In this document: one piece after another, positions 1 to 64,000 of the stretch
How positions within the stretch are numbered: position 1 is the first letter of the stretch
Layout: every line of letters starts with the position of its first letter
Assembly: GCF_030295425.1 (NCBI RefSeq)
Contig: NZ_AP027081.1
Coordinates: 3,331,001-3,395,000 of the forward strand
Direction: 5' to 3'
DNA length: 64,000 nt
From: Mesoterricola sediminis
Lineage (GTDB): Bacteria > Acidobacteriota > Holophagae > Holophagales > Holophagaceae
Translations under genes and position numbers: made by a program
Notes under the pieces: model-generated
What the model saw: only the letters and a program-made list of their open reading frames with translations
The model's database searches: none
Told to the model about the DNA's origin: nothing

Positions 1-19
1 CCCGGAACAGGTCAGTCAT
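1..19 (-). CDS. Possible 5' end of a gene running off the left edge
   Basis: On the minus strand an ATG (positions 19-17) is preceded by a purine-rich AGAGAGG at Shine-Dalgarno distance, and the frame stays open for six codons (MTDLFR) to the window edge. It would be divergent from the gene at 224, and the AT-rich stretch between them would hold both promoters. Too little is visible to name a product. The call rests only on the ribosome-binding-site and start geometry. Confidence 0.4.
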
Positions 20-223
20 GAGGATCCTCTCTGCGCGTCAGATATATAATTAAATCATGTTTGAAGACAGGCAACCCCCCTTTTGATCCCGTTTTCAGGG
101 CTTTTGCAATTCACATTTAATAATATTTCATTGACATGCCCAGGGAGGCCCCTAAGTTTCTGAACAAGAAAGCACCCCGGCGCTCCGTCCGGTCCATCCC
201 CAACCCCCCTTCGAGGCTCCCTC
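20..223. other. AT-rich intergenic and promoter region
   Basis: This stretch is clearly more AT-rich than the rest of the window, with several A/T runs around 43-60 and 110-130. It separates the possible minus-strand gene at the edge from the plus-strand operon starting at 224 and holds the sigma-70-like promoter at 131-158. I see no RNA gene or open frame I would defend in it. Confidence 0.6.
131..158 (+). promoter_or_regulatory. Sigma-70-type promoter of the secretin operon
   Basis: A perfect -35 box TTGACA (131-136) is followed after 16 bases by TAAGTT (153-158) as the -10. Transcription would start near 165, giving a leader of about 60 nt before the GTG at 224. It is the best promoter match ahead of the first operon. 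Confidence 0.55.
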
Positions 224-1570
224 GTGAAAAACCCCCTTCATCTCCCTCTCTGTCTCCTCCTGCTGGCTGGCGCCTCCTCCCTCACGCCTCTGGCCGCGGA
301 CGTCCCCTCCATCGACGACCAGATGGGCCAGCTCCATGCCGTGATCAGCAAGGCGGTGCTCAATGGCATGACTGGAAACAATTTCCTCTTCGAATTCGCC
401 CTGCCTGGCCTGCCCGTGGGCGGGGACGGCTGGGATCCCACCTCCGACGACTCCCAGCGGGCCGCCTTCGACCTTGCGGACGCCATCTACAAGGCCAAGC
501 CCGTGATGGTCAAGAACGGCAATTTCACGTTCTCGTCCATCTACGACGCGATCGTCAACAATGCCCAGTCGGTGACGCCCAACCAGCTTTCGCCGAAGGA
601 CCAGAAGAGGCTGAGCGATCTCCAGGCCGAATGGGGCGATGGCAGCGAGAAGTACGCTATCTATCACAAGTATCGCGATGCCTATTACGAGGCCGAGGAC
701 ACCCACAGCAGAGAGCGGATCCAGGGGGCCCTCCAGGACTGGATTGGCAGTGGCAACAAGTTCGCCTACGAGGGGGCCGTCCACCAGATCCAGCAGCTCC
801 AGACCAAGACCGGCGATGCCTGGTGGTCGAGCCTCTCCGGCAAGTTCAACACGGCCGTTGCCATGAATCCCAATGGTTATCCCAAAGTGACCTTCTTCCC
901 GGGCATTGGCAGCTGGACCGCCGACGACGGCTGGATGACTGTGACCTACAACAAGAGCAAGACGGTCAAGAACTCCAAGCTGGCAGACCAGGCCATCGCG
1001 GCTGGTCTCAAGGGCCGGGTCGGCTGGTTCAAGATCAATGCCGAGGTGGCGAAGCACGACATGTCCCTGAGCAAGCACCTCATGGACTCGAACAGTTCCA
1101 TCACCTTCAAGCTCAAGCGGGTGGACATCGAGCGGGACTGGGCCAACGACCTGCTCTTCCTCAACCCCAACTGGAAGCTCCCCAGCAATGTGTTCAATGG
1201 CATGCTGGCCGTGGGATCCCTGAACGACCCCAGAATTGACCAGATGCCCCTCCAGACCTATGCGGTCAGCCTCATCCTCGCCAAGGACATCCATATCGGA
1301 GCCCAGGTCACCGACGAGGACATCAAGAACGTCGAGCACAGCCTCAAGGCCAGCGTGAGCGTGGGCATCGGGCCCTTCCGGATCCACGGCAGCTACAGCA
1401 AGGACAACAAGACCATGGATCTGTCCAAGATCTTCAACAAGTCCGGCATCGACCTGGATGGCGTCCAGGTCATCGGCGCGATCTGCGTCGTTCCGCCCAA
1501 GGACCTCCCCGCGGCCCTTGACCCCGCGAAGCCGAATGTCACCCGGAAACTCGCCGGCCGGACCCGGTGA
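224..1570 (+). CDS. Exported protein of unknown function, paralogue A
   Basis: A 448-residue protein starting at a GTG with GAGG seven bases upstream (213-216). The N-terminus (MKNPLHLPLCLLLLAGASS, then an LAAD region) looks like a signal peptide, so export is likely. The middle (residues about 130-200) is helical and charged. The C-terminal half carries a block also present in the next gene: a KRVDIERDW stretch, then NWKLP, then an MPLQTYAVSLILAKDIHIGA block, and near the end VIGAICVVPP. I do not recognise a named family. The stop overlaps the next start (GTGA at 1567-1570), so the two are probably translationally coupled, with the secretin gene third. Function is not inferable beyond a cell-envelope role. 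Confidence 0.8.
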   Translation: MKNPLHLPLCLLLLAGASSLTPLAADVPSIDDQMGQLHAVISKAVLNGMTGNNFLFEFALPGLPVGGDGWDPTSDDSQRAAFDLADAIYKAKPVMVKNGNFTFSSIYDAIVNNAQSVTPNQLSPKDQKRLSDLQAEWGDGSEKYAIYHKYRDAYYEAEDTHSRERIQGALQDWIGSGNKFAYEGAVHQIQQLQTKTGDAWWSSLSGKFNTAVAMNPNGYPKVTFFPGIGSWTADDGWMTVTYNKSKTVKNSKLADQAIAAGLKGRVGWFKINAEVAKHDMSLSKHLMDSNSSITFKLKRVDIERDWANDLLFLNPNWKLPSNVFNGMLAVGSLNDPRIDQMPLQTYAVSLILAKDIHIGAQVTDEDIKNVEHSLKASVSVGIGPFRIHGSYSKDNKTMDLSKIFNKSGIDLDGVQVIGAICVVPPKDLPAALDPAKPNVTRKLAGRTR

Positions 1571-2865
1571 GTATGCGGAGGTCACTCGGGGTCGCCCTGA
1601 TGCTGCCGGCGACCATCATCCTTCAGGCGGGACCCGACGAGGACCTGGCGGCGCGGATCCATGCCAAGCTCACCCAGATCCTCGTCAATCCCGGCCTGAC
1701 GGCCGCCGGTGAACACCTGGTCATCGTGCGTCCCGGATTCGGGATCGACCCGGAGGTCTCCGACCCGGACAATGCCCAGGATGTCCTGGAGGCCTACTCC
1801 ATGCTCGTCGACGAGGTTCCCGGTCCCTACCTGGACTATGTCGAGACGGGAAGAAACCTGAGCACCGTCTACGGGAGCCTCCTGGACCGGATGGATGTGA
1901 CGATCCTCAAGAACGAGCGGGACCGGAACGCCGCCAGGAAAGCCAGGGAACGTCTGTATCCGCGCAATCGGCCTGGGACGCGATCCCCGCAGTTCAACCA
2001 GTATCTGACCTACCAAGCCGCGTATTTCGACAAGCGGGATGCGGCCCAATTCGCGGATGCGGCCGCGACCCAGGGCGGCGGGACACCCGCGGAAACAGCC
2101 AACCTCAAGGCTGCGGCGGCCAAAGCCGACGCGGAGGCTGCGGCCGCCCTGAACGCCTGGAAGAACCAGGGGAACAAGGATGCCATCGAGGCGATCCTGG
2201 CGACCCTGGAGAAATTCCACGAAGAGGATCTGCAGGCCGTCGTCGAAGAGATGTGCTCGGACTTTGCGACCTCTGCGGTCTCCAAATCGGAAGGCGACGG
2301 CAATTACTACCCTGTGGTCTTCAGCCCCGACCCCACCCAATGGCTGGATAGCGCCGGCTGGCAGACGTGGTCGCTGAACAGCAAGGAGGCCTGGAATCCG
2401 GATCCAGCCCTTTCGTTGAAACCGGGGAGCGGGAACCCGGGAGGCCAAGTACAGATCAACTTGAAGCTCCAGACCAAGCGGGTGTCCATCACCCGAGCCT
2501 GGTTCAATCCCGGTCTGTTCAAGAGCCGCGCCTGGCGCCTGCCTCCCGACATGGGCATCGACCTGGTGTCCTCCGGGAGGCTGGAGGATGCGAAACCGGG
2601 CATCATGCCGATGGTCATCACAGGCCTGCTCCTCGCGAAGAACCTGGAGATCTCGGCCGCGGAAAGCAGCCAGCGCCTCGACCCTGGCGCTTTCAAGACC
2701 CTGCAGCGGCGTTCCATCAAGGACAAAACGGTGAGCGTCGCCACGAAGGAAGCCAGCGGCATGAAGATCACCGCCATGGCTCCGCAGATCCTCGCCTTCT
2801 TCTGCCAGGAGATCCCGCGGAGTCCGAATCCAGACCCCACGCTGTTCACCAAGAGCACAAGGTAG
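1567..2865 (+). CDS. Exported protein of unknown function, paralogue B
   Basis: A 432-residue protein read from the GTG overlapping the previous stop; an ATG two codons later (1573) is an alternative. The N-terminus (MRRSLGVALMLPATIILQAG) resembles a short signal peptide. An Ala/Lys-rich predicted helical stretch lies at about residues 160-215. The C-terminal half parallels the upstream gene: KRVSITRAWFNPGLF corresponds to KRVDIERDWANDLLF, RAWRLP to NWKLP, MPMVITGLLLAKNLEISA to MPLQTYAVSLILAKDIHIGA, and PQILAFFCQEIP to VQVIGAICVVPP. This similarity is seen by eye and points to an old duplication. The secretin-like gene starts 3 bp after the stop. Function is unknown; a pair of cell-surface or exported partners of the secretin is a guess. 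Confidence 0.8.
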   Translation: MSMRRSLGVALMLPATIILQAGPDEDLAARIHAKLTQILVNPGLTAAGEHLVIVRPGFGIDPEVSDPDNAQDVLEAYSMLVDEVPGPYLDYVETGRNLSTVYGSLLDRMDVTILKNERDRNAARKARERLYPRNRPGTRSPQFNQYLTYQAAYFDKRDAAQFADAAATQGGGTPAETANLKAAAAKADAEAAAALNAWKNQGNKDAIEAILATLEKFHEEDLQAVVEEMCSDFATSAVSKSEGDGNYYPVVFSPDPTQWLDSAGWQTWSLNSKEAWNPDPALSLKPGSGNPGGQVQINLKLQTKRVSITRAWFNPGLFKSRAWRLPPDMGIDLVSSGRLEDAKPGIMPMVITGLLLAKNLEISAAESSQRLDPGAFKTLQRRSIKDKTVSVATKEASGMKITAMAPQILAFFCQEIPRSPNPDPTLFTKSTR

Positions 2866-2868
2866 CCC

Positions 2869-4404
2869 ATGCAGATCCGCGCAGCCATCCCCGTGCTGGC
2901 CACCCTGGCCCTGATGGGCCAGGGGGCCGCCCCGGGCAGGTCCACCTTCTCAGGCCGGTTGAAGGGCCTTCACCCTGCCCCCGCCCCGGCGGTTCACCCG
3001 GAAGGGCCGACCCATCCCCCTCCTGGAGCCCTGACCCAAACCAGCGCCTCCCAGGTCGGACGAGCCCCAGGGGCGGCCTCTGGAGACCCGTCGGCGGAAA
3101 GCCAGGATGGGACCTCGGCTGCCGGGGAGGACAAGCGATACAGCCTCCGGATCTCGTACCAGGACGCCAAGGAGGTGCTCTGGCGATTCGGTCGGGAAGC
3201 CGGCGTCCAGATGTCCTTCCTCCCCTGGACCCCCAGCCAGCTGATCTCCCTGGATTTCAAGAACCAGGCCTTCGAGAAGGCCCTCCGCCAGATCCTCCTG
3301 GCCTGCGACCTGGACTACCGCGTCATCGACGGGGTGTACCAGATCGGGCTGTCCGTGGACCTCAACCTGCGCTTCCCCCAGGAGGGGGAGACGACCCTGG
3401 ACGCCGCCTACCGGTGCCGGCGGGTGTCCGCCTCCAGCATGGCGGACGCCATCTCCAAGGTCCTGCCCGACGTGAAGGTCACCTTCGGCCCCACCTACCT
3501 GACGCCCGCCATGGACGGTTCAGGGGGCACGGGGGCCGGGGATGAGCAGCTGAAGGTCCTGGGGGCCACCGATGCCTCCATGAAGACCCACGATGTGGTG
3601 TTCTCCGGCCCGGCCGCCATGGTGCGCCGGGCCCTCACCCTGGCCCAGAAGTTCGACCGGCCCCGGGACCAGGTGCGCATCGCCGTGAAGATCCTCCGCA
3701 TGGGCGAAGAGGATGCCCGCCAGCTGGGCATCAAGTGGATGGACAGCCTCGCCTATACCTCCAACGAAGTGGGCTCCGCCGCCGACAACAACCAGGTCCC
3801 CGGCATCAAGCTCGGCAAGTTCACCCACGCGCCCCTGGCCGTCAGCGCCACCCTCAGCGCCCTTGAATCGAAGGGCAAGGCCAAGGTGCTCTCCAATCCC
3901 ACCATCACCCTGCTGGACGGCGAGCGGAGCTTCGTGCTCAGCGGCTCCCGCTTCCTCTACCCGAAATTCACGGGGAAGGATTCGACCGGGCAGGCCATGT
4001 ATGACGTGGGGGAAGCCAAGCTCGGCGTCTACCTCCAGGTGGGCGTGCAGGTGGGCCTGGACCGGGACATGGTCCTCACCCTCTACCCCCAGGTGACCCA
4101 GAAGGGGGCCCTCCTGCCCGCCAATGGCGGCCTCTACCCGGAGATCCTCACGGAGGAGATCCAGACCACCGTCCGGGCTGTCAGCGGCGATGTGCTCGTC
4201 CTCGGAGGCCTCATCCAGGAATCCACCTCCAAGGACATCTCGGGCATGCCCTGGCTCAGCCGGATTCCCTTGCTCGGGCGCCTTTTCGGCACCCACAGCA
4301 GCTCCCGGAACCGGACGGAGCTCATGATCATCCTGACGCCCGAACTGGTCTGGGAGACCCGGCCCACGACGGAGATCAACCTGGAGGTCCACGATCCGGC
4401 CTGA
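2869..4404 (+). CDS. Secretin-family outer-membrane protein (GspD/PilQ-like)
   Basis: A 511-residue protein with a signal peptide (MQIRAAIPVLATLALMGQG). A Pro-rich linker follows, then a secretin N0/STN-like domain at about residues 85-165 and an N1-like segment to about 280. The C-terminal half is a secretin core: VLSNPTITLLDGE near residue 340, TTVRAVSGDVLVLGGLIQE near 440, and the closing WLSRIPLLGRLFG and ELMIILTPELV motifs. Secretins form multimeric outer-membrane channels in type II/III secretion, type IV pili and phage export. No ATPase, inner-membrane platform or pilin gene lies nearby. Its only companions are the two paralogous exported proteins upstream, so it either works with a machine encoded elsewhere or in a reduced export system. 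Confidence 0.85.
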   Translation: MQIRAAIPVLATLALMGQGAAPGRSTFSGRLKGLHPAPAPAVHPEGPTHPPPGALTQTSASQVGRAPGAASGDPSAESQDGTSAAGEDKRYSLRISYQDAKEVLWRFGREAGVQMSFLPWTPSQLISLDFKNQAFEKALRQILLACDLDYRVIDGVYQIGLSVDLNLRFPQEGETTLDAAYRCRRVSASSMADAISKVLPDVKVTFGPTYLTPAMDGSGGTGAGDEQLKVLGATDASMKTHDVVFSGPAAMVRRALTLAQKFDRPRDQVRIAVKILRMGEEDARQLGIKWMDSLAYTSNEVGSAADNNQVPGIKLGKFTHAPLAVSATLSALESKGKAKVLSNPTITLLDGERSFVLSGSRFLYPKFTGKDSTGQAMYDVGEAKLGVYLQVGVQVGLDRDMVLTLYPQVTQKGALLPANGGLYPEILTEEIQTTVRAVSGDVLVLGGLIQESTSKDISGMPWLSRIPLLGRLFGTHSSSRNRTELMIILTPELVWETRPTTEINLEVHDPA

Positions 4405-4436
4405 CGGCGGCGGCTATACTCCCCCCAGGAGGAATC

Positions 4437-4787
4437 ATGATCCGCAGGCGCGCAGAGCTGGATTGGCAGGACCGGATGGGCATCCGCGGCGGCGACGGCC
4501 CGGCCCGGTGCGCCGACTACCTCAAGCTGGGGGAAATGGACGGGGTGGTGAGCGCCGGTTGCACGGCGCTCGCCCCCGGGTCCAGCATCGGGGAGCATCC
4601 CCACCCGAACACCGACGAACTCTACCTGATCCTGGAGGGCCACGGGACCGGCGTCCTCGACGGCCGCAGCTTCCCGGTGGGCCCCGGCGACCTCTTCGTG
4701 CTCAAGGCCGGCCAAAGCCACGGCCTCATCAATGACTCCGAGGCCCCCCTGGTGTTCTTCGGCCTCCTGACCCGCCAGGCCGGTTAA
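4437..4787 (+). CDS. Small cupin-domain protein
   Basis: A 116-residue single-domain cupin. Cupin motif 1 is visible as GSSIGEHPHPNTDELYLILEG, with two His and a Glu placed as metal ligands, and motif 2 as FPVGPGDLFVLKAGQSHGL with a further His. Stand-alone cupins of this size bind a divalent metal and act as sugar isomerases, dioxygenases or sensors, so the substrate cannot be read from sequence. A strong AGGAGGA (4427-4433) sets the start, and a TATACT at 4415-4420 could be its own -10 box. It begins 33 bp after the secretin gene, on the same strand. Confidence 0.85.
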   Translation: MIRRRAELDWQDRMGIRGGDGPARCADYLKLGEMDGVVSAGCTALAPGSSIGEHPHPNTDELYLILEGHGTGVLDGRSFPVGPGDLFVLKAGQSHGLINDSEAPLVFFGLLTRQAG

Positions 4788-4807
4788 TCCCGGCCTTTCC
4801 CCGCCCC

Positions 4808-5374
4808 GTGTCGCACCCGTCCGGCCGATCCACCCCCTTCAGCCTGCTCCTGCGTGCCGCCCCGGTGGTGATGACCGTGGTCCAGGGCCTGGCCCTCGCC
4901 GCCCAGGACCGGCTGGAACTGGTCAACCGCTCCGGCAGCCCGTGGAGCCTCTCCCTGGTGCTGGGCACCCGGGAGGGCTGCGGCACGCTCACCGTCCTGG
5001 ACAAGCTCACGGGCGCCCGCTTGCGCACCCTGGAGAAGGTCCCCGACCGGGTCGACCTGGGCCCGGGCGGCCGCTACATCCTGGACTTCCAGCGGAGCGG
5101 CGGATTTTTTCGCAGGAATTTCATACTCCGCGATGGCTTCGGTTCGTACGTTGAATATGCGGCTTATTCCGAATACCCAACGGACAAGCGCCTTACGTTC
5201 GACCTGGTGGGCCATCAAGTCGGCCCGCTGGCCAGCATGGCGGATGACACGCTTCTGGAGCAGCGCCTCCGGGATGCCATCCCCTTTTCATCGGAAGCGA
5301 TCACCATCCTCCCGCCCGACCTGCGCTGGCCCTCGCTGTTCGGTCTTTCGACGGTTCCAAAGGATTTACGGTAA
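4808..5374 (+). CDS. Orphan protein of unknown function
   Basis: A 188-residue frame beginning at GTG 4808, 20 bp after the cupin stop. A hydrophobic stretch near residues 12-32 (LLLRAAPVVMTVVQGLALAA) could be a signal peptide or anchor. The rest alternates short beta-like segments (DRLELVNRSGSPWSLSLVLG). The second half, from about 5100, is visibly less GC-rich than the neighbouring genes, which may mark recent acquisition or weak codon selection. I recognise no domain. The frame is open and in step with the cupin, but the start is uncertain and the gene could be spurious. Confidence 0.5.
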   Translation: MSHPSGRSTPFSLLLRAAPVVMTVVQGLALAAQDRLELVNRSGSPWSLSLVLGTREGCGTLTVLDKLTGARLRTLEKVPDRVDLGPGGRYILDFQRSGGFFRRNFILRDGFGSYVEYAAYSEYPTDKRLTFDLVGHQVGPLASMADDTLLEQRLRDAIPFSSEAITILPPDLRWPSLFGLSTVPKDLR

Positions 5375-5375
5375 A

Positions 5376-5393
5376 TACTTGCACATTCAAGTA
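5376..5393. promoter_or_regulatory. Perfect 6-bp inverted repeat before a T-run
   Basis: TACTTG (5376-5381) and CAAGTA (5388-5393) flank a 6-base spacer, and a run of six T starts at 5398. It could be a weak intrinsic terminator for the upstream gene, or an operator 18 bp ahead of the promoter at 5411-5439. The short AT-rich stem makes termination alone doubtful. Confidence 0.35.
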
Positions 5394-5410
5394 GCTGTTT
5401 TTTGCCGGGG

Positions 5411-5439
5411 TTGACCCGCGCATGGAGCGTCCCTAGCTT
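5411..5439 (+). promoter_or_regulatory. Sigma-70-type promoter of the cystatin-like gene
   Basis: TTGACC (5411-5416), a 17-base spacer and TAGCTT (5434-5439) form a good sigma-70-type match. Transcription would start near 5446, leaving a leader of about 70 nt before the ATG at 5518. Confidence 0.55.
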
Positions 5440-5517
5440 GGGGGGGTGAGTTCCATCCGATGCGGAGGCGCGCCCAGCCTGGGAAGCCTCTGCCCGTACG
5501 TTCCCAAGGAAACCGCC

Positions 5518-5865
5518 ATGCGCCCAGCTCTGCTTGCCCTGACCCTCGGTCTGGTTCTGTCCCCGTCCGCCTTCGCCGGAACGCCCGAACCCGGCGCCCG
5601 TTCCGGCCACCCGATGGTGGGCGCCTACAGCCCCGCCTCCGCCGACCTCGACCTGGTGCAGGAGGCCCGGACCTTCGTCCAGGCCCACCTGCAGGGCCTG
5701 GACCTGGACGAGGTCTGCGAGGCCTACACCCAGGTGGTCGCGGGCCTGAACATCAAGTTCGTCTGTCCCGTCCGGGGGGAGGATGGCCTGTCCCGCTGGC
5801 AGTTCGTCGTCTACCGCAGCCTGGATGGCCGCCAGCACTTCACCTCCGCGATCCGAATTCCCTAG
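5518..5865 (+). CDS. Secreted cystatin-like protein
   Basis: A 115-residue protein. I place the start at ATG 5518, with AAGGA seven bases upstream and a clean signal peptide right after it (MRPALLALTLGLVLSPSAFAG); a longer in-frame extension to 5446 lacks such support. The mature part resembles the cystatin fold: an N-terminal PMVGAYSPAS segment with the trunk glycine, a helix (LDLVQEARTFVQAHL), then QVVAG, which fits the QxVxG inhibitory loop of papain-type protease inhibitors, followed by IKFVCPVRG and WQFVVYRSLDG strands. Family knowledge suggests a periplasmic or extracellular cysteine-protease inhibitor; activity is inferred. It has its own promoter and faces the acyl-CoA dehydrogenase gene tail to tail. 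Confidence 0.7.
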   Translation: MRPALLALTLGLVLSPSAFAGTPEPGARSGHPMVGAYSPASADLDLVQEARTFVQAHLQGLDLDEVCEAYTQVVAGLNIKFVCPVRGEDGLSRWQFVVYRSLDGRQHFTSAIRIP

Positions 5866-5870
5866 CGCAT

Positions 5871-8054
5871 TCAAGCCTGGGAACGCCCCTCGGGCTGGAT
5901 CACCGGCGGGAAGTCATCCACCCGGGTGGCCTCCCGGCGGGCCTCCTCGGCCTGCCTCAGGATCTCCCGCTCCGGGCCGGAGAGGGCCACGCGGCGCTCC
6001 AGGGGCTCCGCGGCGATCACCTTGCGGAGGGCGTCCTCCAGGCGGCCGATGGGCTCCCGGGGATCCATGGGCACGAAGGCTCCGGCGGTGAGCCGGTCGC
6101 GCACGGAGGAGGGCTCGAGGAGGAGGCCCGCCACTTGGTGCCCGAGTTCGTCGCTGGGGCCCTGGGCCCCCCGGGGCACGAGGAGCCGCAGGATCCAGGC
6201 CACGGGCCGGTTCGGGAAGTTGCGGACCAGGCCCTGGAAGGCCTCCTCGATGCGGAGGAAGCTGTCCTCGCAGACCCAGCGCAGGAGGGGCAGTTCCGCC
6301 GCGGGCCTTCCCCGGTCCTCGAACTGCTTGAGGCAGGCGGAGACCAGGTAGAGGTGGCCCAGGATGTCGGCCATGCGGCCCGAGAGCTTCTCCCGGCGCT
6401 TGAGGGCGCCGCCCAGGGCCAGCAGCGCGAGGTCGGCGGCGAGGGCGAAGGCGGCCGCATAGGCGGAGGCGCGCCGGTACAGGGGCCGCGCGGGCCCACC
6501 CGGCGTCCGCGCCAGCCGCCCCCGCAGGGCGGCGCGCCCCAGGTTGCCCAGCGTGAAGGCGACATGGGCGCCCAGGTGCCGCTCGAAGACCTCCAGCCGA
6601 TCCAGGGACCTCAGCTCGTCCAGGACGTGGGGGTGGCACCGGATGACGCCCTGGCCGAAGATGATCAGGCTCCGGGTGAGGATGTTCGCGCCCTCCACCG
6701 TGATGCCGATGGGGAGCGTCTGGTGGGCGTGGCCCAGGGGGTTCCGGGGCCCCAGGCAGATGCCGGCCCCGGCGAGGATGTCCATGCCGTCGTTCACGGA
6801 GCGGCGCATGCGCTCGGTGCACTGGTACTTGACGATGGCGGAAATGACGCTGGGGCGGCCCCCCTGGTCCACGATCCCGCAGGTGAGGGTCCGGGCGGCA
6901 TCCATGGCGTAGGCGTTGGCCGCGATCCGGGCCAGGGGTTCCTCGATGCCCTCGAAGCGGCCGATGGGCAGCTTGAACTGGCGCCGGATGCGCGCGTAGG
7001 CCCCGGCGACGAGGGCGACGGTCTTGACCGCGCCGGTGGCCATGGCCGGCAGGGACAGGGACCGCCCCGCGGCCAGGCATTCCATCAGCATGCGCCACCC
7101 CTTCCCGGCCTGGGCGGCCCCGCCGATGATCCAGTCCAGGGGAATGAACACGTCCTTCCCCCGGTTGGGCCCCACCTGGAAGGGGATGCCCATGGGGTCG
7201 TGGCGGGTGCCGATGGTGATGCCGGGGGTGGAGGTGGGGATCAGGGCCAGGGTGATGCCCTCGGAGCCCTCGGGCAGGAGCCGGTCCGGGTCCTCCAGCC
7301 GGAAGGCCAGACCCAGGAGGGTGGCGACGGGGCCCAGGGTGATGTAGCGCTTTTCCCAGGTGAGGCGGAGGCCGACGATGTCCCGGCCCCCGAAGCGGCC
7401 CCGGCACACGACGCCCCGGTCCGGGATGGACGCGGCGTCGCTGCCCGCCTCCGGGGAGGTGAGGGCGAAGCAGGGGATGTCCTCGCCCCGGGCGAGCCGG
7501 GGCAGGTGGCGCGCCTTCTGGGCCTCGGTCCCGTAGTGGATCAGCAGCTCGGCGGGCCCCAGGGAGTTGGGCACCATCACGGTGGTGACGGCCGCGCTGC
7601 TGCGGCTGGCCAGCTTGAGGATCACCTGGGAGTGCGCCAGGGCGGAGAACCCGAGGCCCCCGTACTCCCGGGGGATGATCATGCCGAAGAAGCCGTTCGC
7701 CTTGAGGAAGGCCCACACCGGGGGCGGCAGGTCCCGGAGCTCACGGACGATCCGCCAGTCGTCCAGCATGGCGCACAGCTCCTCCACGGGACCGTCCAGG
7801 AAGGCCTGCTCCCGGTCCGTGAGGGCCGGGGACGGGCTCGCGGCGAGGGCGGTCCAGTCCGGGTCGCCCCGGAAGAGCTCCCCGTCCCAGGCCACGGTGC
7901 CCGCTTCGAGGGCCTCCCGCTCCGTGGGGGAGAGGGCCGGGATGCGCTTCCGGAAGACCGCCAGGGCGGGCCCCGTGAGGAGGGCCCGGCGGAGGGGGGG
8001 CACGAAGCCCAGGACGGCCAGGGCGAGGAGCAGGACGGCGGCGGACAGGAGCAT
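5871..8054 (-). CDS. fadE: FadE-like acyl-CoA dehydrogenase
   Basis: A 727-residue protein with an N-terminal membrane-like segment (residues 1-25), then a full acyl-CoA dehydrogenase core. PREYGGLGFS near residue 125 and CFALTSPEAGSDAASI near 205 are the FAD and substrate regions; RRQFKLPIGRFEGIEEPLARIAAN-like sequence near 360 is the second signature; and the extra C-terminal region of about 200 residues is typical of bacterial FadE rather than the 380-residue mitochondrial type. FadE catalyses the first step of beta-oxidation, making trans-2-enoyl-CoA with FAD. It is somewhat shorter than E. coli FadE because the N-terminal membrane part is reduced. It is a single-gene unit in this window; no other beta-oxidation gene is adjacent. 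Confidence 0.85.
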   Translation of the reverse strand: MLLSAAVLLLALAVLGFVPPLRRALLTGPALAVFRKRIPALSPTEREALEAGTVAWDGELFRGDPDWTALAASPSPALTDREQAFLDGPVEELCAMLDDWRIVRELRDLPPPVWAFLKANGFFGMIIPREYGGLGFSALAHSQVILKLASRSSAAVTTVMVPNSLGPAELLIHYGTEAQKARHLPRLARGEDIPCFALTSPEAGSDAASIPDRGVVCRGRFGGRDIVGLRLTWEKRYITLGPVATLLGLAFRLEDPDRLLPEGSEGITLALIPTSTPGITIGTRHDPMGIPFQVGPNRGKDVFIPLDWIIGGAAQAGKGWRMLMECLAAGRSLSLPAMATGAVKTVALVAGAYARIRRQFKLPIGRFEGIEEPLARIAANAYAMDAARTLTCGIVDQGGRPSVISAIVKYQCTERMRRSVNDGMDILAGAGICLGPRNPLGHAHQTLPIGITVEGANILTRSLIIFGQGVIRCHPHVLDELRSLDRLEVFERHLGAHVAFTLGNLGRAALRGRLARTPGGPARPLYRRASAYAAAFALAADLALLALGGALKRREKLSGRMADILGHLYLVSACLKQFEDRGRPAAELPLLRWVCEDSFLRIEEAFQGLVRNFPNRPVAWILRLLVPRGAQGPSDELGHQVAGLLLEPSSVRDRLTAGAFVPMDPREPIGRLEDALRKVIAAEPLERRVALSGPEREILRQAEEARREATRVDDFPPVIQPEGRSQA

Positions 8055-8203
8055 CGGGGACCTTCGGGACCGGCGGCGCCGGGTGACGCCAATCTAGTTG
8101 GATCCCGCCCCCGGGCAAGGGGACTCCAGGCAAAAATCGGCCCGCTAACCCATTATTAGTCAATAAAATGAATACCGAATGGTCCGGGCCCCACCCCGGC
8201 CGG

Positions 8204-8965
8204 TCAGTGCCCGAAGGCCTCCGCCAGGAAGGCCCGCATGTGGCCCCAGCTCCGGCGGGCGGCGGTTTCCTGGTAGGCCGCGCCCTTGGCCGGGTCGTCC
8301 CCGGCCTCCTTCTGGGTGAAGGCGTGGACGGCCCCCGCGTAGGCGATGAAGACGTAGTCCGCCTTCGCCTGGCGCATCTCGTCCTGGAAGGCGGCCACAT
8401 CCCGGGCGGGCACGAAGGGATCGTCGGCGCCGTGGCAGACGAGGATCTTGGCGGCGATGGGGGCCGCGGCCCGATCCGGCGGATTGTCCAGGCCGCCGTG
8501 GAAGGAGACCACGGCCTTGACCGGCAGGCCGCCCCGGGCCGCCTCCAGGGCGCCCGTGCCGCCGAAGCAGAATCCGATGACCGCGATCCGGTCCGGATCC
8601 ACGTGGGGCTGGGCCCGCAGGGCCGCCAGGGCGGCCCGGATGCGGGCCTGGTAGAGCGCCCGGTCCCCCTTGTAGCGACCCGCCAGGACCCCGGCCTCCT
8701 TCACATCCTTGGGGGCCATGCCGACGCCGTAGACATCCGCGGCGAGGGCGGCGTAGCCGAGGCCCGCGAGGCGATCGGCCACCGACCGCTCGTGGGCCGT
8801 GAGCCCCATCCACTGGGGGAGGACGATCACGCCGGGCACCTTGCCCTTGGCCGCGCGCGGGGCGGCGAAGTAGCCCGCCAAGCGGGTCGGCCCGTCGGCG
8901 TAGGGGAGATCGCCGGCCAAGACCGGCAAGGCGGCGAGGGCGAGCAGGAAACGGGCGGCGCGCAT
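8204..8965 (-). CDS. Exported dienelactone hydrolase-family protein
   Basis: A 253-residue protein. I start it at ATG 8965, where a signal peptide begins (MRAARFLLALAALPVLAGDL); upstream sequence in the same frame is low-complexity. The alpha/beta-hydrolase triad of the dienelactone hydrolase family is present: nucleophilic Cys in GFCFGG, Asp in CHGADDPFV and His in AVHAF. Such enzymes cleave dienelactones or other activated esters. The signal peptide implies a periplasmic location, where the substrate is unknown. It is divergent from the secreted hydrolase at 9195. Confidence 0.85.
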   Translation of the reverse strand: MRAARFLLALAALPVLAGDLPYADGPTRLAGYFAAPRAAKGKVPGVIVLPQWMGLTAHERSVADRLAGLGYAALAADVYGVGMAPKDVKEAGVLAGRYKGDRALYQARIRAALAALRAQPHVDPDRIAVIGFCFGGTGALEAARGGLPVKAVVSFHGGLDNPPDRAAAPIAAKILVCHGADDPFVPARDVAAFQDEMRQAKADYVFIAYAGAVHAFTQKEAGDDPAKGAAYQETAARRSWGHMRAFLAEAFGH

Positions 8966-9194
8966 GGAGGCCTCCGGAAGGTGCAGCAAGCCTAAAGGGT
9001 CCCGGCCCCGGCGGGAAGGGAAAATGCGGCCGGCCCCGCGCCGGCGCGGATTCTTTATGAAGGAAAAATTGCATTTAGGGGCGCATTCGGCCCTCGACAG
9101 GCCCCGGGCCGGGCCGGAACCTTCCCTCCAACCCCCGGGCCCGGTGCCCGCATCCCCCTCCCCTCCCCCCGCCCTTCCCTGACAAGGTGCCCTC

Positions 9195-10598
9195 GTGAAT
9201 GTCATCCGCCGCTGCCTGGCCCCGGCCGTCCTGTTCGCCGCCCTGGCCCTCGCCCCCCTGCGCGCCCAGGATCCCCCCACCCTCCTCCCCACCGGAAGCG
9301 GCGACCCCCTCTGGTGGGACACGTTCATCAGCTGCGTGGACGCCCTCGAGCGCTTCACGGGCCCGCGCCTGCCGGAATGGGTGGTGCGCACGGCCCCCCT
9401 CTCGTACCGCTCCCGCCGCCCCCTGTACGACCGGGAGGGCCATCCCCTGCCCGATGGCGCGGGTGGCCAGGCCACGGAGCCCTGCCACCAGAGCGGCCGC
9501 TACTTCCTGCCTCCCGCCTGGCGAGTGGGCCGCGGGGCCGCCCTGCCCCTGGTGATCTACAACCATGCGACCACGCTGGCCAAGGACCAGGTGCCCTCCA
9601 CGTTCCAGGGCCACGAATGGATCTTCGGGGCCGCGGCCGCCGCCTACTACGGGTTCGCCGTCGTCATGCCCGACCAGCCGGGCATGGGCGGCGACGCCGT
9701 GGCCACCCACCCCTACCTGCACGCCCGGTCCCTGGGGCACGCGGTGGTGGACGCCATCGGGGCCGCGCGGGACGCCCTCGCGACCGACCCCTATGCCCGC
9801 ACCCACGGCTACGCGTGGGACGGGCGCGTCTTCCTGATCGGCTACTCCGAGGGGGGCTTCGCGAGCCTCGCCGCCGCCAAGGAACTGGAGGCCCGGAAGG
9901 CGGAATTCGGCGGAGAAGCGGATTTCCTGCTCGCGGGCACGGCGTGCCTGGCGGCCCCCGTGGACCTGCCGGGGGCGGTGCGCCGGATGGTGCTCGAACC
10001 CTCCCGCCCCTTCAGCCATCCGTTCTTCCTGCCCTACCTGGTGATCGCCTGGCACGAGGTCTACGGCCCGGTGATGGATCCCCTGGAGGTGCTCGCCCCG
10101 CGTCTCCTGGAATCCCGCACGGACGGCAACATCCTCCAGTGGATGGACGGCACCCGGGGCGGCGACGCGGCCGACATGCGCATCGCCCAGCGCATGGGGG
10201 CAGCCCCCTGCCAGGTGGTCCTGCGCACGCTCCTATCCCCCGCCTGGGTGGCCCGCAACCTGGAGGAGCCGGGCTACGCCACCAGCCCCTTCCGGGCCGT
10301 CCTGGAGGAGAACGACGTGTCCGGGGGCTGGGCGCCGACCCGGCCCCTCTTCTTCGGCCAGAGCCTGGATGACCAGGAGGTCCCCCCCGCCATCGCCCAG
10401 CGGGCCCTCGATCGCTTCAGCGAGGCGATCCGCGCCGAGGGCCGGGACCCCGACCGGCTCCTGTCCTTCAAGGCCGTGGCCGCCGAAGGCTCCGGCGTGG
10501 ACCATGTGAAAGGCACGATCCTGGCCCTGCCGGCCGCCTTCGACTGGATTCACCGCGGAGGTCCGCCCGTGGGGCGACCGCCTACTGCACGTCGCTGA
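9195..10598 (+). CDS. Secreted alpha/beta hydrolase (secretory-lipase-like)
   Basis: A 467-residue protein starting at GTG 9195 with a signal peptide (MNVIRRCLAPAVLFAALALAPLRAQ). ALPLVIYNHAT near residue 115 is an oxyanion-side strand, VVMPDQPGMGGD follows, and GYSEGG near residue 216 is the nucleophile elbow with catalytic Ser. The long insertion and the HxxGYSEGG-like context resemble secretory lipase or tannase-type esterases. The substrate is not inferable. Its 3' end overlaps the convergent gene at 10582 by 17 bp. Confidence 0.75.
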   Translation: MNVIRRCLAPAVLFAALALAPLRAQDPPTLLPTGSGDPLWWDTFISCVDALERFTGPRLPEWVVRTAPLSYRSRRPLYDREGHPLPDGAGGQATEPCHQSGRYFLPPAWRVGRGAALPLVIYNHATTLAKDQVPSTFQGHEWIFGAAAAAYYGFAVVMPDQPGMGGDAVATHPYLHARSLGHAVVDAIGAARDALATDPYARTHGYAWDGRVFLIGYSEGGFASLAAAKELEARKAEFGGEADFLLAGTACLAAPVDLPGAVRRMVLEPSRPFSHPFFLPYLVIAWHEVYGPVMDPLEVLAPRLLESRTDGNILQWMDGTRGGDAADMRIAQRMGAAPCQVVLRTLLSPAWVARNLEEPGYATSPFRAVLEENDVSGGWAPTRPLFFGQSLDDQEVPPAIAQRALDRFSEAIRAEGRDPDRLLSFKAVAAEGSGVDHVKGTILALPAAFDWIHRGGPPVGRPPTARR

Positions 10599-12543
10599 CC
10601 CGCCCCTTGAGGAAGGTCACCTTCAGGTCCTTGTCCGGGTAGGTGTAGATCAGCTTGGTTCCGAGCTCCACGCGGGTCTGGGGCTTGCCGAGCACGGCCT
10701 CCACCTCGGCGGGGGTCATGCCGAGGGTGATGGTGTTCGAGCGCGGGGCGCTGGCGGATTCCTGGATGATCTCCTGCTCGGAGCTGTTGGCGTCCTTGAC
10801 GGCGCGGTTGAGCTCGTCCACGGCGTCCGAATCCGGGCGGAGGTCGTCGGAGAAGGGCGCGGCGGTGCTGCCGAAGGCCTGGGGAGGCAGGGGGGCGAGG
10901 CCCCCGCCCCGCTCGGACTGCAGCTTTTCCAGCCCCTGGTCCACGATGGCCTGCATGTGGTTCTGCATCTCCTGCAGGTCCAGGGTCCGGATGGAGACGA
11001 CGCACCCGCGGGGGCAGCGGCCCCGGCTGGACAGGATGCTCACCTCGGCCCACTCGGAGCCGGGGGCGGGGGGGGCCACGAGCTGGACCACGTCCCCTTC
11101 GGACAGGGGGCATTCCCGGGAGCCGTCGTAGGTCATGACGTCCGCGTTCACCAGGAAGACCCGGGGGCCGCCCTTGGAGAAGAGGGCCGGCGGCTCCGAG
11201 CCCAGGTCATCCGCCTGGGCCGCGCGGGCCTGGTCCATCTGGCGGCGGACCTCCTCGGCGATGGCTTCCTTCACCTCGGGGCTCATGGCCGTCGAGGTGT
11301 CGTACACCACGGGGGGCGCGCTGACGGTGGCGTTCTGGGACAGGTAGGCGGCCTCCAGGGTGGTGGCGATCAGGAAGTCCGTGAGCCAGAAGGCGGGGCT
11401 GACGTAGGTCGGATACGGGGTCCAGTAGCCGCCGTAGTAGGTGTACCAGGGCCGGCCGTACCAGCCCCAGCGGTAGGTGACGGGGCGGGACCAGGGGGTG
11501 TAGCACCAGGTGTAGAAGGCGGGCCGGTAGTGGCGCACGGGCACGTAGATGGGATAGACGCGGCCCCCGTAGCTCCAGGGGCGGTACACGCGGGGCCGCG
11601 CGACCCCGTTGAACACGTAGGTGCGCTGGATCAGGGTCTGCCCGTGGTAGTGCCAGGGGCGCTGGATGTAGCCGCTCCGGCCCGTGGCGTTGGCGATGAC
11701 GACGGCGCCGCCGGGGCGCGCGACCTCCACCCGCCGGACCCCGTTGGGGGAATGGTAGATGAGGGCGCCGCCGGGGGTGCGCACCTCGCGGATGGCGCCG
11801 GTGGGCGTGCGGTGGATCTCGCCGCCCCGGGGTGTGTGGACGACGACCCGGTCCCCGCCGCGGCCGGGGCCGGGCCGGGAGCCGTCCCGACGGGAGTCGG
11901 GGGCTGGGCGGAACTCAGGACGACCGGGCTGACCGGGGGCGGGCCGATCGGTCTGCGGCTGGGGCGTCGGACGGACCTGGGGAGGCGCCGGGTTGGGCGT
12001 CTCGGTTCGCCCCCCGGGCGCGGGGCGCAGGGGCGAGGTGGAGGGGGCCGGCGTGTCCGGCCGGGGTGCGGGCCTTCCAGCGGCCGGCGACTCGGGCCGG
12101 GCGGGCTGGACGGGCCGGAAGGTCTCCTCCTTGCGGGTCTCCGGCCGGGCCGGGTCGGCCTGGTGCTCCTGGCGGACGAAGGTGCCGGGCTTGGGGGGCT
12201 CCTCGCGGCGGCCTTCGGGCCGGGGCGTGGGGGGCGCGTCCCGCCGTGGGGCTTCCTGGCGGGGGGCTTCCGGACGCGGGGCTTCCTGACGCGGGGCCTC
12301 CCGGCGGGGCGCCTCCTGGCGCGGGGCTTCCTGGCGGGGGGCCTCCCGGCGCGGGGCTTCCTGGCGCGGGGCCTCCCGGCGCGGCGCCTCCTGACGGGGA
12401 GCGGGCGCTTCGCGCTTCTCTTCCTTCTTGTCCTTGTCCCGGTCGGCGGCGAAGACGGCGGGGCCCTGGGCGGCCAGCAGCAGCGTGAGGAGCGCGGCCC
12501 CGGCCCGGACGCATCGGTTCGAGGTCAACCAGTGGGGTGCCAT
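10582..12543 (-). CDS. Exported proline-rich repeat protein with BamE-like C-terminus
   Basis: About 653 residues from ATG 12543, followed by a signal peptide ending near PAVFAAD. Residues about 45-110 are a run of near-identical five-residue units (QEAPR/REAPR), then a Pro/Arg/Glu-rich region to about 250. A Tyr/Trp-rich segment follows (residues about 300-390, with repeated YRPWSYGG and YGRPW-type patches), then a segment resembling a surface or SH3-like module (VVQLVAPPAPGSEWAEVSIL). The C-terminal 50 residues (LGMTPAEVEAVLGKPQTR, then a YTYPDKDLKVTF strand) resemble the BamE/SmpA fold. It is likely an envelope-associated protein that can span the cell wall through its extended Pro-rich part. 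The repeat region may vary between strains. Confidence 0.75.
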   Translation of the reverse strand: MAPHWLTSNRCVRAGAALLTLLLAAQGPAVFAADRDKDKKEEKREAPAPRQEAPRREAPRQEAPRREAPRQEAPRQEAPRREAPRQEAPRPEAPRQEAPRRDAPPTPRPEGRREEPPKPGTFVRQEHQADPARPETRKEETFRPVQPARPESPAAGRPAPRPDTPAPSTSPLRPAPGGRTETPNPAPPQVRPTPQPQTDRPAPGQPGRPEFRPAPDSRRDGSRPGPGRGGDRVVVHTPRGGEIHRTPTGAIREVRTPGGALIYHSPNGVRRVEVARPGGAVVIANATGRSGYIQRPWHYHGQTLIQRTYVFNGVARPRVYRPWSYGGRVYPIYVPVRHYRPAFYTWCYTPWSRPVTYRWGWYGRPWYTYYGGYWTPYPTYVSPAFWLTDFLIATTLEAAYLSQNATVSAPPVVYDTSTAMSPEVKEAIAEEVRRQMDQARAAQADDLGSEPPALFSKGGPRVFLVNADVMTYDGSRECPLSEGDVVQLVAPPAPGSEWAEVSILSSRGRCPRGCVVSIRTLDLQEMQNHMQAIVDQGLEKLQSERGGGLAPLPPQAFGSTAAPFSDDLRPDSDAVDELNRAVKDANSSEQEIIQESASAPRSNTITLGMTPAEVEAVLGKPQTRVELGTKLIYTYPDKDLKVTFLKGRVSDVQ

Positions 12544-12645
12544 ATCCGTCCTCCAGGCGCGGGCGCAGGGGTGGTCCATGCCAAGGGGCTGCCCGACGCC
12601 TTGATTGTCCTCCAATGCCGGGAATTGGCAACCCGTGGGTCGCCA

Positions 12646-13785
12646 TCAGGCGCGCCTCCGCAGGGTCAGGGTGAACCCGGTCACGTACACGAAGGCCGCG
12701 AAGGGGACGAGGAAGGCCCACCGCACGGCCAGCAGGTCCGTGAGGCGGCCCATGAGCAGGGGCAGCAGGGCCCCGCCCACGTTGGCCATCACCGCCAGGC
12801 CCGAGACCTCGGAGGCCCGGTCGGGGCGGCGCTCCAGGAGGATGCTGAAGAGGCAGGGCCAGATGTTGGAGAAGGTGATGCCGCAGAGGACGACGCAGGC
12901 GATCACCACGGTCTTCGTGCCCAGCATGAGCCCCGCAAGGGCGGCGAGGCCCGTGAGGGCGCAGGCGAGGAGGAAGGTGCGGGTGGACATCCAGGTGAGG
13001 GCCAGGGTGCCCAGGAGGCGGCCGACCCCCTGGCTCACCCAGAAGAGCCCCTGGCCGTACGTGATGGCCTCCTTGCGGATATCCAGGCCGAAGGTCAGCC
13101 ACAGGTGGCTGGCGAGGAAATTGTTCATGCCCATCTCGGAGCCTGAGAACAGGAAGATGCCCAGGAAGGCGGCCAGGAGCGAGGGCACGCCCAGGAGGGA
13201 CAGGGTGTCCCGGAGCCTCGCCGGCCGCTCCGGCGCCGATTCGGGCAGGTCCACCCAGGTCACCATCGCCCAGATGAGGAGGGAGAGTACGGCGAACACG
13301 GGGAACACCGCCCGCCAGGAGAAGCCCATCCACACGAGGAGGGCCAGGGCGTAGGGTCCCGCGATGGAACCCAGGCTCTTGAAGAACTGGGCGAAGGTGA
13401 GGTTGCGCGAATAGCGGGCGGGCTCGGTCACGTCCCGCAGGAGGGGGTTCCCCGCGACGAGCAGGAAGGTCATCCCCGCGCCGATGGCGAAGATGGCGGC
13501 CAGGAGGTGCACGTACCGGGAGAGGACGAAGGTGGGCAGCAGGTGGGCCGCGGCCGTGACGAGCAGGCCCGCCTGGAGGACCCGCTTCTTGCCGATGCGG
13601 GTGGCGAGCAGGCCGATGGGGAGGGCGCACAGGGCGAAGCCCAGGGCGCCGCAGAAGGGGATGAGGGCCCCCTGGGCGGCGCTGATCTGGAACACGTCCC
13701 GGCTGATGCCGAGGAAACTGCCGCGGAGGTCCCCGAACCCCATCGCGAAAAATGCCAGCAGCAGGGCGACGATCCGCAGCTTCAT
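12646..13785 (-). CDS. Major facilitator superfamily transporter
   Basis: A 379-residue inner-membrane protein with about 12 hydrophobic segments. ATG 13785 has GGAAGGAG upstream. The MFS loop 2-3 motif appears as LATRIGKKRVLQAG near residue 55, and the sequence ends LTLRRRA. It lies 65 bp downstream of the FAD subunit gene of the molybdenum hydroxylase and on the same strand, so it may be the last gene of that operon. That would suggest transport of a purine-related product, but this is only context. The substrate cannot be read from sequence. Confidence 0.8.
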   Translation of the reverse strand: MKLRIVALLLAFFAMGFGDLRGSFLGISRDVFQISAAQGALIPFCGALGFALCALPIGLLATRIGKKRVLQAGLLVTAAAHLLPTFVLSRYVHLLAAIFAIGAGMTFLLVAGNPLLRDVTEPARYSRNLTFAQFFKSLGSIAGPYALALLVWMGFSWRAVFPVFAVLSLLIWAMVTWVDLPESAPERPARLRDTLSLLGVPSLLAAFLGIFLFSGSEMGMNNFLASHLWLTFGLDIRKEAITYGQGLFWVSQGVGRLLGTLALTWMSTRTFLLACALTGLAALAGLMLGTKTVVIACVVLCGITFSNIWPCLFSILLERRPDRASEVSGLAVMANVGGALLPLLMGRLTDLLAVRWAFLVPFAAFVYVTGFTLTLRRRA

Positions 13786-13850
13786 CCTGGACTCCTTCCG
13801 GGATGAGATGTCGGATGACGCCTGGGGGTTCGGGAGGGCGGCCGTCTGAA

Positions 13851-14723
13851 TCAGGCGCGGACGGCGGCGAGCTCCTTCAGCATCTGGACGAGGACGTTGC
13901 CGGCCACGACGCGCCGGAAGTGGGCGCTGGCGCGGATATCGTCGATGGGGGCGATGTCGGCCTGGAGGGCGTCCCGGGCGGCCTCGAAGGGGAGGGCGTC
14001 CAGGGCGCGGCCGCGCAGGAGGGCCTCGGTCCCGGTAGCCCGGGCGGGCACCGGGGCGACGGCGCCCAGCCCGATCCGGAGATCGGCCAGGACCCGGCCT
14101 TCCAGGCGGGCGTAGGCGGCCAGGCAGACCTTGGAGATGGCCTGGGCCTGGCGGGTGCCGACCTTCCGGTAGAAGTGGTAGCCCATGCCCTCGGGCTTGG
14201 GGAGGCGGATGCGGGTGAGCAGCTCGGCCGGTCCCAGGTCCATGCGCTTGTAGCCCTGGTGGAAGTCCGCGTAGGGGATCCACCGCGCGCCCGCCGGGGA
14301 GGTGAGTTCCACCTCGGCCCCGTAGGCCAGGAGGGCCGGCGGCGTGTCGGCGGCGGGGCTGGCGTTGACGATGTTGCCGCCCAGGGTGCCCCGGTTCTGG
14401 ATGGCCAGGGCGCCCGTCGCGCGGGCGCTCTTGACCAGGTTGGGGAAGCACTGGTGGACGACCCGCTGCTCCCGCAGTTCGCTGAAGGTCGTGAGGGCGC
14501 CCAGGGTCAGGCGGCCGGGCTCGTCCTGGACGCCCCGGAGTTCGAAGAGGCGGCTCAGGTCCAGGAACCGGCGGGCCTGGAGGCGCCCGGCGTTGAAGAG
14601 CACCATGAGGTCGGTGCCGCCGGCGAGGGGGGTCCAGGCGCCGGGTTCGGCGGCCAGGAGGTCCAGGGCCTCGGGCAGGGTGGCGGGCACCCGCACCTGG
14701 AAGTCGGGGAGGAAGGATCTCAC
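13851..14723 (-). CDS. Molybdenum hydroxylase FAD-binding subunit (CoxM/XdhB-like)
   Basis: A 290-residue protein starting at GTG 14723, overlapping the stop of the iron-sulfur subunit (GTGA). Family motifs are PLAGGTDLMVLFNAG near residue 33 and RNQGT-like NRGTLGGNIVNASPAADT near 110, the FAD-binding signatures of the xanthine dehydrogenase/CO dehydrogenase medium subunit. It passes electrons from the iron-sulfur subunit to NAD or another acceptor. Encoded with the large and small subunits, it completes an alpha-beta-gamma cytoplasmic enzyme. Confidence 0.88.
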   Translation of the reverse strand: MRSFLPDFQVRVPATLPEALDLLAAEPGAWTPLAGGTDLMVLFNAGRLQARRFLDLSRLFELRGVQDEPGRLTLGALTTFSELREQRVVHQCFPNLVKSARATGALAIQNRGTLGGNIVNASPAADTPPALLAYGAEVELTSPAGARWIPYADFHQGYKRMDLGPAELLTRIRLPKPEGMGYHFYRKVGTRQAQAISKVCLAAYARLEGRVLADLRIGLGAVAPVPARATGTEALLRGRALDALPFEAARDALQADIAPIDDIRASAHFRRVVAGNVLVQMLKELAAVRA

Positions 14724-15199
14724 GGCTGGCCCTCCTTCCGGGCGACGGCCTGGACCGCGTCCACGATCTTGGAATAGCCGGTGCAGCGGCAGAGGTTGCC
14801 GGCCAGTCCCTCCCGCACCTGCTCCTTGTCGGGGGCCGGGCAGCGCCGGACGAGGTCCTCGGCGGCGATGAGCATGCCGGGGGTGCAGAAGCCGCACTGG
14901 GCCGCGTTGTGGGCCAGGAAGGCGTCCTGCATGGGCGAGAGCCCGCCGCCGGCGGCGAGGCCCTCCACCGTGACCACCTCGGCGCCCTGGGCCTGGACGG
15001 CCGGGATGAGGCAGCTGTTCACGACGCGGCCGTCCAGCAGGACGGAACAGGCGCCGCACTCCCCTTCCCCGCAGCCCTCCTTGGTGCCGGTGAGGCCGAG
15101 GCCCTCCCGGAGCACGTCCAGGAGGCGGGCCATGGGGTGCGTGTCCAGGCTGCGGGCCTGGCCGTTGACGGTGAAATCGAGTCGGAAGGTCTCAGGCAT
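14720..15199 (-). CDS. Molybdenum hydroxylase [2Fe-2S] subunit
   Basis: A 159-residue protein with both expected clusters: the plant-ferredoxin type CGEGECGACSVLLDG (plus a later Cys in VNSCLIPA) and the C-terminal CGFCTPGM with NLCRCTGY. It relays electrons from the molybdenum site to FAD. The start overlaps the last codons of the large-subunit gene by 8 bp, and its stop overlaps the FAD-subunit start by 4 bp, so the three are co-translated. Confidence 0.92.
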   Translation of the reverse strand: MPETFRLDFTVNGQARSLDTHPMARLLDVLREGLGLTGTKEGCGEGECGACSVLLDGRVVNSCLIPAVQAQGAEVVTVEGLAAGGGLSPMQDAFLAHNAAQCGFCTPGMLIAAEDLVRRCPAPDKEQVREGLAGNLCRCTGYSKIVDAVQAVARKEGQP

Positions 15200-17432
15200 G
15201 GCGGGCCTCCTCCAGGCGCTGAAGAATCCGTTCGGGCGTCATGGGCACCTCGTCGAGCCGCAGGTCCCCCAGGGCCTCCCGCAGGGCGTTGGCGATCGCC
15301 GGGGCGGGGCCGTCCATGGGGAGTTCCCCGATGCCCTTGGCGCCGCCGGGCCCGAAGGGGTTGCCCGCCTCCAGGAAGGCCACGCGGATGTGGGGCAGGT
15401 CGGCGGCGGTGGGGATGATGTAGTTGGTGAGCTGGTTGTTGACCATCCGGCCCTCCCGGAAGGTCACGTCCTCCCACAGGGCCCAGCCGATGCCCTGGGC
15501 GACGCCGCCCTGGATCTGGCCGGTGGCGAGGGTGGGATTGACCACCCGCCCCACCTCCTGGACGGCGGCGAAGTCCTCCACCTTCACCTCGAAGGTGGTG
15601 AGGTCCACGGCCACGGCGGCCGCGTAGCAGGCCCAGGAGTAGTTGGGGTAGGCGTCGCCGCGGTAGGTCTTGTCGTCCCAGGCGGCCTCGGGATTCGCCT
15701 TGAACTGGCCGTAGGCCTTGAGGGAACCCAGCTTCGCGCGGGCGGCGGCGACCGCCGCCCTGAACTGGGCGGGGGTGTAGGGCTCGGCCAGGAACCCGCC
15801 CTGGAGGAGGGCCAGGCGGAGGCCCCGGGCGGCGTCCTCGAGGATCTTCCCGACCACCATCGTGCTGCGGGAGGCCACGGTGGGGCCGCTGTTGGGCACG
15901 AAGCGGGTGTCCACCTCGGCCATCTCCACCAGGTCCACCGGCAGCCCGAGGGTCTCGGCGACGATCTGGCAGAACACGGTGTTCTTGCCCTGGCCCATTT
16001 CGGTGGAGGCCGCGAGCACGGCGACGGTGCCGTCCTCCCGGCCCTCGACGCCGGCGACGGAGGCCATGTGGGCCTCGCCGCTGCCGGTGAAGCCGCACCC
16101 GTGCATGAAGACGGAGAGCCCGACGCCCCGCTTGATGGGGTCGTCCCAGGCGTTGCGCACCCGGTAGGCCTTCTGGAGGTCCCTGAAGGCGATCTCCTCC
16201 ATGGCGCGGTCCATCAGGCCCGCCAGGTCCAGGTCGTCCTTGATGACCTGGCCGGTGGCCATGGTGTCGCCCTTGCGCAGGAAGTTGAGCCGGCGGAGGT
16301 CCACGGGATCCAGGCCCATCTCGCGGGCGCAGTGGTCCATGTGCCGCTCGATGGCGAAGAGGCTCTGGGGGGCGCCGAAGCCGCGGAAGGCGCCGCAGGG
16401 CGGCGTGTTCGTCGCGACGGCCCGGGCCAGGACCCGGACGTCGCCGCACCGGTAGGGCCCGCAGGCGTGGATCGCCCCGCGGCTCAGCACCACGGGCGAG
16501 AGGGTGGTGAAGGCGCCGCCGTCCAGCACGAAGTCGATGTCCATGGCCACGAGCCGCCCCTCGGCGTCGAAGCCGGTGCGCACGCGGGTGCGGGAGGGGT
16601 GCCGCTTCGTGGTGGCGGCCATGTCCTCCTCGCGGTCGTAGGCGATCTTGACGGGGCGCCCGGCCTTCAGGGCCAGCAGGGCCGCGTGGCCCGCGATCAC
16701 GGAGGGGAAGTCCTCCTTGCCGCCGAAGCCGCCGCCCATCTCCAGGGCGACGACCCGGACCCGCTCCGCGGGCAGGCCGAAGAGCTGGATGAGGGCGTCG
16801 TGGACGTAGTAGGGGCACTGCAGGGAGCCGGAGACCGTCACCTCGCGTCCCGCAGGGCCCTCCTCCACCGTGCCGATCATGGCGTTGGGCTCCAGGTAGA
16901 GCTGCTCCTGGGCGCCGGTGCGGTACTCGCCCTCGAAGACCCGGGCCGCGCGCGCCATGGCGGCGTCCGCATCCCCCTTGGTGATGAGGATCTCCTTGAG
17001 GACATTGCGCTCCCCGTGGATCACGGGGTCGCAGGCGAGGCTGGCGGGGATGTCCAGGACCGCGGGCAATTCATCCACCTCGAGGCGGACGAGGCCCCGG
17101 GCCTTCTCGGCCACCTGGCGGTCCGGGTGGGCCAGGAGGACCACGGCCTGCTCGGGATGGGAGATCGTGCCGCCCACCTCCACCAGGAAGGGCTGATCGT
17201 CGTGGATGGACGCCACGATGTTCCGGCCGGGGATGTCGGCCGCGGTGGCCACCGTGATCTCGTCCCAGGGCACGCCGTCCAGGAAGGTGAAGCCGCGGAG
17301 CACGCCCCGCGCGCACCGGGTCCGGACCGTCACGCCGTGGAGCGCGCCGGGCAGGTCGAGATCGTCCGTATACTTGGCCGTTCCAAGCACCTTGGCCCGG
17401 CCCTCCTTGCGGATGGTGGAAGCGCCGATCAC
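15192..17432 (-). CDS. Molybdenum hydroxylase large subunit (xanthine dehydrogenase-type)
   Basis: A 746-residue molybdopterin-binding subunit, from GTG 17432 with AAGGGGG upstream. Visible landmarks: GKAKYTDD-like GTAKYTDDLDLPGALHG at the start, EMGGGFGGKEDFPSVIAGH near residue 220, PPCGAFRGFGAPQ near 335, TEMGQGKNTVF near 475 and the catalytic Glu in GGAKGIGELPMDG near 715. The family hydroxylates purines, aldehydes or N-heterocycles. Proximity to a nucleoside-type ABC transporter and a guanine-deaminase-like aminohydrolase favours xanthine or hypoxanthine, but the substrate is inferred. No dedicated XdhC-type maturation gene is adjacent. Confidence 0.85.
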   Translation of the reverse strand: MIGASTIRKEGRAKVLGTAKYTDDLDLPGALHGVTVRTRCARGVLRGFTFLDGVPWDEITVATAADIPGRNIVASIHDDQPFLVEVGGTISHPEQAVVLLAHPDRQVAEKARGLVRLEVDELPAVLDIPASLACDPVIHGERNVLKEILITKGDADAAMARAARVFEGEYRTGAQEQLYLEPNAMIGTVEEGPAGREVTVSGSLQCPYYVHDALIQLFGLPAERVRVVALEMGGGFGGKEDFPSVIAGHAALLALKAGRPVKIAYDREEDMAATTKRHPSRTRVRTGFDAEGRLVAMDIDFVLDGGAFTTLSPVVLSRGAIHACGPYRCGDVRVLARAVATNTPPCGAFRGFGAPQSLFAIERHMDHCAREMGLDPVDLRRLNFLRKGDTMATGQVIKDDLDLAGLMDRAMEEIAFRDLQKAYRVRNAWDDPIKRGVGLSVFMHGCGFTGSGEAHMASVAGVEGREDGTVAVLAASTEMGQGKNTVFCQIVAETLGLPVDLVEMAEVDTRFVPNSGPTVASRSTMVVGKILEDAARGLRLALLQGGFLAEPYTPAQFRAAVAAARAKLGSLKAYGQFKANPEAAWDDKTYRGDAYPNYSWACYAAAVAVDLTTFEVKVEDFAAVQEVGRVVNPTLATGQIQGGVAQGIGWALWEDVTFREGRMVNNQLTNYIIPTAADLPHIRVAFLEAGNPFGPGGAKGIGELPMDGPAPAIANALREALGDLRLDEVPMTPERILQRLEEARHA

Positions 17433-17493
17433 GCCGGCCCCCTTCGGTTTGTCGTTGTCAAAGTCTTCGTAATCACGGGTTCCAGTATGTAGC

Positions 17494-17528
17494 GGCGGGC
17501 CGAGGGGGCCAACCCCCTCGGGCCCGCC
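17494..17528 (-). terminator. GC-rich hairpin between transporter and hydroxylase genes
   Basis: The arm GGCGGGCCGAGGGGG (17494-17508) pairs with 17513-17528 over 15 bp with one bulged base and a 4-base loop. It lies in the 114-bp gap after the BMP-family gene. No U-tract follows, so it may attenuate rather than stop transcription, or stabilise the upstream mRNA end. Confidence 0.5.
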
Positions 17529-17546
17529 AGGTTCAAGAAACGATTA

Positions 17547-18626
17547 TTACTTCTTCGGCAGGGTGGAAGCCACGCCCTGGACGTAGTAATCCATGGCGCC
17601 CAGCTCGGCGTCCGTCATGTGCTTGCCCTTGGCCACCCGCTCCTTGCCGTCCTGGCTGACGACAGGACCAGCGAACGGATGCAGCTTGCCGGAGGCGATC
17701 TCCTTCTCCTTGGCGAGCACCAGCTTCTTGACGTCCTCGGGCACGGCCTTGTTCAGGGGCGCGAGCTTGATCATCCCCTCCTTGAAGCCGCCCCAGACGT
17801 TGGTGCCCTTCCAGGTGCCCGCGAGGACTTCCTTGACGGTGCGGGTGTAGAACTCGCCCCAGTGGTGGGTGGTGCCGGTGAGCTGGGCGGTGGGGCCGTA
17901 CTTGGCCATGTCGGAGTGGTAGGAGAAGGCGTAGACGTTCTTGTTCTCCTTGTGCTTCTCTTCCGCGGCCTGGACGACGGCGGTTGAATCGGTGTGGTGG
18001 GTCACCATGTCGGCGCCCTGGCTGATGAGGGTGAGGGCGGCCTCGCGCTCCTTGCCGGGATCGAACCAGGAGTTGACCCAGATCACGCGGACCTCGGCCT
18101 TGGGGTTGACGCTGCGCATGCCCTGGGTGAAGGCGTTGATGCCCTGCATGACCTCGGGGATGGGGAAGGCCGCGACGTAGCCGGCGACGTTGGACTTGGT
18201 CATCTTGCCGGCGATGACGCCGCACAGGTAGCGTCCCTCGTAGAACCGGGCGTTGTAGATGCCGAAGTTCTTGCCGGTCTTGTAGCCCGTGGCGTGGAAG
18301 AAGAACCGGTCGGGGAAGGCCCGGGAGACCTTCTCGGTGGGGTTCATGTAGCCGAAGGACGTGGTGAAGACGATCTTGGCGCCGCCGGTGACCAGCTGGC
18401 GGATGACGCGCTCCGCGTCGGCCCCTTCCGGCACGTTCTCGATGAACTTGGTGGTGACCTGGCCGCCGAGGGCCCGCTCCATCTCCTTCCGGCCGAGGTC
18501 GTGCTGGTAGGTCCAGCCCGCGTCCCCGACGGGGGACACGTACACGAACCCCACCTGGGCGGGGGGCGCGGCCGCCAGGGCGGCGGAGGCGGCGAGGACA
18601 GTGAGGACGGTGTTCCGGGCTTTCAT
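17547..18626 (-). CDS. BMP-family substrate-binding protein (nucleoside/purine ABC transporter)
   Basis: A 359-residue exported binding protein from ATG 18626 with signal peptide MKARNTVLTVLAASAALAAA and no lipobox Cys. The mature part follows the Bmp/PnrA/Med layout: VGFVYVSPVGDAGWTYQHD at the start, FTTSFGYMNP near residue 95, GVIAGKMTKSNVAGYVAAFP near 145 and INAFTQGMRSVNPKAEV near 170. This family binds nucleosides or purine bases, and sometimes thiamine-like compounds. Its gene follows two permease genes and the ATPase gene, as in YufNOPQ-type systems. Confidence 0.88.
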   Translation of the reverse strand: MKARNTVLTVLAASAALAAAPPAQVGFVYVSPVGDAGWTYQHDLGRKEMERALGGQVTTKFIENVPEGADAERVIRQLVTGGAKIVFTTSFGYMNPTEKVSRAFPDRFFFHATGYKTGKNFGIYNARFYEGRYLCGVIAGKMTKSNVAGYVAAFPIPEVMQGINAFTQGMRSVNPKAEVRVIWVNSWFDPGKEREAALTLISQGADMVTHHTDSTAVVQAAEEKHKENKNVYAFSYHSDMAKYGPTAQLTGTTHHWGEFYTRTVKEVLAGTWKGTNVWGGFKEGMIKLAPLNKAVPEDVKKLVLAKEKEIASGKLHPFAGPVVSQDGKERVAKGKHMTDAELGAMDYYVQGVASTLPKK

Positions 18627-18676
18627 GGTGACCTCCAGGAAAGGGGGGTTGGGGCCGCGGGGCGCGGCGGGTCGGG

Positions 18677-19609
18677 TCAAGCTTCCGGACTGAAGGGCTG
18701 GCCGAGGGAGGCCGGCGAGTTGAGGCGGATGGTGGCGCGGTTGTGGCTGATGAGCACGAGGACGATGATCGTCGCCGCGTAGGGGAGGGCGGAGAGGAAC
18801 TGGGAGGGCACGCTGAGGTGCATGCCCGAGCCCTGGACGAACATCTGGGTGATCATGGCGCCGCCGAAGAGGTAGGCCCCCACCAGGACCCGGGCCGGGC
18901 GCCAGGTGGCGAACACGACGAGGGCGAGGGAGATCCAGCCGCGGCCGGCCACCATGCCCTCCACCCAGAGGGGGGTGTAGAAGACGGAGAGGAACGCGCC
19001 CCCGATCCCGGCCATGGCGCCGCCGAAGAGCACCGCCATGTAGCGGATGCGCACCACCTTGTAGCCCACCGCGTGGGCCGCGGCCGGCGCCTCGCCCACG
19101 GCCCGGAGCACGAGGCCCGTCCGGCTCCGGTACAGGAACCAGGCCACGGCGGCCAGCAGGATCCAGGAGAAGTAGACGAGGGCCTGGTGCTCGAAGAACG
19201 CGTGGCCGAGCACGGGAATCCGGTGCAGGAGCGGGATGTCCCAGGTGGCGCGGCTGGGCAGGGCCTGGGACTCGTACGGCTTGCCGATGAAGGCCGACAG
19301 GCCCACCCCGAAGATGGAGAGGGCCAGGCCCGAGGCCACCTGGTTGGCCATGAAGGTGAGGGAGGCCACGGCGAAGATCAGGGACATGGCCATGCCGGCG
19401 CCCAGGCCCGCCAGGACCCCGAGGAGGGGGCTGCCGGTGTGCAGGGTGACCGCGAAGGCGGCCACGGCGCCCATGCTCATGATGCCTTCGGCGCCCAGGT
19501 TGAGGACCCCGGACTTCTCGGTGACGAGCTCGCCCAGGGCCGTGATGACCAGGGGGGTTCCCGCCACCACGGTGGCGAAGAGGATGGAGGAGAGGAGGCT
19601 CGGTTGCAT
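18677..19609 (-). CDS. ABC transporter permease (YufQ-like)
   Basis: A 310-residue multi-spanning inner-membrane protein of the BPD_transp_2 type. GELVTEKSGVLNLGAEGIM near residue 30 is the conserved early motif, and RAVGEAPAAAHAVGYKVVRIRY near 195 is the cytoplasmic coupling-helix region. It pairs with the permease at 19619 to form the channel for the BMP-type binding protein. It starts 9 bp after the preceding permease stop. Confidence 0.87.
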   Translation of the reverse strand: MQPSLLSSILFATVVAGTPLVITALGELVTEKSGVLNLGAEGIMSMGAVAAFAVTLHTGSPLLGVLAGLGAGMAMSLIFAVASLTFMANQVASGLALSIFGVGLSAFIGKPYESQALPSRATWDIPLLHRIPVLGHAFFEHQALVYFSWILLAAVAWFLYRSRTGLVLRAVGEAPAAAHAVGYKVVRIRYMAVLFGGAMAGIGGAFLSVFYTPLWVEGMVAGRGWISLALVVFATWRPARVLVGAYLFGGAMITQMFVQGSGMHLSVPSQFLSALPYAATIIVLVLISHNRATIRLNSPASLGQPFSPEA

Positions 19610-19618
19610 GGCGTGCCC

Positions 19619-20677
19619 CTATTTCTTCCAGCGGAGGCGGTGGGTGATGAACACGTCGGAGCAGAGCAGGAAGAACAGCAGGAGCCCCTGGAACACCTTG
19701 GAGATCGAGTAGGGGAGGGCCAGGTACTGCTGGGCCTGCTCCCCGCCCATGTAGAGCAGGGCCATGAGGAGCCCGGAGAGGAAGATGCCGGCCGGCTCCA
19801 GGCGTCCCACGAAGGCGACGATCATGGCGGCGAATCCGTACCCCGGCGAGATGTGCTCCGTGATCTGCCCGACCGGACCGGCCACCTCGCTCACCCCGGC
19901 GATGCCGGCCATGGCGCCGCCGGCCAGCATGCCGATCCACACCGTCCGCCTTGCGGAAAAGCCCGCGTAGCGGCCGGCGTTCTCCGCCTGCCCGGCCACC
20001 TTCATCTGGTACCCCGCGAAGCTGCGGTTCATGAAGATCCACCCGGCCACCAGGGCCCCGATGGCGATGAAGAGGGCCGCGTTCAGGCGGGTCCCCTGGA
20101 GGATGATGGGCAGGATCGCCTTCTCGTGGAACAGCCGGGTCTGGGGGAAGTTGAAACCGTCGGGGTCCATCCAGGGGCCGTGGACGAGCCAGGACACCAG
20201 CAGTTCGGCGATGTAGACGAGCATCAGGCTGGTGAGGATCTCGTTGGCGTTGAAGCGGGTCTTCAGGAAGGCGGGAATGGCCGCCCAGACCATGCCGCCC
20301 AGGGCGCCCGCCGCGATCATGGACGGGAGCAGGAGGGGGCTCGCGCTCCCGTGGAAATGCAGGGCCAGCCCGCCCCCGGCCACGGCGCCCATGAGCAGCT
20401 GCCCCTCGGCGCCGATGTTCCAGATGTTCCCGCGGAAGCCCACCGCCAGGCCCACCGCGCAGAGCATGAGGGGCGTGGCCTTCAGGAAGAGCTCGGCGAT
20501 GCCATACTTGTCCTGGATGGGGTTGAGGAAGAAGACCTTGAACCCCTCCGTGGGGCTCTTGCCCAGGAGGTGGAAGAGGATCATGCCCGACGCCACCATC
20601 AGGGCCACCGCCAGCAGCGGGGACAGGTAGCGCATGGCGCGGGAGGGTTCGGGACGCTGTTCGAACTTAAGCCACAT
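19619..20677 (-). CDS. ABC transporter permease (YufP-like)
   Basis: A 352-residue inner-membrane permease, with GFRGNIWNIGAEGQLLMGA near residue 85 and MKVAGQAENAGRYAGFSARR near 220 as the two family signatures. It is the partner of the 310-residue permease downstream. The 5' end overlaps the ATPase gene by 11 bp, indicating one operon. Confidence 0.87.
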   Translation of the reverse strand: MWLKFEQRPEPSRAMRYLSPLLAVALMVASGMILFHLLGKSPTEGFKVFFLNPIQDKYGIAELFLKATPLMLCAVGLAVGFRGNIWNIGAEGQLLMGAVAGGGLALHFHGSASPLLLPSMIAAGALGGMVWAAIPAFLKTRFNANEILTSLMLVYIAELLVSWLVHGPWMDPDGFNFPQTRLFHEKAILPIILQGTRLNAALFIAIGALVAGWIFMNRSFAGYQMKVAGQAENAGRYAGFSARRTVWIGMLAGGAMAGIAGVSEVAGPVGQITEHISPGYGFAAMIVAFVGRLEPAGIFLSGLLMALLYMGGEQAQQYLALPYSISKVFQGLLLFFLLCSDVFITHRLRWKK

Positions 20678-22259
20678 GGGAACCCTCGCCGCCGGCCGTC
20701 TCGGCCCCGGGCCACAGCCCGCTCATCCACATGCCCACCTCCTCCACCCCGGTCTCGGAGGTCGCCTTCGCCGGGGAGAGCCGCCCCTTGGCGATCACCA
20801 CGAGCCGGTCGCAGATCTCGAACAGCTCGTCGAGCTCCTCGGAGATGACCAGCACCGCCGTTCCCGATTCCCGGAGCGCCAGCAGCTGCTTCCGGATGAA
20901 GGAGGCGGCGCCCACGTCCACGCCCCAGGTGGGCTGGGCGAGGACGAGCACCTTGGGCTCCTGGAGGATCTCCCGGCCCACGATGAACTTCTGGAGGTTG
21001 CCGCCCGAGAGGGACTTGGCCTCCGAGGCCGGTCCGCCGCACTTCACGTCGAACAGGCGGATGCAGTCCTCGGCGAAGGCCCTGGCCGCCTTCCGCCGGA
21101 TCATCCCGAAGCGGAGCATGCTGCGGCGGTAGGCCGTCAGGAGGATGTTCTCGGTCAGGCTCAGGCGGGGAACCGCGCCCCGGCCCAGGCGCTCCTCCGG
21201 GACGAAGCAGAGGCCCAGGGCGCGCCGGCGGGCCGCGTTCATGCGCCCCGCGGGCACCCCGCAGACCTGGATCCAGCGCCGGTCCGCCACGGGCTCCTCG
21301 CCCGAGATGGCCTTGAGGAGTTCCTGCTGGCCGTTGCCGGAGACGCCTGCGATGCCCACGATCTCGCCCGCGCGGACCTCCAGGTTCACGTCCTTCAGGT
21401 CCACCCCGAAGGGGTCCTCCGACTTCAGGGAGAGGCCGTCGATGCGGAGGCGGACGTCCCGGCCCTCCTCGGGCTCGCCGTGGCTGAAGGTGGGGATGTC
21501 CTCCCCGATCATCAGGCGGGCCATGGACTTGGGGGTCTCCTGGGAGGGCACGCAGTGGCCCGTGACCCGGCCGTTCCGGAGCACCGTCGCCGTGTGGCAG
21601 AGCTCCTGGATCTCGTCCAGCTTGTGGCTGATGTAGAGGATGCTGACCCCCTCCGAGGCCAGCTGCCGCAGGGTCTCGAAGAGGCGCCGGACCGCCTGGG
21701 GCGTCAGCACGGAGGTGGGCTCGTCCAGGATGAGGAGGCGGGGATTCTGGAGGAGGCAGCGGATGATCTCCACCCGCTGGCGCTCGCCGACGCTCAGCGC
21801 GTGCACCAGGCGCCGGGGATCCACCGGGAGGCCGTACCGCTCCGAGATCTCCTCGATGCGCCGGGAGAGGCCCTTCAGGTCCAGCTTGCCGGGAATGGCG
21901 AGGGCGACGTTCTGGGCCACCGTCAGCGTCTCGAAGAGGCTGAAGTGCTGGAAGACCATGCCGATGCCCAGGGACCGGGCGTGGGCGGGATCGCGGACGG
22001 TGACCGGGCGGCCCTCCCAGAGGAGCTCGCCTTCGTCCGGCCGGGTGACCCCGTAGATGATCTTCATGAGCGTGGATTTCCCGGCGCCGTTCTCGCCCAG
22101 GACGGCCCGGATCTCGCCCGGCAGGATGGTCAGGTCGACGCCGTCGTTGGCGACCACCGAGGGGTAGACCTTGCGGACTCCCCGGATGGCGAGGCGTGGT
22201 GTGGCTGGGGCCGGCGTGGTCATGGCTGAGTCCGTTCGGGCCTTGTCTGTTTCATTCAT
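20667..22259 (-). CDS. ABC transporter double ATPase (YufO-like)
   Basis: About 530 residues from ATG 22259; an ATG at 22223 is an alternative start, and neither has a strong ribosome-binding site. Two ATPase modules are fused, as in RbsA/YufO. The first has GENGAGKST, LSVGERQRVEI and LLILDEPTSVLTP. The second keeps LSGGNLQKFIVG, but its Walker A is degenerate (GVSGNGQQELL), the usual asymmetry for this family. It powers uptake through the two permeases. It is the first gene of a unit that continues at least through the BMP gene. Confidence 0.88.
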   Translation of the reverse strand: MNETDKARTDSAMTTPAPATPRLAIRGVRKVYPSVVANDGVDLTILPGEIRAVLGENGAGKSTLMKIIYGVTRPDEGELLWEGRPVTVRDPAHARSLGIGMVFQHFSLFETLTVAQNVALAIPGKLDLKGLSRRIEEISERYGLPVDPRRLVHALSVGERQRVEIIRCLLQNPRLLILDEPTSVLTPQAVRRLFETLRQLASEGVSILYISHKLDEIQELCHTATVLRNGRVTGHCVPSQETPKSMARLMIGEDIPTFSHGEPEEGRDVRLRIDGLSLKSEDPFGVDLKDVNLEVRAGEIVGIAGVSGNGQQELLKAISGEEPVADRRWIQVCGVPAGRMNAARRRALGLCFVPEERLGRGAVPRLSLTENILLTAYRRSMLRFGMIRRKAARAFAEDCIRLFDVKCGGPASEAKSLSGGNLQKFIVGREILQEPKVLVLAQPTWGVDVGAASFIRKQLLALRESGTAVLVISEELDELFEICDRLVVIAKGRLSPAKATSETGVEEVGMWMSGLWPGAETAGGEGSHVA

Positions 22260-22536
22260 GAAGCCGCCGGAGGCCAGAGGAACCCCAAGCAGCGGGACGG
22301 ATCGCTGTTGAAAAGTGTAACGGGTGAATGTTGCGATCAGACCGTTAACCGACCAGGACCTCAGATCGGCGAGCGGAACAGGCGGAGAAAGAAACCATGG
22401 ACTGGATATGGGAATGAGGATAAACAAAAAAGCGACCATGATGTCAAATTTTTTTCACTCCCCTGGAACTCCCCCTTCCGCCTGAGCGCAAGTCCAGCGA
22501 TCATCCCAGTTGGCCATTTTCCACCCCGGAGTTCCC
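22260..22536. other. Divergent intergenic region of the purine cluster
   Basis: 277 bp between the ATPase gene (minus) and the aminohydrolase gene (plus). The part around 22380-22460 is AT-rich and holds the minus-strand promoter. From there to the ATPase start is a leader of roughly 150 nt. I looked for a purine-riboswitch core in it and did not recognise one. The plus-strand gene has GGAG at 22528-22531 as its ribosome-binding site. Confidence 0.5.
22419..22447 (-). promoter_or_regulatory. Promoter of the ABC transporter operon
   Basis: On the minus strand a perfect TTGACA (22447-22442), a 17-base spacer and TTTATC (22424-22419) form a sigma-70-type promoter. The -10 matches weakly. It gives a leader of about 150 nt before the ATPase gene. 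Confidence 0.45.
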
Positions 22537-24027
22537 ATGCCCGAGACCCGCGCCCTGGCCTGCCGCTGCCGCTTCCTGCTGCCCCTGGCCGCCCCGGACC
22601 GGGGCCGCCGCATCCAGGACGGGTACCTGCTCGCCGTGGACGGCCGGATCCGCGAGGCCGGCCCCTATGATCCCGAGGTGGGCCGGCGCCTCCGCGAGGC
22701 CTGGGGCGACCGGCTCGAGGTCCTCCACACGCGGCGGGAGGTGCCCTCGGACGACCCCCTTCCCCTCCAGGACATGGTGCTCCTGCCCGCCTTCGTGAAG
22801 GCCCACGGCCACGACCACGAGCAGCCCCTCATCGGCATCGCCCGGGACGAGCCGCTCACCGCCTGGCTGGACCACGCCGTCAACCCCTTCACCGGCTTCC
22901 TCAACGCCCGCCGGGGCGAACTGGCGGCACGCCTCGGGCGCACCCCCCAGGCCCTCACCTACCGCATGGCGCGGATCTGCGACATCCACTACGGCATCAC
23001 CGCCTCCATGGTCCACCACTGCAACTGGAACAAGCACCACCTGGAAGACATCGCGGAGGCCAACGAGGTGGCCGGGACCACGATGATCGTGGCCATCGGC
23101 GGCCAGGACCGCTTCTACGCGCCGGAACTCCTGGACGGGCCCGGCGACGCCCTCGCGCGCCTGGAGAAGGGCCTGGCCCTCCAGGCCCGGTGCGAGCGCA
23201 CCCGCTTCGTGCCCGGTCCCGACCAGTGCTTCTCCAACAGCCGGGAGGCCCTCGTCCCCCAGAAGGCCTGGGCCCGCGCGCACGACACGCTCTTCCACAT
23301 CCACAGCTCCGAGGAGCCGCGGACGACCCGCTGGTTCCGGGAGGCCGTCGAGCCGGGCCTGACCCCCGTCGAGTACTTCCGGGAGATCGGCATCCTCGAC
23401 GCCGGCACCGTGCTGGCCCACCAGGTGAACTGCGGCCCGCGCGACGTGGAGCTGATCGCCGCTTCCGGCGCCGCCGTGGTGCACAATCCCCTGGCCAACA
23501 CCATCCTCGGCTCGGGCATGCCCCCGGTCATCGACCTGCTCCGCGCCGGGGTGCGCGTCGCCGTGTCCACCGACGGCTCCGGTTCGGCCGACAACCAGAA
23601 CATCCTCGCCGCCGCGCGCCTGGCCTCCCAGTACCAGAAGGCCCTCCACCAGGACGCGAGCCTCCTGCCCGCGCAGCAGTGCCTGGAGATGATCACCTCG
23701 GTCCCCGCCTCCATCCTGCGGCTGGACCAGGGCTCCCTCGAGCCGGGCCTCCGCGCCGACTTCGTCCTCGTGGACCTGGCGCGCCCGAACCTCGTCCCCA
23801 CGCGCCTCGACAACGTGGTGGAGAACCTGATCTGGGCCGCGGACGGCTCCGAGATCGACACCGTGGTCGCGGGCGGCCACCTCCTCAAGCACGACGGCCG
23901 GATCCTGCCCTTCCGGGACGGCACCCGCCCGGAGGAGATCCAGCGGGGGATCCAGGCCCTCTCGGCGTGGTTCATGGACTACCGGGCGGCGGCCCCGGAG
24001 GTGCGCGGCACGGGCGCCCACGATTGA
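22537..24027 (+). CDS. Aminohydrolase (guanine deaminase/SsnA-like)
   Basis: A 496-residue amidohydrolase-superfamily enzyme. I use ATG 22537, preceded by CCGGAG, rather than the upstream in-frame ATG at 22510. Metal-site residues are visible: HxH in KAHGHDHEQP near residue 90, His in LFHIHSSEEP, His in LAHQVNCG and Asp in VSTDGSGSADN. This set marks the COG0402 deaminase group (guanine, cytosine and chlorotriazine deaminases). The Lys-rich HxH context is unlike textbook guanine deaminase, so the substrate is uncertain. Divergence from a purine-type transporter and a xanthine dehydrogenase-type enzyme favours a purine such as guanine. Confidence 0.78.
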   Translation: MPETRALACRCRFLLPLAAPDRGRRIQDGYLLAVDGRIREAGPYDPEVGRRLREAWGDRLEVLHTRREVPSDDPLPLQDMVLLPAFVKAHGHDHEQPLIGIARDEPLTAWLDHAVNPFTGFLNARRGELAARLGRTPQALTYRMARICDIHYGITASMVHHCNWNKHHLEDIAEANEVAGTTMIVAIGGQDRFYAPELLDGPGDALARLEKGLALQARCERTRFVPGPDQCFSNSREALVPQKAWARAHDTLFHIHSSEEPRTTRWFREAVEPGLTPVEYFREIGILDAGTVLAHQVNCGPRDVELIAASGAAVVHNPLANTILGSGMPPVIDLLRAGVRVAVSTDGSGSADNQNILAAARLASQYQKALHQDASLLPAQQCLEMITSVPASILRLDQGSLEPGLRADFVLVDLARPNLVPTRLDNVVENLIWAADGSEIDTVVAGGHLLKHDGRILPFRDGTRPEEIQRGIQALSAWFMDYRAAAPEVRGTGAHD

Positions 24028-24255
24028 GGACGGAGCGGACCGGCTCGGGCAGGTCCATGGTCCATTGCCTTGGGGTGGCCGACACGCCCAAGTCGACCAT
24101 CCGCAGGGGTTCCGTCTGCGACTCGGACGCATTCGCCCGGACCGGGGTTCTTGAAAAATAGTTTTCTCTCCGAAACGAGAATGTAACTTTTTTTCTTGCA
24201 TTCCCGAAGGTCCCTTCTATCCTTCCAGTCACCCATCCATAGCCAAGGAGGCTCT
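24028..24255 (+). other. Intergenic region ahead of the TonB receptor operon
   Basis: 228 bp that become AT-rich toward the end (24150-24200) and carry the promoter at 24196-24223. A GAAAA..TTTTC-type imperfect dyad lies around 24155-24180. No gene or stable terminator hairpin was recognised. Confidence 0.45.
24196..24223 (+). promoter_or_regulatory. Promoter of the TonB receptor gene
   Basis: TTGCAT (24196-24201), a 16-base spacer and TATCCT (24218-24223) give a fair sigma-70 match. Transcription would start near 24230, about 25 nt before the GTG start. Confidence 0.5.
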
Positions 24256-27033
24256 GTGCAGAGAACCCGTGGGTCCCTCACCGTACTCGCGCTCGGGCTC
24301 GTGGCCGTGCCCACGGCCCTCGTGGCCCAGACCAGTTCCACCGCCGCGCTGGCGGGCACCATCCGCGACAGCGCCGGCCACCCCGTCGCCGGGGCCGTCG
24401 TCCGCATCTCCTCCGCCGCCATGATCGGCGGCGAGAAGACCGCGACCACGTCCGCCAACGGCGCCTACCGATTCGCGGCCCTGCCGCCGGGCATCTACAA
24501 GATCGCCGTCTCGGCCAAGGGCCATCCCGCCCTGAACGGCACCGAGGTCCTCGAACTGGGCCTCACGTCCACGGTCAACTGGAAGTTCCCCGCCTCGGCC
24601 AGCGCCACCGTCGAGGTGGTCGGCGCCATGACCACGGTCGAGGACACCGCCGTCTCCATCACCCAGAACTTCGACACCCAGGCCCTCTCCACCCTGCCCG
24701 TCGAGCGCAGCGTCGTCGGCATCATGAATCTGACGCCGGGCGTGAACGATTCCCGGGCCTGGGGCGGCTACCGGGGCGAGAACGCCTACATGATGGACGG
24801 CATCAACATCGGCGATCCCTCCGGCGGCACCCAGTGGATCTTCCCCAACGTCGACTGGTTCTCCGAGGTCCAGGTGGCGGGCCTCGGCGCCAACGCCGAG
24901 TTCGGCGGCTTCATGGGCGGCTTCGTGAACGGCCTGGTGAAGCGGGGCGGCAACACCTTCGAAGGCAGCTTCAACGCCTACTATGCCGATTCCAAGTGGC
25001 AGGCCAAGGGGAAGCAGGACCACCCGATGGTCTCGGCCGCCGACAAGATCATCCCCCCCTCCAAGAACTGGGACGTGGCCTTCAACGTGGGCGGCCCCAT
25101 CGTGAAGGACAAGCTCTGGTTCTTCGCCTCCGCCGAGCGCACCGAGGAGGACAACACCCCCACCGGCGCCCCGACGGCGCAGCGGAACCAGAAGGTGATG
25201 GCCCTCGCCAAGGTCACCTGGGCCGCCAGCCAGAACGCGACCCTCGAGTTCCTGGCCGAGTACGACTACGTGGGCCGGGACCGCCGGTACGTGGACTACA
25301 CGACCATGCCCGAGGCCACCCAGAAGGAGGTCGCGCCCAACCACTCGTACAGCCTCACCTGGACCCAGACCTTCGGCCAGGACAAGGTCCTGACCCTCAA
25401 GGCCTTCTCCTATGGCGGCCGGTATGACCAGCCGGGCATGGGCGGGAACGCCTACTCCGTGGATCTCCAGGATCTCTACGAGTACGACGCCACCAAGGCC
25501 CCGCGCGAGTTCTTCTTCAACTCCACCTACGAGGACTACAACTTCCGCGGCCGGACCACGCTGAGCGCCACCTTCGACTGGTTCAAGACCGGCCTCTTCT
25601 CCGCCGGCGACAGCCACGCCTTCCGGTTCGGCATCGAGCGGGAGCAGGTGTCGGACGAGGAGCTGGAGCGCTTCCCGGGCAACATCAACCTCAACGCCGA
25701 GTTCGACGACGTGGGCGTCTACACGAGCTACATGATCGTCGGCGGCGGCTGGAACGTGCGGCAGCGGGCCGACCGCCTCGCGGCCTTCGTCCAGGACACC
25801 TGGAAGATCAACGACCGCATCACCCTCAACCCGGGCGTGCGCTTCGAGCAGTTCAAGGGGCGGTTCTACGGCGCCAGCAACCTCTGGAACCAGAACACGG
25901 TGGCCCCCCGCTTCGGCTTCGCCATCGGCCTCACCGAGGACCTCAAGACGATGCTGAAGGGCCACTGGGGCCGCTACTACGCCGGCTACTCCACCTACTT
26001 CATCGACCGGGCAATCCAGGACGCCATCCCCATCAAGCAGTACTACGACTGGGCCGACCCGGGCTACCCGTACATCAACCTCTTCGACCGCTCCACCTGG
26101 CCCAGCACCGTCCCCGGCTACGTGGACCCGGTCACGGGCAACCAGAACGACCTCTACCGCACCATCAACGACCTGACCCTCGTCGATCCCGGCGCCAAGC
26201 AGCCCTACACCGACGAGCTGACCTTCGCCCTCGACCACAAGTTCGGCGCCACCTGGAGCGCCGGCCTCTCCTGGGTCAGCCGCGACTTCAAGGACAGCCT
26301 GGTGCGCGTCGACCGCGCCCCCGACCCGAGCGGCTACTGGTCCACCTACGTGAACCCGATCACCGGCGGCAACATCGACTACTACCGCACCCGCCTCTAT
26401 GGCGACGAGCACCAGTACTGGGTCACCAACGCCGGCAGCGAGGGCAAGCGCAAGTACACGGCCACCACCCTGAAGGTCGACCGCCGCCTCGAGAACAACT
26501 GGAGCCTGGGCTTCAGCTACACCCACTCCAAGCTGGAGGGCAACATCCAGCGGGCCGACAGCTACGACAAGGTGTTCTACAACAAGAACACCATGATCAA
26601 CGCCTACGGCAACCTGCCCGGCAACAACGACGACGAGTTCAAGGCCCACGCCCTCTACCAGTTCCCCACCGGCACCCGCATCAGCGCCGTCTACACCTAC
26701 CTGAGCGGCACCCACTGGAACCAGACCTACCGCACCGCCGCCTTCGACGGCACCCGGTACGTGATCAACGTCGAGCCCCTGGGCAGCCGCACCTACCCCA
26801 GCCGCAGCCTGCTGGATCTCCGGCTCACCCAGACCTTCCGGTTCGGCGCCAAGGTCGCCACGGACATCTTCGTGGAGTGCCTGAATGTCCTGAACCGCCA
26901 GGCGGCCACGGCCTACACGACCCGCATCAACACGAACAACAACGCCACGAGCTCCGTCTACAGCTACTACATGTATCCGGAGTCGGTGGATCCGGGCCGC
27001 CGCCTCCAGCTCGGCCTGCGCGTCAATTTCTAG
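24256..27033 (+). CDS. TonB-dependent receptor, Oar-like, with carboxypeptidase-regulatory-like domain
   Basis: A 925-residue outer-membrane receptor from GTG 24256, with AAGGAGG at 24245-24251. The signal peptide is MQRTRGSLTVLALGLVAVPTALVAQ. Residues about 27-110 form a carboxypeptidase-regulatory-like beta-sandwich (LAGTIRDSAGHPVAGAVV, then NGAYRFAALPPGIYKI). A TonB plug follows (LPVERSVVGIMNLTPGVNDS, then YMMDGINIGDPSGG), and the rest is a beta-barrel ending in LQLGLRVNF with the terminal aromatic residue. Such receptors take up large nutrients, often oligopeptides or glycans, with TonB energy. The genes directly downstream degrade beta-aspartyl peptides, so a peptide ligand is the best guess. 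Confidence 0.88.
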   Translation: MQRTRGSLTVLALGLVAVPTALVAQTSSTAALAGTIRDSAGHPVAGAVVRISSAAMIGGEKTATTSANGAYRFAALPPGIYKIAVSAKGHPALNGTEVLELGLTSTVNWKFPASASATVEVVGAMTTVEDTAVSITQNFDTQALSTLPVERSVVGIMNLTPGVNDSRAWGGYRGENAYMMDGINIGDPSGGTQWIFPNVDWFSEVQVAGLGANAEFGGFMGGFVNGLVKRGGNTFEGSFNAYYADSKWQAKGKQDHPMVSAADKIIPPSKNWDVAFNVGGPIVKDKLWFFASAERTEEDNTPTGAPTAQRNQKVMALAKVTWAASQNATLEFLAEYDYVGRDRRYVDYTTMPEATQKEVAPNHSYSLTWTQTFGQDKVLTLKAFSYGGRYDQPGMGGNAYSVDLQDLYEYDATKAPREFFFNSTYEDYNFRGRTTLSATFDWFKTGLFSAGDSHAFRFGIEREQVSDEELERFPGNINLNAEFDDVGVYTSYMIVGGGWNVRQRADRLAAFVQDTWKINDRITLNPGVRFEQFKGRFYGASNLWNQNTVAPRFGFAIGLTEDLKTMLKGHWGRYYAGYSTYFIDRAIQDAIPIKQYYDWADPGYPYINLFDRSTWPSTVPGYVDPVTGNQNDLYRTINDLTLVDPGAKQPYTDELTFALDHKFGATWSAGLSWVSRDFKDSLVRVDRAPDPSGYWSTYVNPITGGNIDYYRTRLYGDEHQYWVTNAGSEGKRKYTATTLKVDRRLENNWSLGFSYTHSKLEGNIQRADSYDKVFYNKNTMINAYGNLPGNNDDEFKAHALYQFPTGTRISAVYTYLSGTHWNQTYRTAAFDGTRYVINVEPLGSRTYPSRSLLDLRLTQTFRFGAKVATDIFVECLNVLNRQAATAYTTRINTNNNATSSVYSYYMYPESVDPGRRLQLGLRVNF

Positions 27034-27105
27034 CCTGTCACGATGGATGGGAAGGGCCGGGCCCCCAGGGGCCCGGCCTCCATCGGCACTTCCATGAGGT
27101 CCGAA

Positions 27106-27927
27106 ATGAAACGGTTCCTGGCCGCCCTGGCCTTCTCCTGCCTTCTCGCCGCAGCCCCGCCCAAGGGCACCCTCGTCATCGTGGGCGGCCACGGTTCGAC
27201 CCCCGACATCATGCACGCCTTCCTCCAGGGCGCCGGGGGCCGGGGCGGGGTGATCGGGATCGTCCCGACGGCCACCGAGGATCCCGAGGGCGAGCTCAAG
27301 GAATGGAAGGAGATCCTGGATCCGGCCGGCATCGAGCTGGTGCCCCTGGACGTGCGCAAGCGCGAGGACGCCAGCGCCAAGGCCATGCTGGACGCCGCGG
27401 CCCGCTGCACGGGGTTCTGGTTCTCCGGCGGCGACCAGTCCCGCGTGGGGGACAAGATCGTGGGCACCCCGCTCCAGAAGCTGATCCTCGGCAAGTACGA
27501 GGGCGGGGCCGTGGTCGGCGGCACCAGCGCCGGGGCGGCCATCATGAGCCGCATCATGCTCACCGGCGAGGACATCTGGGGCAAGGAATCCCTGAGGGAG
27601 CTGGGACCCGACTGCTACGTGACCCGGCCCGGCATGGGCTTCCTGCCTCCCGGCATCATCATCGACCAGCACTTCATCAAGCGGAACCGCCAGAACCGCC
27701 TCCTCAGCCTGGCCATGACCTACCCCGACCACTTCAGCATCGGCATCGACGAGACCACGGCCCTCGTGGTCAAGGACGGCAAGGCGACGGTGCTGGGCGC
27801 CAGCGGCGTCCTCGTCTTCGACCCCGCGGGCATGAAGCTCAAGGACGGCGGCTTCACCGGGCTGAAGATCCACTTCCTCAAGGCCGGGCGCAGGATCGAC
27901 CTGGCGACTCGCCGGGTCCTCAATTGA
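27106..27927 (+). CDS. cphB: Cyanophycinase (peptidase S51), exported
   Basis: A 273-residue protein starting at ATG 27106, chosen because GAGG lies six bases upstream and a signal peptide follows (MKRFLAALAFSCLLAAAPP). GGTSAGAAIMSRIML near residue 135 holds the nucleophilic Ser of S51 peptidases. FWFSGGDQSRV near 105 and IDQHFIKRNRQNRLL near 185 match CphB landmarks. Cyanophycinases cut cyanophycin, the multi-Arg-poly-Asp polymer, into beta-Asp-Arg dipeptides. The signal peptide suggests the extracytoplasmic type (CphE-like). It is followed immediately, with a TTGA overlap, by an M14 peptidase. Confidence 0.85.
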   Translation: MKRFLAALAFSCLLAAAPPKGTLVIVGGHGSTPDIMHAFLQGAGGRGGVIGIVPTATEDPEGELKEWKEILDPAGIELVPLDVRKREDASAKAMLDAAARCTGFWFSGGDQSRVGDKIVGTPLQKLILGKYEGGAVVGGTSAGAAIMSRIMLTGEDIWGKESLRELGPDCYVTRPGMGFLPPGIIIDQHFIKRNRQNRLLSLAMTYPDHFSIGIDETTALVVKDGKATVLGASGVLVFDPAGMKLKDGGFTGLKIHFLKAGRRIDLATRRVLN

Positions 27928-29396
27928 GGCGGCGGCTCCTTCCCGCCCTCCTCGTGGCCGTGCTCGGGGCCCTGCCCGGATCCGCCGCCGTCCCCGCGGA
28001 CCCCCTCCAGCTCAAGGGCACGATCCCGTACGCGGAGATGGAGGCCCTCCTGAAGGCCGCGGCCCGGCCCGGCCTGATCACCGTCACCGAGGAGGCCCGG
28101 ACCCATGAAGGGCGGAAGGTCTACCTGGTCCGCCTCAACCGGGGCGGCGCCAAGGCCCGGTTCCGGGCCCTGCTCTACGCCCAGCAGCACGGCAACGAGC
28201 TCGCGGGGAAGGACGCCCAGCTCTGCCTGATCCAGGCGATCGCCGCGCGCCCCGAACTGCTCCCGGCCGACGTGGACCTCTACCTCATGCCCATGGTCAA
28301 CCCCGACGGGGGCGAGGCCTACCGCAGGACCAACGGCGCCGGCGCGGACCTCAACCGCGACCACATCACCCTCGACCAGCCCGAGACCCAGGCCCTGCAC
28401 CGGGTCGCCCTGCGCGTGCGGCCCCACCTGGCGGTGGACACCCACGAGTTCACCCGGGACGGCAAGGACTGGGAGGCCCGGGGCTGGGACTGCTGGCCCC
28501 TGGTCACCCTCGACGCCCTCAACGTGCCCTGGATCCCCGCGGAGCTCCGGCGGGAGGGCCTCGCCCGGGTCGCCTCCGCGCAGGTCCTCATGGACCGGGC
28601 CGGCATCCCCTTCGCCCGCTACACCGTGGGGGGACTCCCGCCCCTGGACGAGATCCGCCCGTCCACGACGGAGGTGGACGACGGCCGCAACAGCCTGGGC
28701 TGCATGGGCGCCCTCTCCTTCATCATCGAGGCCGGGGTGCGCCGCCAGGCGGGGGCCGCCGACGACCTGCCGCGGCGGGCCGACGCCGTCACCCGCCTCT
28801 ACCGCCACCTCCTGGGCGACGCCGCCTCCCGGCGGCGGGTGGAGGCCCTCTGCGACCGCGCCCGGAAGGCCCCCCTCCCCCCCTTCCTCGCCACCAACTT
28901 CTTCTGGGCGAACGTGGACGGCCAGGTGCCCACGGTGCGCGTGCTCGACCGGGCCACGGGCCGGCCCCTCGATGTGCCCGCGCCGGGCCTGATGACCGAC
29001 CTGGTGGTCAAGCAAAGCGTGGCCACCCCCCGGGCCTACGCCGTGGACGCCGCGGCGGCCCCGGCCTTCCGGACCCTTCTGGACCGCCACGGGATCCGCT
29101 ACGAAGTGCTGGCCGCCGCCGCCTCCCGGAAGGCCGAGGCCTGCCGCCTCCTGCGCTTCGAACCCGATCCGGACGAGCTCTACGGCCGCTACGGCAACCG
29201 CCAGATCGTGCAGCGCGCCGCGGCCCAGGACCACCCCTTCCCTGCCGGTTCCCTGATCGTTCCCCTGGACCAGCCCCTCGCCCGCAACGCGGTGGGGCTC
29301 CTGGAACCCTGCCTGCTCTATGGCATCTACGGGTACCCTGCCTACCGGGCCCTGGTCGGTCCGGACGGCACAACGCCCGTTTGGCGCCTGCCCTGA
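27924..29396 (+). CDS. Exported M14-family metallocarboxypeptidase
   Basis: A 490-residue protein. I start it at TTG 27924, which overlaps the cyanophycinase stop (TTGA) and opens a signal peptide (MRRRLLPALLVAVLGALPGSAA). M14 zinc ligands are visible as HxxE in YAQQHGNELAGK near residue 93 and His in LAVDTHEFTRDG; NPDGGEAYRRTN and ADLNRDHI give the substrate Arg/Asn region, and Glu in FIIEAGVRRQ is the likely general base. About 220 extra residues follow the catalytic domain without a recognised fold. It probably trims peptides in the periplasm in the same pathway as the neighbours. Confidence 0.82.
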   Translation: MRRRLLPALLVAVLGALPGSAAVPADPLQLKGTIPYAEMEALLKAAARPGLITVTEEARTHEGRKVYLVRLNRGGAKARFRALLYAQQHGNELAGKDAQLCLIQAIAARPELLPADVDLYLMPMVNPDGGEAYRRTNGAGADLNRDHITLDQPETQALHRVALRVRPHLAVDTHEFTRDGKDWEARGWDCWPLVTLDALNVPWIPAELRREGLARVASAQVLMDRAGIPFARYTVGGLPPLDEIRPSTTEVDDGRNSLGCMGALSFIIEAGVRRQAGAADDLPRRADAVTRLYRHLLGDAASRRRVEALCDRARKAPLPPFLATNFFWANVDGQVPTVRVLDRATGRPLDVPAPGLMTDLVVKQSVATPRAYAVDAAAAPAFRTLLDRHGIRYEVLAAAASRKAEACRLLRFEPDPDELYGRYGNRQIVQRAAAQDHPFPAGSLIVPLDQPLARNAVGLLEPCLLYGIYGYPAYRALVGPDGTTPVWRLP

Positions 29397-29414
29397 AGGC
29401 ACCGGAGATCCCCC

Positions 29415-30578
29415 ATGCTCCTCATCAAGAACGCCGACATCCATTCCCCCGACGCCCAGGGCCGCTGCGACATCCTGGCCGGCGGCGGGAAGATCCTCCG
29501 CATGCACCCGGACATCCGGATCCCCCGCCGCTACTGCGAGGTGATCGACGCCCGGAACCTCCTCGCGGTGCCCGGCTTCATCGACGGGCACGTCCACATC
29601 ATGGGCGGCGGGGGCGAGGGCGGCCCCGCCACCCGCACCCCGGAACTGGTCCTCAGCGACGCCGTCAAAGGCGGCGTCACCACGGTGGTGGGCTGCCTGG
29701 GCACCGACGGGCACACCCGGACCATGGGCGGCCTCCTGGCCAAGGCCCAGGGCCTGGAGGCGGAGGGCATCAGCACCTTCATCGTCACCGGCCACTACGC
29801 CATCCCGGCGCGGACCCTCACGGGCAGCGTCGAGGAGGACCTGCTCTACATCGACAAGGTGGTGGGCGTGGGCGAGATCGCCCTGTCCGACCACCGCAGC
29901 AGCCAGCCCACGTTCGAGGCCTTCCTGCGCCTGGCCGGGGAGACGCGCCGCGGCGGCATCCTGGCCGGCAAGGCCGGCGTCCTCAACATCCACCTCGGGG
30001 ACGGCCGGCGCGGCCTCGAATACCTCCGGCGGGCCCTGGCCGAGACCGAGATCCCCGCGCGCCAGTTCCTGCCCACCCACATCAACCGCAACCCGGACCT
30101 CTTCGAGGAGGGCGTCGCCTACGCCCTGGGGGGCGGCCTGGTGGACTTCACCACGTCCACGGTCCCCGCCTACCAGGAGACCGGGGAGGTCAAGCCCTCC
30201 CGGGGCCTCAAGCGCATGCTGGACGCCGGCGTGGATCCCGGGCACGTCACCTTCACCTCGGACGGCCAGGGCAGCCTGCCCGACTTCGACGCGGCGGGGC
30301 GCATGCAGGGGCTCGGCATCGGCCGGGTCACGAGCCTCTATGCCGAGGTCCGCGACGCCGTCCTCCAGGAGGGGATCCCCCTGGCCACGGCCCTGCGGGT
30401 CATCACCGCCAACCCGGCGCGCATCTACCGCCTCGCCGGCAAGGGGGGCCTGGCGCCGGGCATGGACGCCGACCTGGTGCTGCTGGACCCCAAGGACCTC
30501 ACGGTCCACACCGTGGTCGCCCGGGGCAGGGTGCTGATGAAGGCCCGCAAGGTCCTCGTCAAGGGGACCTTCGAGTGA
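29415..30578 (+). CDS. iadA: Isoaspartyl dipeptidase (beta-aspartyl-peptidase)
   Basis: A 387-residue cytoplasmic amidohydrolase, close in length to E. coli IadA (390). GFIDGHVHIMGGGGEGGP near residue 58 gives the HxH metal ligands and the family's Gly/Glu loop; TPELVLSDAVKGGVTTVVG follows; HINRNPDLF and FTSDGQGSLPDFD carry later His and Asp ligands. IadA hydrolyses beta-Asp-X dipeptides such as beta-Asp-Arg, the product of cyanophycinase. Where E. coli IadA has the carboxylated Lys in a GVKCAISDHRS context, this protein reads GVGEIALSDHRS, with Glu nearby and no Lys, so the metal bridge may differ. It is followed by the decarboxylase with a GTGA overlap. Confidence 0.88.
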   Translation: MLLIKNADIHSPDAQGRCDILAGGGKILRMHPDIRIPRRYCEVIDARNLLAVPGFIDGHVHIMGGGGEGGPATRTPELVLSDAVKGGVTTVVGCLGTDGHTRTMGGLLAKAQGLEAEGISTFIVTGHYAIPARTLTGSVEEDLLYIDKVVGVGEIALSDHRSSQPTFEAFLRLAGETRRGGILAGKAGVLNIHLGDGRRGLEYLRRALAETEIPARQFLPTHINRNPDLFEEGVAYALGGGLVDFTTSTVPAYQETGEVKPSRGLKRMLDAGVDPGHVTFTSDGQGSLPDFDAAGRMQGLGIGRVTSLYAEVRDAVLQEGIPLATALRVITANPARIYRLAGKGGLAPGMDADLVLLDPKDLTVHTVVARGRVLMKARKVLVKGTFE

Positions 30579-31996
30579 CGGACGTCTTCGGCAGGAGCGC
30601 GGAGGCCTGGGCGGGAGCCCACGGCCTCCCGCTCCACCTGACCTGGCTGCCCCGGGTGCGGGAGAACCTGCGGGCCTTCTCCGGGGTCTTCCGGGAGCTG
30701 TACCCCGACGGCGCCGTCCGGTACGCCGTGAAGGCCTCGTGCCACCCCGCCCTCCTCGCCGCGGTCCGGGAGGAGGGCGCCGGCGCCGACGTGGCCTCGC
30801 CCTTCGAGGCGCGGGCCGCCCTGGAGGCGGGGATGGATCCCCGCGCCCTGGACCTGAACGGCAACTGCAAGGAGGACGCCCTCATCCGCGAGGCGGTGGC
30901 CCGCGACATGCTCGTCGTGGCGGACTCCGTGGAGGAACTGGCCCTCCTGCAGGCCGCCGCGACGACGGAGGGGCGGACGGCACGCGTGCTGCTCCGCCTC
31001 TCCGGCTTTGAGCTGGGCCCCGTCACCGGCGAGGACATTTTCACCGCCGGACCCTGGTCCAAGTTCGGCATCCCCCTGGGGGAGATCCCCGGGGTGCTCG
31101 CCGCCCTGGATACCTGGCCCGCCCTCCGGGTCCTGGGCTTCCACACCCACATCGGCTCCCAGATCACCTCCCCCGAGCCCTACCTGGCCGTCCTCGGCCG
31201 CATGATCGACCTGGGCGCCGATCTCCGGGCGCGGGCCGGGGCCTGCCGGATCCTGAACCTGGGCGGGGGCTTCCCGGTGAACTACCTGGACGCGGCCGGG
31301 TGGGAGGCCTACCGCCGGCGCCTCGCCGCCCGGGACGGGTTCTGCTGGAACGACGGGACGGGGGGCCTGCAGCCCGGGCCCGACGGGCGCCTGGACCCCG
31401 GCGCCTGGCGCGGGGAGGCCTACCATTCCCCCTGGCCCAAGGAGGCCATGCTGCGGGCCGTGCTCCAGGGCGAGGTGCGGGCCTGGGGACGCACCCTGGG
31501 CGCGCGCCAGGCCCTGGCCGCCCTCGGCGGGCCCCGCCTCCTGGTCGAACCGGGCCGCAGCATCGTCGAGGACGCGGGCGCCACCCTCTGCCGCGTGGCC
31601 CACGTGCGCCGGACCGCGGGGGGCCACGCCTTCGTGACGGCCGAGATGGGCGTCCTGGGCCACGGGGACGCCCTCCTGGAGGGCCTCCCCAACCGCTGGT
31701 CCGTGGCCGGCGGCGCCGCGGATCCCGAACCGTTCGAGGCCTTCATCGCGGGCAACCTCTGCTTTTCCGGGGACCTCCTGAGCCGCACCCTCGTGGCCTT
31801 CCACCGCAGGCCCGTCCGGGGCGACCTCCTCGTGGCGCGGGACACCGGCGCCTACACGTCCCACTTCATCGCGAGCAACGCCAACGCCTACCCGAGGATG
31901 CCGCGGATCCTCCTGCACGGGGACGGGCGCGAGACGGTGATGGCCGAGCGGGACCGTTACGAAGGCCTGTTCCCGCAGCCGCAAGGGAAGCGCTGA
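30575..31996 (+). CDS. Fold-type III PLP decarboxylase (DAP/ornithine/arginine decarboxylase family)
   Basis: A 473-residue alanine-racemase-fold decarboxylase starting at GTG 30575, which overlaps the iadA stop. RYAVKASCHP near residue 50 contains the PLP Lys. FHTHIGSQ near 190 and LNLGGGFPVNY near 228 are the PLP-phosphate and glycine-loop motifs, and LVEPGRSIVEDAG near 330 and FSGDLLSRTL near 395 are the C-terminal signatures. Family members decarboxylate diaminopimelate, ornithine, arginine or carboxynorspermidine. Being coupled to IadA, which would release arginine, makes arginine or a derived amino acid plausible. The substrate is unproven. Confidence 0.78.
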   Translation: MTDVFGRSAEAWAGAHGLPLHLTWLPRVRENLRAFSGVFRELYPDGAVRYAVKASCHPALLAAVREEGAGADVASPFEARAALEAGMDPRALDLNGNCKEDALIREAVARDMLVVADSVEELALLQAAATTEGRTARVLLRLSGFELGPVTGEDIFTAGPWSKFGIPLGEIPGVLAALDTWPALRVLGFHTHIGSQITSPEPYLAVLGRMIDLGADLRARAGACRILNLGGGFPVNYLDAAGWEAYRRRLAARDGFCWNDGTGGLQPGPDGRLDPGAWRGEAYHSPWPKEAMLRAVLQGEVRAWGRTLGARQALAALGGPRLLVEPGRSIVEDAGATLCRVAHVRRTAGGHAFVTAEMGVLGHGDALLEGLPNRWSVAGGAADPEPFEAFIAGNLCFSGDLLSRTLVAFHRRPVRGDLLVARDTGAYTSHFIASNANAYPRMPRILLHGDGRETVMAERDRYEGLFPQPQGKR

Positions 31997-32579
31997 CCCC
32001 GTTGTTCCGTGGTTCATGAGGCCCTGCCCGCCCCTTGCAGGGCCACCCTGACTGGACCTGCGGCGTCTTGTGGGTGATAAGCGGAACCCTTTCGCCCACA
32101 CGAAAGGTTCCGGCAACGTCGGGTAAAGGACCCGTACGCCGAGTGCGCAGAGACACCGAGTCACGCGGAGTCTCGGCGCACTCGGTGTACGGGTTTTTTA
32201 CTCACCCTCGCCAGCACGAAGGAACGGGACAAGGTGGTTCCGGTGATTCGATCCACCTCCACGCGATGTCGCAAAGCATGTGCAGAGCCCATGATCCTGG
32301 GGTTTCCCGGTCCGGTCGTTCAAGGACGTTGAGCCACCCCTCCTGGCGGTGACGGGGCAGAAAACGTCTGGGCATCGCACCTCCGGGCCGAGCCTCCCGG
32401 TGCACGCGCCTTGGGGCCTGCGTTCATGCTAACAATTTATCGTTTCCATGAGAGACCAAACAAGTCTTGTTTAAAAACAAAAGAGATAGATACAGTCCGA
32501 ATACTTGCTTCTATAAAATTCTCATTGTCAAACGGGTTGTTCGGCCTACCTTCTAGCTGACACAGCCAGGAGTAGAGCA
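31997..32579. other. 583-bp intergenic region with terminator and AT-rich promoter zone
   Basis: The first third holds the long hairpin terminator. From about 32200 to 32400 there are only short frames on the minus strand (60-67 residues) with no recognisable product. From about 32425 to 32550 the DNA is strikingly AT-rich compared with the window and includes TTGTTTAAAAACAA-like dyad sequence near 32468. TTGTCA (32526-32531) with a 16-base spacer and TACCTT could be a promoter for the protease gene. The short frames may be remnants or chance. Confidence 0.5.
32131..32199 (+). terminator. Long hairpin terminator of the peptide-degradation operon
   Basis: The 24-bp arm 32131-32154 pairs with 32170-32193 with two mismatches around a 15-base loop, followed directly by six T (32194-32199). 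It lies 135 bp after the decarboxylase stop. The stem is much longer than usual for an intrinsic terminator, and its CCGAGTGCG / CGGAGTCTC-type sequence resembles the dispersed tandem-like repeats of some environmental bacteria, so it may also be a mobile repeat copy. Confidence 0.78.
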
Positions 32580-34976
32580 TTGCGTTTTCAAACCCTTCTC
32601 CTCTCTTCATGTCTGGCCTCATGCTTGGTTGCAGGAGGGGACGCCCGGTTCACCCTCCCCGACACGGTCCATCCCGCCGTGCGGACCCTGTCCCCCCTGG
32701 GGGCCGCCGACCCCGGGCAGTCCATGGGCACCATGATCCTGGCCCTGGCCATCGCCCCCGAGGCGCAGGCGCGCCTGGACCGCCTCCTGGCGGACCTGCA
32801 GGACCCCGCCTCCCCCCGGTACCACGCCTGGCTCACGCCCGAGCAGTTCGCGGAGGCCTTCGCGCCGCCCCTTGCGCAGCGCGCCCGGGTCGTGGCCTGG
32901 CTCCAGGCCCAGGGTTTCCTGGTGGAGGGCGTCTCCCGGGGCGGCCACGCCATCGTGTTCTCGGGGGACGTCACGGATGTGCAGCGGGCCTTCGGCGCCC
33001 CCATGCAGCGCTTCTCCTCGGACGGCAGGGAGGTCCTGGCCAACGTCCTCGCCCCCAGCTTCCCCCCCGAGCTGCGGGACCTGGTCCGGGGCGTGGTCTC
33101 CCTCAACGGCTTCGGACGCAACGCGGCGAACATCGGGGCGCGGCCGGTCCCCGCCAACACGCAGCCCGGCGACGCCCACTACCTGGCGCCGGGCGATTTC
33201 GCCACCATCTACGGGCTGCGCTCCCCGGGGGCCGCCGCCTGGGACGGCGCCGGCGCGACGATCGGGATCCTCGGCCGCACCAATCCGGGCCTCAAGGACG
33301 TGAACGCCTTCAGGGGCTTCTATGGCCTGCCTCCGGGCGGGACGAGCCTTGTCCTGAACGGGCCCGATCCGGGCAGCATCTCCTGGGGCGAGGACCTGGA
33401 GGCCAACCTGGACATGCAGTGGGCCGGCGCGACGGCCCCCGGCGCCGCCATCCGGTTCATCTGCACCGCCTCCACCCCCTCCACCGACGGCATCGACCTC
33501 TCCGCCCTCCGCGCCGTCGACGAGAACGTGTCGGACGTCATCAGCGTGAGCTTCGGCGCCTGCGAGGATGCCATGCAGTACTCCGGCGCCTCCTTCTACG
33601 CGACCCTCTGGGCCCAGGCCGCCGCCCAGGGCATCACCGTGTGCGTGGCGTCCGGGGATGCCGGCGTGGCCGGGTGCGATCCCGCGTCGAACCCCAGCGG
33701 CAGCAGGACGGGGGTCAACGGGCTCGCCTCCACCGCCCACAACGTGGCCGTGGGCGGCACCCAGTTCCTGGACAAGCAGGGCACGTGGTGGCGCCCCACG
33801 AACGACCCCGACGGAACCTCGGCCCTCGGGTACATCCCCGAAGCGGCCTGGAACGAGAGCGGGGCCGCGGGCGGCGCGGGCCTCTGGGCCACGGGCGGCG
33901 GCACGTCCCTCATCTGGCCCCTGCCCGCGTGGCAGGCGGGGCTCGGCTTCCCCCTGGACAGTGGGCGCGCCATCCCGGACGTCTCCTTCACGGCGGCCCT
34001 CCACGACGGCTACCTGGTGCGCTCCGGGGGCTCGCTCTACCTGGTGGGGGGCACCTCGGCCTCCACCCCCGCCTTCGCCGGGATCCTGGCCCGGCTCGTC
34101 CAGCGGTCCGGACAGCGCCTCGGGAACCTCAACCGGCAGCTGTACGGCCTGGCCCTGCAGCAGGCCGCGGGGAACGGCCCGGCCGTCTTCCACGACATCA
34201 CCGTGGGGGACAATGCGGTGCCCGGGGTGGCCGGGTTCGCCGCGGTGCCCGGGTACGACGCGGCGACGGGCCTCGGCAGCCTGGACGCCGGAGCCTTCCT
34301 GGACGCCGCGGCGGGGCTGGGCGTGACGCCCCAGGCCGTGGACGAGGTGATCAAGCTGGGCGGCCCCTGCGCCATGGCCTACGCGGTCCCCGCCGGGACG
34401 GTGCCCGCCACCTTCCGGTTGGCCGGCGGTGAACTCCCGCCCGGCCTGACCCTCGCGGCGGACGGGACCCTGACCGGGACCTGCGCCGTGGCGGGGACGT
34501 ACACCTTCGCCGTGCGGGCCACCGATGCCCTGGGCCGGAGCGGGACGGTGCTGAGCTCCATCCAGGTGGGTCCCGTGGAGATCACCACCAGCGCCATCCT
34601 GCCCGGCCAGCTCACCGGCTCCACCGTGACCTACAGCGCCTCCGTGGTCGGCGCCCTGGACGGCCGCGTCACCTGGTCGGCTTCGGGGGGCACGGTCACG
34701 CCGGTGGACGGCAACCGCGCGACCTTCACCGCCGCCGCCCCCGGCACCTACCAGGTCACCGCCGCGTCCGTCGCCGATCCCCGGCAGACGTCCAGCATCA
34801 CCGTCAACGTCCACGGCGCCGCCACGGTGGAAGCCGGCGGCGGCTCCCTGTCCGGTCTGGACGTGCTGGCCATGGCCGGCCGGATGGGCACGCGCAACGC
34901 CGCCCTGGATCTGGACGGCGATGGCCTCGTCGCCGATTCCGACCTCCAAGAGCTCCTCTCCCTCCTCGGGTGGTGA
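32580..34976 (+). CDS. Secreted S53 protease (kumamolisin/sedolisin-type) with Ig-like and dockerin-like tail
   Basis: A 798-residue secreted serine-carboxyl protease starting at TTG 32580, with AGGAG at 32568-32572 and a signal peptide (MRFQTLLLSSCLASCLVAGG). An activation pro-domain (residues about 25-180) precedes the catalytic domain. The triad reads Glu274 and Asp278 (GEDLEANLDMQWAGA) and Ser493 (GGTSASTPAFAG); ISVSFGACED likely holds the oxyanion Asp. After residue 580 come putative-Ig-like domains (FRLAGGELPPGLTLAADG), and the last 25 residues (LDLDGDGLVADSDLQELL) look like a dockerin or EF-hand repeat with a DxDxDG calcium loop. S53 enzymes work at acidic pH, outside the cell. The next gene is a lipoprotein 2 bp downstream. 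Confidence 0.88.
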   Translation: MRFQTLLLSSCLASCLVAGGDARFTLPDTVHPAVRTLSPLGAADPGQSMGTMILALAIAPEAQARLDRLLADLQDPASPRYHAWLTPEQFAEAFAPPLAQRARVVAWLQAQGFLVEGVSRGGHAIVFSGDVTDVQRAFGAPMQRFSSDGREVLANVLAPSFPPELRDLVRGVVSLNGFGRNAANIGARPVPANTQPGDAHYLAPGDFATIYGLRSPGAAAWDGAGATIGILGRTNPGLKDVNAFRGFYGLPPGGTSLVLNGPDPGSISWGEDLEANLDMQWAGATAPGAAIRFICTASTPSTDGIDLSALRAVDENVSDVISVSFGACEDAMQYSGASFYATLWAQAAAQGITVCVASGDAGVAGCDPASNPSGSRTGVNGLASTAHNVAVGGTQFLDKQGTWWRPTNDPDGTSALGYIPEAAWNESGAAGGAGLWATGGGTSLIWPLPAWQAGLGFPLDSGRAIPDVSFTAALHDGYLVRSGGSLYLVGGTSASTPAFAGILARLVQRSGQRLGNLNRQLYGLALQQAAGNGPAVFHDITVGDNAVPGVAGFAAVPGYDAATGLGSLDAGAFLDAAAGLGVTPQAVDEVIKLGGPCAMAYAVPAGTVPATFRLAGGELPPGLTLAADGTLTGTCAVAGTYTFAVRATDALGRSGTVLSSIQVGPVEITTSAILPGQLTGSTVTYSASVVGALDGRVTWSASGGTVTPVDGNRATFTAAAPGTYQVTAASVADPRQTSSITVNVHGAATVEAGGGSLSGLDVLAMAGRMGTRNAALDLDGDGLVADSDLQELLSLLGW

Positions 34977-34978
34977 CC

Positions 34979-35542
34979 ATGAAGCCCCTCGCGCTCCCCC
35001 TCCTCCTCGCGGCCCTCGCCGCCTGCGGCGGCGGCCAGGCCCCCGGCGCCTCCGGCGGGACCTCGGGAGGCGGCCAGCCCCCCGCCCCGGCCCCGGCCAC
35101 CGCCCTGGTCTACCAGGACCCCGCCGACCTCACCCAGTGGCGGCTCGTCCGGAACCCGGGCAGCACCGCCGGCCGGCTGATCCTCGACCTCGTCCCGCCT
35201 CCGGGCGCCACCGGCATGGGGGTCACCTTCATCGCCTCGGCCCCGGGGGGCCTCGCCAGCTGGGAGGGGGCCGGCCCGGCCCCGGCCTGTCCCTACCGGG
35301 GCGCCACGGTCCAGCGCTTCAGCCCCCTGGGCGAGGCCCTGCGGGTGGTGCTGAGCCAGGAGGCGCCCACGGCGCCCGTCCCCTACACCTCGACGCCGGT
35401 TGTCAGTTTGGTTCTCCGGCTTACCCCGGGGGCCCAGCCGGGCCCCATCGCCCTCACCCTAAGCCAAGCTGGCCACCTGCCAGACGTAGCCCAGGACCCC
35501 GTCCCCCTCCCCGTGCTCGTGGGTGCCCTCCGGGCCCAGTAG
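34979..35542 (+). CDS. Putative lipoprotein of unknown function
   Basis: A 187-residue protein. I choose ATG 34979, since the following sequence is a lipoprotein signal (MKPLALPLLLAALAACGGG, lipobox LAAC). A Gly/Pro-rich linker follows, then a beta-rich domain (ALVYQDPADLTQWRLVRNPG) without a recognised family. It starts 2 bp after the protease stop, and the pattern of a secreted protease plus a lipoprotein partner suggests co-expression. A GTG at 34970 could give a slightly longer form. Anchoring to a membrane is inferred from the lipobox. Confidence 0.65.
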   Translation: MKPLALPLLLAALAACGGGQAPGASGGTSGGGQPPAPAPATALVYQDPADLTQWRLVRNPGSTAGRLILDLVPPPGATGMGVTFIASAPGGLASWEGAGPAPACPYRGATVQRFSPLGEALRVVLSQEAPTAPVPYTSTPVVSLVLRLTPGAQPGPIALTLSQAGHLPDVAQDPVPLPVLVGALRAQ

Positions 35543-35604
35543 GGCCGGGGCTTCCAGGATTTCGCTTGGGACCGGCGCCGGGATGACCCTATGCTGGGGG
35601 TTCG

Positions 35605-35994
35605 ATGGTCCGGCGAATCCTCCAGTGCCTCGCCCTCCTGGTCCTCATCTTCGGGGGGCCAGGGATGGGTGCGGGCGGAACCCAGCCCGTCCAGACCTGC
35701 TGCTGCGGCACGGAGGCCGGCGAGCCTTCGCCCTGTGGCATGCCCACCTGCCCCCCCCGTTGCCCAGGGCCGACGCCCGTCACGGCCCTCCATGCCCCCG
35801 CCCCGGCCCTCGTCCGGGTGCAGACGGCCGCCAAGCGGCGGCTTGCCGAACGGAAGGCTGAGCCTCTTCCCTGGCCCGCGCCCGTCCGTGCCGCCCGCGG
35901 CCGGAACCTGGCGCGGCCCGCCACGCCGGCCACGGGTCCCCCTCCCGGCCCCCCCCAGGACCGCCAAGCCCGCCTGAGGTGCTTCCGGATCTGA
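35605..35994 (+). CDS. Small Cys-rich exported protein leading the metal-efflux operon
   Basis: A 129-residue frame with an N-terminal hydrophobic segment (MVRRILQCLALLVLIFGGP) and a Cys cluster just after it (QTCCCGTEAG, then PCGMPTCPPRC: seven Cys within about 25 residues). The rest is Pro/Arg-rich and low in complexity. I do not recognise it. Small Cys-rich exported proteins ahead of Cus/Czc-type operons may bind metal in the periplasm; that is an inference from position and Cys content. It starts 64 bp before the TolC-like gene, on the same strand. Confidence 0.5.
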   Translation: MVRRILQCLALLVLIFGGPGMGAGGTQPVQTCCCGTEAGEPSPCGMPTCPPRCPGPTPVTALHAPAPALVRVQTAAKRRLAERKAEPLPWPAPVRAARGRNLARPATPATGPPPGPPQDRQARLRCFRI

Positions 35995-36058
35995 GCCCGC
36001 GCTCCGCCTGCCGACCTGACTCGACACGCGCCGCCCCGCGCCAGCTTTTGGAGTTCCC

Positions 36059-37444
36059 ATGCGCATCGCGCTCCTCCTGGCCCTCGGTCTCCTCCCCACC
36101 GGGGGATGGGCCCAGGCCCCCCTTCCCGACGACCCCCGCATCCAGGCCCTGATCCAGGAAGCCCTGGAGGCCAATCCCGATCTCCAGCGCGCGCGCGCCA
36201 CGGCCCAGGCCGAAAAGGAGCGGATCCCCCAGGCCGGCGCCCTGCCCGACCCCTCCCTCTCCCTGGGCATCCAGAACGACGGCTTCAAGAAGATCCAGAT
36301 CGGTCAGATGGAAGGGAGCTATTGGCAGGTGATGATCACCCAGCCCCTGCCCTGGCCGGGCAAGCGCGGCCTGCGCACGGACATCGCCCGAATCGGCGCC
36401 CAGGCTGCCGATGAGGCGACCCAGCGCACCCGCCTGACCCTGGAGGCGGACGTGCGCCGGGCCTACCTGGCCCTCCTCCTCTCCCGGAGCCAGCTGCGGC
36501 TCCTGGAGGACCAGGCCCTCCTGCTCCAGCAGGCGGAAGCCACGGCCCGGATCCGCTACGAGGTGGGCCAGGGCGCCCAGGCCGATCTGCTCCGGGCCCA
36601 GCTGGAACGCACCCGGCTGGACCAGACCCGCCTGCGCCTCCAGACGGAGGAGCGCACTGCCCTGGCGGGACTCAACCGGCTGCGGGCCAAGCCGGCCGAA
36701 GCCCCGGTGGAGGACGGCGCCCCCATGTCCGCCCTTCCGGATCCCGGCCCCATCGACCCCGCCGCCGCCCTGCCCGAGGCCCTGGACCACACCCCCGAAG
36801 TGAAAACCGCCCACCTGGGCGCCCTCCAGTCGGACAAGGCCGTGGCCCTGGCCAGGCTGGACCGCCGGCCGGACTTCGGCGTCACCGCCGGCATCATGCC
36901 CCGGGGCGGCCTGGATCCCATGTGGAACGCCGGGATCTCCATCTCCCTGCCCCTGTGGAGCGGCCGCAAGCAGGCCCGGGCCGTCGTGGAGCAGGAGGCT
37001 CGCCGGCGGGCCTCGGGCGCGGAGGAGGCCAGTGTGCGCACGATGGTCACCCAGCGCGTCCAGGAGCGCGCGACCCAGATGACCTCGGCCCTGGGCATCC
37101 TGAAGCTCTACCGGGGCGGCCTCCTGGTGCAGAGCGAGGCCAGCTTCCGGGCCACCCTGGCCCAGTACGAGGTGGGCCGGGCGCCGTTCCTCTCCGTGCT
37201 CGAGGCCCTCAACGGCTGGGTCGCCGACCAGAGCGGCCTCCTGCAGGCCCAGGCCCAGGCCCAGGCCGTCGCCATCGCCCATCGCGAATTCACGCTGGCC
37301 GCCACGCCGCCCGTGGGCGCCACGGCCCTCGCCGGGTCCGGCATGGGCGGCGGGTCCACCCCCTCGGGCGCGGCAACGGCCGCCAGGCCCGCCGGGTCCA
37401 AGGCGGACGCCGGCTCCGATTCCTCCTCCATGACCTCCATGTAA
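36059..37444 (+). CDS. TolC-family outer-membrane efflux protein (CusC-like)
   Basis: A 461-residue protein with a signal peptide (MRIALLLALGLLPTGGWAQ). It has the long alternating helices of the outer-membrane efflux family: LIQEALEANPDLQRARATAQ near residue 30, a repeated helical region (RIRYEVGQGAQADLLRAQLE near 160), and the second repeat (YEVGRAPFLSVLEALNGW near 375). It ends in a Gly/Ala/Ser-rich tail. Together with the adaptor and RND pump encoded next it would form the tripartite channel through the periplasm and outer membrane for metal export. Confidence 0.85.
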   Translation: MRIALLLALGLLPTGGWAQAPLPDDPRIQALIQEALEANPDLQRARATAQAEKERIPQAGALPDPSLSLGIQNDGFKKIQIGQMEGSYWQVMITQPLPWPGKRGLRTDIARIGAQAADEATQRTRLTLEADVRRAYLALLLSRSQLRLLEDQALLLQQAEATARIRYEVGQGAQADLLRAQLERTRLDQTRLRLQTEERTALAGLNRLRAKPAEAPVEDGAPMSALPDPGPIDPAAALPEALDHTPEVKTAHLGALQSDKAVALARLDRRPDFGVTAGIMPRGGLDPMWNAGISISLPLWSGRKQARAVVEQEARRRASGAEEASVRTMVTQRVQERATQMTSALGILKLYRGGLLVQSEASFRATLAQYEVGRAPFLSVLEALNGWVADQSGLLQAQAQAQAVAIAHREFTLAATPPVGATALAGSGMGGGSTPSGAATAARPAGSKADAGSDSSSMTSM

Positions 37445-37453
37445 GGCGCTCCC

Positions 37454-38710
37454 ATGTCCAGCCCCTCCCGTTTCCGCACCCCCCTCCTCATGCTGCTGGC
37501 CCTCGGCGCCGGCGTGGGCGGCACGCTCCTGCTCCGCCCGGCCCACCACGCCGAGGCCCCCCAGGAGGCCCCGAAGAAGACCAGCTACCAGTGCCCCATG
37601 CACCCCCAGATCATCCAGGACCACGCCGGCGACTGCCCCATCTGCGGCATGGCCCTCGTGCCCATGGACGGGGGCGGCGGCGCCTCCGCCGTCGACGGCA
37701 TGGCCACGGTCACCATCGATCCGGCCCGCCAGCAGCTGATCGGTCTCACCACCGCCGAGGTCAAGGAGGGCCCGGTGGGCGGCGAACTCCGGACCACGGC
37801 CCGCATCTCCGCGGACGAGACCCGGATCCGCCACATCCACGTCAAGGTCGAGGGCTACGTGGAGAAGCTCCACGTGGACTTCGTGGGCATGCACGTGTCC
37901 AAGGGCCAGCCCCTCCTCGCCTTCTACAGCCCCGACTTCGTCAGCGCCCAGCAGGAGTACCTCCTCGCCCTCCGCACCCGGAAGGCCCTCGCGGGCGGCA
38001 GCCTCCAGGGCAGCGGCAACGACCTCCTCGAGGCGGCCCACCGCCGCCTGACCCTCTGGGACGTCCCGGCCGCGGAACTGGCCGAGCTCGAGCGCACCGG
38101 CGAGGTGCGCAAGACCCTCACCCTCCGCTCCCCCATATCGGGCGTCGTCACCGCAAAGACCGCCGTGGAGGGCAACCGCCTCACCCCGGCCGACACGCCC
38201 TTCGAGATCACCGACCTGGGCTCGGTCTGGGCCCTCGCCGACGTCTACGAGCCCGAGCTGCCCCGGGTCAAGGTGGGCATGCCCGTCGAACTCACCCTGG
38301 CCGCCGTGCCGGACCGCACCTTCCGCGGGCGGGTGGCCTTCGTGGACCCCCAGGTGGACCCCAAGACCCGCACGACGCGCGTGCGCGTGGAGGTTCCCAA
38401 CCCCGGCGGGCTCCTCAAGCCGGAGATGTTCGGGGAGATGGTGATCCAGGGCAAGGGCCGCGCCGGGCTCGTGGTGCCCACGGACGCCGTCCTGGACTCC
38501 GGCACCCGCCGCATCGTCTTCGTGGCCCTGGGCCAGGGCCGGTTCGAGCCCAAGGAGGTCAAGACCGGCGCCGCCATGGGCGACACCGTGGAAATCCTGT
38601 CCGGCCTGATGAAGGGGGAGACCGTGGTGACCCGGGCCAACTTCCTCGTGGACTCTGAATCGCGCCTGAAGGCCGCCCTCGCCCACATGGGCGACGGCAA
38701 GGGAAAGTGA
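37454..38710 (+). CDS. RND efflux periplasmic adaptor with metal-binding domain (CusB-like)
   Basis: A 418-residue membrane-fusion protein. The N-terminal membrane segment is followed by a heavy-metal-binding module, YQCPMHPQIIQDHAGDCPICG, with its Cys-Pro-Met-His and CPxCG pattern near residues 40-70. The adaptor body follows: VEGYVEKLHVDFVGMHVSKG (barrel-sandwich hybrid), LRSPISGVVTAKTAVEGN and VPTDAVLDSGTRRIVFVA. It links the pump to the outer-membrane protein and hands over metal. Such domains in CusB-type adaptors bind Cu or Ag; the metal specificity here is inferred. Confidence 0.87.
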   Translation: MSSPSRFRTPLLMLLALGAGVGGTLLLRPAHHAEAPQEAPKKTSYQCPMHPQIIQDHAGDCPICGMALVPMDGGGGASAVDGMATVTIDPARQQLIGLTTAEVKEGPVGGELRTTARISADETRIRHIHVKVEGYVEKLHVDFVGMHVSKGQPLLAFYSPDFVSAQQEYLLALRTRKALAGGSLQGSGNDLLEAAHRRLTLWDVPAAELAELERTGEVRKTLTLRSPISGVVTAKTAVEGNRLTPADTPFEITDLGSVWALADVYEPELPRVKVGMPVELTLAAVPDRTFRGRVAFVDPQVDPKTRTTRVRVEVPNPGGLLKPEMFGEMVIQGKGRAGLVVPTDAVLDSGTRRIVFVALGQGRFEPKEVKTGAAMGDTVEILSGLMKGETVVTRANFLVDSESRLKAALAHMGDGKGK

Positions 38711-38720
38711 GGGGGAGGCC

Positions 38721-41700
38721 ATGATCAAGCGCATCATCCGGTTCTCCGCCGAGAACCGCTTCCTCGTCCTGGCGGCGGGCCTCGTCACCCTCCTCCTGGC
38801 CGTGTGGTCCATGCGGACCATCCCCCTGGACGCCCTGCCGGACCTGAGCGACACCCAGGTCATCGTCTACTCCAAGTGGGACCGCAGCCCGGACCAGGTG
38901 GAGGACCAGGTCACCTATCCCATCGTCACCAGCCTCCTGGGCGCCCCCCGGGTCAAGGCCGTCCGCGGCCTCAGCGACTTCGGCTTCAGCTACGTCTACG
39001 TCATCTTCGAGGACGGCACGGACATCTACTGGGCCCGCAGCCGCGTGCTCGAGTACCTGAGCAAGATCACCGCGAGCCTGCCCCAGGGCGTGCGCACGGA
39101 GCTGGGCCCCGACGCCACCTCCGTGGGCTGGGTCTACCAGTACGCCCTCGTGGACAAGTCCGGGCGCCACGCCAACGACGAACTGCGCTCCACCCAGGAC
39201 TGGTTCGTCCGCTACGCCCTCCAGAGCGTCCCCGGGGTCGCCGAGGTCGCCACGGTGGGGGGCCAGGCCCGCCAGTTCCAGGTGAGCCTCAACCCCAACA
39301 AGATGGCCACCTACCGGGTGACCATCGACCGGGTCCTCGCCGCCGTGCGGGCCGCCAACAACGAGGGCGGCGGCCGCCTGGTCGAATTCAGCGGCCGGGA
39401 GTACATGGTCCGGGGGCGGGGCTACGCCAAGACCCTCAAGGACCTGGAAGGCGCCGTGCTGAAGGCCGAGGGGGGGACCCCCGTGCGCCTGGGGGACGTC
39501 GCCACCGTCTCCCTGGGGCCCGAAATGCGCCGGGGCCTGGCCGACCTGGACGGCCAGGGCGACGCCGTGGGCGGCATCGTGGTCATGCGGCAGAACGAGA
39601 ACGCCCTGGCCGTCATCGACCGGGTCAAGGAGCGCCTCGCCGAGCTGAAGAGCTCCCTTCCCGAAGGCGTTGAGATCGTCCCCGTCTACGACCGGTCCAC
39701 CCTCATCGAGCGCGCCATCGCCACCGTGAAGGACAAGCTCATCGAGGAGATGATCATCGTCTCCATCGTCATCCTGGTCTTCCTCTGGCACATCCCGTCG
39801 GCGGTCGTGCCGATCGTAACCATCCCCCTCAGCGTGGCCCTGGCGTTCATCCCCATGCTCCTCATGGGCCAGAACGCCAACCTCATGTCCCTGGCCGGCA
39901 TCGCCATCTCCATCGGCGTGCTCGTGGACGGCGCCATCGTGGAGGTGGAGAACGCCTACAAGAAGCTGGAGCACTGGATCTCCGGCGGCCGCAAGGGGGA
40001 CTTCCACCAGGTCCGCCTCGAGGCCCTCCTGGAGGTCGGCCCCAGCGTCTTCTTCAGCCTGCTGGTGATCGCCATCGCCTTCATGCCGGTGTTCACCCTC
40101 GTGGACCAGGAGGGACGGCTCTTCCGGCCCCTGGCCTATTCCAAGAACCTGGCCATGGCCATCGCCGCCATCCTGGCCCTGACCGTGGATCCGGCCATGC
40201 GCATGCTCTTCGCGCGCATGGAGCCCTTCCACTTCAAGCCCAGGTGGCTGGCCTGGATGGCCACCCAGGCCCTCGTGGGCACCTACCACCCCGAGGAGAA
40301 GCATCCGGTGAGCCGGTTCCTGCACCGGATCTACGAGCCGCCCTGCCGGTTCGTGCTCCGCCACGCCAAGGCCACCATCGCCGTCGCCTTCCTCCTCGTC
40401 CTGGCGACGGTCCCGGTCTTCCTGCACCTGGGCTCCGAGTTCATGCCCCGGCTCGGGGAGGGCACCCTGCTCTACATGCCGAGCACCCTGCCCGGGCTGA
40501 GCGAGACCGAGGCCCAGCGGATCCTCCAGGTCCAGGACCGCCTCATCCTCACCGTCCCCGAGGTCGAGCGGGTCTACGGCAAGGCAGGACGGGCCGACAC
40601 GGCCACCGACCCCGCCCCCTTCTCCATGATGGAGACGGTCATCCAGCTCAAGCCCGAGGAGCAGTGGCGGGAGCGTCCGCGCTGGTATTCCTCCTGGGCC
40701 CCCGGATGGCTGAAGGGGATGCTCCGCCCCTTCTGGCGCGACCGCATCACCGAGGAGGACATCGTCTCCGACCTGGACCGCGCCGTGCGCCTCCCGGCCA
40801 TCCCCAACGCCTGGACCATGCCCATCAAGGCGCGCATCGACATGCTGAGCACCGGCATCCGGACCCCCGTGGGCCTCAAGATCAACGGGGCCGACCTGAA
40901 GGTGATCCAGCAGATCGCCGTGGAGGCCGAAGGCATCCTCCAGAAGGTCCCCGGGACCCGGAGCGCCCTGGCCGAGCGCACCGCGGAGGGCTACTTCCTG
41001 GACTTCGACCTGCGGCGCGACCAGCTCGCCCGCTACGGCCTGAGCGTGGAGGAGGCCAACATGCTCGTCATGACGGCCGTGGGCGGCGACAACCAGACCA
41101 CGGTCTTCGACGGCCGGGCCCGCTACCCGGTGAACGTCCGCTACGCCCGGGACTACCGCGAAAGCGTCGCCTCCCTCAACCGCGTCCTGGTGCCCCTGCC
41201 CAACGGCAGCACCGTACCCATGGAGGAGATCGCCGACCTGCGCCTGGCCACCGGCCCCGGCATGATCCGGGACGAGAACGGCCTCCTCAACGGCTACGTG
41301 CTCGTCGACTTCGACACCTCGAAGACCGACGTCGGCACCTACGTGAAGCACGCCAAGGCCGCCGTCGAGAAGGAGCTCAAGCTCCCCTCGGGATACAGCC
41401 TCACCTGGAGCGGCCAGTTCGAGAACATGATCCGCGTGAAGGAGCGCCTCAAGATCATCGTGCCCATCACCCTGGTGCTGATCTTCGGGCTGCTCTACGC
41501 CAACACCAAGAGCGCCTTCAAGGCGTCCCTCGTGATGCTGGCGGTGCCCTTCTCCGCCGTGGGCGCCTTCTGGCTCATGTGGATCCTGGGCTACAACACC
41601 TCCATCGCCGCCTGGGTGGGCCTCATCGCCCTGCTCGGCCTGGACGCGGAGACCGGCGTGTTCATGCTCCTGTTCCTCGACCTCTCCCACGACGAGGCCA

Positions 41701-42017
41701 AGGCCCAGGGCCGCCTCCGCACCCTGGCCGACCTGGAGGAGGCCATCATCCACGGGGCCGTCAAGCGCGTGCGCCCCAAGGCCATGACGGTCTTCGCGGC
41801 CTTCATGGGGCTCCTGCCCATCATGTGGTCCACGGGCACCGGGGCCGACGTCATGAAGCGCATCGCCGCGCCGATGGTCGGCGGCCTCGCCACCAGCTTC
41901 CTCCTGGAGCTGCTGGTCTACCCCGCCGTCTACCTCCTCTGGAAGCGGCGGGAGGTGGCGCCCGAGGGGCAGGAACCCGGAGCGCCCCGGTTGCGGGACG
42001 CCGAGGCCCAGGGGTAG
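38721..42017 (+). CDS. HME-RND heavy-metal efflux pump (CusA/CzcA-like)
   Basis: A 1098-residue inner-membrane RND pump, slightly longer than CusA (1047). Visible landmarks: LDALPDLSDTQVIVYSKWDR near residue 35, the proton-relay segment GVLVDGAIVEVENAYKKLE near 400, and IALLGLDAETGVFMLLFLD near 970. Twelve membrane segments in two halves are apparent. The family exports monovalent or divalent metals by proton antiport. Order and spacing (9-10 bp gaps) put it last in the CusCBA-type operon, and the hairpin at 42041-42080 follows. Cu/Ag versus Co/Zn/Cd cannot be settled by eye. Confidence 0.88.
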   Translation: MIKRIIRFSAENRFLVLAAGLVTLLLAVWSMRTIPLDALPDLSDTQVIVYSKWDRSPDQVEDQVTYPIVTSLLGAPRVKAVRGLSDFGFSYVYVIFEDGTDIYWARSRVLEYLSKITASLPQGVRTELGPDATSVGWVYQYALVDKSGRHANDELRSTQDWFVRYALQSVPGVAEVATVGGQARQFQVSLNPNKMATYRVTIDRVLAAVRAANNEGGGRLVEFSGREYMVRGRGYAKTLKDLEGAVLKAEGGTPVRLGDVATVSLGPEMRRGLADLDGQGDAVGGIVVMRQNENALAVIDRVKERLAELKSSLPEGVEIVPVYDRSTLIERAIATVKDKLIEEMIIVSIVILVFLWHIPSAVVPIVTIPLSVALAFIPMLLMGQNANLMSLAGIAISIGVLVDGAIVEVENAYKKLEHWISGGRKGDFHQVRLEALLEVGPSVFFSLLVIAIAFMPVFTLVDQEGRLFRPLAYSKNLAMAIAAILALTVDPAMRMLFARMEPFHFKPRWLAWMATQALVGTYHPEEKHPVSRFLHRIYEPPCRFVLRHAKATIAVAFLLVLATVPVFLHLGSEFMPRLGEGTLLYMPSTLPGLSETEAQRILQVQDRLILTVPEVERVYGKAGRADTATDPAPFSMMETVIQLKPEEQWRERPRWYSSWAPGWLKGMLRPFWRDRITEEDIVSDLDRAVRLPAIPNAWTMPIKARIDMLSTGIRTPVGLKINGADLKVIQQIAVEAEGILQKVPGTRSALAERTAEGYFLDFDLRRDQLARYGLSVEEANMLVMTAVGGDNQTTVFDGRARYPVNVRYARDYRESVASLNRVLVPLPNGSTVPMEEIADLRLATGPGMIRDENGLLNGYVLVDFDTSKTDVGTYVKHAKAAVEKELKLPSGYSLTWSGQFENMIRVKERLKIIVPITLVLIFGLLYANTKSAFKASLVMLAVPFSAVGAFWLMWILGYNTSIAAWVGLIALLGLDAETGVFMLLFLDLSHDEAKAQGRLRTLADLEEAIIHGAVKRVRPKAMTVFAAFMGLLPIMWSTGTGADVMKRIAAPMVGGLATSFLLELLVYPAVYLLWKRREVAPEGQEPGAPRLRDAEAQG

Positions 42018-42040
42018 GAGGCCCTCCGCGCCCTCAGGAA

Positions 42041-42080
42041 CCCGCCCTTCCCAGCCTCGGCTCGAGCTGGGAAGGGCGGG
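42041..42080. terminator. Perfect 15-bp hairpin between convergent genes
   Basis: 42041-42055 and 42066-42080 are exact inverted repeats (CCCGCCCTTCCCAGC and its complement) around a 10-base loop. It sits between the pump gene (ends 42017) and the minus-strand receiver gene (stop at 42102). With no T-run on either side it would be a bidirectional, possibly factor-assisted, terminator. Confidence 0.65.
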
Positions 42081-42101
42081 TCGTGGGGGGCGCGAAGGGG
42101 C

Positions 42102-43223
42102 TCACCCCGTCACGAGCACCGGTTCGGGCAGGCGGGACACGGCGGCCACGCTGCGCAGGCGCTCCAGGTGCACGGGGCTCAGGCGCGTGCCGGCGGAGAG
42201 GACCAGGGCGCCCTCCAGGGTGACGAGGTCCTCCACCAGGCACATGCCGGGCTGCAGCCCCCAGACGGGGAGGGCCTGCCGGCCGCCCTCCTCCGCGGGG
42301 CCCCGGCCCTCCACCACCCGCTCCAGGGCGGCGAGGACGTGGGGATCGTAGGCCCCCTCGGCGAGGCGGAGCTTGCCGAGGACGGCGGCGGGGTTCCTGC
42401 GCTGGCGGACCTCCTCCACGTAGTCCGCCACCGCGTGGAGGATCCGCGCTTCCAGCGGCGCCTCGCGGGCGGCGTCCCCCAGGAGGTCCCGCTTCGAGCC
42501 GCGGATGATCCGCGCCACCGGGGCCAGGCGGGGAATGGCCCCCACGAGGCGGGCGCTTTCGTCGGGCACGTCGGCCAGGAGGAGGCGCTCCTCCGCGGTC
42601 AGGGGCTCGCCGGCGGCCTCCCGGGCCTGCAGCGTCCGGGGGAGGGCCATGCGGCCCACGGGGGACAGGAGGGCCGCGAGGCCGAGGTCCCAGGGCGAAG
42701 GGATGCCGAGGATCGTGGCCACCCGCAGGGCCAGGTCCCGCACCTGCTCGGCCTGGCCGAAGGCGTGGGGGTCGAAGCTCGACAGGAGGTCCACGAGCAT
42801 CTGGATGCTGGCCGACAGCGTCTGCTCCAGGAGCTCCCGCCCGGAGGTGACCAGGTCGTACTGGTGCGCGCCGGCCTCCACCATGTCGCCGAGGGCGCCC
42901 AGGTCGCAGGGCTTGGTGAGGAAGCGGAACACGCTGCCGCTGTTCACGGCCTCGATGGCGGTGAGCTGGTCGCCCTGGCCCGTGAGCATGATGCGGGTGG
43001 TGTCGGGCGAGAGCACCTTCACTTCCTGGAGGAGCTCCACCCCGTCCATGCCGGGCATGCGCATGTCGGCGACGAGCACGGCGAAGGGCGGCGCGGTGCG
43101 GATGAGGTCCAGGGCCTCGCGGCCCGAGGTGGCCGTCGTCAGGTCGAAGCGCTTCCGGAAGGCCCGGGCGAGGGCCGTCAGGATGAGCGGATCGTCGTCG
43201 ACGAACAGGACCCTAGATGGCAT
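42102..43223 (-). CDS. Receiver protein with degenerate HD-GYP-like domain
   Basis: A 373-residue protein. Residues 1-125 are an intact receiver: FVDDDP acidic pair, phospho-acceptor Asp in VLVADMRMPGMDG, and Lys in FLTKP. From about 150 to 340 the layout follows HD-GYP phosphodiesterases (HAFGQAEQVRDLALRVATILG, then ALLSPVGRMALP), but the catalytic HD is replaced by Ser-Pro and no GYP is seen, so c-di-GMP hydrolysis is unlikely. It may act as a binding or output domain instead. It overlaps the pseudo-kinase gene by 11 bp, so both are made together. Confidence 0.75.
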   Translation of the reverse strand: MPSRVLFVDDDPLILTALARAFRKRFDLTTATSGREALDLIRTAPPFAVLVADMRMPGMDGVELLQEVKVLSPDTTRIMLTGQGDQLTAIEAVNSGSVFRFLTKPCDLGALGDMVEAGAHQYDLVTSGRELLEQTLSASIQMLVDLLSSFDPHAFGQAEQVRDLALRVATILGIPSPWDLGLAALLSPVGRMALPRTLQAREAAGEPLTAEERLLLADVPDESARLVGAIPRLAPVARIIRGSKRDLLGDAAREAPLEARILHAVADYVEEVRQRRNPAAVLGKLRLAEGAYDPHVLAALERVVEGRGPAEEGGRQALPVWGLQPGMCLVEDLVTLEGALVLSAGTRLSPVHLERLRSVAAVSRLPEPVLVTG

Positions 43224-43920
43224 GGATCGACCCCTCCCATGGGTCCGCCGACGCCGGGGAACCGGCGCCGGCCAGGTGCTTCAGGGCGGCGGCCGCCTGG
43301 GCCACCTTGGCCAGCCCCTCCAGGCACTCCCCCAGGACGGAGGGGACCTCGGCCCGCAGGAAGGCCAGATCCAGGTCCTCCTCCATGCGGGCGAGGATGA
43401 CCCGGCGGTGCTCGGGCAGATCGCAGGCGGCGGCCTGGACCGCCTCCAGGCCCCGTTCGAAGCGGCCGAAGGCGTGGCGCAGGAAGCCCAGGTTGATGCC
43501 CAGGAACTGGACCGGGGTGTGCATCTCCTGGGCGAGGCCCTGGACCAGCCCCTGGAGGGAGGCCACGCGGGGTCCCGCGCTGGCCTCGGCGCGCCGCCGC
43601 CGCTCCGAGGCGTCGGCCAGGATCAGCAGGGTCCCGTCCCCCAGGGGCATGGCCTCCAGGTCCACAGCCAATCCCAGGCCGCCGGCGGTCCACACGGTCC
43701 GGGGTCCGGGCAGGTTCACGTCCTCCAGGCCCCGGGGCAGGGGACGGCCCAGGAGGTCCCCGGGCCCGGCGCAGCCCAGCAGGGACACCGCCGCCTCGTT
43801 GCAGAGGATCACGCGGCCGTCCCCCGCCACCGCGAGGATCGGGCGGGGCAGGATGCGGAGGGCCGTCGCCAGAAGGTCGGTGGGCAGGCTGGGCGCGCTG
43901 GTCAGATCTCGAGTCTCCAT
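43213..43920 (-). CDS. PAS-domain pseudo-histidine-kinase lacking an ATPase domain
   Basis: A 235-residue protein from ATG 43920, chosen for AGGA at proper distance. A PAS-like domain (ILPRPILAVAGDGRVILCN to LLILADASERR) precedes a dimerisation-helix region, GLAQEMHTPVQFLGINL. In active kinases this region reads AHEIxTP with the phospho-acceptor His; here that position is Gln. The protein ends without an ATP-binding domain. It is therefore unlikely to autophosphorylate and may instead modulate or bind the overlapping receiver protein. No membrane segment is seen, so it is cytoplasmic. Confidence 0.75.
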   Translation of the reverse strand: METRDLTSAPSLPTDLLATALRILPRPILAVAGDGRVILCNEAAVSLLGCAGPGDLLGRPLPRGLEDVNLPGPRTVWTAGGLGLAVDLEAMPLGDGTLLILADASERRRRAEASAGPRVASLQGLVQGLAQEMHTPVQFLGINLGFLRHAFGRFERGLEAVQAAACDLPEHRRVILARMEEDLDLAFLRAEVPSVLGECLEGLAKVAQAAAALKHLAGAGSPASADPWEGSIHAI

Positions 43921-44018
43921 CGGTGTCCTGGCATCGGGGACGTCCCCTTCCGCAAGGCTAGAACCCACCCCGGCCGCCTACCATACGCTCTATTACCTAA
44001 GCCTGGAAGCCCTCGCGC

Positions 44019-44633
44019 TCAGACCAGCTCGGCCTTGATCGCCAAGCGAGCGAGCGCCGTCGCGTTGTGCAGGCCCAGCTTGCGCATGAGGTTCGTGCGA
44101 TGGACGTCCACCGTGCGGGGGCTGATGCCCAGCTCGGCGGCGATCTCCTTGGTGACCAGGCCCCGCCCGATCTGGGCCAGGATCTCCGTCTCCCGCTCCG
44201 TGAGGAGGGTGCGCACCTGTTCCCGGGAGGCCCGGGCCTCCTGGGAGAGCACGGGCACCAGGTCCTTGCGGCGGAGGCGGCCCGTGATGGCGGCCAGGAG
44301 CTCGGCGGGGGTGAAGGGCTTGGTCAGGTAGTCGTCGGCCCCGGCCGTCATCCCGGCCCGCATGCTGTCCCGGTCGTCCTTGGCCGTCATGAAGATCACG
44401 GTGGTGTCCGTGAGCTTGGGGTCCCGGCGGACCTCCCCGAGGAGGGCCATGCCGTCCATCCCGGGCATGAGGATGTCCGTCACCAGCACGTCGTAGGGCT
44501 GGAGGCGCAGCTGTTCGAGGGCCTCGGCGCCGCTCCGGGCCAGGACCACGTCCCAGTCCGGCTGCTCCACGCGGAAGGTCCGCTGGAGGGACAGGAGAAG
44601 CATGGGCTCGTCGTCGACAATGAGGATGCGCAT
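44019..44633 (-). CDS. NarL/FixJ-type response regulator
   Basis: A 204-residue two-domain regulator from ATG 44633. Receiver: ILIVDDEP acidic residues, phospho-acceptor in VLVTDILMPGMDG and FMTAKDD, then LTKPFT. The C-terminal LuxR-type HTH reads LTERETEILAQIGRGLVTKEIAAELG with SPRTVDVHRTNLMRKLG. It is a transcription factor controlled by phosphorylation. No kinase is directly adjacent; the pseudo-kinase and receiver protein downstream (99 bp) might feed into it, but nothing in the sequence shows this. Confidence 0.88.
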   Translation of the reverse strand: MRILIVDDEPMLLLSLQRTFRVEQPDWDVVLARSGAEALEQLRLQPYDVLVTDILMPGMDGMALLGEVRRDPKLTDTTVIFMTAKDDRDSMRAGMTAGADDYLTKPFTPAELLAAITGRLRRKDLVPVLSQEARASREQVRTLLTERETEILAQIGRGLVTKEIAAELGISPRTVDVHRTNLMRKLGLHNATALARLAIKAELV

Positions 44634-44694
44634 AGGGAGAGGGGGGCCTGCACCCATGATAGGGTGACTGCCCCCCCCTTGACATGCCCCAAAA

Positions 44695-46221
44695 TCAGAT
44701 CTCGAGCACGATGCCCTGGGCCAGCTCGACGCCTCCTGAGTAATTGATAGCGGAGGTCTGGCGGCGCATGTAGGCCTTCCAGGCGTCGGACCCGCTCTCC
44801 CGCCCGCCACCGGTCTCCTTCTCGCCGCCGAAGGCGCCGCCGATCTCCGCGCCGCTGGTGCCGGTGTTGACATTGGCCAGCCCGCAGTCGCTGCCCTCCG
44901 GCGAGGTGAAGAGCTCGGCCTCCCGGAGGTCGTTGGTGATGATGGCGCTGGAGAGGCCCTGGGGCACGTCGTTCTGGATGCGGATGGCCTCCTCGATCGT
45001 CTCGTAGCGCATCAGATAGAGCACCGGCGCGAAGGTTTCCTCCCGGACGATGGGCATGCTGGGCCGGACCTCGGCCAGGCAGGGGGTCACGTAGCAGCCG
45101 CCCGGCAGATCCAGGCGTTCGCCGCCGCACCGGATGGACCCGCCCTGGGCCTTCACGGCCTCGATGGCGGCCATCATGGTGTCCACCGCCCCGGCGTCCA
45201 CCAGGGGGCCCATGAGTTGTTTGTCATCCCGCGGGTCGCCGATGGGGGTGCGGCCGTACAGGTCCTGGAGCCGCGCGACGAAAGTGTCATAGATGGAGGC
45301 GTGGATGATCACGCGGCGGGTGGAGGTGCAGCGCTGGCCGGCGGTGCCGATGGCGCCGAAGTAGACGGCGCGGAGGGCGGTGTCCAGGTCCCCCTTCTCG
45401 CTGACGATGACGGCCCCGTTGCCGCCCAGTTCCAGGATGTGGCGCCCGAAGCGCTCCTGGACGAGGCGCCCCACGTGGCGGCCGCCCGGAACGGAGCCCG
45501 TGTACGACACCAGGGCGACGCGAGGGTCGGTGTTGATGAGGTCGCCGATCTCGGAGCCGCGCCCGATCACGAGGCTGCACACCGCGGGATCGTAGCCCAT
45601 ACGGCGCAGGACGCGCTCGGCGAGGCGGGTGCAGGCGACGGCGGTCAGGGGGGTCCGGCTGGAGGGCTTCCACAGCACGGTGTCGCCGCAGACCAGGGCG
45701 ATGGCGGTGTTCCAGCTCCAGACGGCCACGGGGAAGTTGAAGGCCGTGATCACCCCGACCACGCCCAGGGGGTGCCACTGCTCCTGGATCCGGTGCCGGC
45801 CGCGCTCGCTGGGCATGGTCAGGCCGTAGAGCTGCCGGGACAGGCCCACCGCGAAATCGCAGATGTCGATCATCTCCTGGACCTCGCCCAGGGCCTCCCG
45901 CCGGGTCTTGCCCATCTCCAGGGTCACCAGGTCGGCCAGGGCCTCCTTGTTGCGGGCCAGTTCCAGGCCCAGCTCCTTGACCACCTCGCCCCGCTTCGGG
46001 GCGGGCACCCGGCGCCAGACCAGGAAGGCCTCGGAGCAGCGGGCCAGGATGGCCTCGAAGGCGTCGCGGTCCACGTTCTCCACGGAGGCCAGGGGCTGGC
46101 CGTCCACCGGGGACACCACCTGCTGGGGCCGGCCGCCCCCCATCCAGGAGCCCGCGAACCCGCCCGGGTTCAGATCGGTGAGCCCCAGGGCTTCCAGTGC
46201 GCGTTCGACGGTCGTGGGCAT
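44695..46221 (-). CDS. Aldehyde dehydrogenase, antiquitin-like (aminoadipate-semialdehyde dehydrogenase)
   Basis: A 508-residue ALDH from ATG 46221 with GGAGGA upstream. Cofactor region: GVVGVITAFNFPVAVWSWNT. Catalytic Glu lies in ILELGGNGAV near residue 265 and catalytic Cys in GTAGQRCTSTRR near 300. The sequence, especially FVNVNTGTSGAEIGGAFGG-type LANVNTGTSGAEIGGAFGG and the Glu-rich context around it, fits the ALDH7/antiquitin group, which oxidises alpha-aminoadipate semialdehyde in lysine breakdown and also delta-1-piperideine products. It is divergent from the LysR gene at 46311, which is its likely regulator. Confidence 0.82.
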   Translation of the reverse strand: MPTTVERALEALGLTDLNPGGFAGSWMGGGRPQQVVSPVDGQPLASVENVDRDAFEAILARCSEAFLVWRRVPAPKRGEVVKELGLELARNKEALADLVTLEMGKTRREALGEVQEMIDICDFAVGLSRQLYGLTMPSERGRHRIQEQWHPLGVVGVITAFNFPVAVWSWNTAIALVCGDTVLWKPSSRTPLTAVACTRLAERVLRRMGYDPAVCSLVIGRGSEIGDLINTDPRVALVSYTGSVPGGRHVGRLVQERFGRHILELGGNGAVIVSEKGDLDTALRAVYFGAIGTAGQRCTSTRRVIIHASIYDTFVARLQDLYGRTPIGDPRDDKQLMGPLVDAGAVDTMMAAIEAVKAQGGSIRCGGERLDLPGGCYVTPCLAEVRPSMPIVREETFAPVLYLMRYETIEEAIRIQNDVPQGLSSAIITNDLREAELFTSPEGSDCGLANVNTGTSGAEIGGAFGGEKETGGGRESGSDAWKAYMRRQTSAINYSGGVELAQGIVLEI

Positions 46222-46271
46222 GGTGTCCTCCATGTCCCAGAGCATAGGCCAGATGCGAAGCCATCTCAAAA

Positions 46272-46307
46272 TCATACGGTTCACCCCTGATATGAGTACA
46301 ATTCATA
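46272..46307. promoter_or_regulatory. LysR-type operator with three half-sites between ALDH and LysR genes
   Basis: TCATA (46272-46276), TATGA (46291-46295) and TCATA (46303-46307) form two inverted pairs, TCATA-N14-TATGA and TATGA-N7-TCATA. The second fits the T-N11-A LysR box. TACAAT (46297-46302), the likely -10 of the LysR gene, sits inside it, so binding would repress the regulator. TATGAT on the minus strand (46276-46271) is a candidate -10 for the ALDH gene. Confidence 0.6.
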
Positions 46308-46310
46308 CCC

Positions 46311-47204
46311 ATGGCGCGGCACCTGGACCTCTACCAACTCAAGGCCTTCCATGCCCTCGGCACGGCGGGGAGCTTCACCCGGGCGGCCGAGCGACTGAAC
46401 CTCACCCAGTCCGCCGTGAGCCACGCCGTGGCGAAGCTCGAGGCCTCGGCCGGCCTGCCCCTGGTGGACCGCAGCACCCGGGAGCTCCGGCTCACGGAGG
46501 AGGGGCGCCGGCTCTTCCAGGCCTGCGAGGAGGTCTTCGCCACGCTGGAGGCCGCCGCCGAGGACCTGGCGCCCCCGTCCGCCCGGGGGCGCATCCGCCT
46601 CGGCGCCACCCTGGAGTTCGGCAGCAGCATCCTCATGCGCCACATCCGCCCCTTCCTGGAGGCCCACCCGCACATCGAGGTGGACTTCCACCTGGCGGAG
46701 GACCTCCTGGCCCCCCTGCTCCGGGACGAGCTGGACATCGCCATCGACTGCCGGGAGCACGCCGGCCCGGGCCTCCAGCGCCTGCCCTGGTTCGTGGAGA
46801 CCTACGTGGCGGCGGCCTCCCCGGCCTTCCTCGCCACCCGGCCCATCGCCTCCCCCATGGACCTGGCGGGGTGCCCCGTCCTCTCCCTGGACAAGGGCGG
46901 GGCCTGGTGGAACCGCCTCCTCTCGGCCCTCCCCCCCGGCCAGCGCCCGGAGCTGGGCCGGATCATCGCCGTCAACCAGGTGCGGGCCATGATCAACGCG
47001 GCCGCGGAGGGCCTCGGCCTGCTGCTGGCCCCCGCCTACGCGGTGCTGGGGGAGCTGGAGCGGGGCGACCTGGTGCCCCTCCTTCCCGGGGTCCGCCCGC
47101 GGGAGGACCGGTTCGCCATCTACCAGAAGCGCCGCCGCGCCGCCCTGGGCCGCCACCGCCTCCTCACCGAGTTCCTGCTCACCCTGGCCCCGCCCGAATT
47201 CTGA
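46311..47204 (+). CDS. LysR-family transcriptional regulator
   Basis: A 297-residue regulator. Residues 1-65 are the winged HTH (LKAFHALGTAGSFTRAAERL, NLTQSAVSHAVAKLE). The rest is a two-lobe effector domain (RIRLGATLEFGSSILMRHI). With the -10 TACAAT at 46297-46302 the transcript would start about 2 nt before the ATG, so there is almost no leader. The divergent gene encodes the aldehyde dehydrogenase, the expected target. Confidence 0.88.
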   Translation: MARHLDLYQLKAFHALGTAGSFTRAAERLNLTQSAVSHAVAKLEASAGLPLVDRSTRELRLTEEGRRLFQACEEVFATLEAAAEDLAPPSARGRIRLGATLEFGSSILMRHIRPFLEAHPHIEVDFHLAEDLLAPLLRDELDIAIDCREHAGPGLQRLPWFVETYVAAASPAFLATRPIASPMDLAGCPVLSLDKGGAWWNRLLSALPPGQRPELGRIIAVNQVRAMINAAAEGLGLLLAPAYAVLGELERGDLVPLLPGVRPREDRFAIYQKRRRAALGRHRLLTEFLLTLAPPEF

Positions 47205-47251
47205 GGCGGGACCCGGGGCTCAAAAGGGACGCGCGCCGCGTGCCCCATTGT

Positions 47252-47257
47252 TATAAT
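47252..47257 (+). promoter_or_regulatory. Perfect -10 box placing transcription start at the ATG
   Basis: A perfect TATAAT ends seven bases before ATG 47264. Counting the hexamer as -12 to -7 puts +1 on the A of the ATG, so the mRNA would be leaderless. No good -35 and no Shine-Dalgarno sequence are present upstream. Confidence 0.55.
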
Positions 47258-47263
47258 CGGGTC

Positions 47264-48268
47264 ATGAACATCCTCAGGAAAGCCGCCGTCAGGACCGCCA
47301 TCCTGTCCAGGACCCGGCGCGACTTTCACATGGACGCCCTCCGGGAGCTGGTGGAGCCGGTCTCGGCCGACCCCACCGAGCTGTTCGAGAAGGGGCTCCG
47401 GCTGCTGGTGAAGCAGCTCGAGACCGACCGCGCCGTCATCGTGCGCATCACCGACCTGGGCTACGAGACCCTGTGGTGGGCCACCAAGGACGGCTCGGAC
47501 CTGGACCTCTCCACCTTCGACCCCAACAAGAACTTCTGCCCCCAGGTGGTCGAGCACGCCCCGCGCACCCTGGTCATCCGGGACGCCAAGCAGGACAACG
47601 AGCTCCAGACCCACACCGCCTTCCAGGACATGTCGGTGCGCTCCTACATCGGCGTGCCCCTCCGGCGCGGCGACCAGGTCATCGGCGTCCTGAGCGTCCA
47701 GGGCAGCCGTCCCAAGAAGTTCAGCCGCAACGACATCATCCTCGTGAGCATGGTGGCCAACCTCATGAGCAGCGCCATGGAGATCGAGCTCCTCAAGCAG
47801 GAGCTCCACATGACGCGGGAGGCCCTGGACCTCACCATGTCCGTGGTGGAGGACAGCGCCCTGGAGGCGGCGACGACCCGCCTGCCCAGCCGGCGCTACA
47901 TGGACATCTGGCTCAAGGCCTACCTGTTCATGGCCCGCCGCCGCTCCGAGCCCCTGGCCCTCGTCATGTGGCAGGTCCGGCCCGGCCGGGAAGCCCGGAA
48001 GGCCCTGCGCGAGATCTCCGACCAGGCCCGGGGCGAGGACCTGCTCGTGGACCTGGGCAAGGACATCTACCTCCTGCTCCTGCCCCGCACCCGCGCCGAG
48101 GGCGCCCAGTTCCTGGTCAACCGCGTCCTCACCAAGTTCGGGCAGGTCCCCGTGGGCGTCGCGGTCTGGGATCCCACCGACACCGAGGACCGCGAGGACC
48201 TGGCCATCCGGGGCGCCATCCGCCGGGCCCAGGAGAGCATGCGCGAGGCCCTGAGCCAGGGGGCCTGA
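47264..48268 (+). CDS. GAF-domain protein with degenerate GGDEF domain
   Basis: A 334-residue cytoplasmic protein. Residues about 25-180 form a GAF domain (RAVIVRITDLGYETLWW to SYIGVPLRRGDQVIGVLSVQG). A helix (ALDLTMSVVEDSALEAA) links it to a region laid out like GGDEF (TRLPSRRYMDIWLKAY, then DLLVDLGKDIYLLLLPRTRAEGA-type sequence). Where active diguanylate cyclases have GGDEF this has GKDIY, so c-di-GMP synthesis is unlikely. It may be a ligand-sensing scaffold. It is probably translated from a leaderless mRNA. Confidence 0.78.
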   Translation: MNILRKAAVRTAILSRTRRDFHMDALRELVEPVSADPTELFEKGLRLLVKQLETDRAVIVRITDLGYETLWWATKDGSDLDLSTFDPNKNFCPQVVEHAPRTLVIRDAKQDNELQTHTAFQDMSVRSYIGVPLRRGDQVIGVLSVQGSRPKKFSRNDIILVSMVANLMSSAMEIELLKQELHMTREALDLTMSVVEDSALEAATTRLPSRRYMDIWLKAYLFMARRRSEPLALVMWQVRPGREARKALREISDQARGEDLLVDLGKDIYLLLLPRTRAEGAQFLVNRVLTKFGQVPVGVAVWDPTDTEDREDLAIRGAIRRAQESMREALSQGA

Positions 48269-48708
48269 CCCGGGAACCCCTCAGACGGGGCTGGGTCCGG
48301 AAGGTCCGATCAGGGAGGGCGGATCCCCGTTCGGGCCGGAGCAGGGGCGCGCGGCCTGGGCACGTGGCATGGGCTGCGAAACCAGGCCCGTCTGCCGGAA
48401 CGCCAGCGCTCGCGCCTGGAGGGGGCCGGGAAGCTTTCCTCCCAGGCATCCCCGTGCAGCCCCTCCATCCCCGGCAAACAACACAGCTGAGATGGGGCGG
48501 CGCATCAGTCATACGATGGCGCCGCCCCCTCCCTGCCTTTTCAGCAGCCGGGATGCGCGAGGACGGACGGGGAATCCTGGGATGCTGCCCAGGCTTCCCC
48601 GCCCTGACCCTCGCCTTGATCCCCCCCATGGCCGGTGCCGGGCTGGCCGCGGAGCTACCCGTTGGGATCGTTAATGATCGTTCGAGCGGGTCGGAGAGCT
48701 GGGCTGGC
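48269..48708. other. 440-bp intergenic region with hairpin
   Basis: This lies between the convergent GAF gene and the cysteine desulfurase gene. It contains the hairpin at 48494-48528 and no open frame I would defend; a 101-codon plus-strand frame has no recognisable features. The imperfect palindrome GATCGTTAATGATC near 48668 is close to the desulfurase stop. Confidence 0.5.
48494..48528 (+). terminator. GC-rich hairpin, candidate terminator after the GAF gene
   Basis: GGGGCGGCGC (48494-48503) and GCGCCGCCCC (48519-48528) form a perfect 10-bp stem with a 15-base loop. A CCTTTT follows only about 8 bases later, so intrinsic termination is possible but weak. It lies about 225 bp after the GAF gene. 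Confidence 0.4.
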
Positions 48709-49926
48709 CTAGCGCTGCCGCTTCCGCTGCATCGCGGCGATCTCGGAGACCCCGAGGATCGCCCTGTCGATGTGCTCCTCGGTGTTGAAGGGGCCGATGC
48801 CGAAGCGGACGGCGCCGTGGAGCTTGTCCGTGCCCAGGTGCTCGTGGACCATGGGCGTGCAGTGGAGGCCGGTGCGGCAGGCGATGTTGTAGTCCACGTC
48901 GAGCATCGTGCCGGTGTCGGCGGCCTCGAGGCCGTCCACGTTGAAGGTCAGCACGCTGATGCGGGGGAGGCCGCAGTCCTCCTGGCAGTAGAGGGTCACG
49001 CCCTCGATGGCCGCCAGGCCGTTCCGGAGGCGCCGCCACAGGGCCATCTCGTGGCCGTGGATGGCGTCCAGGCCGTGGCTCATGACCCACTTCACGCCCG
49101 CGTTCAGGCCGGCGACGCCGGGCAGGTTGGGCGTGCCGTACTCCATGCGCCAGGGGTACTCGTCCAAGTGGTGGCGCTGGGCGCTGCGCACGCCGGTGCC
49201 GCCCGCGCGGGTGTGGCGGACCTCGACGCCCTCGCGCACGTACATGCCGCCGATGCCCATGGGGCCCATGAGGCTCTTGTGGCCGGTGAAGCAGACGATG
49301 TCGGCGTTCAGTTCGTCCATCTTCACGGGAACCATGCCCGCGGTCTGGCTCACGTCCAGGATGAAGAGGATGCCGCGCTCGCGGCAGGCCCGGCCCACGG
49401 CCGCGGCGTCCTGGACGGTGCCGAGGACGTTGCTGCCGTGGTTCATGACCACCGCGCGGGTGTCCTTGCGGAGGCGGCCGATGATCTCGGCGGGATCCAC
49501 GTAGCCGCGCGCGTCGAAATCGACCCAGTCGACCTGGGTGCCGCGCTCGGAGAGGTGCCACAGGGGCCGCAGGGTCGCGTTGTGCTCGATGTGGGTGGAG
49601 ACGACGTGGTCGCCTTCGCCGATGGTCCCGAAGATCGCCAGGTTCAGCGCGTCGGTGGAGTTGTAGCCGAAGACCAGGCGATTGGGATCCGTCCCCCCGA
49701 AGAACTCCGTCATCAGCTTGCGGGTGTTGTCCAGCATGCTGCCGGCCTCGATGCACAGGTCGAACCCGCTGCGGCCCGGGTTCACGCCGTAGCTGCGGTA
49801 GAAGCTGTCCATGAAGGCGTACACCTCGGGGGGCTTGGGGAAGGACGTGGCCCCGTTGTCCAGGTACATCAGGCCGTTGGCCGGGGTCTCGGCCTGGAAG
49901 GGGGAAGGCGCTGCGGTGGTGGTCAT
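48709..49926 (-). CDS. Class-V aminotransferase, cysteine desulfurase family
   Basis: A 405-residue PLP enzyme. YLDNGATSFPKP at residue 21 is the N-terminal family motif; HIEHNATLRPLW near 115; Lys217 in FTGHKSLMGPMG binds PLP; Cys356 in CRTGLHCTP sits on the active-site loop, where SufS-type enzymes carry the persulfide Cys. Such enzymes take sulfur from cysteine as an enzyme-bound persulfide, giving alanine. Its start overlaps the stop of the DsrK-like gene (ATGA), so the sulfur donor is co-produced with a DsrC redox module. No iscU/sufU scaffold lies nearby, which argues against a simple Fe-S assembly role. Confidence 0.87.
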   Translation of the reverse strand: MTTTAAPSPFQAETPANGLMYLDNGATSFPKPPEVYAFMDSFYRSYGVNPGRSGFDLCIEAGSMLDNTRKLMTEFFGGTDPNRLVFGYNSTDALNLAIFGTIGEGDHVVSTHIEHNATLRPLWHLSERGTQVDWVDFDARGYVDPAEIIGRLRKDTRAVVMNHGSNVLGTVQDAAAVGRACRERGILFILDVSQTAGMVPVKMDELNADIVCFTGHKSLMGPMGIGGMYVREGVEVRHTRAGGTGVRSAQRHHLDEYPWRMEYGTPNLPGVAGLNAGVKWVMSHGLDAIHGHEMALWRRLRNGLAAIEGVTLYCQEDCGLPRISVLTFNVDGLEAADTGTMLDVDYNIACRTGLHCTPMVHEHLGTDKLHGAVRFGIGPFNTEEHIDRAILGVSEIAAMQRKRQR

Positions 49927-51218
49927 GGTTCACCTGCTGGAACGGGGTTGACGAGGGCGTCGGCGACGATTTCGGCCACCGACTTGATCTTGACGTTGAG
50001 TTTGTATTCCTTGTTCAGCTCCGAGAGCTGGTCGATGCAGTTGTGGCAGGGCGCGCAGAGGATCCGGGCGCCGGTGGCCTTCACCTGGCGGGCCTTGACG
50101 GAGCCGGAGCCGATGCGCCGCTCCTTGTAGGCCCCCATCGCGAGCTGGCCGCCGCCGCCGCCGCAGCAGAAGTTCTCCGTGCCGCAGGGCGCCATCTCGC
50201 GGAAGTCCTTGACGGCCTTGCGCAGGATGCGGCGCTGGGGCTCGCGGATGCCCCCGTGGCGGACGAGGTTGCAGGGGTCGTGCAGGGTCACGGGCTCGGA
50301 GACCCGTTCGGGGTCCAGCTGGATCCGGCCCTCGGCCACGTACTCATCCATCACCTCGAGGAAGCTGCGGACCTTGAACGGGAAGGTCCCGCCGAGCCAC
50401 TCGGGCCCCTCCCAGCGCGCGCTGGCGAAGCCGTGGCCGCACTCGCCGATGACGAGCGTTTCGCAGCCCAGGCGCTCCATGGCGTCCACGAGGGCCTGGG
50501 TGATGGTCCCGGCCTCCTTGTCGTTGCAGTTGAACAGGCCGTAGTTGGTGAGGTCCCAGCCCTCCGAGGCCAGGGTCCAGTCCTCGCCCGCCGCCCAGAA
50601 GACCTTGGCGCTGGCCTGGAGGGAGAGGGGGAAGAACTTGGGCTCCCGCGGATTCACCGTGAAGAGGATCCTGGCGCCCTGCTTGTCCACGGGCATGCGG
50701 GCGTTGGGATCGCCGGTCTCCGCCTGGAGTTCCTCCTCCAGCCAGGAGACGGTCTCCAGCCAATCCTCTCGGGTGATGCCCATGTTGTTGCCCGAGGCCA
50801 GGGCCAGGTCCACGATGCCCTGCAGGTCCCTGGGCACCTTGCCCATGGCCGTCAGGGCGGCGCGGGCGGCGCGGAAGGCCCGGGGCAGGTTGATGCCCAC
50901 CGTGCAGTTGATGGAGCAGCGGCCGCAGAGGGAGCATCGGCCGAAGACCGCGTCCACCAGATCGTCGGCGGCCTTCTCGTCGAGCCTGCGCCCCAGGCCC
51001 AGGAGGCCGAGGGGGGAGCAGTGGCGCCGGTACAGGTCGGCGACCCGCGCGAGCTTGTGGGCGGGGATGTTTTCGGGAACGGGATCGGCCAGGTAGTAGT
51101 GGCAGCTCTCCGCGCAGAGGCCGCAGCGGACGCAGGCCTCCAGGTGGCAGGCCCCCGCCTCCTGGAGCTTGTCCCGGAAGGCCTGGAGGCCGGTCTGGGT
51201 GTCGAGGACGGCGTCCAT
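49923..51218 (-). CDS. Iron-sulfur protein of the DsrK/HdrD type
   Basis: A 431-residue cytoplasmic-side protein from ATG 51218. Two [4Fe-4S] motifs are complete: Cys29, 32, 35, 39 (CVRCGLCAESC) and Cys95, 98, 101, 105 (CSLCGRCSINC). The C-terminal half has one good CCG domain: LHDPCNLVRHGG, CCGGGGGQLAMG and CAPCHNCID. The earlier CCG repeat is degenerate. In DsrK and heterodisulfide reductase HdrD/HdrB this domain holds the special [4Fe-4S] cluster that handles disulfide or trisulfide chemistry. The gene lies between the small membrane protein and the desulfurase and starts 2 bp from the membrane-protein stop. Confidence 0.87.
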   Translation of the reverse strand: MDAVLDTQTGLQAFRDKLQEAGACHLEACVRCGLCAESCHYYLADPVPENIPAHKLARVADLYRRHCSPLGLLGLGRRLDEKAADDLVDAVFGRCSLCGRCSINCTVGINLPRAFRAARAALTAMGKVPRDLQGIVDLALASGNNMGITREDWLETVSWLEEELQAETGDPNARMPVDKQGARILFTVNPREPKFFPLSLQASAKVFWAAGEDWTLASEGWDLTNYGLFNCNDKEAGTITQALVDAMERLGCETLVIGECGHGFASARWEGPEWLGGTFPFKVRSFLEVMDEYVAEGRIQLDPERVSEPVTLHDPCNLVRHGGIREPQRRILRKAVKDFREMAPCGTENFCCGGGGGQLAMGAYKERRIGSGSVKARQVKATGARILCAPCHNCIDQLSELNKEYKLNVKIKSVAEIVADALVNPVPAGEP

Positions 51219-51220
51219 GC

Positions 51221-51799
51221 TCACTCCTGGGGCGCGGTGGGCCACACGCCCCGGCGGCCGAAGAAGGCGCCCAGGTGGCGGCGGCTCAGGAAGAAGAAGA
51301 CGGCGTGCCGCAGCTTCCCGAGCGGGAGATAGACGAGGAGGGCGACGCAGGCCCAGGGCAGCGCGGCGGCGGCCCAGGGCAGCCAGGCCAGGCCCGCCAG
51401 GGCCGCGAAGGCGGTGGCGAGCCCATTGGAAAGGAAGTCGTCGGCGCGGGAGAGGCCGCGCAGATCGGCGACGGAGGCCCGCTTGACCAGCAGGCCCAGG
51501 CCCGCCAGGGCGCCGGCCAGGGCCACGACGGACAGGGCCCGGGCGGGCACCGCGAGCCGGGCGAAGGACGCGGCGATCCCCGCGTGGTAGAGGATCCCGG
51601 CCGCATAGGTGACCAGATGTCCGCGGACGCTCTCCTTGGCCCAGGGCATCAGGGCCCCGGTGAAGGCGTAGAAGACGCCCGCCCCGGCGCGGCCGGAGGC
51701 CGGCGCGTAGAGGGGACGCCGGCCGAGACGGCGGGCGGCGACGACCTGGGCCCCCAGGAGGAGGCCGCACCAGGCGGCGGCGAGGGCGAGGGGCAGCAT
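51221..51799 (-). CDS. Small integral membrane protein, DsrM/NarI-like candidate
   Basis: A 192-residue hydrophobic protein from ATG 51799, with about five membrane segments: residues 1-22, about 42-55, 60-80, 88-105 and 130-160. His residues lie in or near the segments (SVRGHLVTYAAG, ILYHAGIAASF, LGKLRHAVFFF, SRRHLG), spaced as could suit b-haem ligation in DsrM/NarI-type cytochromes. Its place directly before the DsrK-like gene makes a DsrMK-like quinone-linked pair likely. The haem role is inferred, as I see no unmistakable signature. Confidence 0.68.
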   Translation of the reverse strand: MLPLALAAAWCGLLLGAQVVAARRLGRRPLYAPASGRAGAGVFYAFTGALMPWAKESVRGHLVTYAAGILYHAGIAASFARLAVPARALSVVALAGALAGLGLLVKRASVADLRGLSRADDFLSNGLATAFAALAGLAWLPWAAAALPWACVALLVYLPLGKLRHAVFFFLSRRHLGAFFGRRGVWPTAPQE

Positions 51800-51803
51800 G
51801 GCG

Positions 51804-52124
51804 TTACACGCAGCCGTCGGGCTTGGGCAGGCCGGCGAGCTTACAGGCCCCGCGGGCCGGTCCGCTGGGGAAGAGATCGTAGATCTGCTTGAGGGGCACA
51901 CCCGAGCCCTTGCACACGACCCGCACCATGGGGGCGGTGCCGTTCTCGACGAAGTGGCCCCGGATGAACCGGATCACGGCCCAGTGCTGGTCGGTCAGTT
52001 CGGTGAGGCCCTCCTCCTGGGCCGCGAGGGCCTTGGCCAGCTCATCGTTCCAGATCTGGGGATCGACGAGGAACCCTTCCTCGTTCAGCTCCACCGCGGT
52101 GCCTTGGCATTGGACAGTCGGCAT
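51804..52124 (-). CDS. dsrC: DsrC, sulfur-carrier protein with both redox cysteines
   Basis: A 106-residue DsrC/TusE-family protein from ATG 52124, with GGAGGT upstream. VELNEEGFLVDPQIWNDELA and LTDQHWAVIRFIRGHF match the family core. The C-terminal arm reads ACKLAGLPKPDGCV, so Cys94 and the penultimate Cys105 are 11 apart, as in true DsrC and unlike TusE, which has only the last Cys. In sulfate reducers the two Cys hold sulfur from sulfite reduction as a trisulfide that DsrMKJOP reduces. It is the first gene of the operon, 4 bp from the membrane-protein gene; no dsrAB lies in the window. Confidence 0.9.
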   Translation of the reverse strand: MPTVQCQGTAVELNEEGFLVDPQIWNDELAKALAAQEEGLTELTDQHWAVIRFIRGHFVENGTAPMVRVVCKGSGVPLKQIYDLFPSGPARGACKLAGLPKPDGCV

Positions 52125-52167
52125 GGTCGTACCTCCGGCTTCCATTTTTGTGTGCATCTATCGCATG

Positions 52168-52184
52168 ATTGTACGTATGACAAT
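52168..52184. promoter_or_regulatory. Inverted-repeat operator between dsrC and the MocR gene
   Basis: ATTGT (52168-52172) and ACAAT (52180-52184) are a perfect inverted repeat with a 7-base spacer. On the minus strand TTGTCA (52183-52178), a 17-base spacer and TAGATG could be the dsrC promoter, so the repeat would cover its -35 and early spacer. It also overlaps the first codons of the MocR gene. It is the natural site for autoregulation and dsrC control. Confidence 0.5.
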
Positions 52185-53523
52185 GTGGGTACCTCAGATC
52201 CAGCAGTCCTCCCAACCGGCCTACCTGGCGATCGCCGACGCCATCGGGACCGCCATCCGCCTGGGCCAGCTCCGGCCGGGGGACCAGCTCCCCACCCACC
52301 GCCTCATGGCGGATCTCCTGGGCATCAACGTCAGCACCGTCACCCGGGCCTACCGGGAAGCCGCCCGGCGGCGCTACCTGGGCGGGGAAGTGGGCCGGGG
52401 CACGTACGTCCTGGGCGTCGCCTCCGAGGCCGCCCTCTTCGCCCTGCAGCGCAAGCCCATCGGCGGCGTCATCGATCTCTCCGCCAACGTGCCCCCCGTC
52501 TCGCCCCAGGACCCGGACCTGGCGGCCACGCTCGGTCGTATGGACGCCACGGACGCTGCCCGTCTGCTCCATTACCCCTCCGCCGGGGACGCCCTCGTGC
52601 ACCTGGACGCCGCCTCCCGCTGGCTGCGCCGCCGGGCCGTGGAGGCCGCCCCCGAGGACCTCCTGCCCTGCGCCGGGGCCCAGCACGCCATGGACACCGC
52701 CATCTCCCTCTTCCCCGAGGCCGAGGAGGTGGCCTGCGAGGCCCTGGTCTACCCCGGCCTCAAGGCGGCGGCCCGCCACTGGAAGCGGCGCCTCCAGTCC
52801 CTGCCCATGGACGGCGAGGGCATGCTCCCGTCGGCCCTCGAGGCCGCGTTCCGGGGCGGCGTCCGCCTCGCCGTGGTCTCCCCCACCCTGCACAACCCCA
52901 CCGCCAGCACCATGAGCCTGGAGCGCCGGCGCACCCTCGCGGCCATCGCGCGGAAGTGGGACGCGGTCCTCATCGAGGAGGACGTGTACGGCCTCCTCGA
53001 GCCGGGCGCGCCCCCCGCCCTGGCTTCCCTCGCCCCCGAGCGCGTGGTCTACCTGACCGGCCTGTCCAAGACCGTGGCCCCGGGCCTCCGCCTGGGCTAC
53101 CTGGCCTTCCCGCCGGGCATGCGCGCCCGGGCCCGGGAGGCCGAGCACCACACCACCTGGTACGTCTCGCCGCTCACCGCGGCCCTGGCCTCCCGCTGGA
53201 TGGAGGACGGCACCGCCTGGCGCCGCCTCCAGGCCCTCCGCCGCGAACTCGCGGCCCGCCACCGCCTCTGCCGGGGCGCCCTCGCGGGCATGCCCTGGAA
53301 GGGCTCCCCCCACTGCCCCCACCTGTGGATCCCCTCCCCCCGGGGCGGCTCCGCGGCCTTCGCCAAGCGCGCCGCGGAGGCCGGCGTCATCGTCGTCCCC
53401 GCGGACGTGTTCTCCACGGGCCGGCAGGCCCAGGACGGCGTGCGCCTCTCCCTGGGCGCCGCCACGGACCGGGCCGCCCTCGCCGAGGCCCTGTACCGCA
53501 TCGCGGCCCTGGCTCACTCGTAG
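52177..53523 (+). CDS. MocR-family regulator (GntR HTH fused to aminotransferase-like domain)
   Basis: About 448 residues from ATG 52177; ATGs at 52165 and 52183 are alternatives and none has a clear ribosome-binding site. A GntR winged HTH (residues about 10-75, with LRPGDQLPTHRLMADLLGIN and VSTVTRAYREAARRRYL) is followed by an aminotransferase class-I-like domain with HNPTAST and the PLP Lys in YLTGLSKTVAPGLRLGYL. MocR proteins sense PLP or PLP-linked amino compounds. It is divergent from the dsrC operon, which includes a PLP-dependent desulfurase, so it is probably the operon's regulator. Its end overlaps the convergent permease gene by 10 bp. Confidence 0.85.
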   Translation: MTMWVPQIQQSSQPAYLAIADAIGTAIRLGQLRPGDQLPTHRLMADLLGINVSTVTRAYREAARRRYLGGEVGRGTYVLGVASEAALFALQRKPIGGVIDLSANVPPVSPQDPDLAATLGRMDATDAARLLHYPSAGDALVHLDAASRWLRRRAVEAAPEDLLPCAGAQHAMDTAISLFPEAEEVACEALVYPGLKAAARHWKRRLQSLPMDGEGMLPSALEAAFRGGVRLAVVSPTLHNPTASTMSLERRRTLAAIARKWDAVLIEEDVYGLLEPGAPPALASLAPERVVYLTGLSKTVAPGLRLGYLAFPPGMRARAREAEHHTTWYVSPLTAALASRWMEDGTAWRRLQALRRELAARHRLCRGALAGMPWKGSPHCPHLWIPSPRGGSAAFAKRAAEAGVIVVPADVFSTGRQAQDGVRLSLGAATDRAALAEALYRIAALAHS

Positions 53524-54740
53524 CGGAGGGCGTCGATCACGTCCAGGCGCGAGGCCTTGAGGGCGGGCAGGAACCCCGCGGCCACCCCCACCGCGCCGCT
53601 GAAGCCCATGCCCAGCGCCACGGCCCAGGGGGCCATCACCGCGGTGGTGGAGGAGAAGGCGCTCAGCAGGCCCAGGGTGGCCGCCGCCGCGGCCACGCCC
53701 GCGGCGCCCCCGGCCAGGGAGAGCACCACGGCCTCGGCGAGGAACTGGAGCAGGATCGTGCGCCGGTAGGCCCCGAGGGCCCGCCGCACCCCGATCTCCC
53801 GGGTCCGCTCCGTCACCGTGACGAGCATGATGTTGGAGATGCCGATGCCGCCCACGACGAGGGAGATGGCCGAGGCCATGGCCAGGAAGAAGGTGAGGAC
53901 GTCGGCCTGCTGGCTCATCATCTTCACCAGGTCGTCCTGCTTCCGGATGGTGAAGGTGGATTCCTCCCCCCCCTGGAGGTGCAGGCGCTGGCGCAGCAGG
54001 GCGGTGATCTCGGCCTCCGCCAGCTGGGCCCGGCCCTCCCGGGCGCTCACCAGGAGGTTCGAGATGCGGTCCCGGCCCATGAGCTTGCGCATGACGGTGG
54101 AATAGGGGGCGACCACCACGTCGTCCTGGTCCCCCATCATCCCGGCCCCCTTGGAGGCGAGGACGCCGATGACCTCGAAGGGCACCTTGCCCAGGCGGAT
54201 CGTCTGGCCCACCGGGTCGTCCCCGCCGGGGAAGAGGTTCCGCGCGACGGTGGTCCCGACCAGGCAGACCTTGGCCTGGGCCTTGACCTCGGCCGGCGTG
54301 AAGACCCGCCCGTCCCGCACCGTCCAGCCCTGGATGAGGGGGAAGGAGGTCCCCGCCCCCTGCACGCTGGTGAGGTAGTTCGCGTTCTGGAAGATGGCCG
54401 CGGCCTGGGTCCGGACCTGGGGCATGGCGGCCACCACGCTGGAGGCCGTCAGCTCCTGCTCGATGAGCGCCGCGTCCTCCTCGCGGAGCACCTCCACCCC
54501 GCCCGCGGCCATGGGCCCCATGCGGCTGTTGGAGGAACTGCCCCCGTTGAAGATGATCAGGGTGTTCGAGCCCATGTTCCGGATCACCCGGAGGGTGGCC
54601 TCCTTGGAGCCCGTTCCGATGCCGATCATCACGATGACCGACCCCACGCCGATGATGATGCCCAGCATCGTCAGGAGCGCCCGGGACAGGTTCCGCCGGA
54701 GGGCGGCGAAGGCGAGGCGGAGGAGTTCGGCGAGGCTCAT
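53514..54740 (-). CDS. ABC-type permease, MacB/FtsX-like, without ATPase
   Basis: A 408-residue permease of the MacB type: an N-terminal membrane segment (LSRALLTMLGIIIGVGSVIVMIG), a large periplasmic domain (residues about 50-270), and three C-terminal segments with VVGGIGISNIMLVTVTERTREIGVRRALGA, the conserved FtsX motif. In E. coli MacB carries its ATPase at the N-terminus; here neither a fused nor a separate ATPase gene is present in the operon, only the adaptor 9 bp upstream. It may use an ATPase encoded elsewhere, for example a LolD-like protein, to move lipids, peptides or drugs. Confidence 0.85.
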   Translation of the reverse strand: MSLAELLRLAFAALRRNLSRALLTMLGIIIGVGSVIVMIGIGTGSKEATLRVIRNMGSNTLIIFNGGSSSNSRMGPMAAGGVEVLREEDAALIEQELTASSVVAAMPQVRTQAAAIFQNANYLTSVQGAGTSFPLIQGWTVRDGRVFTPAEVKAQAKVCLVGTTVARNLFPGGDDPVGQTIRLGKVPFEVIGVLASKGAGMMGDQDDVVVAPYSTVMRKLMGRDRISNLLVSAREGRAQLAEAEITALLRQRLHLQGGEESTFTIRKQDDLVKMMSQQADVLTFFLAMASAISLVVGGIGISNIMLVTVTERTREIGVRRALGAYRRTILLQFLAEAVVLSLAGGAAGVAAAAATLGLLSAFSSTTAVMAPWAVALGMGFSGAVGVAAGFLPALKASRLDVIDALRYE

Positions 54741-54749
54741 GGCGGCCCC

Positions 54750-55967
54750 CTAGCGGGGCGGCCCCGGAGGGCCTCCGAGGGTGGCCTTCTGCTGGGCGGG
54801 GGCGGCCGCCTGCGCCTGGTCGGAGCCCGCCAGCACCTGCAGGCCCTCCCGGATCCCCTCGCCCGAGATCTCGGTGTACTGCTGCCCCGCCGCGCCAAGG
54901 ACCACCGGCACGGGCCGGGGCGCGCCGTTCTCCAGGACCCAGACGCGGGCCCCGCCCTCCGGCTTCGCTCCGGTGGTCCCGGGGTTGTAGCGCAGGGCGG
55001 CGTTGGGGACCCTCAGGACCCCCTTCCGCTCCGTGGTGAGGATGGCCACGTTGGCGGTCATGCCCGGGAACAGGGCGAGCTCGCCCTGGTAGATGGCGGC
55101 CCCGGGCTCCCGGTAGCGGGAGGTGCCGGCCACCTTGGCGACGGGCGCGCTCCCCGCGGGCCGGGGGACGTTGTCCACCTCCATGACGACGGTGTAGGTC
55201 ACCACGTTGTTGGAGACGGTGGGATTGAGCTGCACCTCGCTGACGACGCCGCGGAAGGTCATGCCCTGGTAGCTGTCCACGGTGAAGGTGGCCTGCTGCC
55301 CGGGCCGGATCTGCCCGATGTCCGACTCGTCGATGGAGGCGGACACCTTCATCCGCGACAGGTCCTTGGCGATGACGAAGAGGCTCGGCGTGCTGAAGCT
55401 GGCGGCCACGGTCTGGCCCACGTCCACCACGCGGCTCACCACGACCCCGTCCACCGGCGCCGTGATGGTGCAGTAGGCGAGGTTGATGCGGGCCCGCTGC
55501 AGGGCCGACCGGGCGGCCTCGAGGTCGCCCGAGGCCGTTTCGAAGGCGGTCTCCTTGGCCTGCAGGTCCGCCTTGGAAACCAGCTGTTGGGCGGCCATCC
55601 GCCGGTAGCGGTCCCGCTCCTCCCGGGCCAGGTCGCAGGAGGCCTGGGCCTTGCGGAGGGCGGCCCTGGCGTCGGCCACCTGCGTCTCGTTCACCGTGGG
55701 GTCGATGCGGGCGATCACCTGGCCCTTGCGCACCACGCTGTTGAAGTCGGCCTTGAGGTCCGTCACCGAACCGGACACCTGGGTGCCCACGGACACGGAG
55801 ATCAGGGCGTTCACCGTCCCGGTGGCCGTGACCTTGCGGACCACCTCCCCCCGTTCGATGGGAACGAAGCGCCAGGCCGGCGCGGGCTTCGGCCGGAAGG
55901 CGGCCAGGGCGGCGCAGCCCGCGAGGACGGCGGCGGTGGGGAGGGCCACGAGGAGGGATCGGCGCAT
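54750..55967 (-). CDS. MacA-like periplasmic adaptor
   Basis: A 405-residue membrane-fusion protein from ATG 55967, with a signal or anchor segment containing a possible lipobox (MRRSLLVALPTAAVLAGCAA). Layout: GTVNALISVSVGTQVSGSVTDL (lipoyl half), a helical hairpin at about residues 95-165, then YCTITAPVDGVVVSRVVDVGQ and IDESDIGQIRPGQQATFTVD. This is the MacA/HlyD pattern. It is transcribed before the permease gene. Such adaptors bridge an inner-membrane ABC transporter to a TolC-like protein. Confidence 0.87.
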   Translation of the reverse strand: MRRSLLVALPTAAVLAGCAALAAFRPKPAPAWRFVPIERGEVVRKVTATGTVNALISVSVGTQVSGSVTDLKADFNSVVRKGQVIARIDPTVNETQVADARAALRKAQASCDLAREERDRYRRMAAQQLVSKADLQAKETAFETASGDLEAARSALQRARINLAYCTITAPVDGVVVSRVVDVGQTVAASFSTPSLFVIAKDLSRMKVSASIDESDIGQIRPGQQATFTVDSYQGMTFRGVVSEVQLNPTVSNNVVTYTVVMEVDNVPRPAGSAPVAKVAGTSRYREPGAAIYQGELALFPGMTANVAILTTERKGVLRVPNAALRYNPGTTGAKPEGGARVWVLENGAPRPVPVVLGAAGQQYTEISGEGIREGLQVLAGSDQAQAAAPAQQKATLGGPPGPPR

Positions 55968-56140
55968 GGGAGGTTTCCAAGGAACGGGCGGTTGGGCTCC
56001 GCTTCCATGAGGGTAGACGCGCCCCCCGCACGCGCGTTCAGGCCGACCGCCGACCGTTGAATCGCCACCGCCGAACGTCAAGGGCGTCCCGGCGGATGGG
56101 GCGTCCCTGGTAGGATGCCGACGCACCGCCCGGAGCCCCC

Positions 56141-56536
56141 ATGACCCGACCCGCCGCCGCCCTTCTCCTGACCCTGGCCCTGGCCGGATGCGGCGGGGGC
56201 AGGTCCCCGGTCCGAAGCCAGGCCCTCCCCTCCGGCGCCACGGTCCAGGTCCTGGCCTGCGGCCTCACCTGGGGCGCGGAGCACGACGAGCGCCTGCCGG
56301 ACCAGGACGCCTTCGGCCTGGAGATCCTCACCACCCTCGCCGACCCCGCCGCCCGGGACCGGGAGGCGGCGGAGGCCTTCGAACTGGTCCGGGGCGCCTC
56401 GGAGGCCTGGGGCTTCCGGAGCGGCACGGTCACCGCCTACCGCAACCTGGACCGCCGTGGCCCCTTCGACGTCTACGCCTTCACCCGCGGGGCCGGCGGG
56501 GCATGGACCTGGAAGCGCCTCGCGGGCCGTCCCTGA
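56141..56536 (+). CDS. Small lipoprotein of unknown function
   Basis: A 131-residue protein with a lipoprotein signal (MTRPAAALLLTLALAGCGGG; lipobox LAGC). The rest is a small domain (ATVQVLACGLTWGAEHDERL, FELVRGASEAWGFRSGTVTA) with no recognised family. It lies alone between two minus-strand genes. Membrane anchoring is inferred from the lipobox. Confidence 0.7.
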   Translation: MTRPAAALLLTLALAGCGGGRSPVRSQALPSGATVQVLACGLTWGAEHDERLPDQDAFGLEILTTLADPAARDREAAEAFELVRGASEAWGFRSGTVTAYRNLDRRGPFDVYAFTRGAGGAWTWKRLAGRP

Positions 56537-56554
56537 GGCAACCCGGGGCCGCGG

Positions 56555-57475
56555 TCAGAGATCGAGGTTCCAGGCCCGGAGCCGCCTCCCCGCCCAGGTC
56601 CGCCAGCCCCCGGCCACCTTCCGCCCCGCCTCCAGGTGATCCGCCCCGGGAACGACGGTGAGGTCCGCGCCCGGCCCAGCCACGGCGCGAACCCCGGTCA
56701 ACGGGGTGATGCCGTCCCGGTCACCGGCCAGAAAGGCCAGGGGTGTGCGCAGGCCCCGGGCGGCCTGGGATGGGGCCACGTCCGCCAGATTGAGGCCGAC
56801 CTCCCGGCTGGCCTTCCATAGGGCAAGCCGGAGGGCGGGTCGGAGGAGGACTTCCAGCCAGCCGAGGGTACCCCGCAGATGATCCCGGGCCGCCTCCGGC
56901 AGGCTGGCAAAGGGGGATTCCAACAGCGCCCCCGCCAGGGGTCCGCCGTGGGCCTCAAGGCGCTGAAGGGCCAGCAGCGCGACACCGGCTCCCTGGCTGG
57001 CGCCCACCAGCAGGATCCGCTCCCTGGGCGTGCCCGCGGCCTCGAGGGCCCGCACCACCGCCTCCGCATCCTGCTGTTCCCAGGCGCCCAGAGTGGACGG
57101 CGCCGTGGGATCCGCGTCCCGGCCCCGGAAGGTGAAGACGGCCCCGTCCCAGCCCGGGAGGTCCAGGAGCCGGGGCGCGGGGCCCCACCCATCGTCGCCG
57201 AACCCGTGAAGCAGCACGGCGACCCCGCGGGAGCCGGGCCGGTCCAGGCGCCAGACCTGGAGGCGGCGCCCCTGGCCACCCTGGCAGGGGAAGGCGGACC
57301 ACCGCCCTGCCCCGCCCGCGATCTGGGCCCGGAGGTCGGCCTTGGCCTGCTCGGTCCGGGGCGGGAGGGGCACCCGGAGGAGACGGGGCGGCAGGAGGAT
57401 CCAGCCGGCCAAACCGTTGAGGGCCAGCCAGATCCCCACCGCGCCCAGGAAGGCGAGGAGGGCCGTGCGTTTCAT
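56555..57475 (-). CDS. Membrane-anchored alpha/beta hydrolase
   Basis: A 306-residue protein with an N-terminal hydrophobic helix (LAFLGAVGIWLALNGLAGWIL) and a serine-hydrolase core: VAVLLHGFGDDGW near residue 85, nucleophile Ser in LLVGASQGAGVAL near 160, Asp in FLAGDRDGITPL and His in VVPGADHLEAG. The set resembles the YqkD/monoglyceride-lipase-like group. The substrate is unknown. It lies 31 bp downstream of argC on the same strand, so it could be the last gene of the arginine operon, but nothing in its sequence links it to arginine. Confidence 0.78.
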   Translation of the reverse strand: MKRTALLAFLGAVGIWLALNGLAGWILLPPRLLRVPLPPRTEQAKADLRAQIAGGAGRWSAFPCQGGQGRRLQVWRLDRPGSRGVAVLLHGFGDDGWGPAPRLLDLPGWDGAVFTFRGRDADPTAPSTLGAWEQQDAEAVVRALEAAGTPRERILLVGASQGAGVALLALQRLEAHGGPLAGALLESPFASLPEAARDHLRGTLGWLEVLLRPALRLALWKASREVGLNLADVAPSQAARGLRTPLAFLAGDRDGITPLTGVRAVAGPGADLTVVPGADHLEAGRKVAGGWRTWAGRRLRAWNLDL

Positions 57476-57506
57476 GCCCCGGGTTACGGGGGAGGGCCGC
57501 CGGGGT

Positions 57507-58508
57507 TCAGCCGGGCCAGGTGCCGGGGATGAGGAGGCCGGTGGTTTCCTTGAGACCCAGGGCCAGGTTCATGCACTGGACGGCCTGGCTGGCCATGCCC
57601 TTGCCCAGGTTGTCGATGGCCGTCATCACGGCCCCGTTGCCGCCGGACGCGGCCACGGCCAGGTCGCAGAAGGCGCTGCCCGCCACGGCCCCCACCCGGG
57701 GGGAATCGGAAACCAGGCGAACGAAGGGCTCGTCCCGGTAGGTGGCCTCGGCCCGGGCCTTCAGGTCGGCCCCGGTGAGCCCCTCGGGGAGGCGGAACTG
57801 GAGGGCCGCGAAGATCCCCCGCACCAGGGGCGCGCTCTGGGGGATGAAGGCCAGCTCGCCCTGGATGCCCAGGGCGGCCATGCCCAGCTTCACCTCGGCC
57901 ATGTGCTGGTGGACGAGGGGCTTGTAGGCCCGGAAATCCTGGGCCCGCAGGGGGTGGTGGGTGCCCTCGGAGGGGCTGGCGCCGCTGCCGCTGGAGCCCG
58001 TGGCCCCGGTGGCGGCCATCCAGCCCACGTCCAGGCCCCGGAGGGGCAGGAGGGCCAGCTGCAGGGCCGTGGCGAAGCATCCGGCGCAGGCGATGCGCCT
58101 GGCGCCCCGCAGGGCCTCGCGGTTCCACTCGGGGAGGCCGTAGGCGAAGCGGTCCCGGTGCTCGGCCCCCCGGAAATCGGTGCTCAGGTCCAGGAGGACC
58201 ACCTGCTCCGCGATCCCCGCGGCGGCCCAGGCCGCCTCCAGGGAGGGGAGGAGGGCCGTCAGCTCCCCGTGGGGGAGGGCGGAGAAGACGACGGGCTGGC
58301 CCGCGGCGCCGAACCGGTCCCAGGCGATGGTCTCCTCCAGGCGGCCTTCCACGATGCCCCGCAGGTTGGGGTGCACGTCCCCGAAGGCGCGGCCCGCGTG
58401 GCGGGAGGTGCCCCGCAGGGAGGCGGTGGCGGGATGGCCCGAGAGCCAGCGCAGCAGTTCGCCGCCCCCGTAGCCGGAGGCGCCCAGGATCGCGACGTCG
58501 AGCTTCAC
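57507..58508 (-). CDS. argC: N-acetyl-gamma-glutamyl-phosphate reductase
   Basis: A 333-residue enzyme from GTG 58508, overlapping the stop of the P-loop gene (GTGA). VAILGASGYGGGELLRWL is the NADPH-binding motif; ACAGCFATALQLALLPL carries the catalytic Cys; ATGATGSSGSGASPSEGTHH and the IPQSAPLVRGIFAAL segment match ArgC. It makes N-acetylglutamate semialdehyde in arginine synthesis. It is the sixth gene of the operon, downstream of the unknown P-loop protein. Confidence 0.92.
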   Translation of the reverse strand: MKLDVAILGASGYGGGELLRWLSGHPATASLRGTSRHAGRAFGDVHPNLRGIVEGRLEETIAWDRFGAAGQPVVFSALPHGELTALLPSLEAAWAAAGIAEQVVLLDLSTDFRGAEHRDRFAYGLPEWNREALRGARRIACAGCFATALQLALLPLRGLDVGWMAATGATGSSGSGASPSEGTHHPLRAQDFRAYKPLVHQHMAEVKLGMAALGIQGELAFIPQSAPLVRGIFAALQFRLPEGLTGADLKARAEATYRDEPFVRLVSDSPRVGAVAGSAFCDLAVAASGGNGAVMTAIDNLGKGMASQAVQCMNLALGLKETTGLLIPGTWPG

Positions 58509-59557
58509 GCCTTCACCTCCGTGGCGGCCTTGAGCTTGGCCACGACGATGCGGCCCAGTTCGGCGGCCTGGGTCCGGGCGTTGCAGGCCGGCAGGCCCAG
58601 GCTCTCCACGAACCGGCCCCCGACGCGGTTGTCGGTGGCGGGGCCGGCGACGACGTCCACCTGGATGCCGTAGGCGTCCCGGAGGTTGCGCACGCCGCCC
58701 TCCACGCCCACGGGGTCGTTGGCGCAGAGCACGTGGGCCACGCCCCAGCCCAGGAGCTCCTCGTCGGACAGGATGGCCTGGACGCCGTACTCGCCCATGA
58801 TGCCGTCCCCGGTCTCGGCCACGATGACGTCCACGCCCTTGGCCGCGAGCTCCGTGAAGATCTTCCGGGCCGCGCCGGGCGCGGTGGCCGGGCCGGAGCA
58901 GGCCACGCCCGCGTCGGTGAAGTCGAGGATGGCGTCGGCGCCGTAGTCCTGCATGGCCAGGATGTCCCGCTGGAGGCTGACGCCGGTGAGCTTGGCGCCG
59001 CCCACCTTGTAGCCGGCCTGGGAGAGGGCCCGCACGAGGACGCAGGCCGCCAGGGTCTTGCCGGCGTTCATGCAGGTGCCGGCCACGTAGACCACGGGGA
59101 CCTTGGGGGCGCCGGGCTTGCCCTCCACGGCGCCGGACTGGATGAAGGCGGGCTGGCCGAGGCGGCTCCCGAACTGGGGGAACTCCAGCACCTGGCCCAG
59201 GATCTCCACCTCGAAGGGGGCGCCCACCCCGGGATTGCGGGAGACGCACTGGCCGATGACCCCGCCCAGGTTGAGGAGATGCAGCCGGTCGCCCTGGGCG
59301 ACCCGGGACGGCATGACGCCCTCGTAGCCCTGGAGGGCGTTCCGGTGCCCGAGGGCGCCCACGATGACGTCCCCGTCGTGCAGGACGCTCATGCGCCCGT
59401 GCACGTCCTCGAGCTCGTTGTAGACGGTCTTCTCGCCCACGATGCGGCCCGCGACCACCGCGCCCTCCCGGGCCTCGATGTCGGGGGTGAGGGTGACCCA
59501 GCGGCCCAGACCGAGGTTCCGGGTCACCGAGGCGATCTTGTCCAGGTGGATCCTCAT
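58505..59557 (-). CDS. P-loop NTPase of unknown role in the arginine operon (DUF1611-like)
   Basis: A 350-residue protein. I start it at ATG 59557 with GGGAG upstream; an ATG at 59569 touching the argG stop is an alternative. The N-terminal 130 residues are beta-rich and end in LGQVLEFPQFG. The C-terminal part has a Walker A (GTCMNAGKT near residue 170), a DFTDAGVACSG loop, AETGDGIMGEYG and a LCANDPVGVEGG segment, like DUF1611/MobB-type NTPases. No arginine step needs it. It is coupled to argC by a GTGA overlap and follows argG by 11 bp. Amino-acid ligation, N-acyl group handling or regulation are all open. Confidence 0.75.
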   Translation of the reverse strand: MRIHLDKIASVTRNLGLGRWVTLTPDIEAREGAVVAGRIVGEKTVYNELEDVHGRMSVLHDGDVIVGALGHRNALQGYEGVMPSRVAQGDRLHLLNLGGVIGQCVSRNPGVGAPFEVEILGQVLEFPQFGSRLGQPAFIQSGAVEGKPGAPKVPVVYVAGTCMNAGKTLAACVLVRALSQAGYKVGGAKLTGVSLQRDILAMQDYGADAILDFTDAGVACSGPATAPGAARKIFTELAAKGVDVIVAETGDGIMGEYGVQAILSDEELLGWGVAHVLCANDPVGVEGGVRNLRDAYGIQVDVVAGPATDNRVGGRFVESLGLPACNARTQAAELGRIVVAKLKAATEVKA

Positions 59558-59568
59558 GGCGTCTCCCA

Positions 59569-60756
59569 TCATTCCTTGGCCTTCAGGGCGATCATCTGGG
59601 GCACGCCGAAGACCTTGGCGAAACCGGCGGCCTCCGAGCCGCTCCAGAGGCTGGTGGATTCGCCGTAGGCGGCGAGGTCCTTGCGCATCAGGGTGCGGGG
59701 GGAGCGCACGCCCTGGACGGTGAAGGCGTAGGGGCGGATCTCCACGCGCACGTCGCCGGTCACGGCCTGCTGGCTGGAGTCCAGGAAGGCCTCCAGGTCG
59801 CGGGCGACGGGATCGAAGAAGTGCCCTTCGTGGAGGAGGCTGCCGTAGAGGTTGCCGAGGCTCTCCTTCCAGAAGAGCTGCTTGCCGGTGAGGACGAGCT
59901 TCTCCAGCTCCCGGTGGGCGCCGATGACCAGGTGGGCGCCGGGGGCCTCGAAGGCCACGCGGCCCTTGATGCCCATGATGGTGTCGCCCAGGTGGATGCC
60001 CCGGCCGATGCCGTAGGCGCTGCCGAGCTTGTTGAGGGCCTGGACCACGCCGACGGGGCCGATGGGCTCCCCGTCCAGGGAGACCGGAACGCCCTTGCGG
60101 AAGCCCAGCACGATGGTCTTCGGGGCGAGGGCGGGATCGATCCCGCCGCCGGGGTAGGCCTCCTCGGGGAGGTGCTGCCAGGAGTCGTGGGTCTCCTTCC
60201 CGCCCACGCTGGTGCCCCACATGCCCTCGTTGACGCTGTAGGCCTCCACCTTCTCGGGGAAGGGGAAGCCGCGGGCCTCGAGGAAGGCGCGCTCCTCGGC
60301 GCGGCTCGGCGCCAGCTCCCGGATGGGGGCCATGAGCTCCAGCTCCGGCGCCAGGGCGCGGAAGGCCACGTCGAAACGCACCTGGTCGTTGCCGGCCCCC
60401 GTGGACCCGTGGGCCAGGGCGGTGGCCCCGATCTCCCGGGCGTAGGCGACGGCCCGGCGCGCCTGGCAGACCCGCTCGGCGCTCACCGAGAGGGGGTAGA
60501 GGCCGCCCCGGAGGACGTTGCCCGCCACCAGGTGGCGCAGATAGTCCTGGAAGAGCTCCTCCCGGGCGTCGAGGGTGGCGTGGCTGGCGGCGCCGAGCCG
60601 GGTGGCCATGGACTCGATGCGGGCCAGCTCCTCGGGGGAGAAGCCGCCGGTGTCGACGGTGACGGTGTGGACCTCGTGGCCCCGGCTCTTGAGGAGCAGG
60701 ACGCAGTACGACGTGTCGAGGCCGCCGGAGAAGGCGAGGAGGACTTTGTGGCTCAT
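59569..60756 (-). CDS. argG: Argininosuccinate synthase
   Basis: A 395-residue ATP-dependent enzyme joining citrulline and aspartate. LLAFSGGLDTSYCVLLLK is the N-terminal PP-loop motif, AHGSTGAGNDQVRFD near residue 115 is the second signature, and YSVNEGMWGTSVGGKE near 175 matches the bacterial type. Length is in the usual range. Its start overlaps the argH stop (ATGA). Confidence 0.93.
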   Translation of the reverse strand: MSHKVLLAFSGGLDTSYCVLLLKSRGHEVHTVTVDTGGFSPEELARIESMATRLGAASHATLDAREELFQDYLRHLVAGNVLRGGLYPLSVSAERVCQARRAVAYAREIGATALAHGSTGAGNDQVRFDVAFRALAPELELMAPIRELAPSRAEERAFLEARGFPFPEKVEAYSVNEGMWGTSVGGKETHDSWQHLPEEAYPGGGIDPALAPKTIVLGFRKGVPVSLDGEPIGPVGVVQALNKLGSAYGIGRGIHLGDTIMGIKGRVAFEAPGAHLVIGAHRELEKLVLTGKQLFWKESLGNLYGSLLHEGHFFDPVARDLEAFLDSSQQAVTGDVRVEIRPYAFTVQGVRSPRTLMRKDLAAYGESTSLWSGSEAAGFAKVFGVPQMIALKAKE

Positions 60757-62090
60757 GGATTGCCCCAGGCGAAAAGGGATTCGAAGGCGGTGTCGATGGC
60801 GGCGCGGCGGTCCCGGATCCAGGCGCGGGAGGCGTCCAGGGACTCGCCCGTGCGCTCCAGCTGGAGGCCGGCGGCGGCGGCGGGCTCCGGGACGAAGGTG
60901 CCGTCCTGGATCTCCTTGGCCACCTGGACGTAGGCGTCGCGGAAGGGCAGGCCCTCCGCGGCCAGCCGGCAGGCCCGGGCCGCGGCGTGCAGCTCCTGGG
61001 TGCAGGCGGCCTCGCAGGCCTCCCGGTGGATGACGAGGCCGGGAAGCAGCCGGGCGGTGACCCGGAACAGCTCCTCGCCCTTGGCGACCAGCTCCACGAA
61101 GGGGGCCTTCAGGAACTGGTGGTCCCGGTGGTAGCTGGAGGGCAGCCCCCCGGCGAGGTGGGCCAGGACCCCGGCCAGGCCCCGCAGCTCCCGGCAGCGG
61201 GCCCGGGCCAGCTCGAGGGCGTCGGGGTTCCGCTTCTGGGGCATGAGGCTGCTGCCGGTGGTGAAGGCGTCGGGCAGGCTGATGAAGCCGAAGGCCTCGG
61301 TGCTGTAGAGGTTGAGGTCCCAGAGGGCCTTCTCCAGCGTGCCCGCGGCGGAGACGATCCAGGCCGCCAGGGCCTGCTCGTGGCGGCCCCGGCTGTTCAT
61401 GACGTCCATGGGGCTGGCCTGCACGCGGGTGAAGCCCAGCAGGGAGGCGCTGCGGCCCCGGGCCAGCGGCACCGGGGAGCCGAAGCCCGCGGCGGCGCCC
61501 AGGGGGCAGCGGTCGAGGCGGCCCCAGAGCGCCGGCAGGGCCTCCAGTTCCTCCAGGAGGCCTTCGGCGAAGGCGGCCCCCCACATGCCCCAGGTGGCGG
61601 GCATGGCCTTGCGCAGGTGGGTGTAGCCGGGCAGCGCGGAGGCCTCTTCCCGCCGGGCCAGGTCCAGGAACGCGGCGGCCGCGGCGTGCACGGCCTCGCC
61701 CAGGTCCAGGGCCCGCTCCCGCATGAAGAGCCGGAGGGCGGTCTGGACCTGGTCGTTGCGGGACCGGGCCAGGTGGATGCGCCGGCCCGTGGTGCCCAGC
61801 CGCGCCTCCAGGGCGTGCTCGAGGGCGGTGTGGCCGTCCTCCTCCTCGGGCCGGATGACCAGCTCCCCCGCCAGGGCCTGGGCGCGGAGGTCCCGGAGGG
61901 CCCCCACGAGGGCCCGGGCCTCGGGTTCGGGCAGGAGGCCCGTCTCGCCCAGCATGCGGGCGTGGGCCGCGCTGCCGGCGGCGTCGCTGGCCAGCAGGCT
62001 CAGGTCCGTGACCGGATCGGCGCCCACCGTGAAGCGGTGGAGCTCCATGTCCAGGGGCAGGTCCTTGGCCCAGAGCGGCTTATCGGACAT
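60753..62090 (-). CDS. argH: Argininosuccinate lyase
   Basis: A 445-residue enzyme of the fumarase/ASL superfamily. HLARSRNDQVQTALRLFMR near residue 110 and TGSSLMPQKRNPDALELAR near 280 are the two signature regions, the latter with the catalytic Ser loop. It cleaves argininosuccinate to arginine and fumarate. It overlaps the argE-like gene by 11 bp. Confidence 0.93.
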   Translation of the reverse strand: MSDKPLWAKDLPLDMELHRFTVGADPVTDLSLLASDAAGSAAHARMLGETGLLPEPEARALVGALRDLRAQALAGELVIRPEEEDGHTALEHALEARLGTTGRRIHLARSRNDQVQTALRLFMRERALDLGEAVHAAAAAFLDLARREEASALPGYTHLRKAMPATWGMWGAAFAEGLLEELEALPALWGRLDRCPLGAAAGFGSPVPLARGRSASLLGFTRVQASPMDVMNSRGRHEQALAAWIVSAAGTLEKALWDLNLYSTEAFGFISLPDAFTTGSSLMPQKRNPDALELARARCRELRGLAGVLAHLAGGLPSSYHRDHQFLKAPFVELVAKGEELFRVTARLLPGLVIHREACEAACTQELHAAARACRLAAEGLPFRDAYVQVAKEIQDGTFVPEPAAAAGLQLERTGESLDASRAWIRDRRAAIDTAFESLFAWGNP

Positions 62091-63135
62091 CGGCGGCCTC
62101 CCGGGCGTAGTGCCGCGCCAGGGCGTCGTAGAAGGCGGCGCCGGCCTCCAGCTCGGCCAGGGTGATCCATTCGTCGGGGCGGTGGCTCCGGTGCGTGTCG
62201 CCCGGACCCGCCTTGACGGCGGGGAGATGGGCCAGGAAGGCCCAGTCGGAGGCGGTCGCGGATCCCACCGGGGCCTTGCGGCCCGAAGCGGCGAGGGCCG
62301 CCTTGACCACGGGCTGGGCGGCGTCGGTGGCGACGGCCCGGTAGCGGAGGGAGTGCACGGCCACGTCGCTCTCCAGGATCGTGCGGATCCGCTCCGCGGT
62401 GGCCTCGTGGTCCAGGTTGGGCGTGGTGCGCAGGTCCACGAAGAATTCGCAGGCGTCGGGGACCATGTTCCGGGCCCGGCCGCCCTGGACCGTCGTCACC
62501 TGGGCCCGGGTGGCGCCCAGCAGGGGGTGGGGTTCGAAGGTCATCCGCGCGAGGCGGTCGATGTCGCGGGCCGCCTTGTGGATGGCGTTGTCGCCCAGGC
62601 CCGCGTGGGCCACGTGGGCGCTCTCGCCCCGGGCGGTGCAGCGCAGGATCAGCATGCCGCGCTGGGCGGCGCAGACGTCGAGGCCGGTGGGCTCGCCCAC
62701 CACCGCGGCGTCCAGGGGGCCCAGGTCGGGCAGGATCTCCTGGATGCCCTTGCCGCCGACCTCCTCGCCGGCCACGAAGGCGAAGACGGCCCGGGCGCCC
62801 CGCAGGTCCCCGAGGCGGGAGGCCGCCAGCAGCATGGCCGCGACGCAGCCCTTGGCGTCGTTGGCGCCGAGGCCCGTGAGCCGGTCCCCGTCCCAGCGGG
62901 GCTTGAAGGGGTCGAAGCTCCAGCCGTCGCAGGGGGGCACGGTGTCCAGGTGGCTGACGAAGAGGATCCGGGGACCCTCGCCGCCGGTCTCGAACCACAC
63001 GCTGGGGCCGGAGCGGCGGGGCGCCAGGCCCAGGCCCTCCACGAGCCGCGCCACGTGGTCCCCGAGCGCCTGCTCGGCCCCGCTCACGCTGGGGATGGCG
63101 ACCAGGGATTCCAGGAGCGGGCCGGGTTCCATCAC
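62080..63135 (-). CDS. argE: M20-family deacetylase (acetylornithine deacetylase-like)
   Basis: A 351-residue M20 metallohydrolase. ILFVSHLDTVPPCDGW near residue 75 gives the first zinc His, GLGANDAKGCVAAMLLA the bridging Asp, FAFVAGEEVGGKGIQEILP the Glu-Glu pair, and TASDWAFLAHLPAVKAGPG a later segment with the final ligand region. Position in an argBHGC operon indicates removal of the acetyl group from acetylornithine or acetylcitrulline. DapE-like or N-acetyl-lysine activity cannot be ruled out by eye. Confidence 0.85.
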   Translation of the reverse strand: MMEPGPLLESLVAIPSVSGAEQALGDHVARLVEGLGLAPRRSGPSVWFETGGEGPRILFVSHLDTVPPCDGWSFDPFKPRWDGDRLTGLGANDAKGCVAAMLLAASRLGDLRGARAVFAFVAGEEVGGKGIQEILPDLGPLDAAVVGEPTGLDVCAAQRGMLILRCTARGESAHVAHAGLGDNAIHKAARDIDRLARMTFEPHPLLGATRAQVTTVQGGRARNMVPDACEFFVDLRTTPNLDHEATAERIRTILESDVAVHSLRYRAVATDAAQPVVKAALAASGRKAPVGSATASDWAFLAHLPAVKAGPGDTHRSHRPDEWITLAELEAGAAFYDALARHYAREAADVR

Positions 63136-64000
63136 GGAGCCACCTCGTGCTTGTCGGACACGATCATGGTCCCGCTGCCCTCGTTCGTGAAGACCTCCGC
63201 GAGGATCGCGTCGGAGCGGCTGCCGGAGACCAGGTGGACGCTGCCCACCCCGGCGGCGAGCGCACGCTTGGCCGCCGCGATCTTGGGCTTCATGCCGCCC
63301 TGGATGACCGGCTTCAGCTCCTCGAGGGTGGCCAGGTCCGCCAGGGGCACCAGGCTGCTGGCGTCCTTCAGGTCCCGCATGAGGCCGGGCACCTTGAGGA
63401 TGAAGAACAGCTTCTCCACGCCCAGGGCCGCCGCGATCTCGGCGGCGACGGTGTCGGCGTTGGTGTTGAGCACCTCGCCTTCCTCCGTGGCGGAGAAGGG
63501 CGCGACGACGGGCACGAAGCCCCCGTCCAGGAGGGTCTTCAGCAGGGCGGGGTCCACGGACGCCACGTCCCCGACCATGCCGTAGTCCACGGGCACGGGG
63601 CTGCGCCGGGTCGACTTGACCAGGCCCGCGTCCTGGCCGGAGATGCCCACGGCCGGAAGCCCGGCCGCCTGGAGGGCGGCCAGGAGGCCCATCTGGATGC
63701 GGCCCTTGAAGGCCATCTTGGCGGCGTCCAGGACCCCCGGCGGGGTCACGCGGCGTCCCTCCACCTTCTCGGTGGGGAGGCCCAGGCGCTCGCAGAGGGC
63801 GTCGAGGCCGGTGCCTCCGCCGTGGACGATGACGAGGGGGATGGAGAAGCTCCAGAGCAGGGCCAGCTGGCCGCAGACGGAACGGCAGAGGGCCTCGTCC
63901 TCCAGGATGTCCCCGCCCAGCTTCACGACGAAGGGGCGGTTCCGGAAGCGGCGCACGTAGACGGCGGCGTTGTGGAGCGCGGCGAAGGGATGGGCGGTCC
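63132..64000 (-). CDS. argB: N-acetylglutamate kinase, 5' end beyond the window
   Basis: Amino acid kinase-fold protein. VVKLGGDI is the nucleotide-binding start, VIVHGGGTGLDALCERLG the N-acetylglutamate loop, and LNTNADTVAAEIAAALG the later motif, with VIQGGMKPKI near the end. A GTG at 63956 could be a start, but the frame continues upstream to the edge as a sensible protein (HNAAVYVRRFRNRP), as in ArgB proteins with an N-terminal extension, so the gene is probably partial. It phosphorylates N-acetylglutamate. Its stop overlaps argE by 4 bp. Confidence 0.88.
   Translation of the reverse strand, partial: TAHPFAALHNAAVYVRRFRNRPFVVKLGGDILEDEALCRSVCGQLALLWSFSIPLVIVHGGGTGLDALCERLGLPTEKVEGRRVTPPGVLDAAKMAFKGRIQMGLLAALQAAGLPAVGISGQDAGLVKSTRRSPVPVDYGMVGDVASVDPALLKTLLDGGFVPVVAPFSATEEGEVLNTNADTVAAEIAAALGVEKLFFILKVPGLMRDLKDASSLVPLADLATLEELKPVIQGGMKPKIAAAKRALAAGVGSVHLVSGSRSDAILAEVFTNEGSGTMIVSDKHEVAP

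Follow-up and report, generated by a model that had tools for sequence, protein, structure and literature searches.

A receptor-led gene set with a probable role in cyanophycin scavenging

Five genes at 24256–31996 of the window, a 64,000-nucleotide stretch of the Mesoterricola sediminis genome, form an operon that probably serves the scavenging of outside cyanophycin, or of very similar beta-aspartyl polymers or peptides, from other organisms. All five lie on the plus strand and encode a receptor, an S51 cyanophycinase, an M14 peptidase, IadA and a PLP decarboxylase (DC). The nature of the genes, their conserved order, the exported-type S51 and the lack of a cphA match above the cut-off together make scavenging the best reading. 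We regard the operon not as a new kind of system but as a version of the known cyanophycin utilisation locus that includes a TonB receptor; DC is its new element. The features are:

24256..27033, plus strand: TonB-dependent Oar-like outer-membrane receptor (GTG start at 24256; PF13620, PF25183 and PF00593 above cut-off)
27094..27927, plus strand (ATG 27094, alternative ATG 27043): putatively exported S51 exo-cyanophycinase, CphE-like (TIGR02069)
27924..29396, plus strand: predicted exported M14 metallopeptidase (PF00246; TTG start overlaps the S51 stop, TTGA)
29415..30578, plus strand: predicted cytosolic isoaspartyl dipeptidase IadA, M38 (TIGR01975)
30575..31996, plus strand: fold-III PLP decarboxylase DC (PF02784, PF00278; GTG start overlaps the IadA stop, GTGA)
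32130..32200, plus strand: very stable hairpin followed by a T run (−52.8 kcal/mol, z −9.0, equalled by 0 of 200 shuffles)

The single-strand arrangement with its two overlaps, as described in the original prediction, was recovered, and its order recurs in relatives. The S51 type of this operon occurs in 34 of 77 Holophagaceae genomes, at 35 places; M14 follows at 33 of these and IadA comes next at 31 of the 33, so that the order S51–M14–IadA is kept at 31 of 35 places, which is beyond chance. Three of the four exceptional places (G318, G319 and G302) are interrupted by contig ends, while the fourth (G310) has S51–IadA without M14. A receptor was present upstream of S51 in all 14 relative loci examined (one of these a contig-end fragment), with 38–66% identity to the window receptor.

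The hairpin is likely the transcript end of the operon. It was detected by folding and not by the consensus terminator scan, whose lone match was no better than shuffles; the consensus promoter scan yielded no promoter. An S53 protease gene (32580–34976) lies beyond this strong hairpin and thus probably belongs to a separate unit. In relatives, an M28-like peptidase (named from the sequence by eye) is found downstream of the operon.

Hydrolases of the operon

The S51 protein scored 159.9 bits against the TIGR02069 cyanophycinase model (cut-off 126.6), and its closest PDB structure was 3en0 (CphB). Nine CphB positions, which we take to be its catalytic and pocket residues (Q101, S132, D172, Q173, H174, R178, R180, R183 and E201), were all kept in the window S51 and were invariant in 27 of 27 S51 sequences compared. 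As these residues are constant even in distant S51s, they demonstrate a competent site but do not specify the ligand. A signal-like N-terminus, read by eye, was seen in 15 of 15 receptor-linked S51s and was missing from five CphA-linked ones, and the two types formed separate groups in the tree (support 100/98). The window S51 thus appears to belong with the exported S51s and not with the CphA-linked ones, in line with the exported cyanophycinase claimed at the outset.

IadA, encoded about 1.5 kb from the S51 gene, likewise exceeded its curated cut-off (TIGR01975 beta-aspartyl-peptidase, 513.7 versus 331.25 bits). Its HxH, E, T, GE, H, H, R and D motifs (positions 59, 64, 93, 153, 191, 220 and 281) were matched by eye to the metal and substrate residues named in excerpts of PMC10206079. 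The same excerpts describe the IadA enzymes of cyanophycin clusters as promiscuous, so that other beta-aspartyl peptides would serve too.

The M14 protein has intact active-site motifs (HGNE, LNRD, DTHE and IIE), and the closest structures to its AlphaFold model were M14 carboxypeptidases. An M14-annotated cyanophycin dipeptide hydrolase acting on beta-Asp-Arg/Lys is named in the excerpts of PMC10206079; our literature search on the M14-type dipeptide hydrolase returned mentions only. A relation of the operon's M14 to that enzyme, or to the succinylglutamate desuccinylase/aspartoacylase branch, was considered; its structural matches were the carboxypeptidases named above. The known two-step cyanophycin route requires no M14.

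Scavenging versus storage

The original prediction had suggested a check for cphA, and none was found: in the complete genome (single contig, 100% complete), no match exceeded the 850-bit cut-off, and the best matches (L001) were MurE/MurF. Internal storage turnover was rejected on these grounds. Among the genomes of the class, 5 of 93 carry cphA, as do 2 of the 34 operon-bearing genomes (G252 and G310). G252 harbours both a CphA–S51 storage locus and an S51–M14–IadA–carrier operon, on separate contigs. L091 and L092, two storage loci found within the family, have S51 in common with the window operon, and L092 also has IadA; they differ, however, by the presence of CphA, by an S51 that lacks a signal peptide, and by their identity to the window proteins (S51 only about 32%, IadA 44%). 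One bacterial family thus displays a storage locus (CphA with a presumably cytosolic S51) and a scavenging-type locus (receptor with a putatively exported S51).

Proposed route and alternative roles

Regarding substrate, localisation, transport and the decarboxylase step, we infer the following route. At the outer membrane, the Oar-like TonB receptor would bind the polymer or pieces of it. As an exported enzyme, S51 would release beta-Asp-Arg (or beta-Asp-Lys) dipeptides, and M14, likewise exported, might trim or cut the portion left by S51. The dipeptides would then pass the inner membrane. A YfcC-like carrier sits beside IadA at 27 of 35 places in relatives; the M. sediminis operon has no inner-membrane carrier of its own, and a 66%-identical one is encoded elsewhere in the genome. 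IadA would split the dipeptides into aspartate and the second amino acid. The genus-specific DC would most likely form an amine from the basic amino acid so released, or from a close derivative of it. Several points weigh against the scavenging reading: the constancy of the nine S51 residues, the promiscuity of IadA, the lack of an inner-membrane carrier in the operon, an M14 that the two-step route does not require, and the cphA of G252 and G310. Of the earlier scavenging proposal, the receptor paired with an exported cyanophycinase and the cytosolic IadA held up, and the cphA that would have spoken against it was not found above the cut-off; diaminopimelate (DAP) as an option for DC did not (see below).

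The operon could instead collect beta-aspartyl (isoaspartyl) peptides in general, derived from aged protein or dead cells, with cyanophycin as one source among others; the periplasmic trimming of peptides would then fall to S51 and M14, and the clearing of isoaspartyl dipeptides to IadA. The promiscuity of IadA, the carboxypeptidase-like fold and near-constant presence of M14 after S51, the downstream S53 protease and the M28-like peptidase of relatives are all consistent with this. We nevertheless consider it unlikely, as S51 exceeds the cyanophycinase cut-off and retains the CphB residues, and the S53 gene is located behind the hairpin.

The receptor combines a carboxypeptidase-regulatory domain with an Oar-type beta-barrel. 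In Myxococcus, Oar serves the export of the protease PopC, and the window receptor might similarly be used for export of the co-encoded peptidases and not for uptake. Both its domain composition and the position of exported peptidases next to the receptor, also seen in L052 and L053, would agree with such a role. However, the genes at hand would fit either uptake or export, and Oar-like receptors are frequent in Acidobacteriota, which we count against a role in export; we regard it as very improbable.

Relation to known loci

The published systems are compared here from excerpts of the respective papers. According to Sharon and Schmeing (2023, PMC10206079), the genes for cyanophycinase and IaaA/IadA are clustered in 45 of 52 genomes that have both but lack cphA1, and such clusters are described as scavenging loci; a cyanophycin utilisation locus by Ben Hania et al. 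(2017) is cited therein. The window operon shares with this locus the clustering of cyanophycinase and isoaspartyl dipeptidase, the absence of cphA1 and a transporter gene within the cluster or close to it (here the TonB receptor). It differs, going by those excerpts, in that an Oar-like TonB-dependent receptor comes first, almost all copies encode an exported M14, and DC replaces the carrier at the end in the case of this genus. In Citromicrobium sp. JLT1363 (PMC3400609), a receptor gene likewise lies near a cyanophycinase gene and cyanophycin was proposed as the ligand, whereas the excerpt makes no mention of IadA, M14 or a decarboxylase for that locus. Cyanophycinases with signal peptides and no cyanophycin synthetase, with IadA in one MAG, were described for Ca. 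Sulfomarinibacter (Acidobacteriota, PMC8528874) and also read as external cyanophycin use. This organism belongs to another class of the phylum, and a receptor-led M14 operon is not described in the excerpt. The conserved gene set would allow Holophagaceae to use a cyanobacterial or bacterial nitrogen polymer.

The decarboxylase

DC occupies the slot of the YfcC-like transporter of relatives and was seen in this genus only, other family members having the transporter in that slot. Its best NCBIfam match was TIGR01048 (LysA), whose score of 200.1 bits is below the cut-off of 297.9. With Y4yA/SbnH and LysA/DokD it shares the fold-III PLP decarboxylase architecture, including the active-site Lys, the EPGR motif, Cys and Tyr. 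It differs in its motifs (HADALLEG-like and CFSGD, as compared with RPAMY and CESGD/CETGD in LysA) and in acidic pocket residues at the places of the LysA Arg and Tyr. According to excerpts of PMC8277567, Arg285 and Glu315 of Thermotoga maritima DAP decarboxylase bind the distal groups of DAP. In all seven DCs these were replaced by Asp and Phe, respectively, while Arg249, the EPGR arginine, was kept. Since the DAP-recognition residues are lost, DAP, a candidate substrate in the original prediction, is unlikely.

In the tree, DC and Y4yA fell on one side (99/97), apart from LysA, with long branches. DC is about 26–28% identical to Y4yA, but its neighbours are peptide enzymes and not siderophore genes of the SbnA/IucA type. 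A protein search of plasmids yielded no close relative of DC (best full-length matches Y4yA- or LysA-type, 25–31% identity), and a scan of genome contigs gave one locus, L057, on a contig of the same length and content as G338:C170. None of the papers listed in our literature search for Y4yA uses that name.

G338 and G341 each encode two DCs plus a LysA-like gene, and in both a DC paralogue lies beside a further receptor and a pair of putatively exported dipeptide epimerases. Both epimerases scored below the NCBIfam cut-off (244.1 and 236.7 versus 500) and have an acidic residue at the site of Arg24 of the Bacillus L-Ala-D/L-Glu epimerase, presumably a functional position. Murein-peptide scavenging, considered for the paralogue locus on account of these L-Ala-D/L-Glu epimerase-like genes, was rejected for these two reasons. 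The term cationic dipeptide epimerase does not occur in the papers listed in a literature search for it. An altered-pocket fold-III decarboxylase common to two peptide-scavenging operons of one genus would lend DC wider importance and make it a good target for new amine- or peptide-forming activity.

As a first guess, DC acts on freed arginine. It is not the genome's sole candidate arginine decarboxylase, given that the match at C1:1659656-1660573 belongs to a SpeA-like gene of 630 aa. Members of the agmatine deiminase and arginase/agmatinase families are encoded at C1:880893 and C1:2214541, so that DC is not necessarily required for the breakdown of arginine.

Alternatively, DC might act on peptide-derived D-amino acids and, in the IadA operon, clear D-residues of beta-linked peptides. 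The epimerases beside the paralogue point in this direction, as does the activity of its LysA and DokD relatives at D-centres, with DokD structures being among the best Foldseek matches of the DC model. Excerpts of PMC8277567 further report that the E315F and E315L variants of the Thermotoga enzyme accept D-Phe and D-norleucine. On the other hand, cyanophycin contains L-arginine (PMC10206079, excerpts), the model is of moderate confidence with pocket loops at pLDDT <50, and the tree places DC on the Y4yA and not the LysA side, albeit with long branches. We therefore deem this role improbable.

It is somewhat more doubtful still that DC represents a new family acting on the isopeptide itself, converting beta-Asp-Arg to beta-alanyl-arginine in a side route in competition with IadA. 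Such a decarboxylation is possible because the Asp residue carries free alpha-amino and alpha-carboxyl groups, and the substrates of the DC-related SbnH and FslC are amino acids with an amide-bound side chain. This idea also draws on the acidic pocket residues and on the paralogue's neighbouring epimerases with their acidic residue in place of Arg24.

That DC is the lysine-biosynthetic LysA of the genome, located here by chance, is most improbable: although TIGR01048 was its best NCBIfam match and no gene of the genome exceeds the LysA cut-off, DC also falls short of that cut-off, has lost both DAP-binding residues, coexists in duplicate with a LysA-like gene in G338 and G341, and is outscored in the genome search by a LysA-like gene at C1:893440-894516 (222.1 bits versus 138.4 and 59.8 bits for the two pieces in which DC was matched). 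By eye, this LysA-like gene also lacks the Glu (CTSLD).

Results and discussion

We take the operon to be a locus that scavenges cyanophycin or similar compounds. The five genes named in the original prediction were all found at their predicted positions on a single strand:

24256–27033, + strand, TonB receptor; GTG start preceded by a good ribosome site
27094 (start), + strand, S51 cyanophycinase; ATG start
27924 (start), + strand, M14 peptidase; TTG start within the S51 stop
29415 (start), + strand, IadA
30575 (start), + strand, DC, a fold-III PLP decarboxylase; GTG start within the IadA stop
32130–32200, hairpin followed by a T run (–52.8 kcal/mol, z –9.0 by folding)

Given the strong hairpin and T run after DC, the transcript probably ends there, which would leave the S53 protease gene (32580) as a unit apart from the operon. 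With an outer stem of 19 pairs and an additional inner stem, the hairpin exceeds most terminators in length and might represent a genomic repeat element. The region upstream of the operon (20667–24027) holds a deaminase-kind amidohydrolase gene, for which no NCBIfam cut-off was reached among those listed, and a divergent sugar/nucleoside-type ABC ATPase gene. Both keep their position in four other genus members that were read.

Profile searches placed S51 above the curated cyanophycinase cut-off and IadA far above its own, and the domains of M14, the receptor and the decarboxylase exceeded their Pfam cut-offs. The nearest solved structures were cyanophycinases for S51 and isoaspartyl dipeptidases for IadA. 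M14 retains the zinc and catalytic motifs, and its predicted model (mean pLDDT 82.4) exhibited metallocarboxypeptidase likeness, with a TM-score of ~0.4 when normalized to the length of the query and ~0.5 when normalized to that of the target. Nine catalytic and pocket positions of CphB were all conserved in 27 of 27 S51 sequences compared, a result that shows the S51 site to be intact at the sequence level but has no power to separate S51 types.

Conservation of the gene order

S51 relatives (E ≤1e-15) were present in 85 of the 297 genomes of the phylum sample. Within the family Holophagaceae, the S51 type of the window occurred in 34 of 77 genomes at 35 places (47–100% identity), and a CphA-linked type at six further places in six genomes (34–36% identity). 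As judged by coordinates, M14 follows S51 at 33 of the 35 places and IadA follows M14 at 31 of 33, the exceptions being contig breaks in three genomes (G318, G319 and G302) and one genome, G310, that lacks M14 and has IadA directly behind S51. IadA is followed by a YfcC-like inner-membrane carrier at 27 of the 35 places and by DC at five, never by the two together. One genome (G321) carries the S51–M14–IadA set twice (contigs C44 and C56), each with the carrier ~1.3 kb further downstream.

At ten relatives' loci (L040–L049) the receptor was seen in two forms, with 38–39% identity to that of the window in five relatives and 44–66% in the other five. The enzymes behind it showed 53–72% identity whichever form was present, and a receptor swap at a fixed locus position is possible. 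Among seven distant S51 loci of the phylum (L050–L056), a receptor match lay near S51 in three (L050, L052 and L053), two of which also contained M14 (L052 and L053); L056 had IadA behind S51 and no receptor match near S51.

Storage and scavenging types

The original prediction had named cphA as the gene to look for. The genome of M. sediminis, a single contig of 4,524,604 bases that is 100% complete, contained nothing above the cut-off of the cphA model, its top matches (42.8 and 40 bits) being MurE/MurF. CphA passed the cut-off in five of 93 genomes of the class and was present in two of the 34 operon-bearing genomes (G252 and G310). In G252 it stands beside an S51 gene of its own, with the receptor-led operon on a different contig; in another genome (G332) it adjoins an S51 (32% identity to that of the window) and an IadA (44%). 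A tree of 28 S51 sequences separated five CphA-linked sequences and CphB from 22 receptor-linked and other sequences at 100/98, and the 15 receptor-linked S51s formed a single group at 100/100. Three genus members contain genes (G337:C1:899827, G338:C249:4995 and G341:C1:1370651) that match only positions ~153–470 of the cyanophycin synthetase model at ~230 bits and in which the ligase half is absent; at the same threshold, no such partial gene was found in M. sediminis.

Loci of this scavenging kind are already in the literature, and the operon would be one of them. Earlier reports describe cyanophycinase clustered with IadA or IaaA in 45 of 52 genomes without cphA1 (PMC10206079), a receptor adjoining cyanophycinase (PMC3400609), Acidobacteriota with exported cyanophycinases and IadA (PMC8528874), and Acidiparvus, which lacks cyanophycinase in contrast to other Holophagaceae (PMC11561045). 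A limited survey of partial texts on Holophagaceae and cyanophycin returned no account of this operon.

The carrier and the decarboxylase

The carrier (PF03606) scored 373.5 of 500 bits, below the cut-off, against the model for YfcC, a putative antiporter of basic amino acids. M. sediminis encodes a 66% identical carrier at C1:1089561–1090940, adjoining another M14 gene. At this locus outside the operon (L087, 9532–13552) the carrier precedes a large M14 gene (864 aa), and it may therefore serve products of M14 enzymes.

DC was found in M. sediminis and four of five other genomes of the genus, and at E ≤1e-30 in none of the 296 other genomes of the phylum sample; a separate scan of genome contigs yielded UBA692 only, already one of those four. 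Two genus members (G341 and G338) possess a second copy (65–67% identity) in a different operon, in the order epimerase-like gene, TonB receptor, second epimerase-like gene, DC paralogue and AraC-type regulator. Both dipeptide-epimerase-like genes have a predicted export-like N-terminus, and the paralogue overlaps the second by four bases. The compared parts of this operon (L082 3285–11135 in G341; L084 in G338) are 89–96% identical between the genomes.

In Thermotoga DAP decarboxylase (PMC8277567), the distal end of the substrate is bound through its amino group by Glu315 and through its carboxylate by Arg249 and Arg285. All seven DCs conserve the active-site Lys, EPGR, Cys and Tyr, and all seven have Asp in place of LysA Arg285, Glu in place of the next pocket Tyr, and Phe in place of Glu315. 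These acidic residues, together with an acidic residue in the epimerases neighbouring the paralogue, would fit a cationic partner, e.g., arginine; this is a weak pointer, given that one of the two acids also occurs in Y4yA enzymes. A tree of decarboxylases grouped DC with Y4yA enzymes to the exclusion of LysA, PEP1 and an ODC-like enzyme (99/97, with a long-branch warning). A cysteine-synthase/SbnA-like gene was nearby in all five Y4yA loci fetched, and an IucA/IucC gene in three (Sinorhizobium, Serratia and Agrobacterium). Foldseek with the predicted DC model, which is of moderate confidence (76.1) with poor pocket loops, gave DAP and D-Orn/D-Lys decarboxylases as the top matches. Elsewhere, the M. 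sediminis genome has genes for SpeA, agmatine deiminase and a member of the arginase family. No gene of this genome passed the LysA cut-off, and its best LysA match (C1:893440–894516, L102) has a CTSLD motif where CESGD is expected; the genus may thus make lysine by a divergent enzyme.

Follow-up and report, generated by a model that had tools for sequence, protein, structure and literature searches.

A conserved module of two-cysteine DsrC, a cysteine desulfurase and a membrane redox pair suggests an undescribed link between cysteine sulfur and the respiratory chain

What does a DsrC protein with both of its redox cysteines do in a genome without sulfite reductase? According to earlier work, only organisms that also have DsrAB carry the second cysteine of DsrC, and in others it is almost always replaced (PMC3397948). 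In the DNA of the soil bacterium Mesoterricola sediminis analysed here (the window, a stretch of 64,000 nucleotides), dsrC is the first of four minus-strand genes that form one operon behind a divergent MocR regulator, and the closed 4.52-Mb genome has no NIR_SIR domain, hence no DsrAB or other sulfite reductase of that family. The first-pass annotation of the locus had described dsrC without dsrAB and a cysteine desulfurase where sulfite reductase would be, and both statements hold, with the desulfurase in the operon and NIR_SIR absent. The features, in window coordinates, are as follows.

52124-51804, minus strand: DsrC, 106 aa, PF04358 (1.8e-34), with Cys71, Cys94 and Cys105 and the C-terminus GACKLAGLPKPDGCV
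51799-51221, minus strand: M, a NarI/HmcE-like membrane protein of 192 aa, assigned from alignment, AlphaFold, Foldseek and weak HmcE/TmcC matches
51218-49923, minus strand: K, an iron-sulfur protein of 431 aa in the DsrK/HmcF/TmcB superfamily, with two [4Fe-4S] motifs and a CCG domain
49926-48709, minus strand: Csd, a TIGR01977 cysteine desulfurase of 405 aa, with PLP-binding Lys217 (GHK) and catalytic-loop Cys356
52186-53523, plus strand: a MocR/PdxR-like PLP-binding transcriptional regulator with GntR HTH and Aminotran_1_2 domains, the start possibly near 52183
52168-52184, minus strand: a probable operator for MocR, ATTGTCATACGTACAAT, between dsrC and mocR, with a TGCACACAA half-site after it

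The four genes are tightly packed, as had been claimed, with gaps of 4 bp between DsrC and M and 2 bp between M and K and a 4-bp overlap of K and Csd. GGAGG precedes the DsrC start methionine, DsrC is single copy in the closed 4.52-Mb genome, and no DsrJ, DsrO or DsrP gene lies beside the operon. The MocR-like regulator scores 393 bits to EhuR, under the EhuR cut-off of 480, and its gene adjoins dsrC in Holophagae-type loci generally. The near-palindrome ATTGTCATACGTACAAT has its sole match within the window at this site, where 0.01 would be expected allowing up to two mismatches; the motif occurs once per locus in 23 fetched loci, some of which are duplicate genomes, and just upstream of dsrC in all loci where its position was compared. 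It is probably the MocR operator, and a single conserved site between dsrC and mocR supports the view of one regulated operon. The putative MocR target sequence at the operon reads ATTGTCATNCNNACAAT.

The product of dsrC is a genuine two-cysteine DsrC, with the PF04358 domain, a penultimate cysteine and a second cysteine 11 residues before it; the numbering Cys94 and Cys105 given earlier is correct for the 106-residue protein counted from its start methionine. Across the alignment of relatives Cys105 is invariant, Cys94 is kept in 80 of 85 and Cys71 in 84 of 85, and the protein scores 69.8 bits against the TusE profile, for which the cut-off is 191. Cys71 was rejected as a marker peculiar to the module, since it is also found in DsrAB-linked DsrC of Chloroflexi (L127, L132) and in L159. 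Asp or Glu at position 103 so far appears to be the better marker, module proteins ending in PKP[DE]GCV, in contrast to the PKPTGCV or AKPTGCV of the DsrAB-linked DsrC compared. In one clade of Aminicenantes (L045, L048, L057, L062, L064) Ala replaces Cys94 and Csd is retained, next to the other genes in L062 and L064 and elsewhere in the genome in L045, L048 and L057. A disulfide or trisulfide with Cys94 would thus be dispensable in that clade, and this single Ala94 lineage shows the carrier Cys105 apparently mattering more than its disulfide partner.

M and K had been described as DsrMK-like, but by curated cut-offs the pair is not DsrMK. K has Fer4_8 and CCG domains, every cluster cysteine is conserved without exception across 39 sequences, and the fold predicted for it resembles those of EtfD, LutA and HdrB. 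It scores 304 bits to HmcF, 274 to TmcB and 204.7 to DsrK, against cut-offs of 750, 735 and 400, and is therefore nearer to HmcF/TmcB than to DsrK and below every family cut-off. Among 247 Acidobacteriota genomes, module K proteins score 146-292 bits to the DsrK profile and true DsrK 574-741, and in a tree built by a quick method and rooted at the midpoint 3.16 changes per site separate true DsrK from the rest. M resembles a cytochrome b, with five predicted transmembrane-length helices and two invariant histidines, His72 and His165, likely the ligands of one heme b, as against four in diheme NarI. Its AlphaFold model (pLDDT 94) has only NarI as top Foldseek matches, with a probability of 0.96 but an E value of 0.2, and aligns to NarI with a VIA Z of 10.3, which is modest for helical bundles; no DsrM-labelled chain is among the matches listed, which says nothing against kinship with DsrM. 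Profile scores of M are 27 bits for HmcE (cut-off 275) and 24 for TmcC (cut-off 240). M and K are a sister family of DsrMK, HmcEF and TmcCB. The HmcEF/TmcCB proteins of Desulfovibrio are the best curated matches, but the module scores far under those cut-offs and its partners are DsrC and Csd. With the DsrC-DsrMK(JOP) system of sulfate and sulfite reducers it shares a two-cysteine DsrC, a membrane cytochrome and a CCG iron-sulfur protein, and it differs in having a cysteine desulfurase in place of a sulfite reductase and in K and M falling outside the curated DsrK and DsrM families. DsrMK is known to occur on its own, with no JOP, and the literature mentions a few assemblies that contain DsrMK but in which DsrAB was not identified (PMC10504309).

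Csd belongs to TIGR01977 (384.2 bits, cut-off 377), a family of EF2568-type, SelD-linked desulfurases within which the module proteins stand apart by score: they reach about 630-724 bits to a module profile (380 for one truncated copy), and other TIGR01977 members in module genomes at most 420. Lys217 and Cys356 are invariant in the alignment of module Csd. By our reading of its sequences the same genome also appears to encode SufS, IscS-type and SelD-linked desulfurases, so module Csd would not be needed for their roles. The SelD-linked protein belongs to TIGR01977 as well.

The gene set is a conserved and widespread module. A search with K returned 80 loci in about ten phyla, most with DsrC, M, K and Csd together, and an independent scan of Acidobacteriota added further module loci, so that the gene order, which the first-pass annotation had asked to see elsewhere, is far from strain-specific. 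This recurrence implies that the grouping is more than chance. Carriers include Holophagae, Aminicenantes, Zixibacteria and Eisenbacteria, many of them uncultured bacteria; Geothrix limicola (L031), a cultivated member of the Holophagaceae, has the gene set as well. There are at least four arrangements, with Csd downstream on the same strand (24 loci), convergent (33-34) or upstream (3), or with M-K-DsrC followed by a convergent Csd (2), and K-to-Csd gaps range from -2 to 1859 bp in 72 loci. Sixteen genomes lack a full Csd at the K locus. Ten of these have a module-type Csd (680-724 bits) at a different site in the genome or on a different contig; of the remaining six, which have none, three are Chloroflexi and three are drafts with sizes of 2.0-2.2 Mb. 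No fifth neighbour beyond the four module genes is conserved across phyla. Among 49 genomes with module K, dsrA is present in two, both Chloroflexi in which K falls on the outgroup branch and DsrC lies near dsrAB.

Csd and DsrC also stay together when the membrane pair does not. In two of the ten genomes just mentioned, both with K/M elsewhere (G112, G125), csd adjoins dsrC convergently, with gaps of about 40 and 25 bp. Within the Holophagaceae, DsrC is present in 20 of 77 genomes, and module-type Csd in 19 of the 20 genomes with DsrC versus 3 of the 57 without it (Fisher p 5.8e-14, ignoring shared ancestry); the assemblies of the three genomes with Csd but no DsrC are drafts and incomplete, and in the sole DsrC-bearing genome without Csd (G065) DsrC lies at a contig end. 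When IscS and cysteine act on Allochromatium vinosum DsrC, the penultimate cysteine is the only one to be persulfurated (PMC3397948). With this precedent and a Csd-DsrC pair that persists where K/M lies elsewhere, the simplest view is that sulfur would pass directly between the two; the proposed flow from Csd to DsrC, already suggested for the locus, gains from the precedent, the co-occurrence and the adjacency.

We therefore favour, at slightly under even odds (a probability of about 0.48), a dedicated redox relay for cysteine desulfuration. Csd would take sulfur from cysteine, leaving alanine, and load it as a persulfide onto Cys105, the penultimate residue of DsrC. The sulfane sulfur bound to DsrC, whether as a persulfide or as a trisulfide or disulfide with Cys94, would then be reduced by K, which would dock on the membrane cytochrome M and use electrons drawn from menaquinol; sulfide would be released and DsrC reset. 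Overall, cysteine and quinol would become alanine, H2S and quinone. An excess of an amino acid, cysteine for instance, is probably the signal on which MocR turns on the operon. We infer the transfer from Csd to DsrC, the role of K/M as DsrC reductase, the coupling to quinone, the direction and the MocR effector. We favour reductive release of sulfide because turning the persulfide into sulfide still takes two electrons, and because a CCG iron-sulfur protein and a membrane cytochrome make up the rest of the set. The reaction of cysteine with H2 to alanine and H2S has a free energy of about -60 kJ/mol and an E0' around -0.1 V, not far from that of menaquinone; with an overall potential so near that of the quinone, electrons could conceivably run either way, and M itself would conserve little energy. 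Several points weigh against the reductive relay: the Aminicenantes clade with Ala for Cys94 keeps Csd, menaquinol is a weak reductant for persulfides, M has only two invariant histidines, fewer than diheme NarI, and the gene linkage may also fit a biosynthetic destination for the sulfur.

That last possibility is the strongest competitor, although we regard it as rather unlikely: sulfur would pass from Csd via DsrC to an acceptor of the tRNA thiolase or cofactor synthase type, much as with TusE, and K/M would merely re-reduce oxidised DsrC. Sulfur from IscS reaches TusE, a homologue of DsrC, by way of TusA and TusBCD (PMC3397948), and the IscS-TusA-TusBCD-TusE relay of tRNA 2-thiouridine likewise places a desulfurase upstream of a TusE/DsrC carrier. 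Retention of the carrier cysteine rather than its partner in the C94A clade, and the SelD-linked relative of Csd, would also suit such a role. The module differs from the Tus relay in its direct Csd-DsrC pairing, its membrane redox pair and the second cysteine of most of its DsrC proteins. A Tus relay with TusBCD is rejected because the genome has one DsrE-family protein and not the three of a TusBCD set; this and the low TusE score of DsrC speak against the biosynthetic reading. In addition, no acceptor gene is conserved beside the module across phyla, the patchy distribution in 20 of 77 Holophagaceae would be odd for tRNA modification, and four genes including a membrane electron carrier are heavy machinery for a mere reset.

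Ranked below this, and in our view improbable, is the reverse electron flow, in which K/M would oxidise persulfurated or dithiol DsrC and deliver electrons to menaquinone, with cysteine sulfur or thiols as donor. Menaquinone is a favourable acceptor for thiols. A Flx-Hdr-like complex able in principle to reduce DsrC is present in the genome itself, and oxidation of DsrC-persulfide by DsrMKJOP into the quinone pool has been proposed for sulfide oxidation (PMC6018796). Against it, there is no DsrAB and so no known onward taker of the trisulfide, the product of Csd is already a sulfane that needs electrons, and the Flx-Hdr-like complex is found in 10 of 23 module-bearing Holophagaceae (and 2 of 54 others), being absent from more than half of them. 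K/M must therefore be able to act without that complex, and an obligate HdrABC-Flx partnership is rejected on the same count. The sHdr sulfur-oxidation system, which the first-pass annotation had listed for checking, is likewise unlikely: it combines paired HdrB1/HdrB2 with HdrA, HdrC and lipoate proteins, and the pair would require more than the one HdrB-type protein of the genome, which belongs to a HdrCBA and Flx-like cluster at 4.01-4.02 Mb. Besides K, the other CCG proteins appear to be a LdhH/LutB-like protein, an ETF-linked reductase and this HdrB; one more weak CCG match is present. Chance neighbours or the remnant of a decayed dsr operon, suggested by the classical link of DsrC and DsrMK to dsrAB, are highly improbable given the conservation in about ten phyla with invariant catalytic residues, the several rearranged gene orders and a tree in which K does not derive from true DsrK; that tree and the absence of sulfite reductase lead us to reject the remnant reading.

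The module is thus real and widespread, and we found no description of it, or of DsrC with a cysteine desulfurase in such a setting, among open-access papers, consistent with the earlier suggestion of an undescribed system; its function we infer from the genes. The first-pass reading thus went largely the right way, apart from the naming of the membrane pair. It breaks the stated rule that ties the second cysteine to DsrAB, with that cysteine in 80 of 85 module DsrC and dsrA in 2 of 49 genomes with K. Because two-cysteine DsrC here mostly occurs without dsrA, DsrC and DsrMK-like genes cannot serve to mark sulfite metabolism. More tentatively than the reductive relay itself, we suggest that this may be a widespread undescribed respiratory module through which cysteine serves as an electron sink, via a quinone-linked DsrC reductase, in many anaerobes without a dissimilatory sulfur pathway. 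Should the proposed relay operate, Holophagae, Aminicenantes, Zixibacteria, Eisenbacteria and others would have cysteine as a further substrate that feeds or drains their quinone pool, and some of the sulfide in soils and sediments could come from its desulfuration.

An additional K-like family, scoring about 318-343 bits against the curated DsrK profile, falls between true DsrK and the iron-sulfur CCG protein (K) of the DsrC-M-K-Csd module, and its members are found in genomes G155 (locus L161) and G303 (L162) and as second K copies in Acidobacteriota that encode true DsrK. Module-like M-K pairs that lack the cysteine desulfurase Csd were present at three Chloroflexi loci (L087, L092 and L098), and two of these three genomes encode dsrAB with a canonical DsrC.

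In an Aminicenantes clade (L045, L048, L057, L062 and L064) Ala replaces Cys94 of DsrC, with Val additionally at position 71 in L064; these genomes retain Csd, either adjoining DsrC or elsewhere.

Two further loci lie on contig C1 of the M. sediminis genome (G000):

4385470-4387500: second TIGR01977-type desulfurase, immediately 5' of a selD-like gene (L108)
4014004-4021450: HdrC-HdrB-HdrA cluster, then sulfhydrogenase beta/gamma-like (Flx-like) subunits (L117, L116, L120:5986-13450)

The former is the nearest Csd paralogue within this genome; the latter cluster occurs in 10 of the 23 module-bearing Holophagaceae genomes, compared with 2 of the 54 others.
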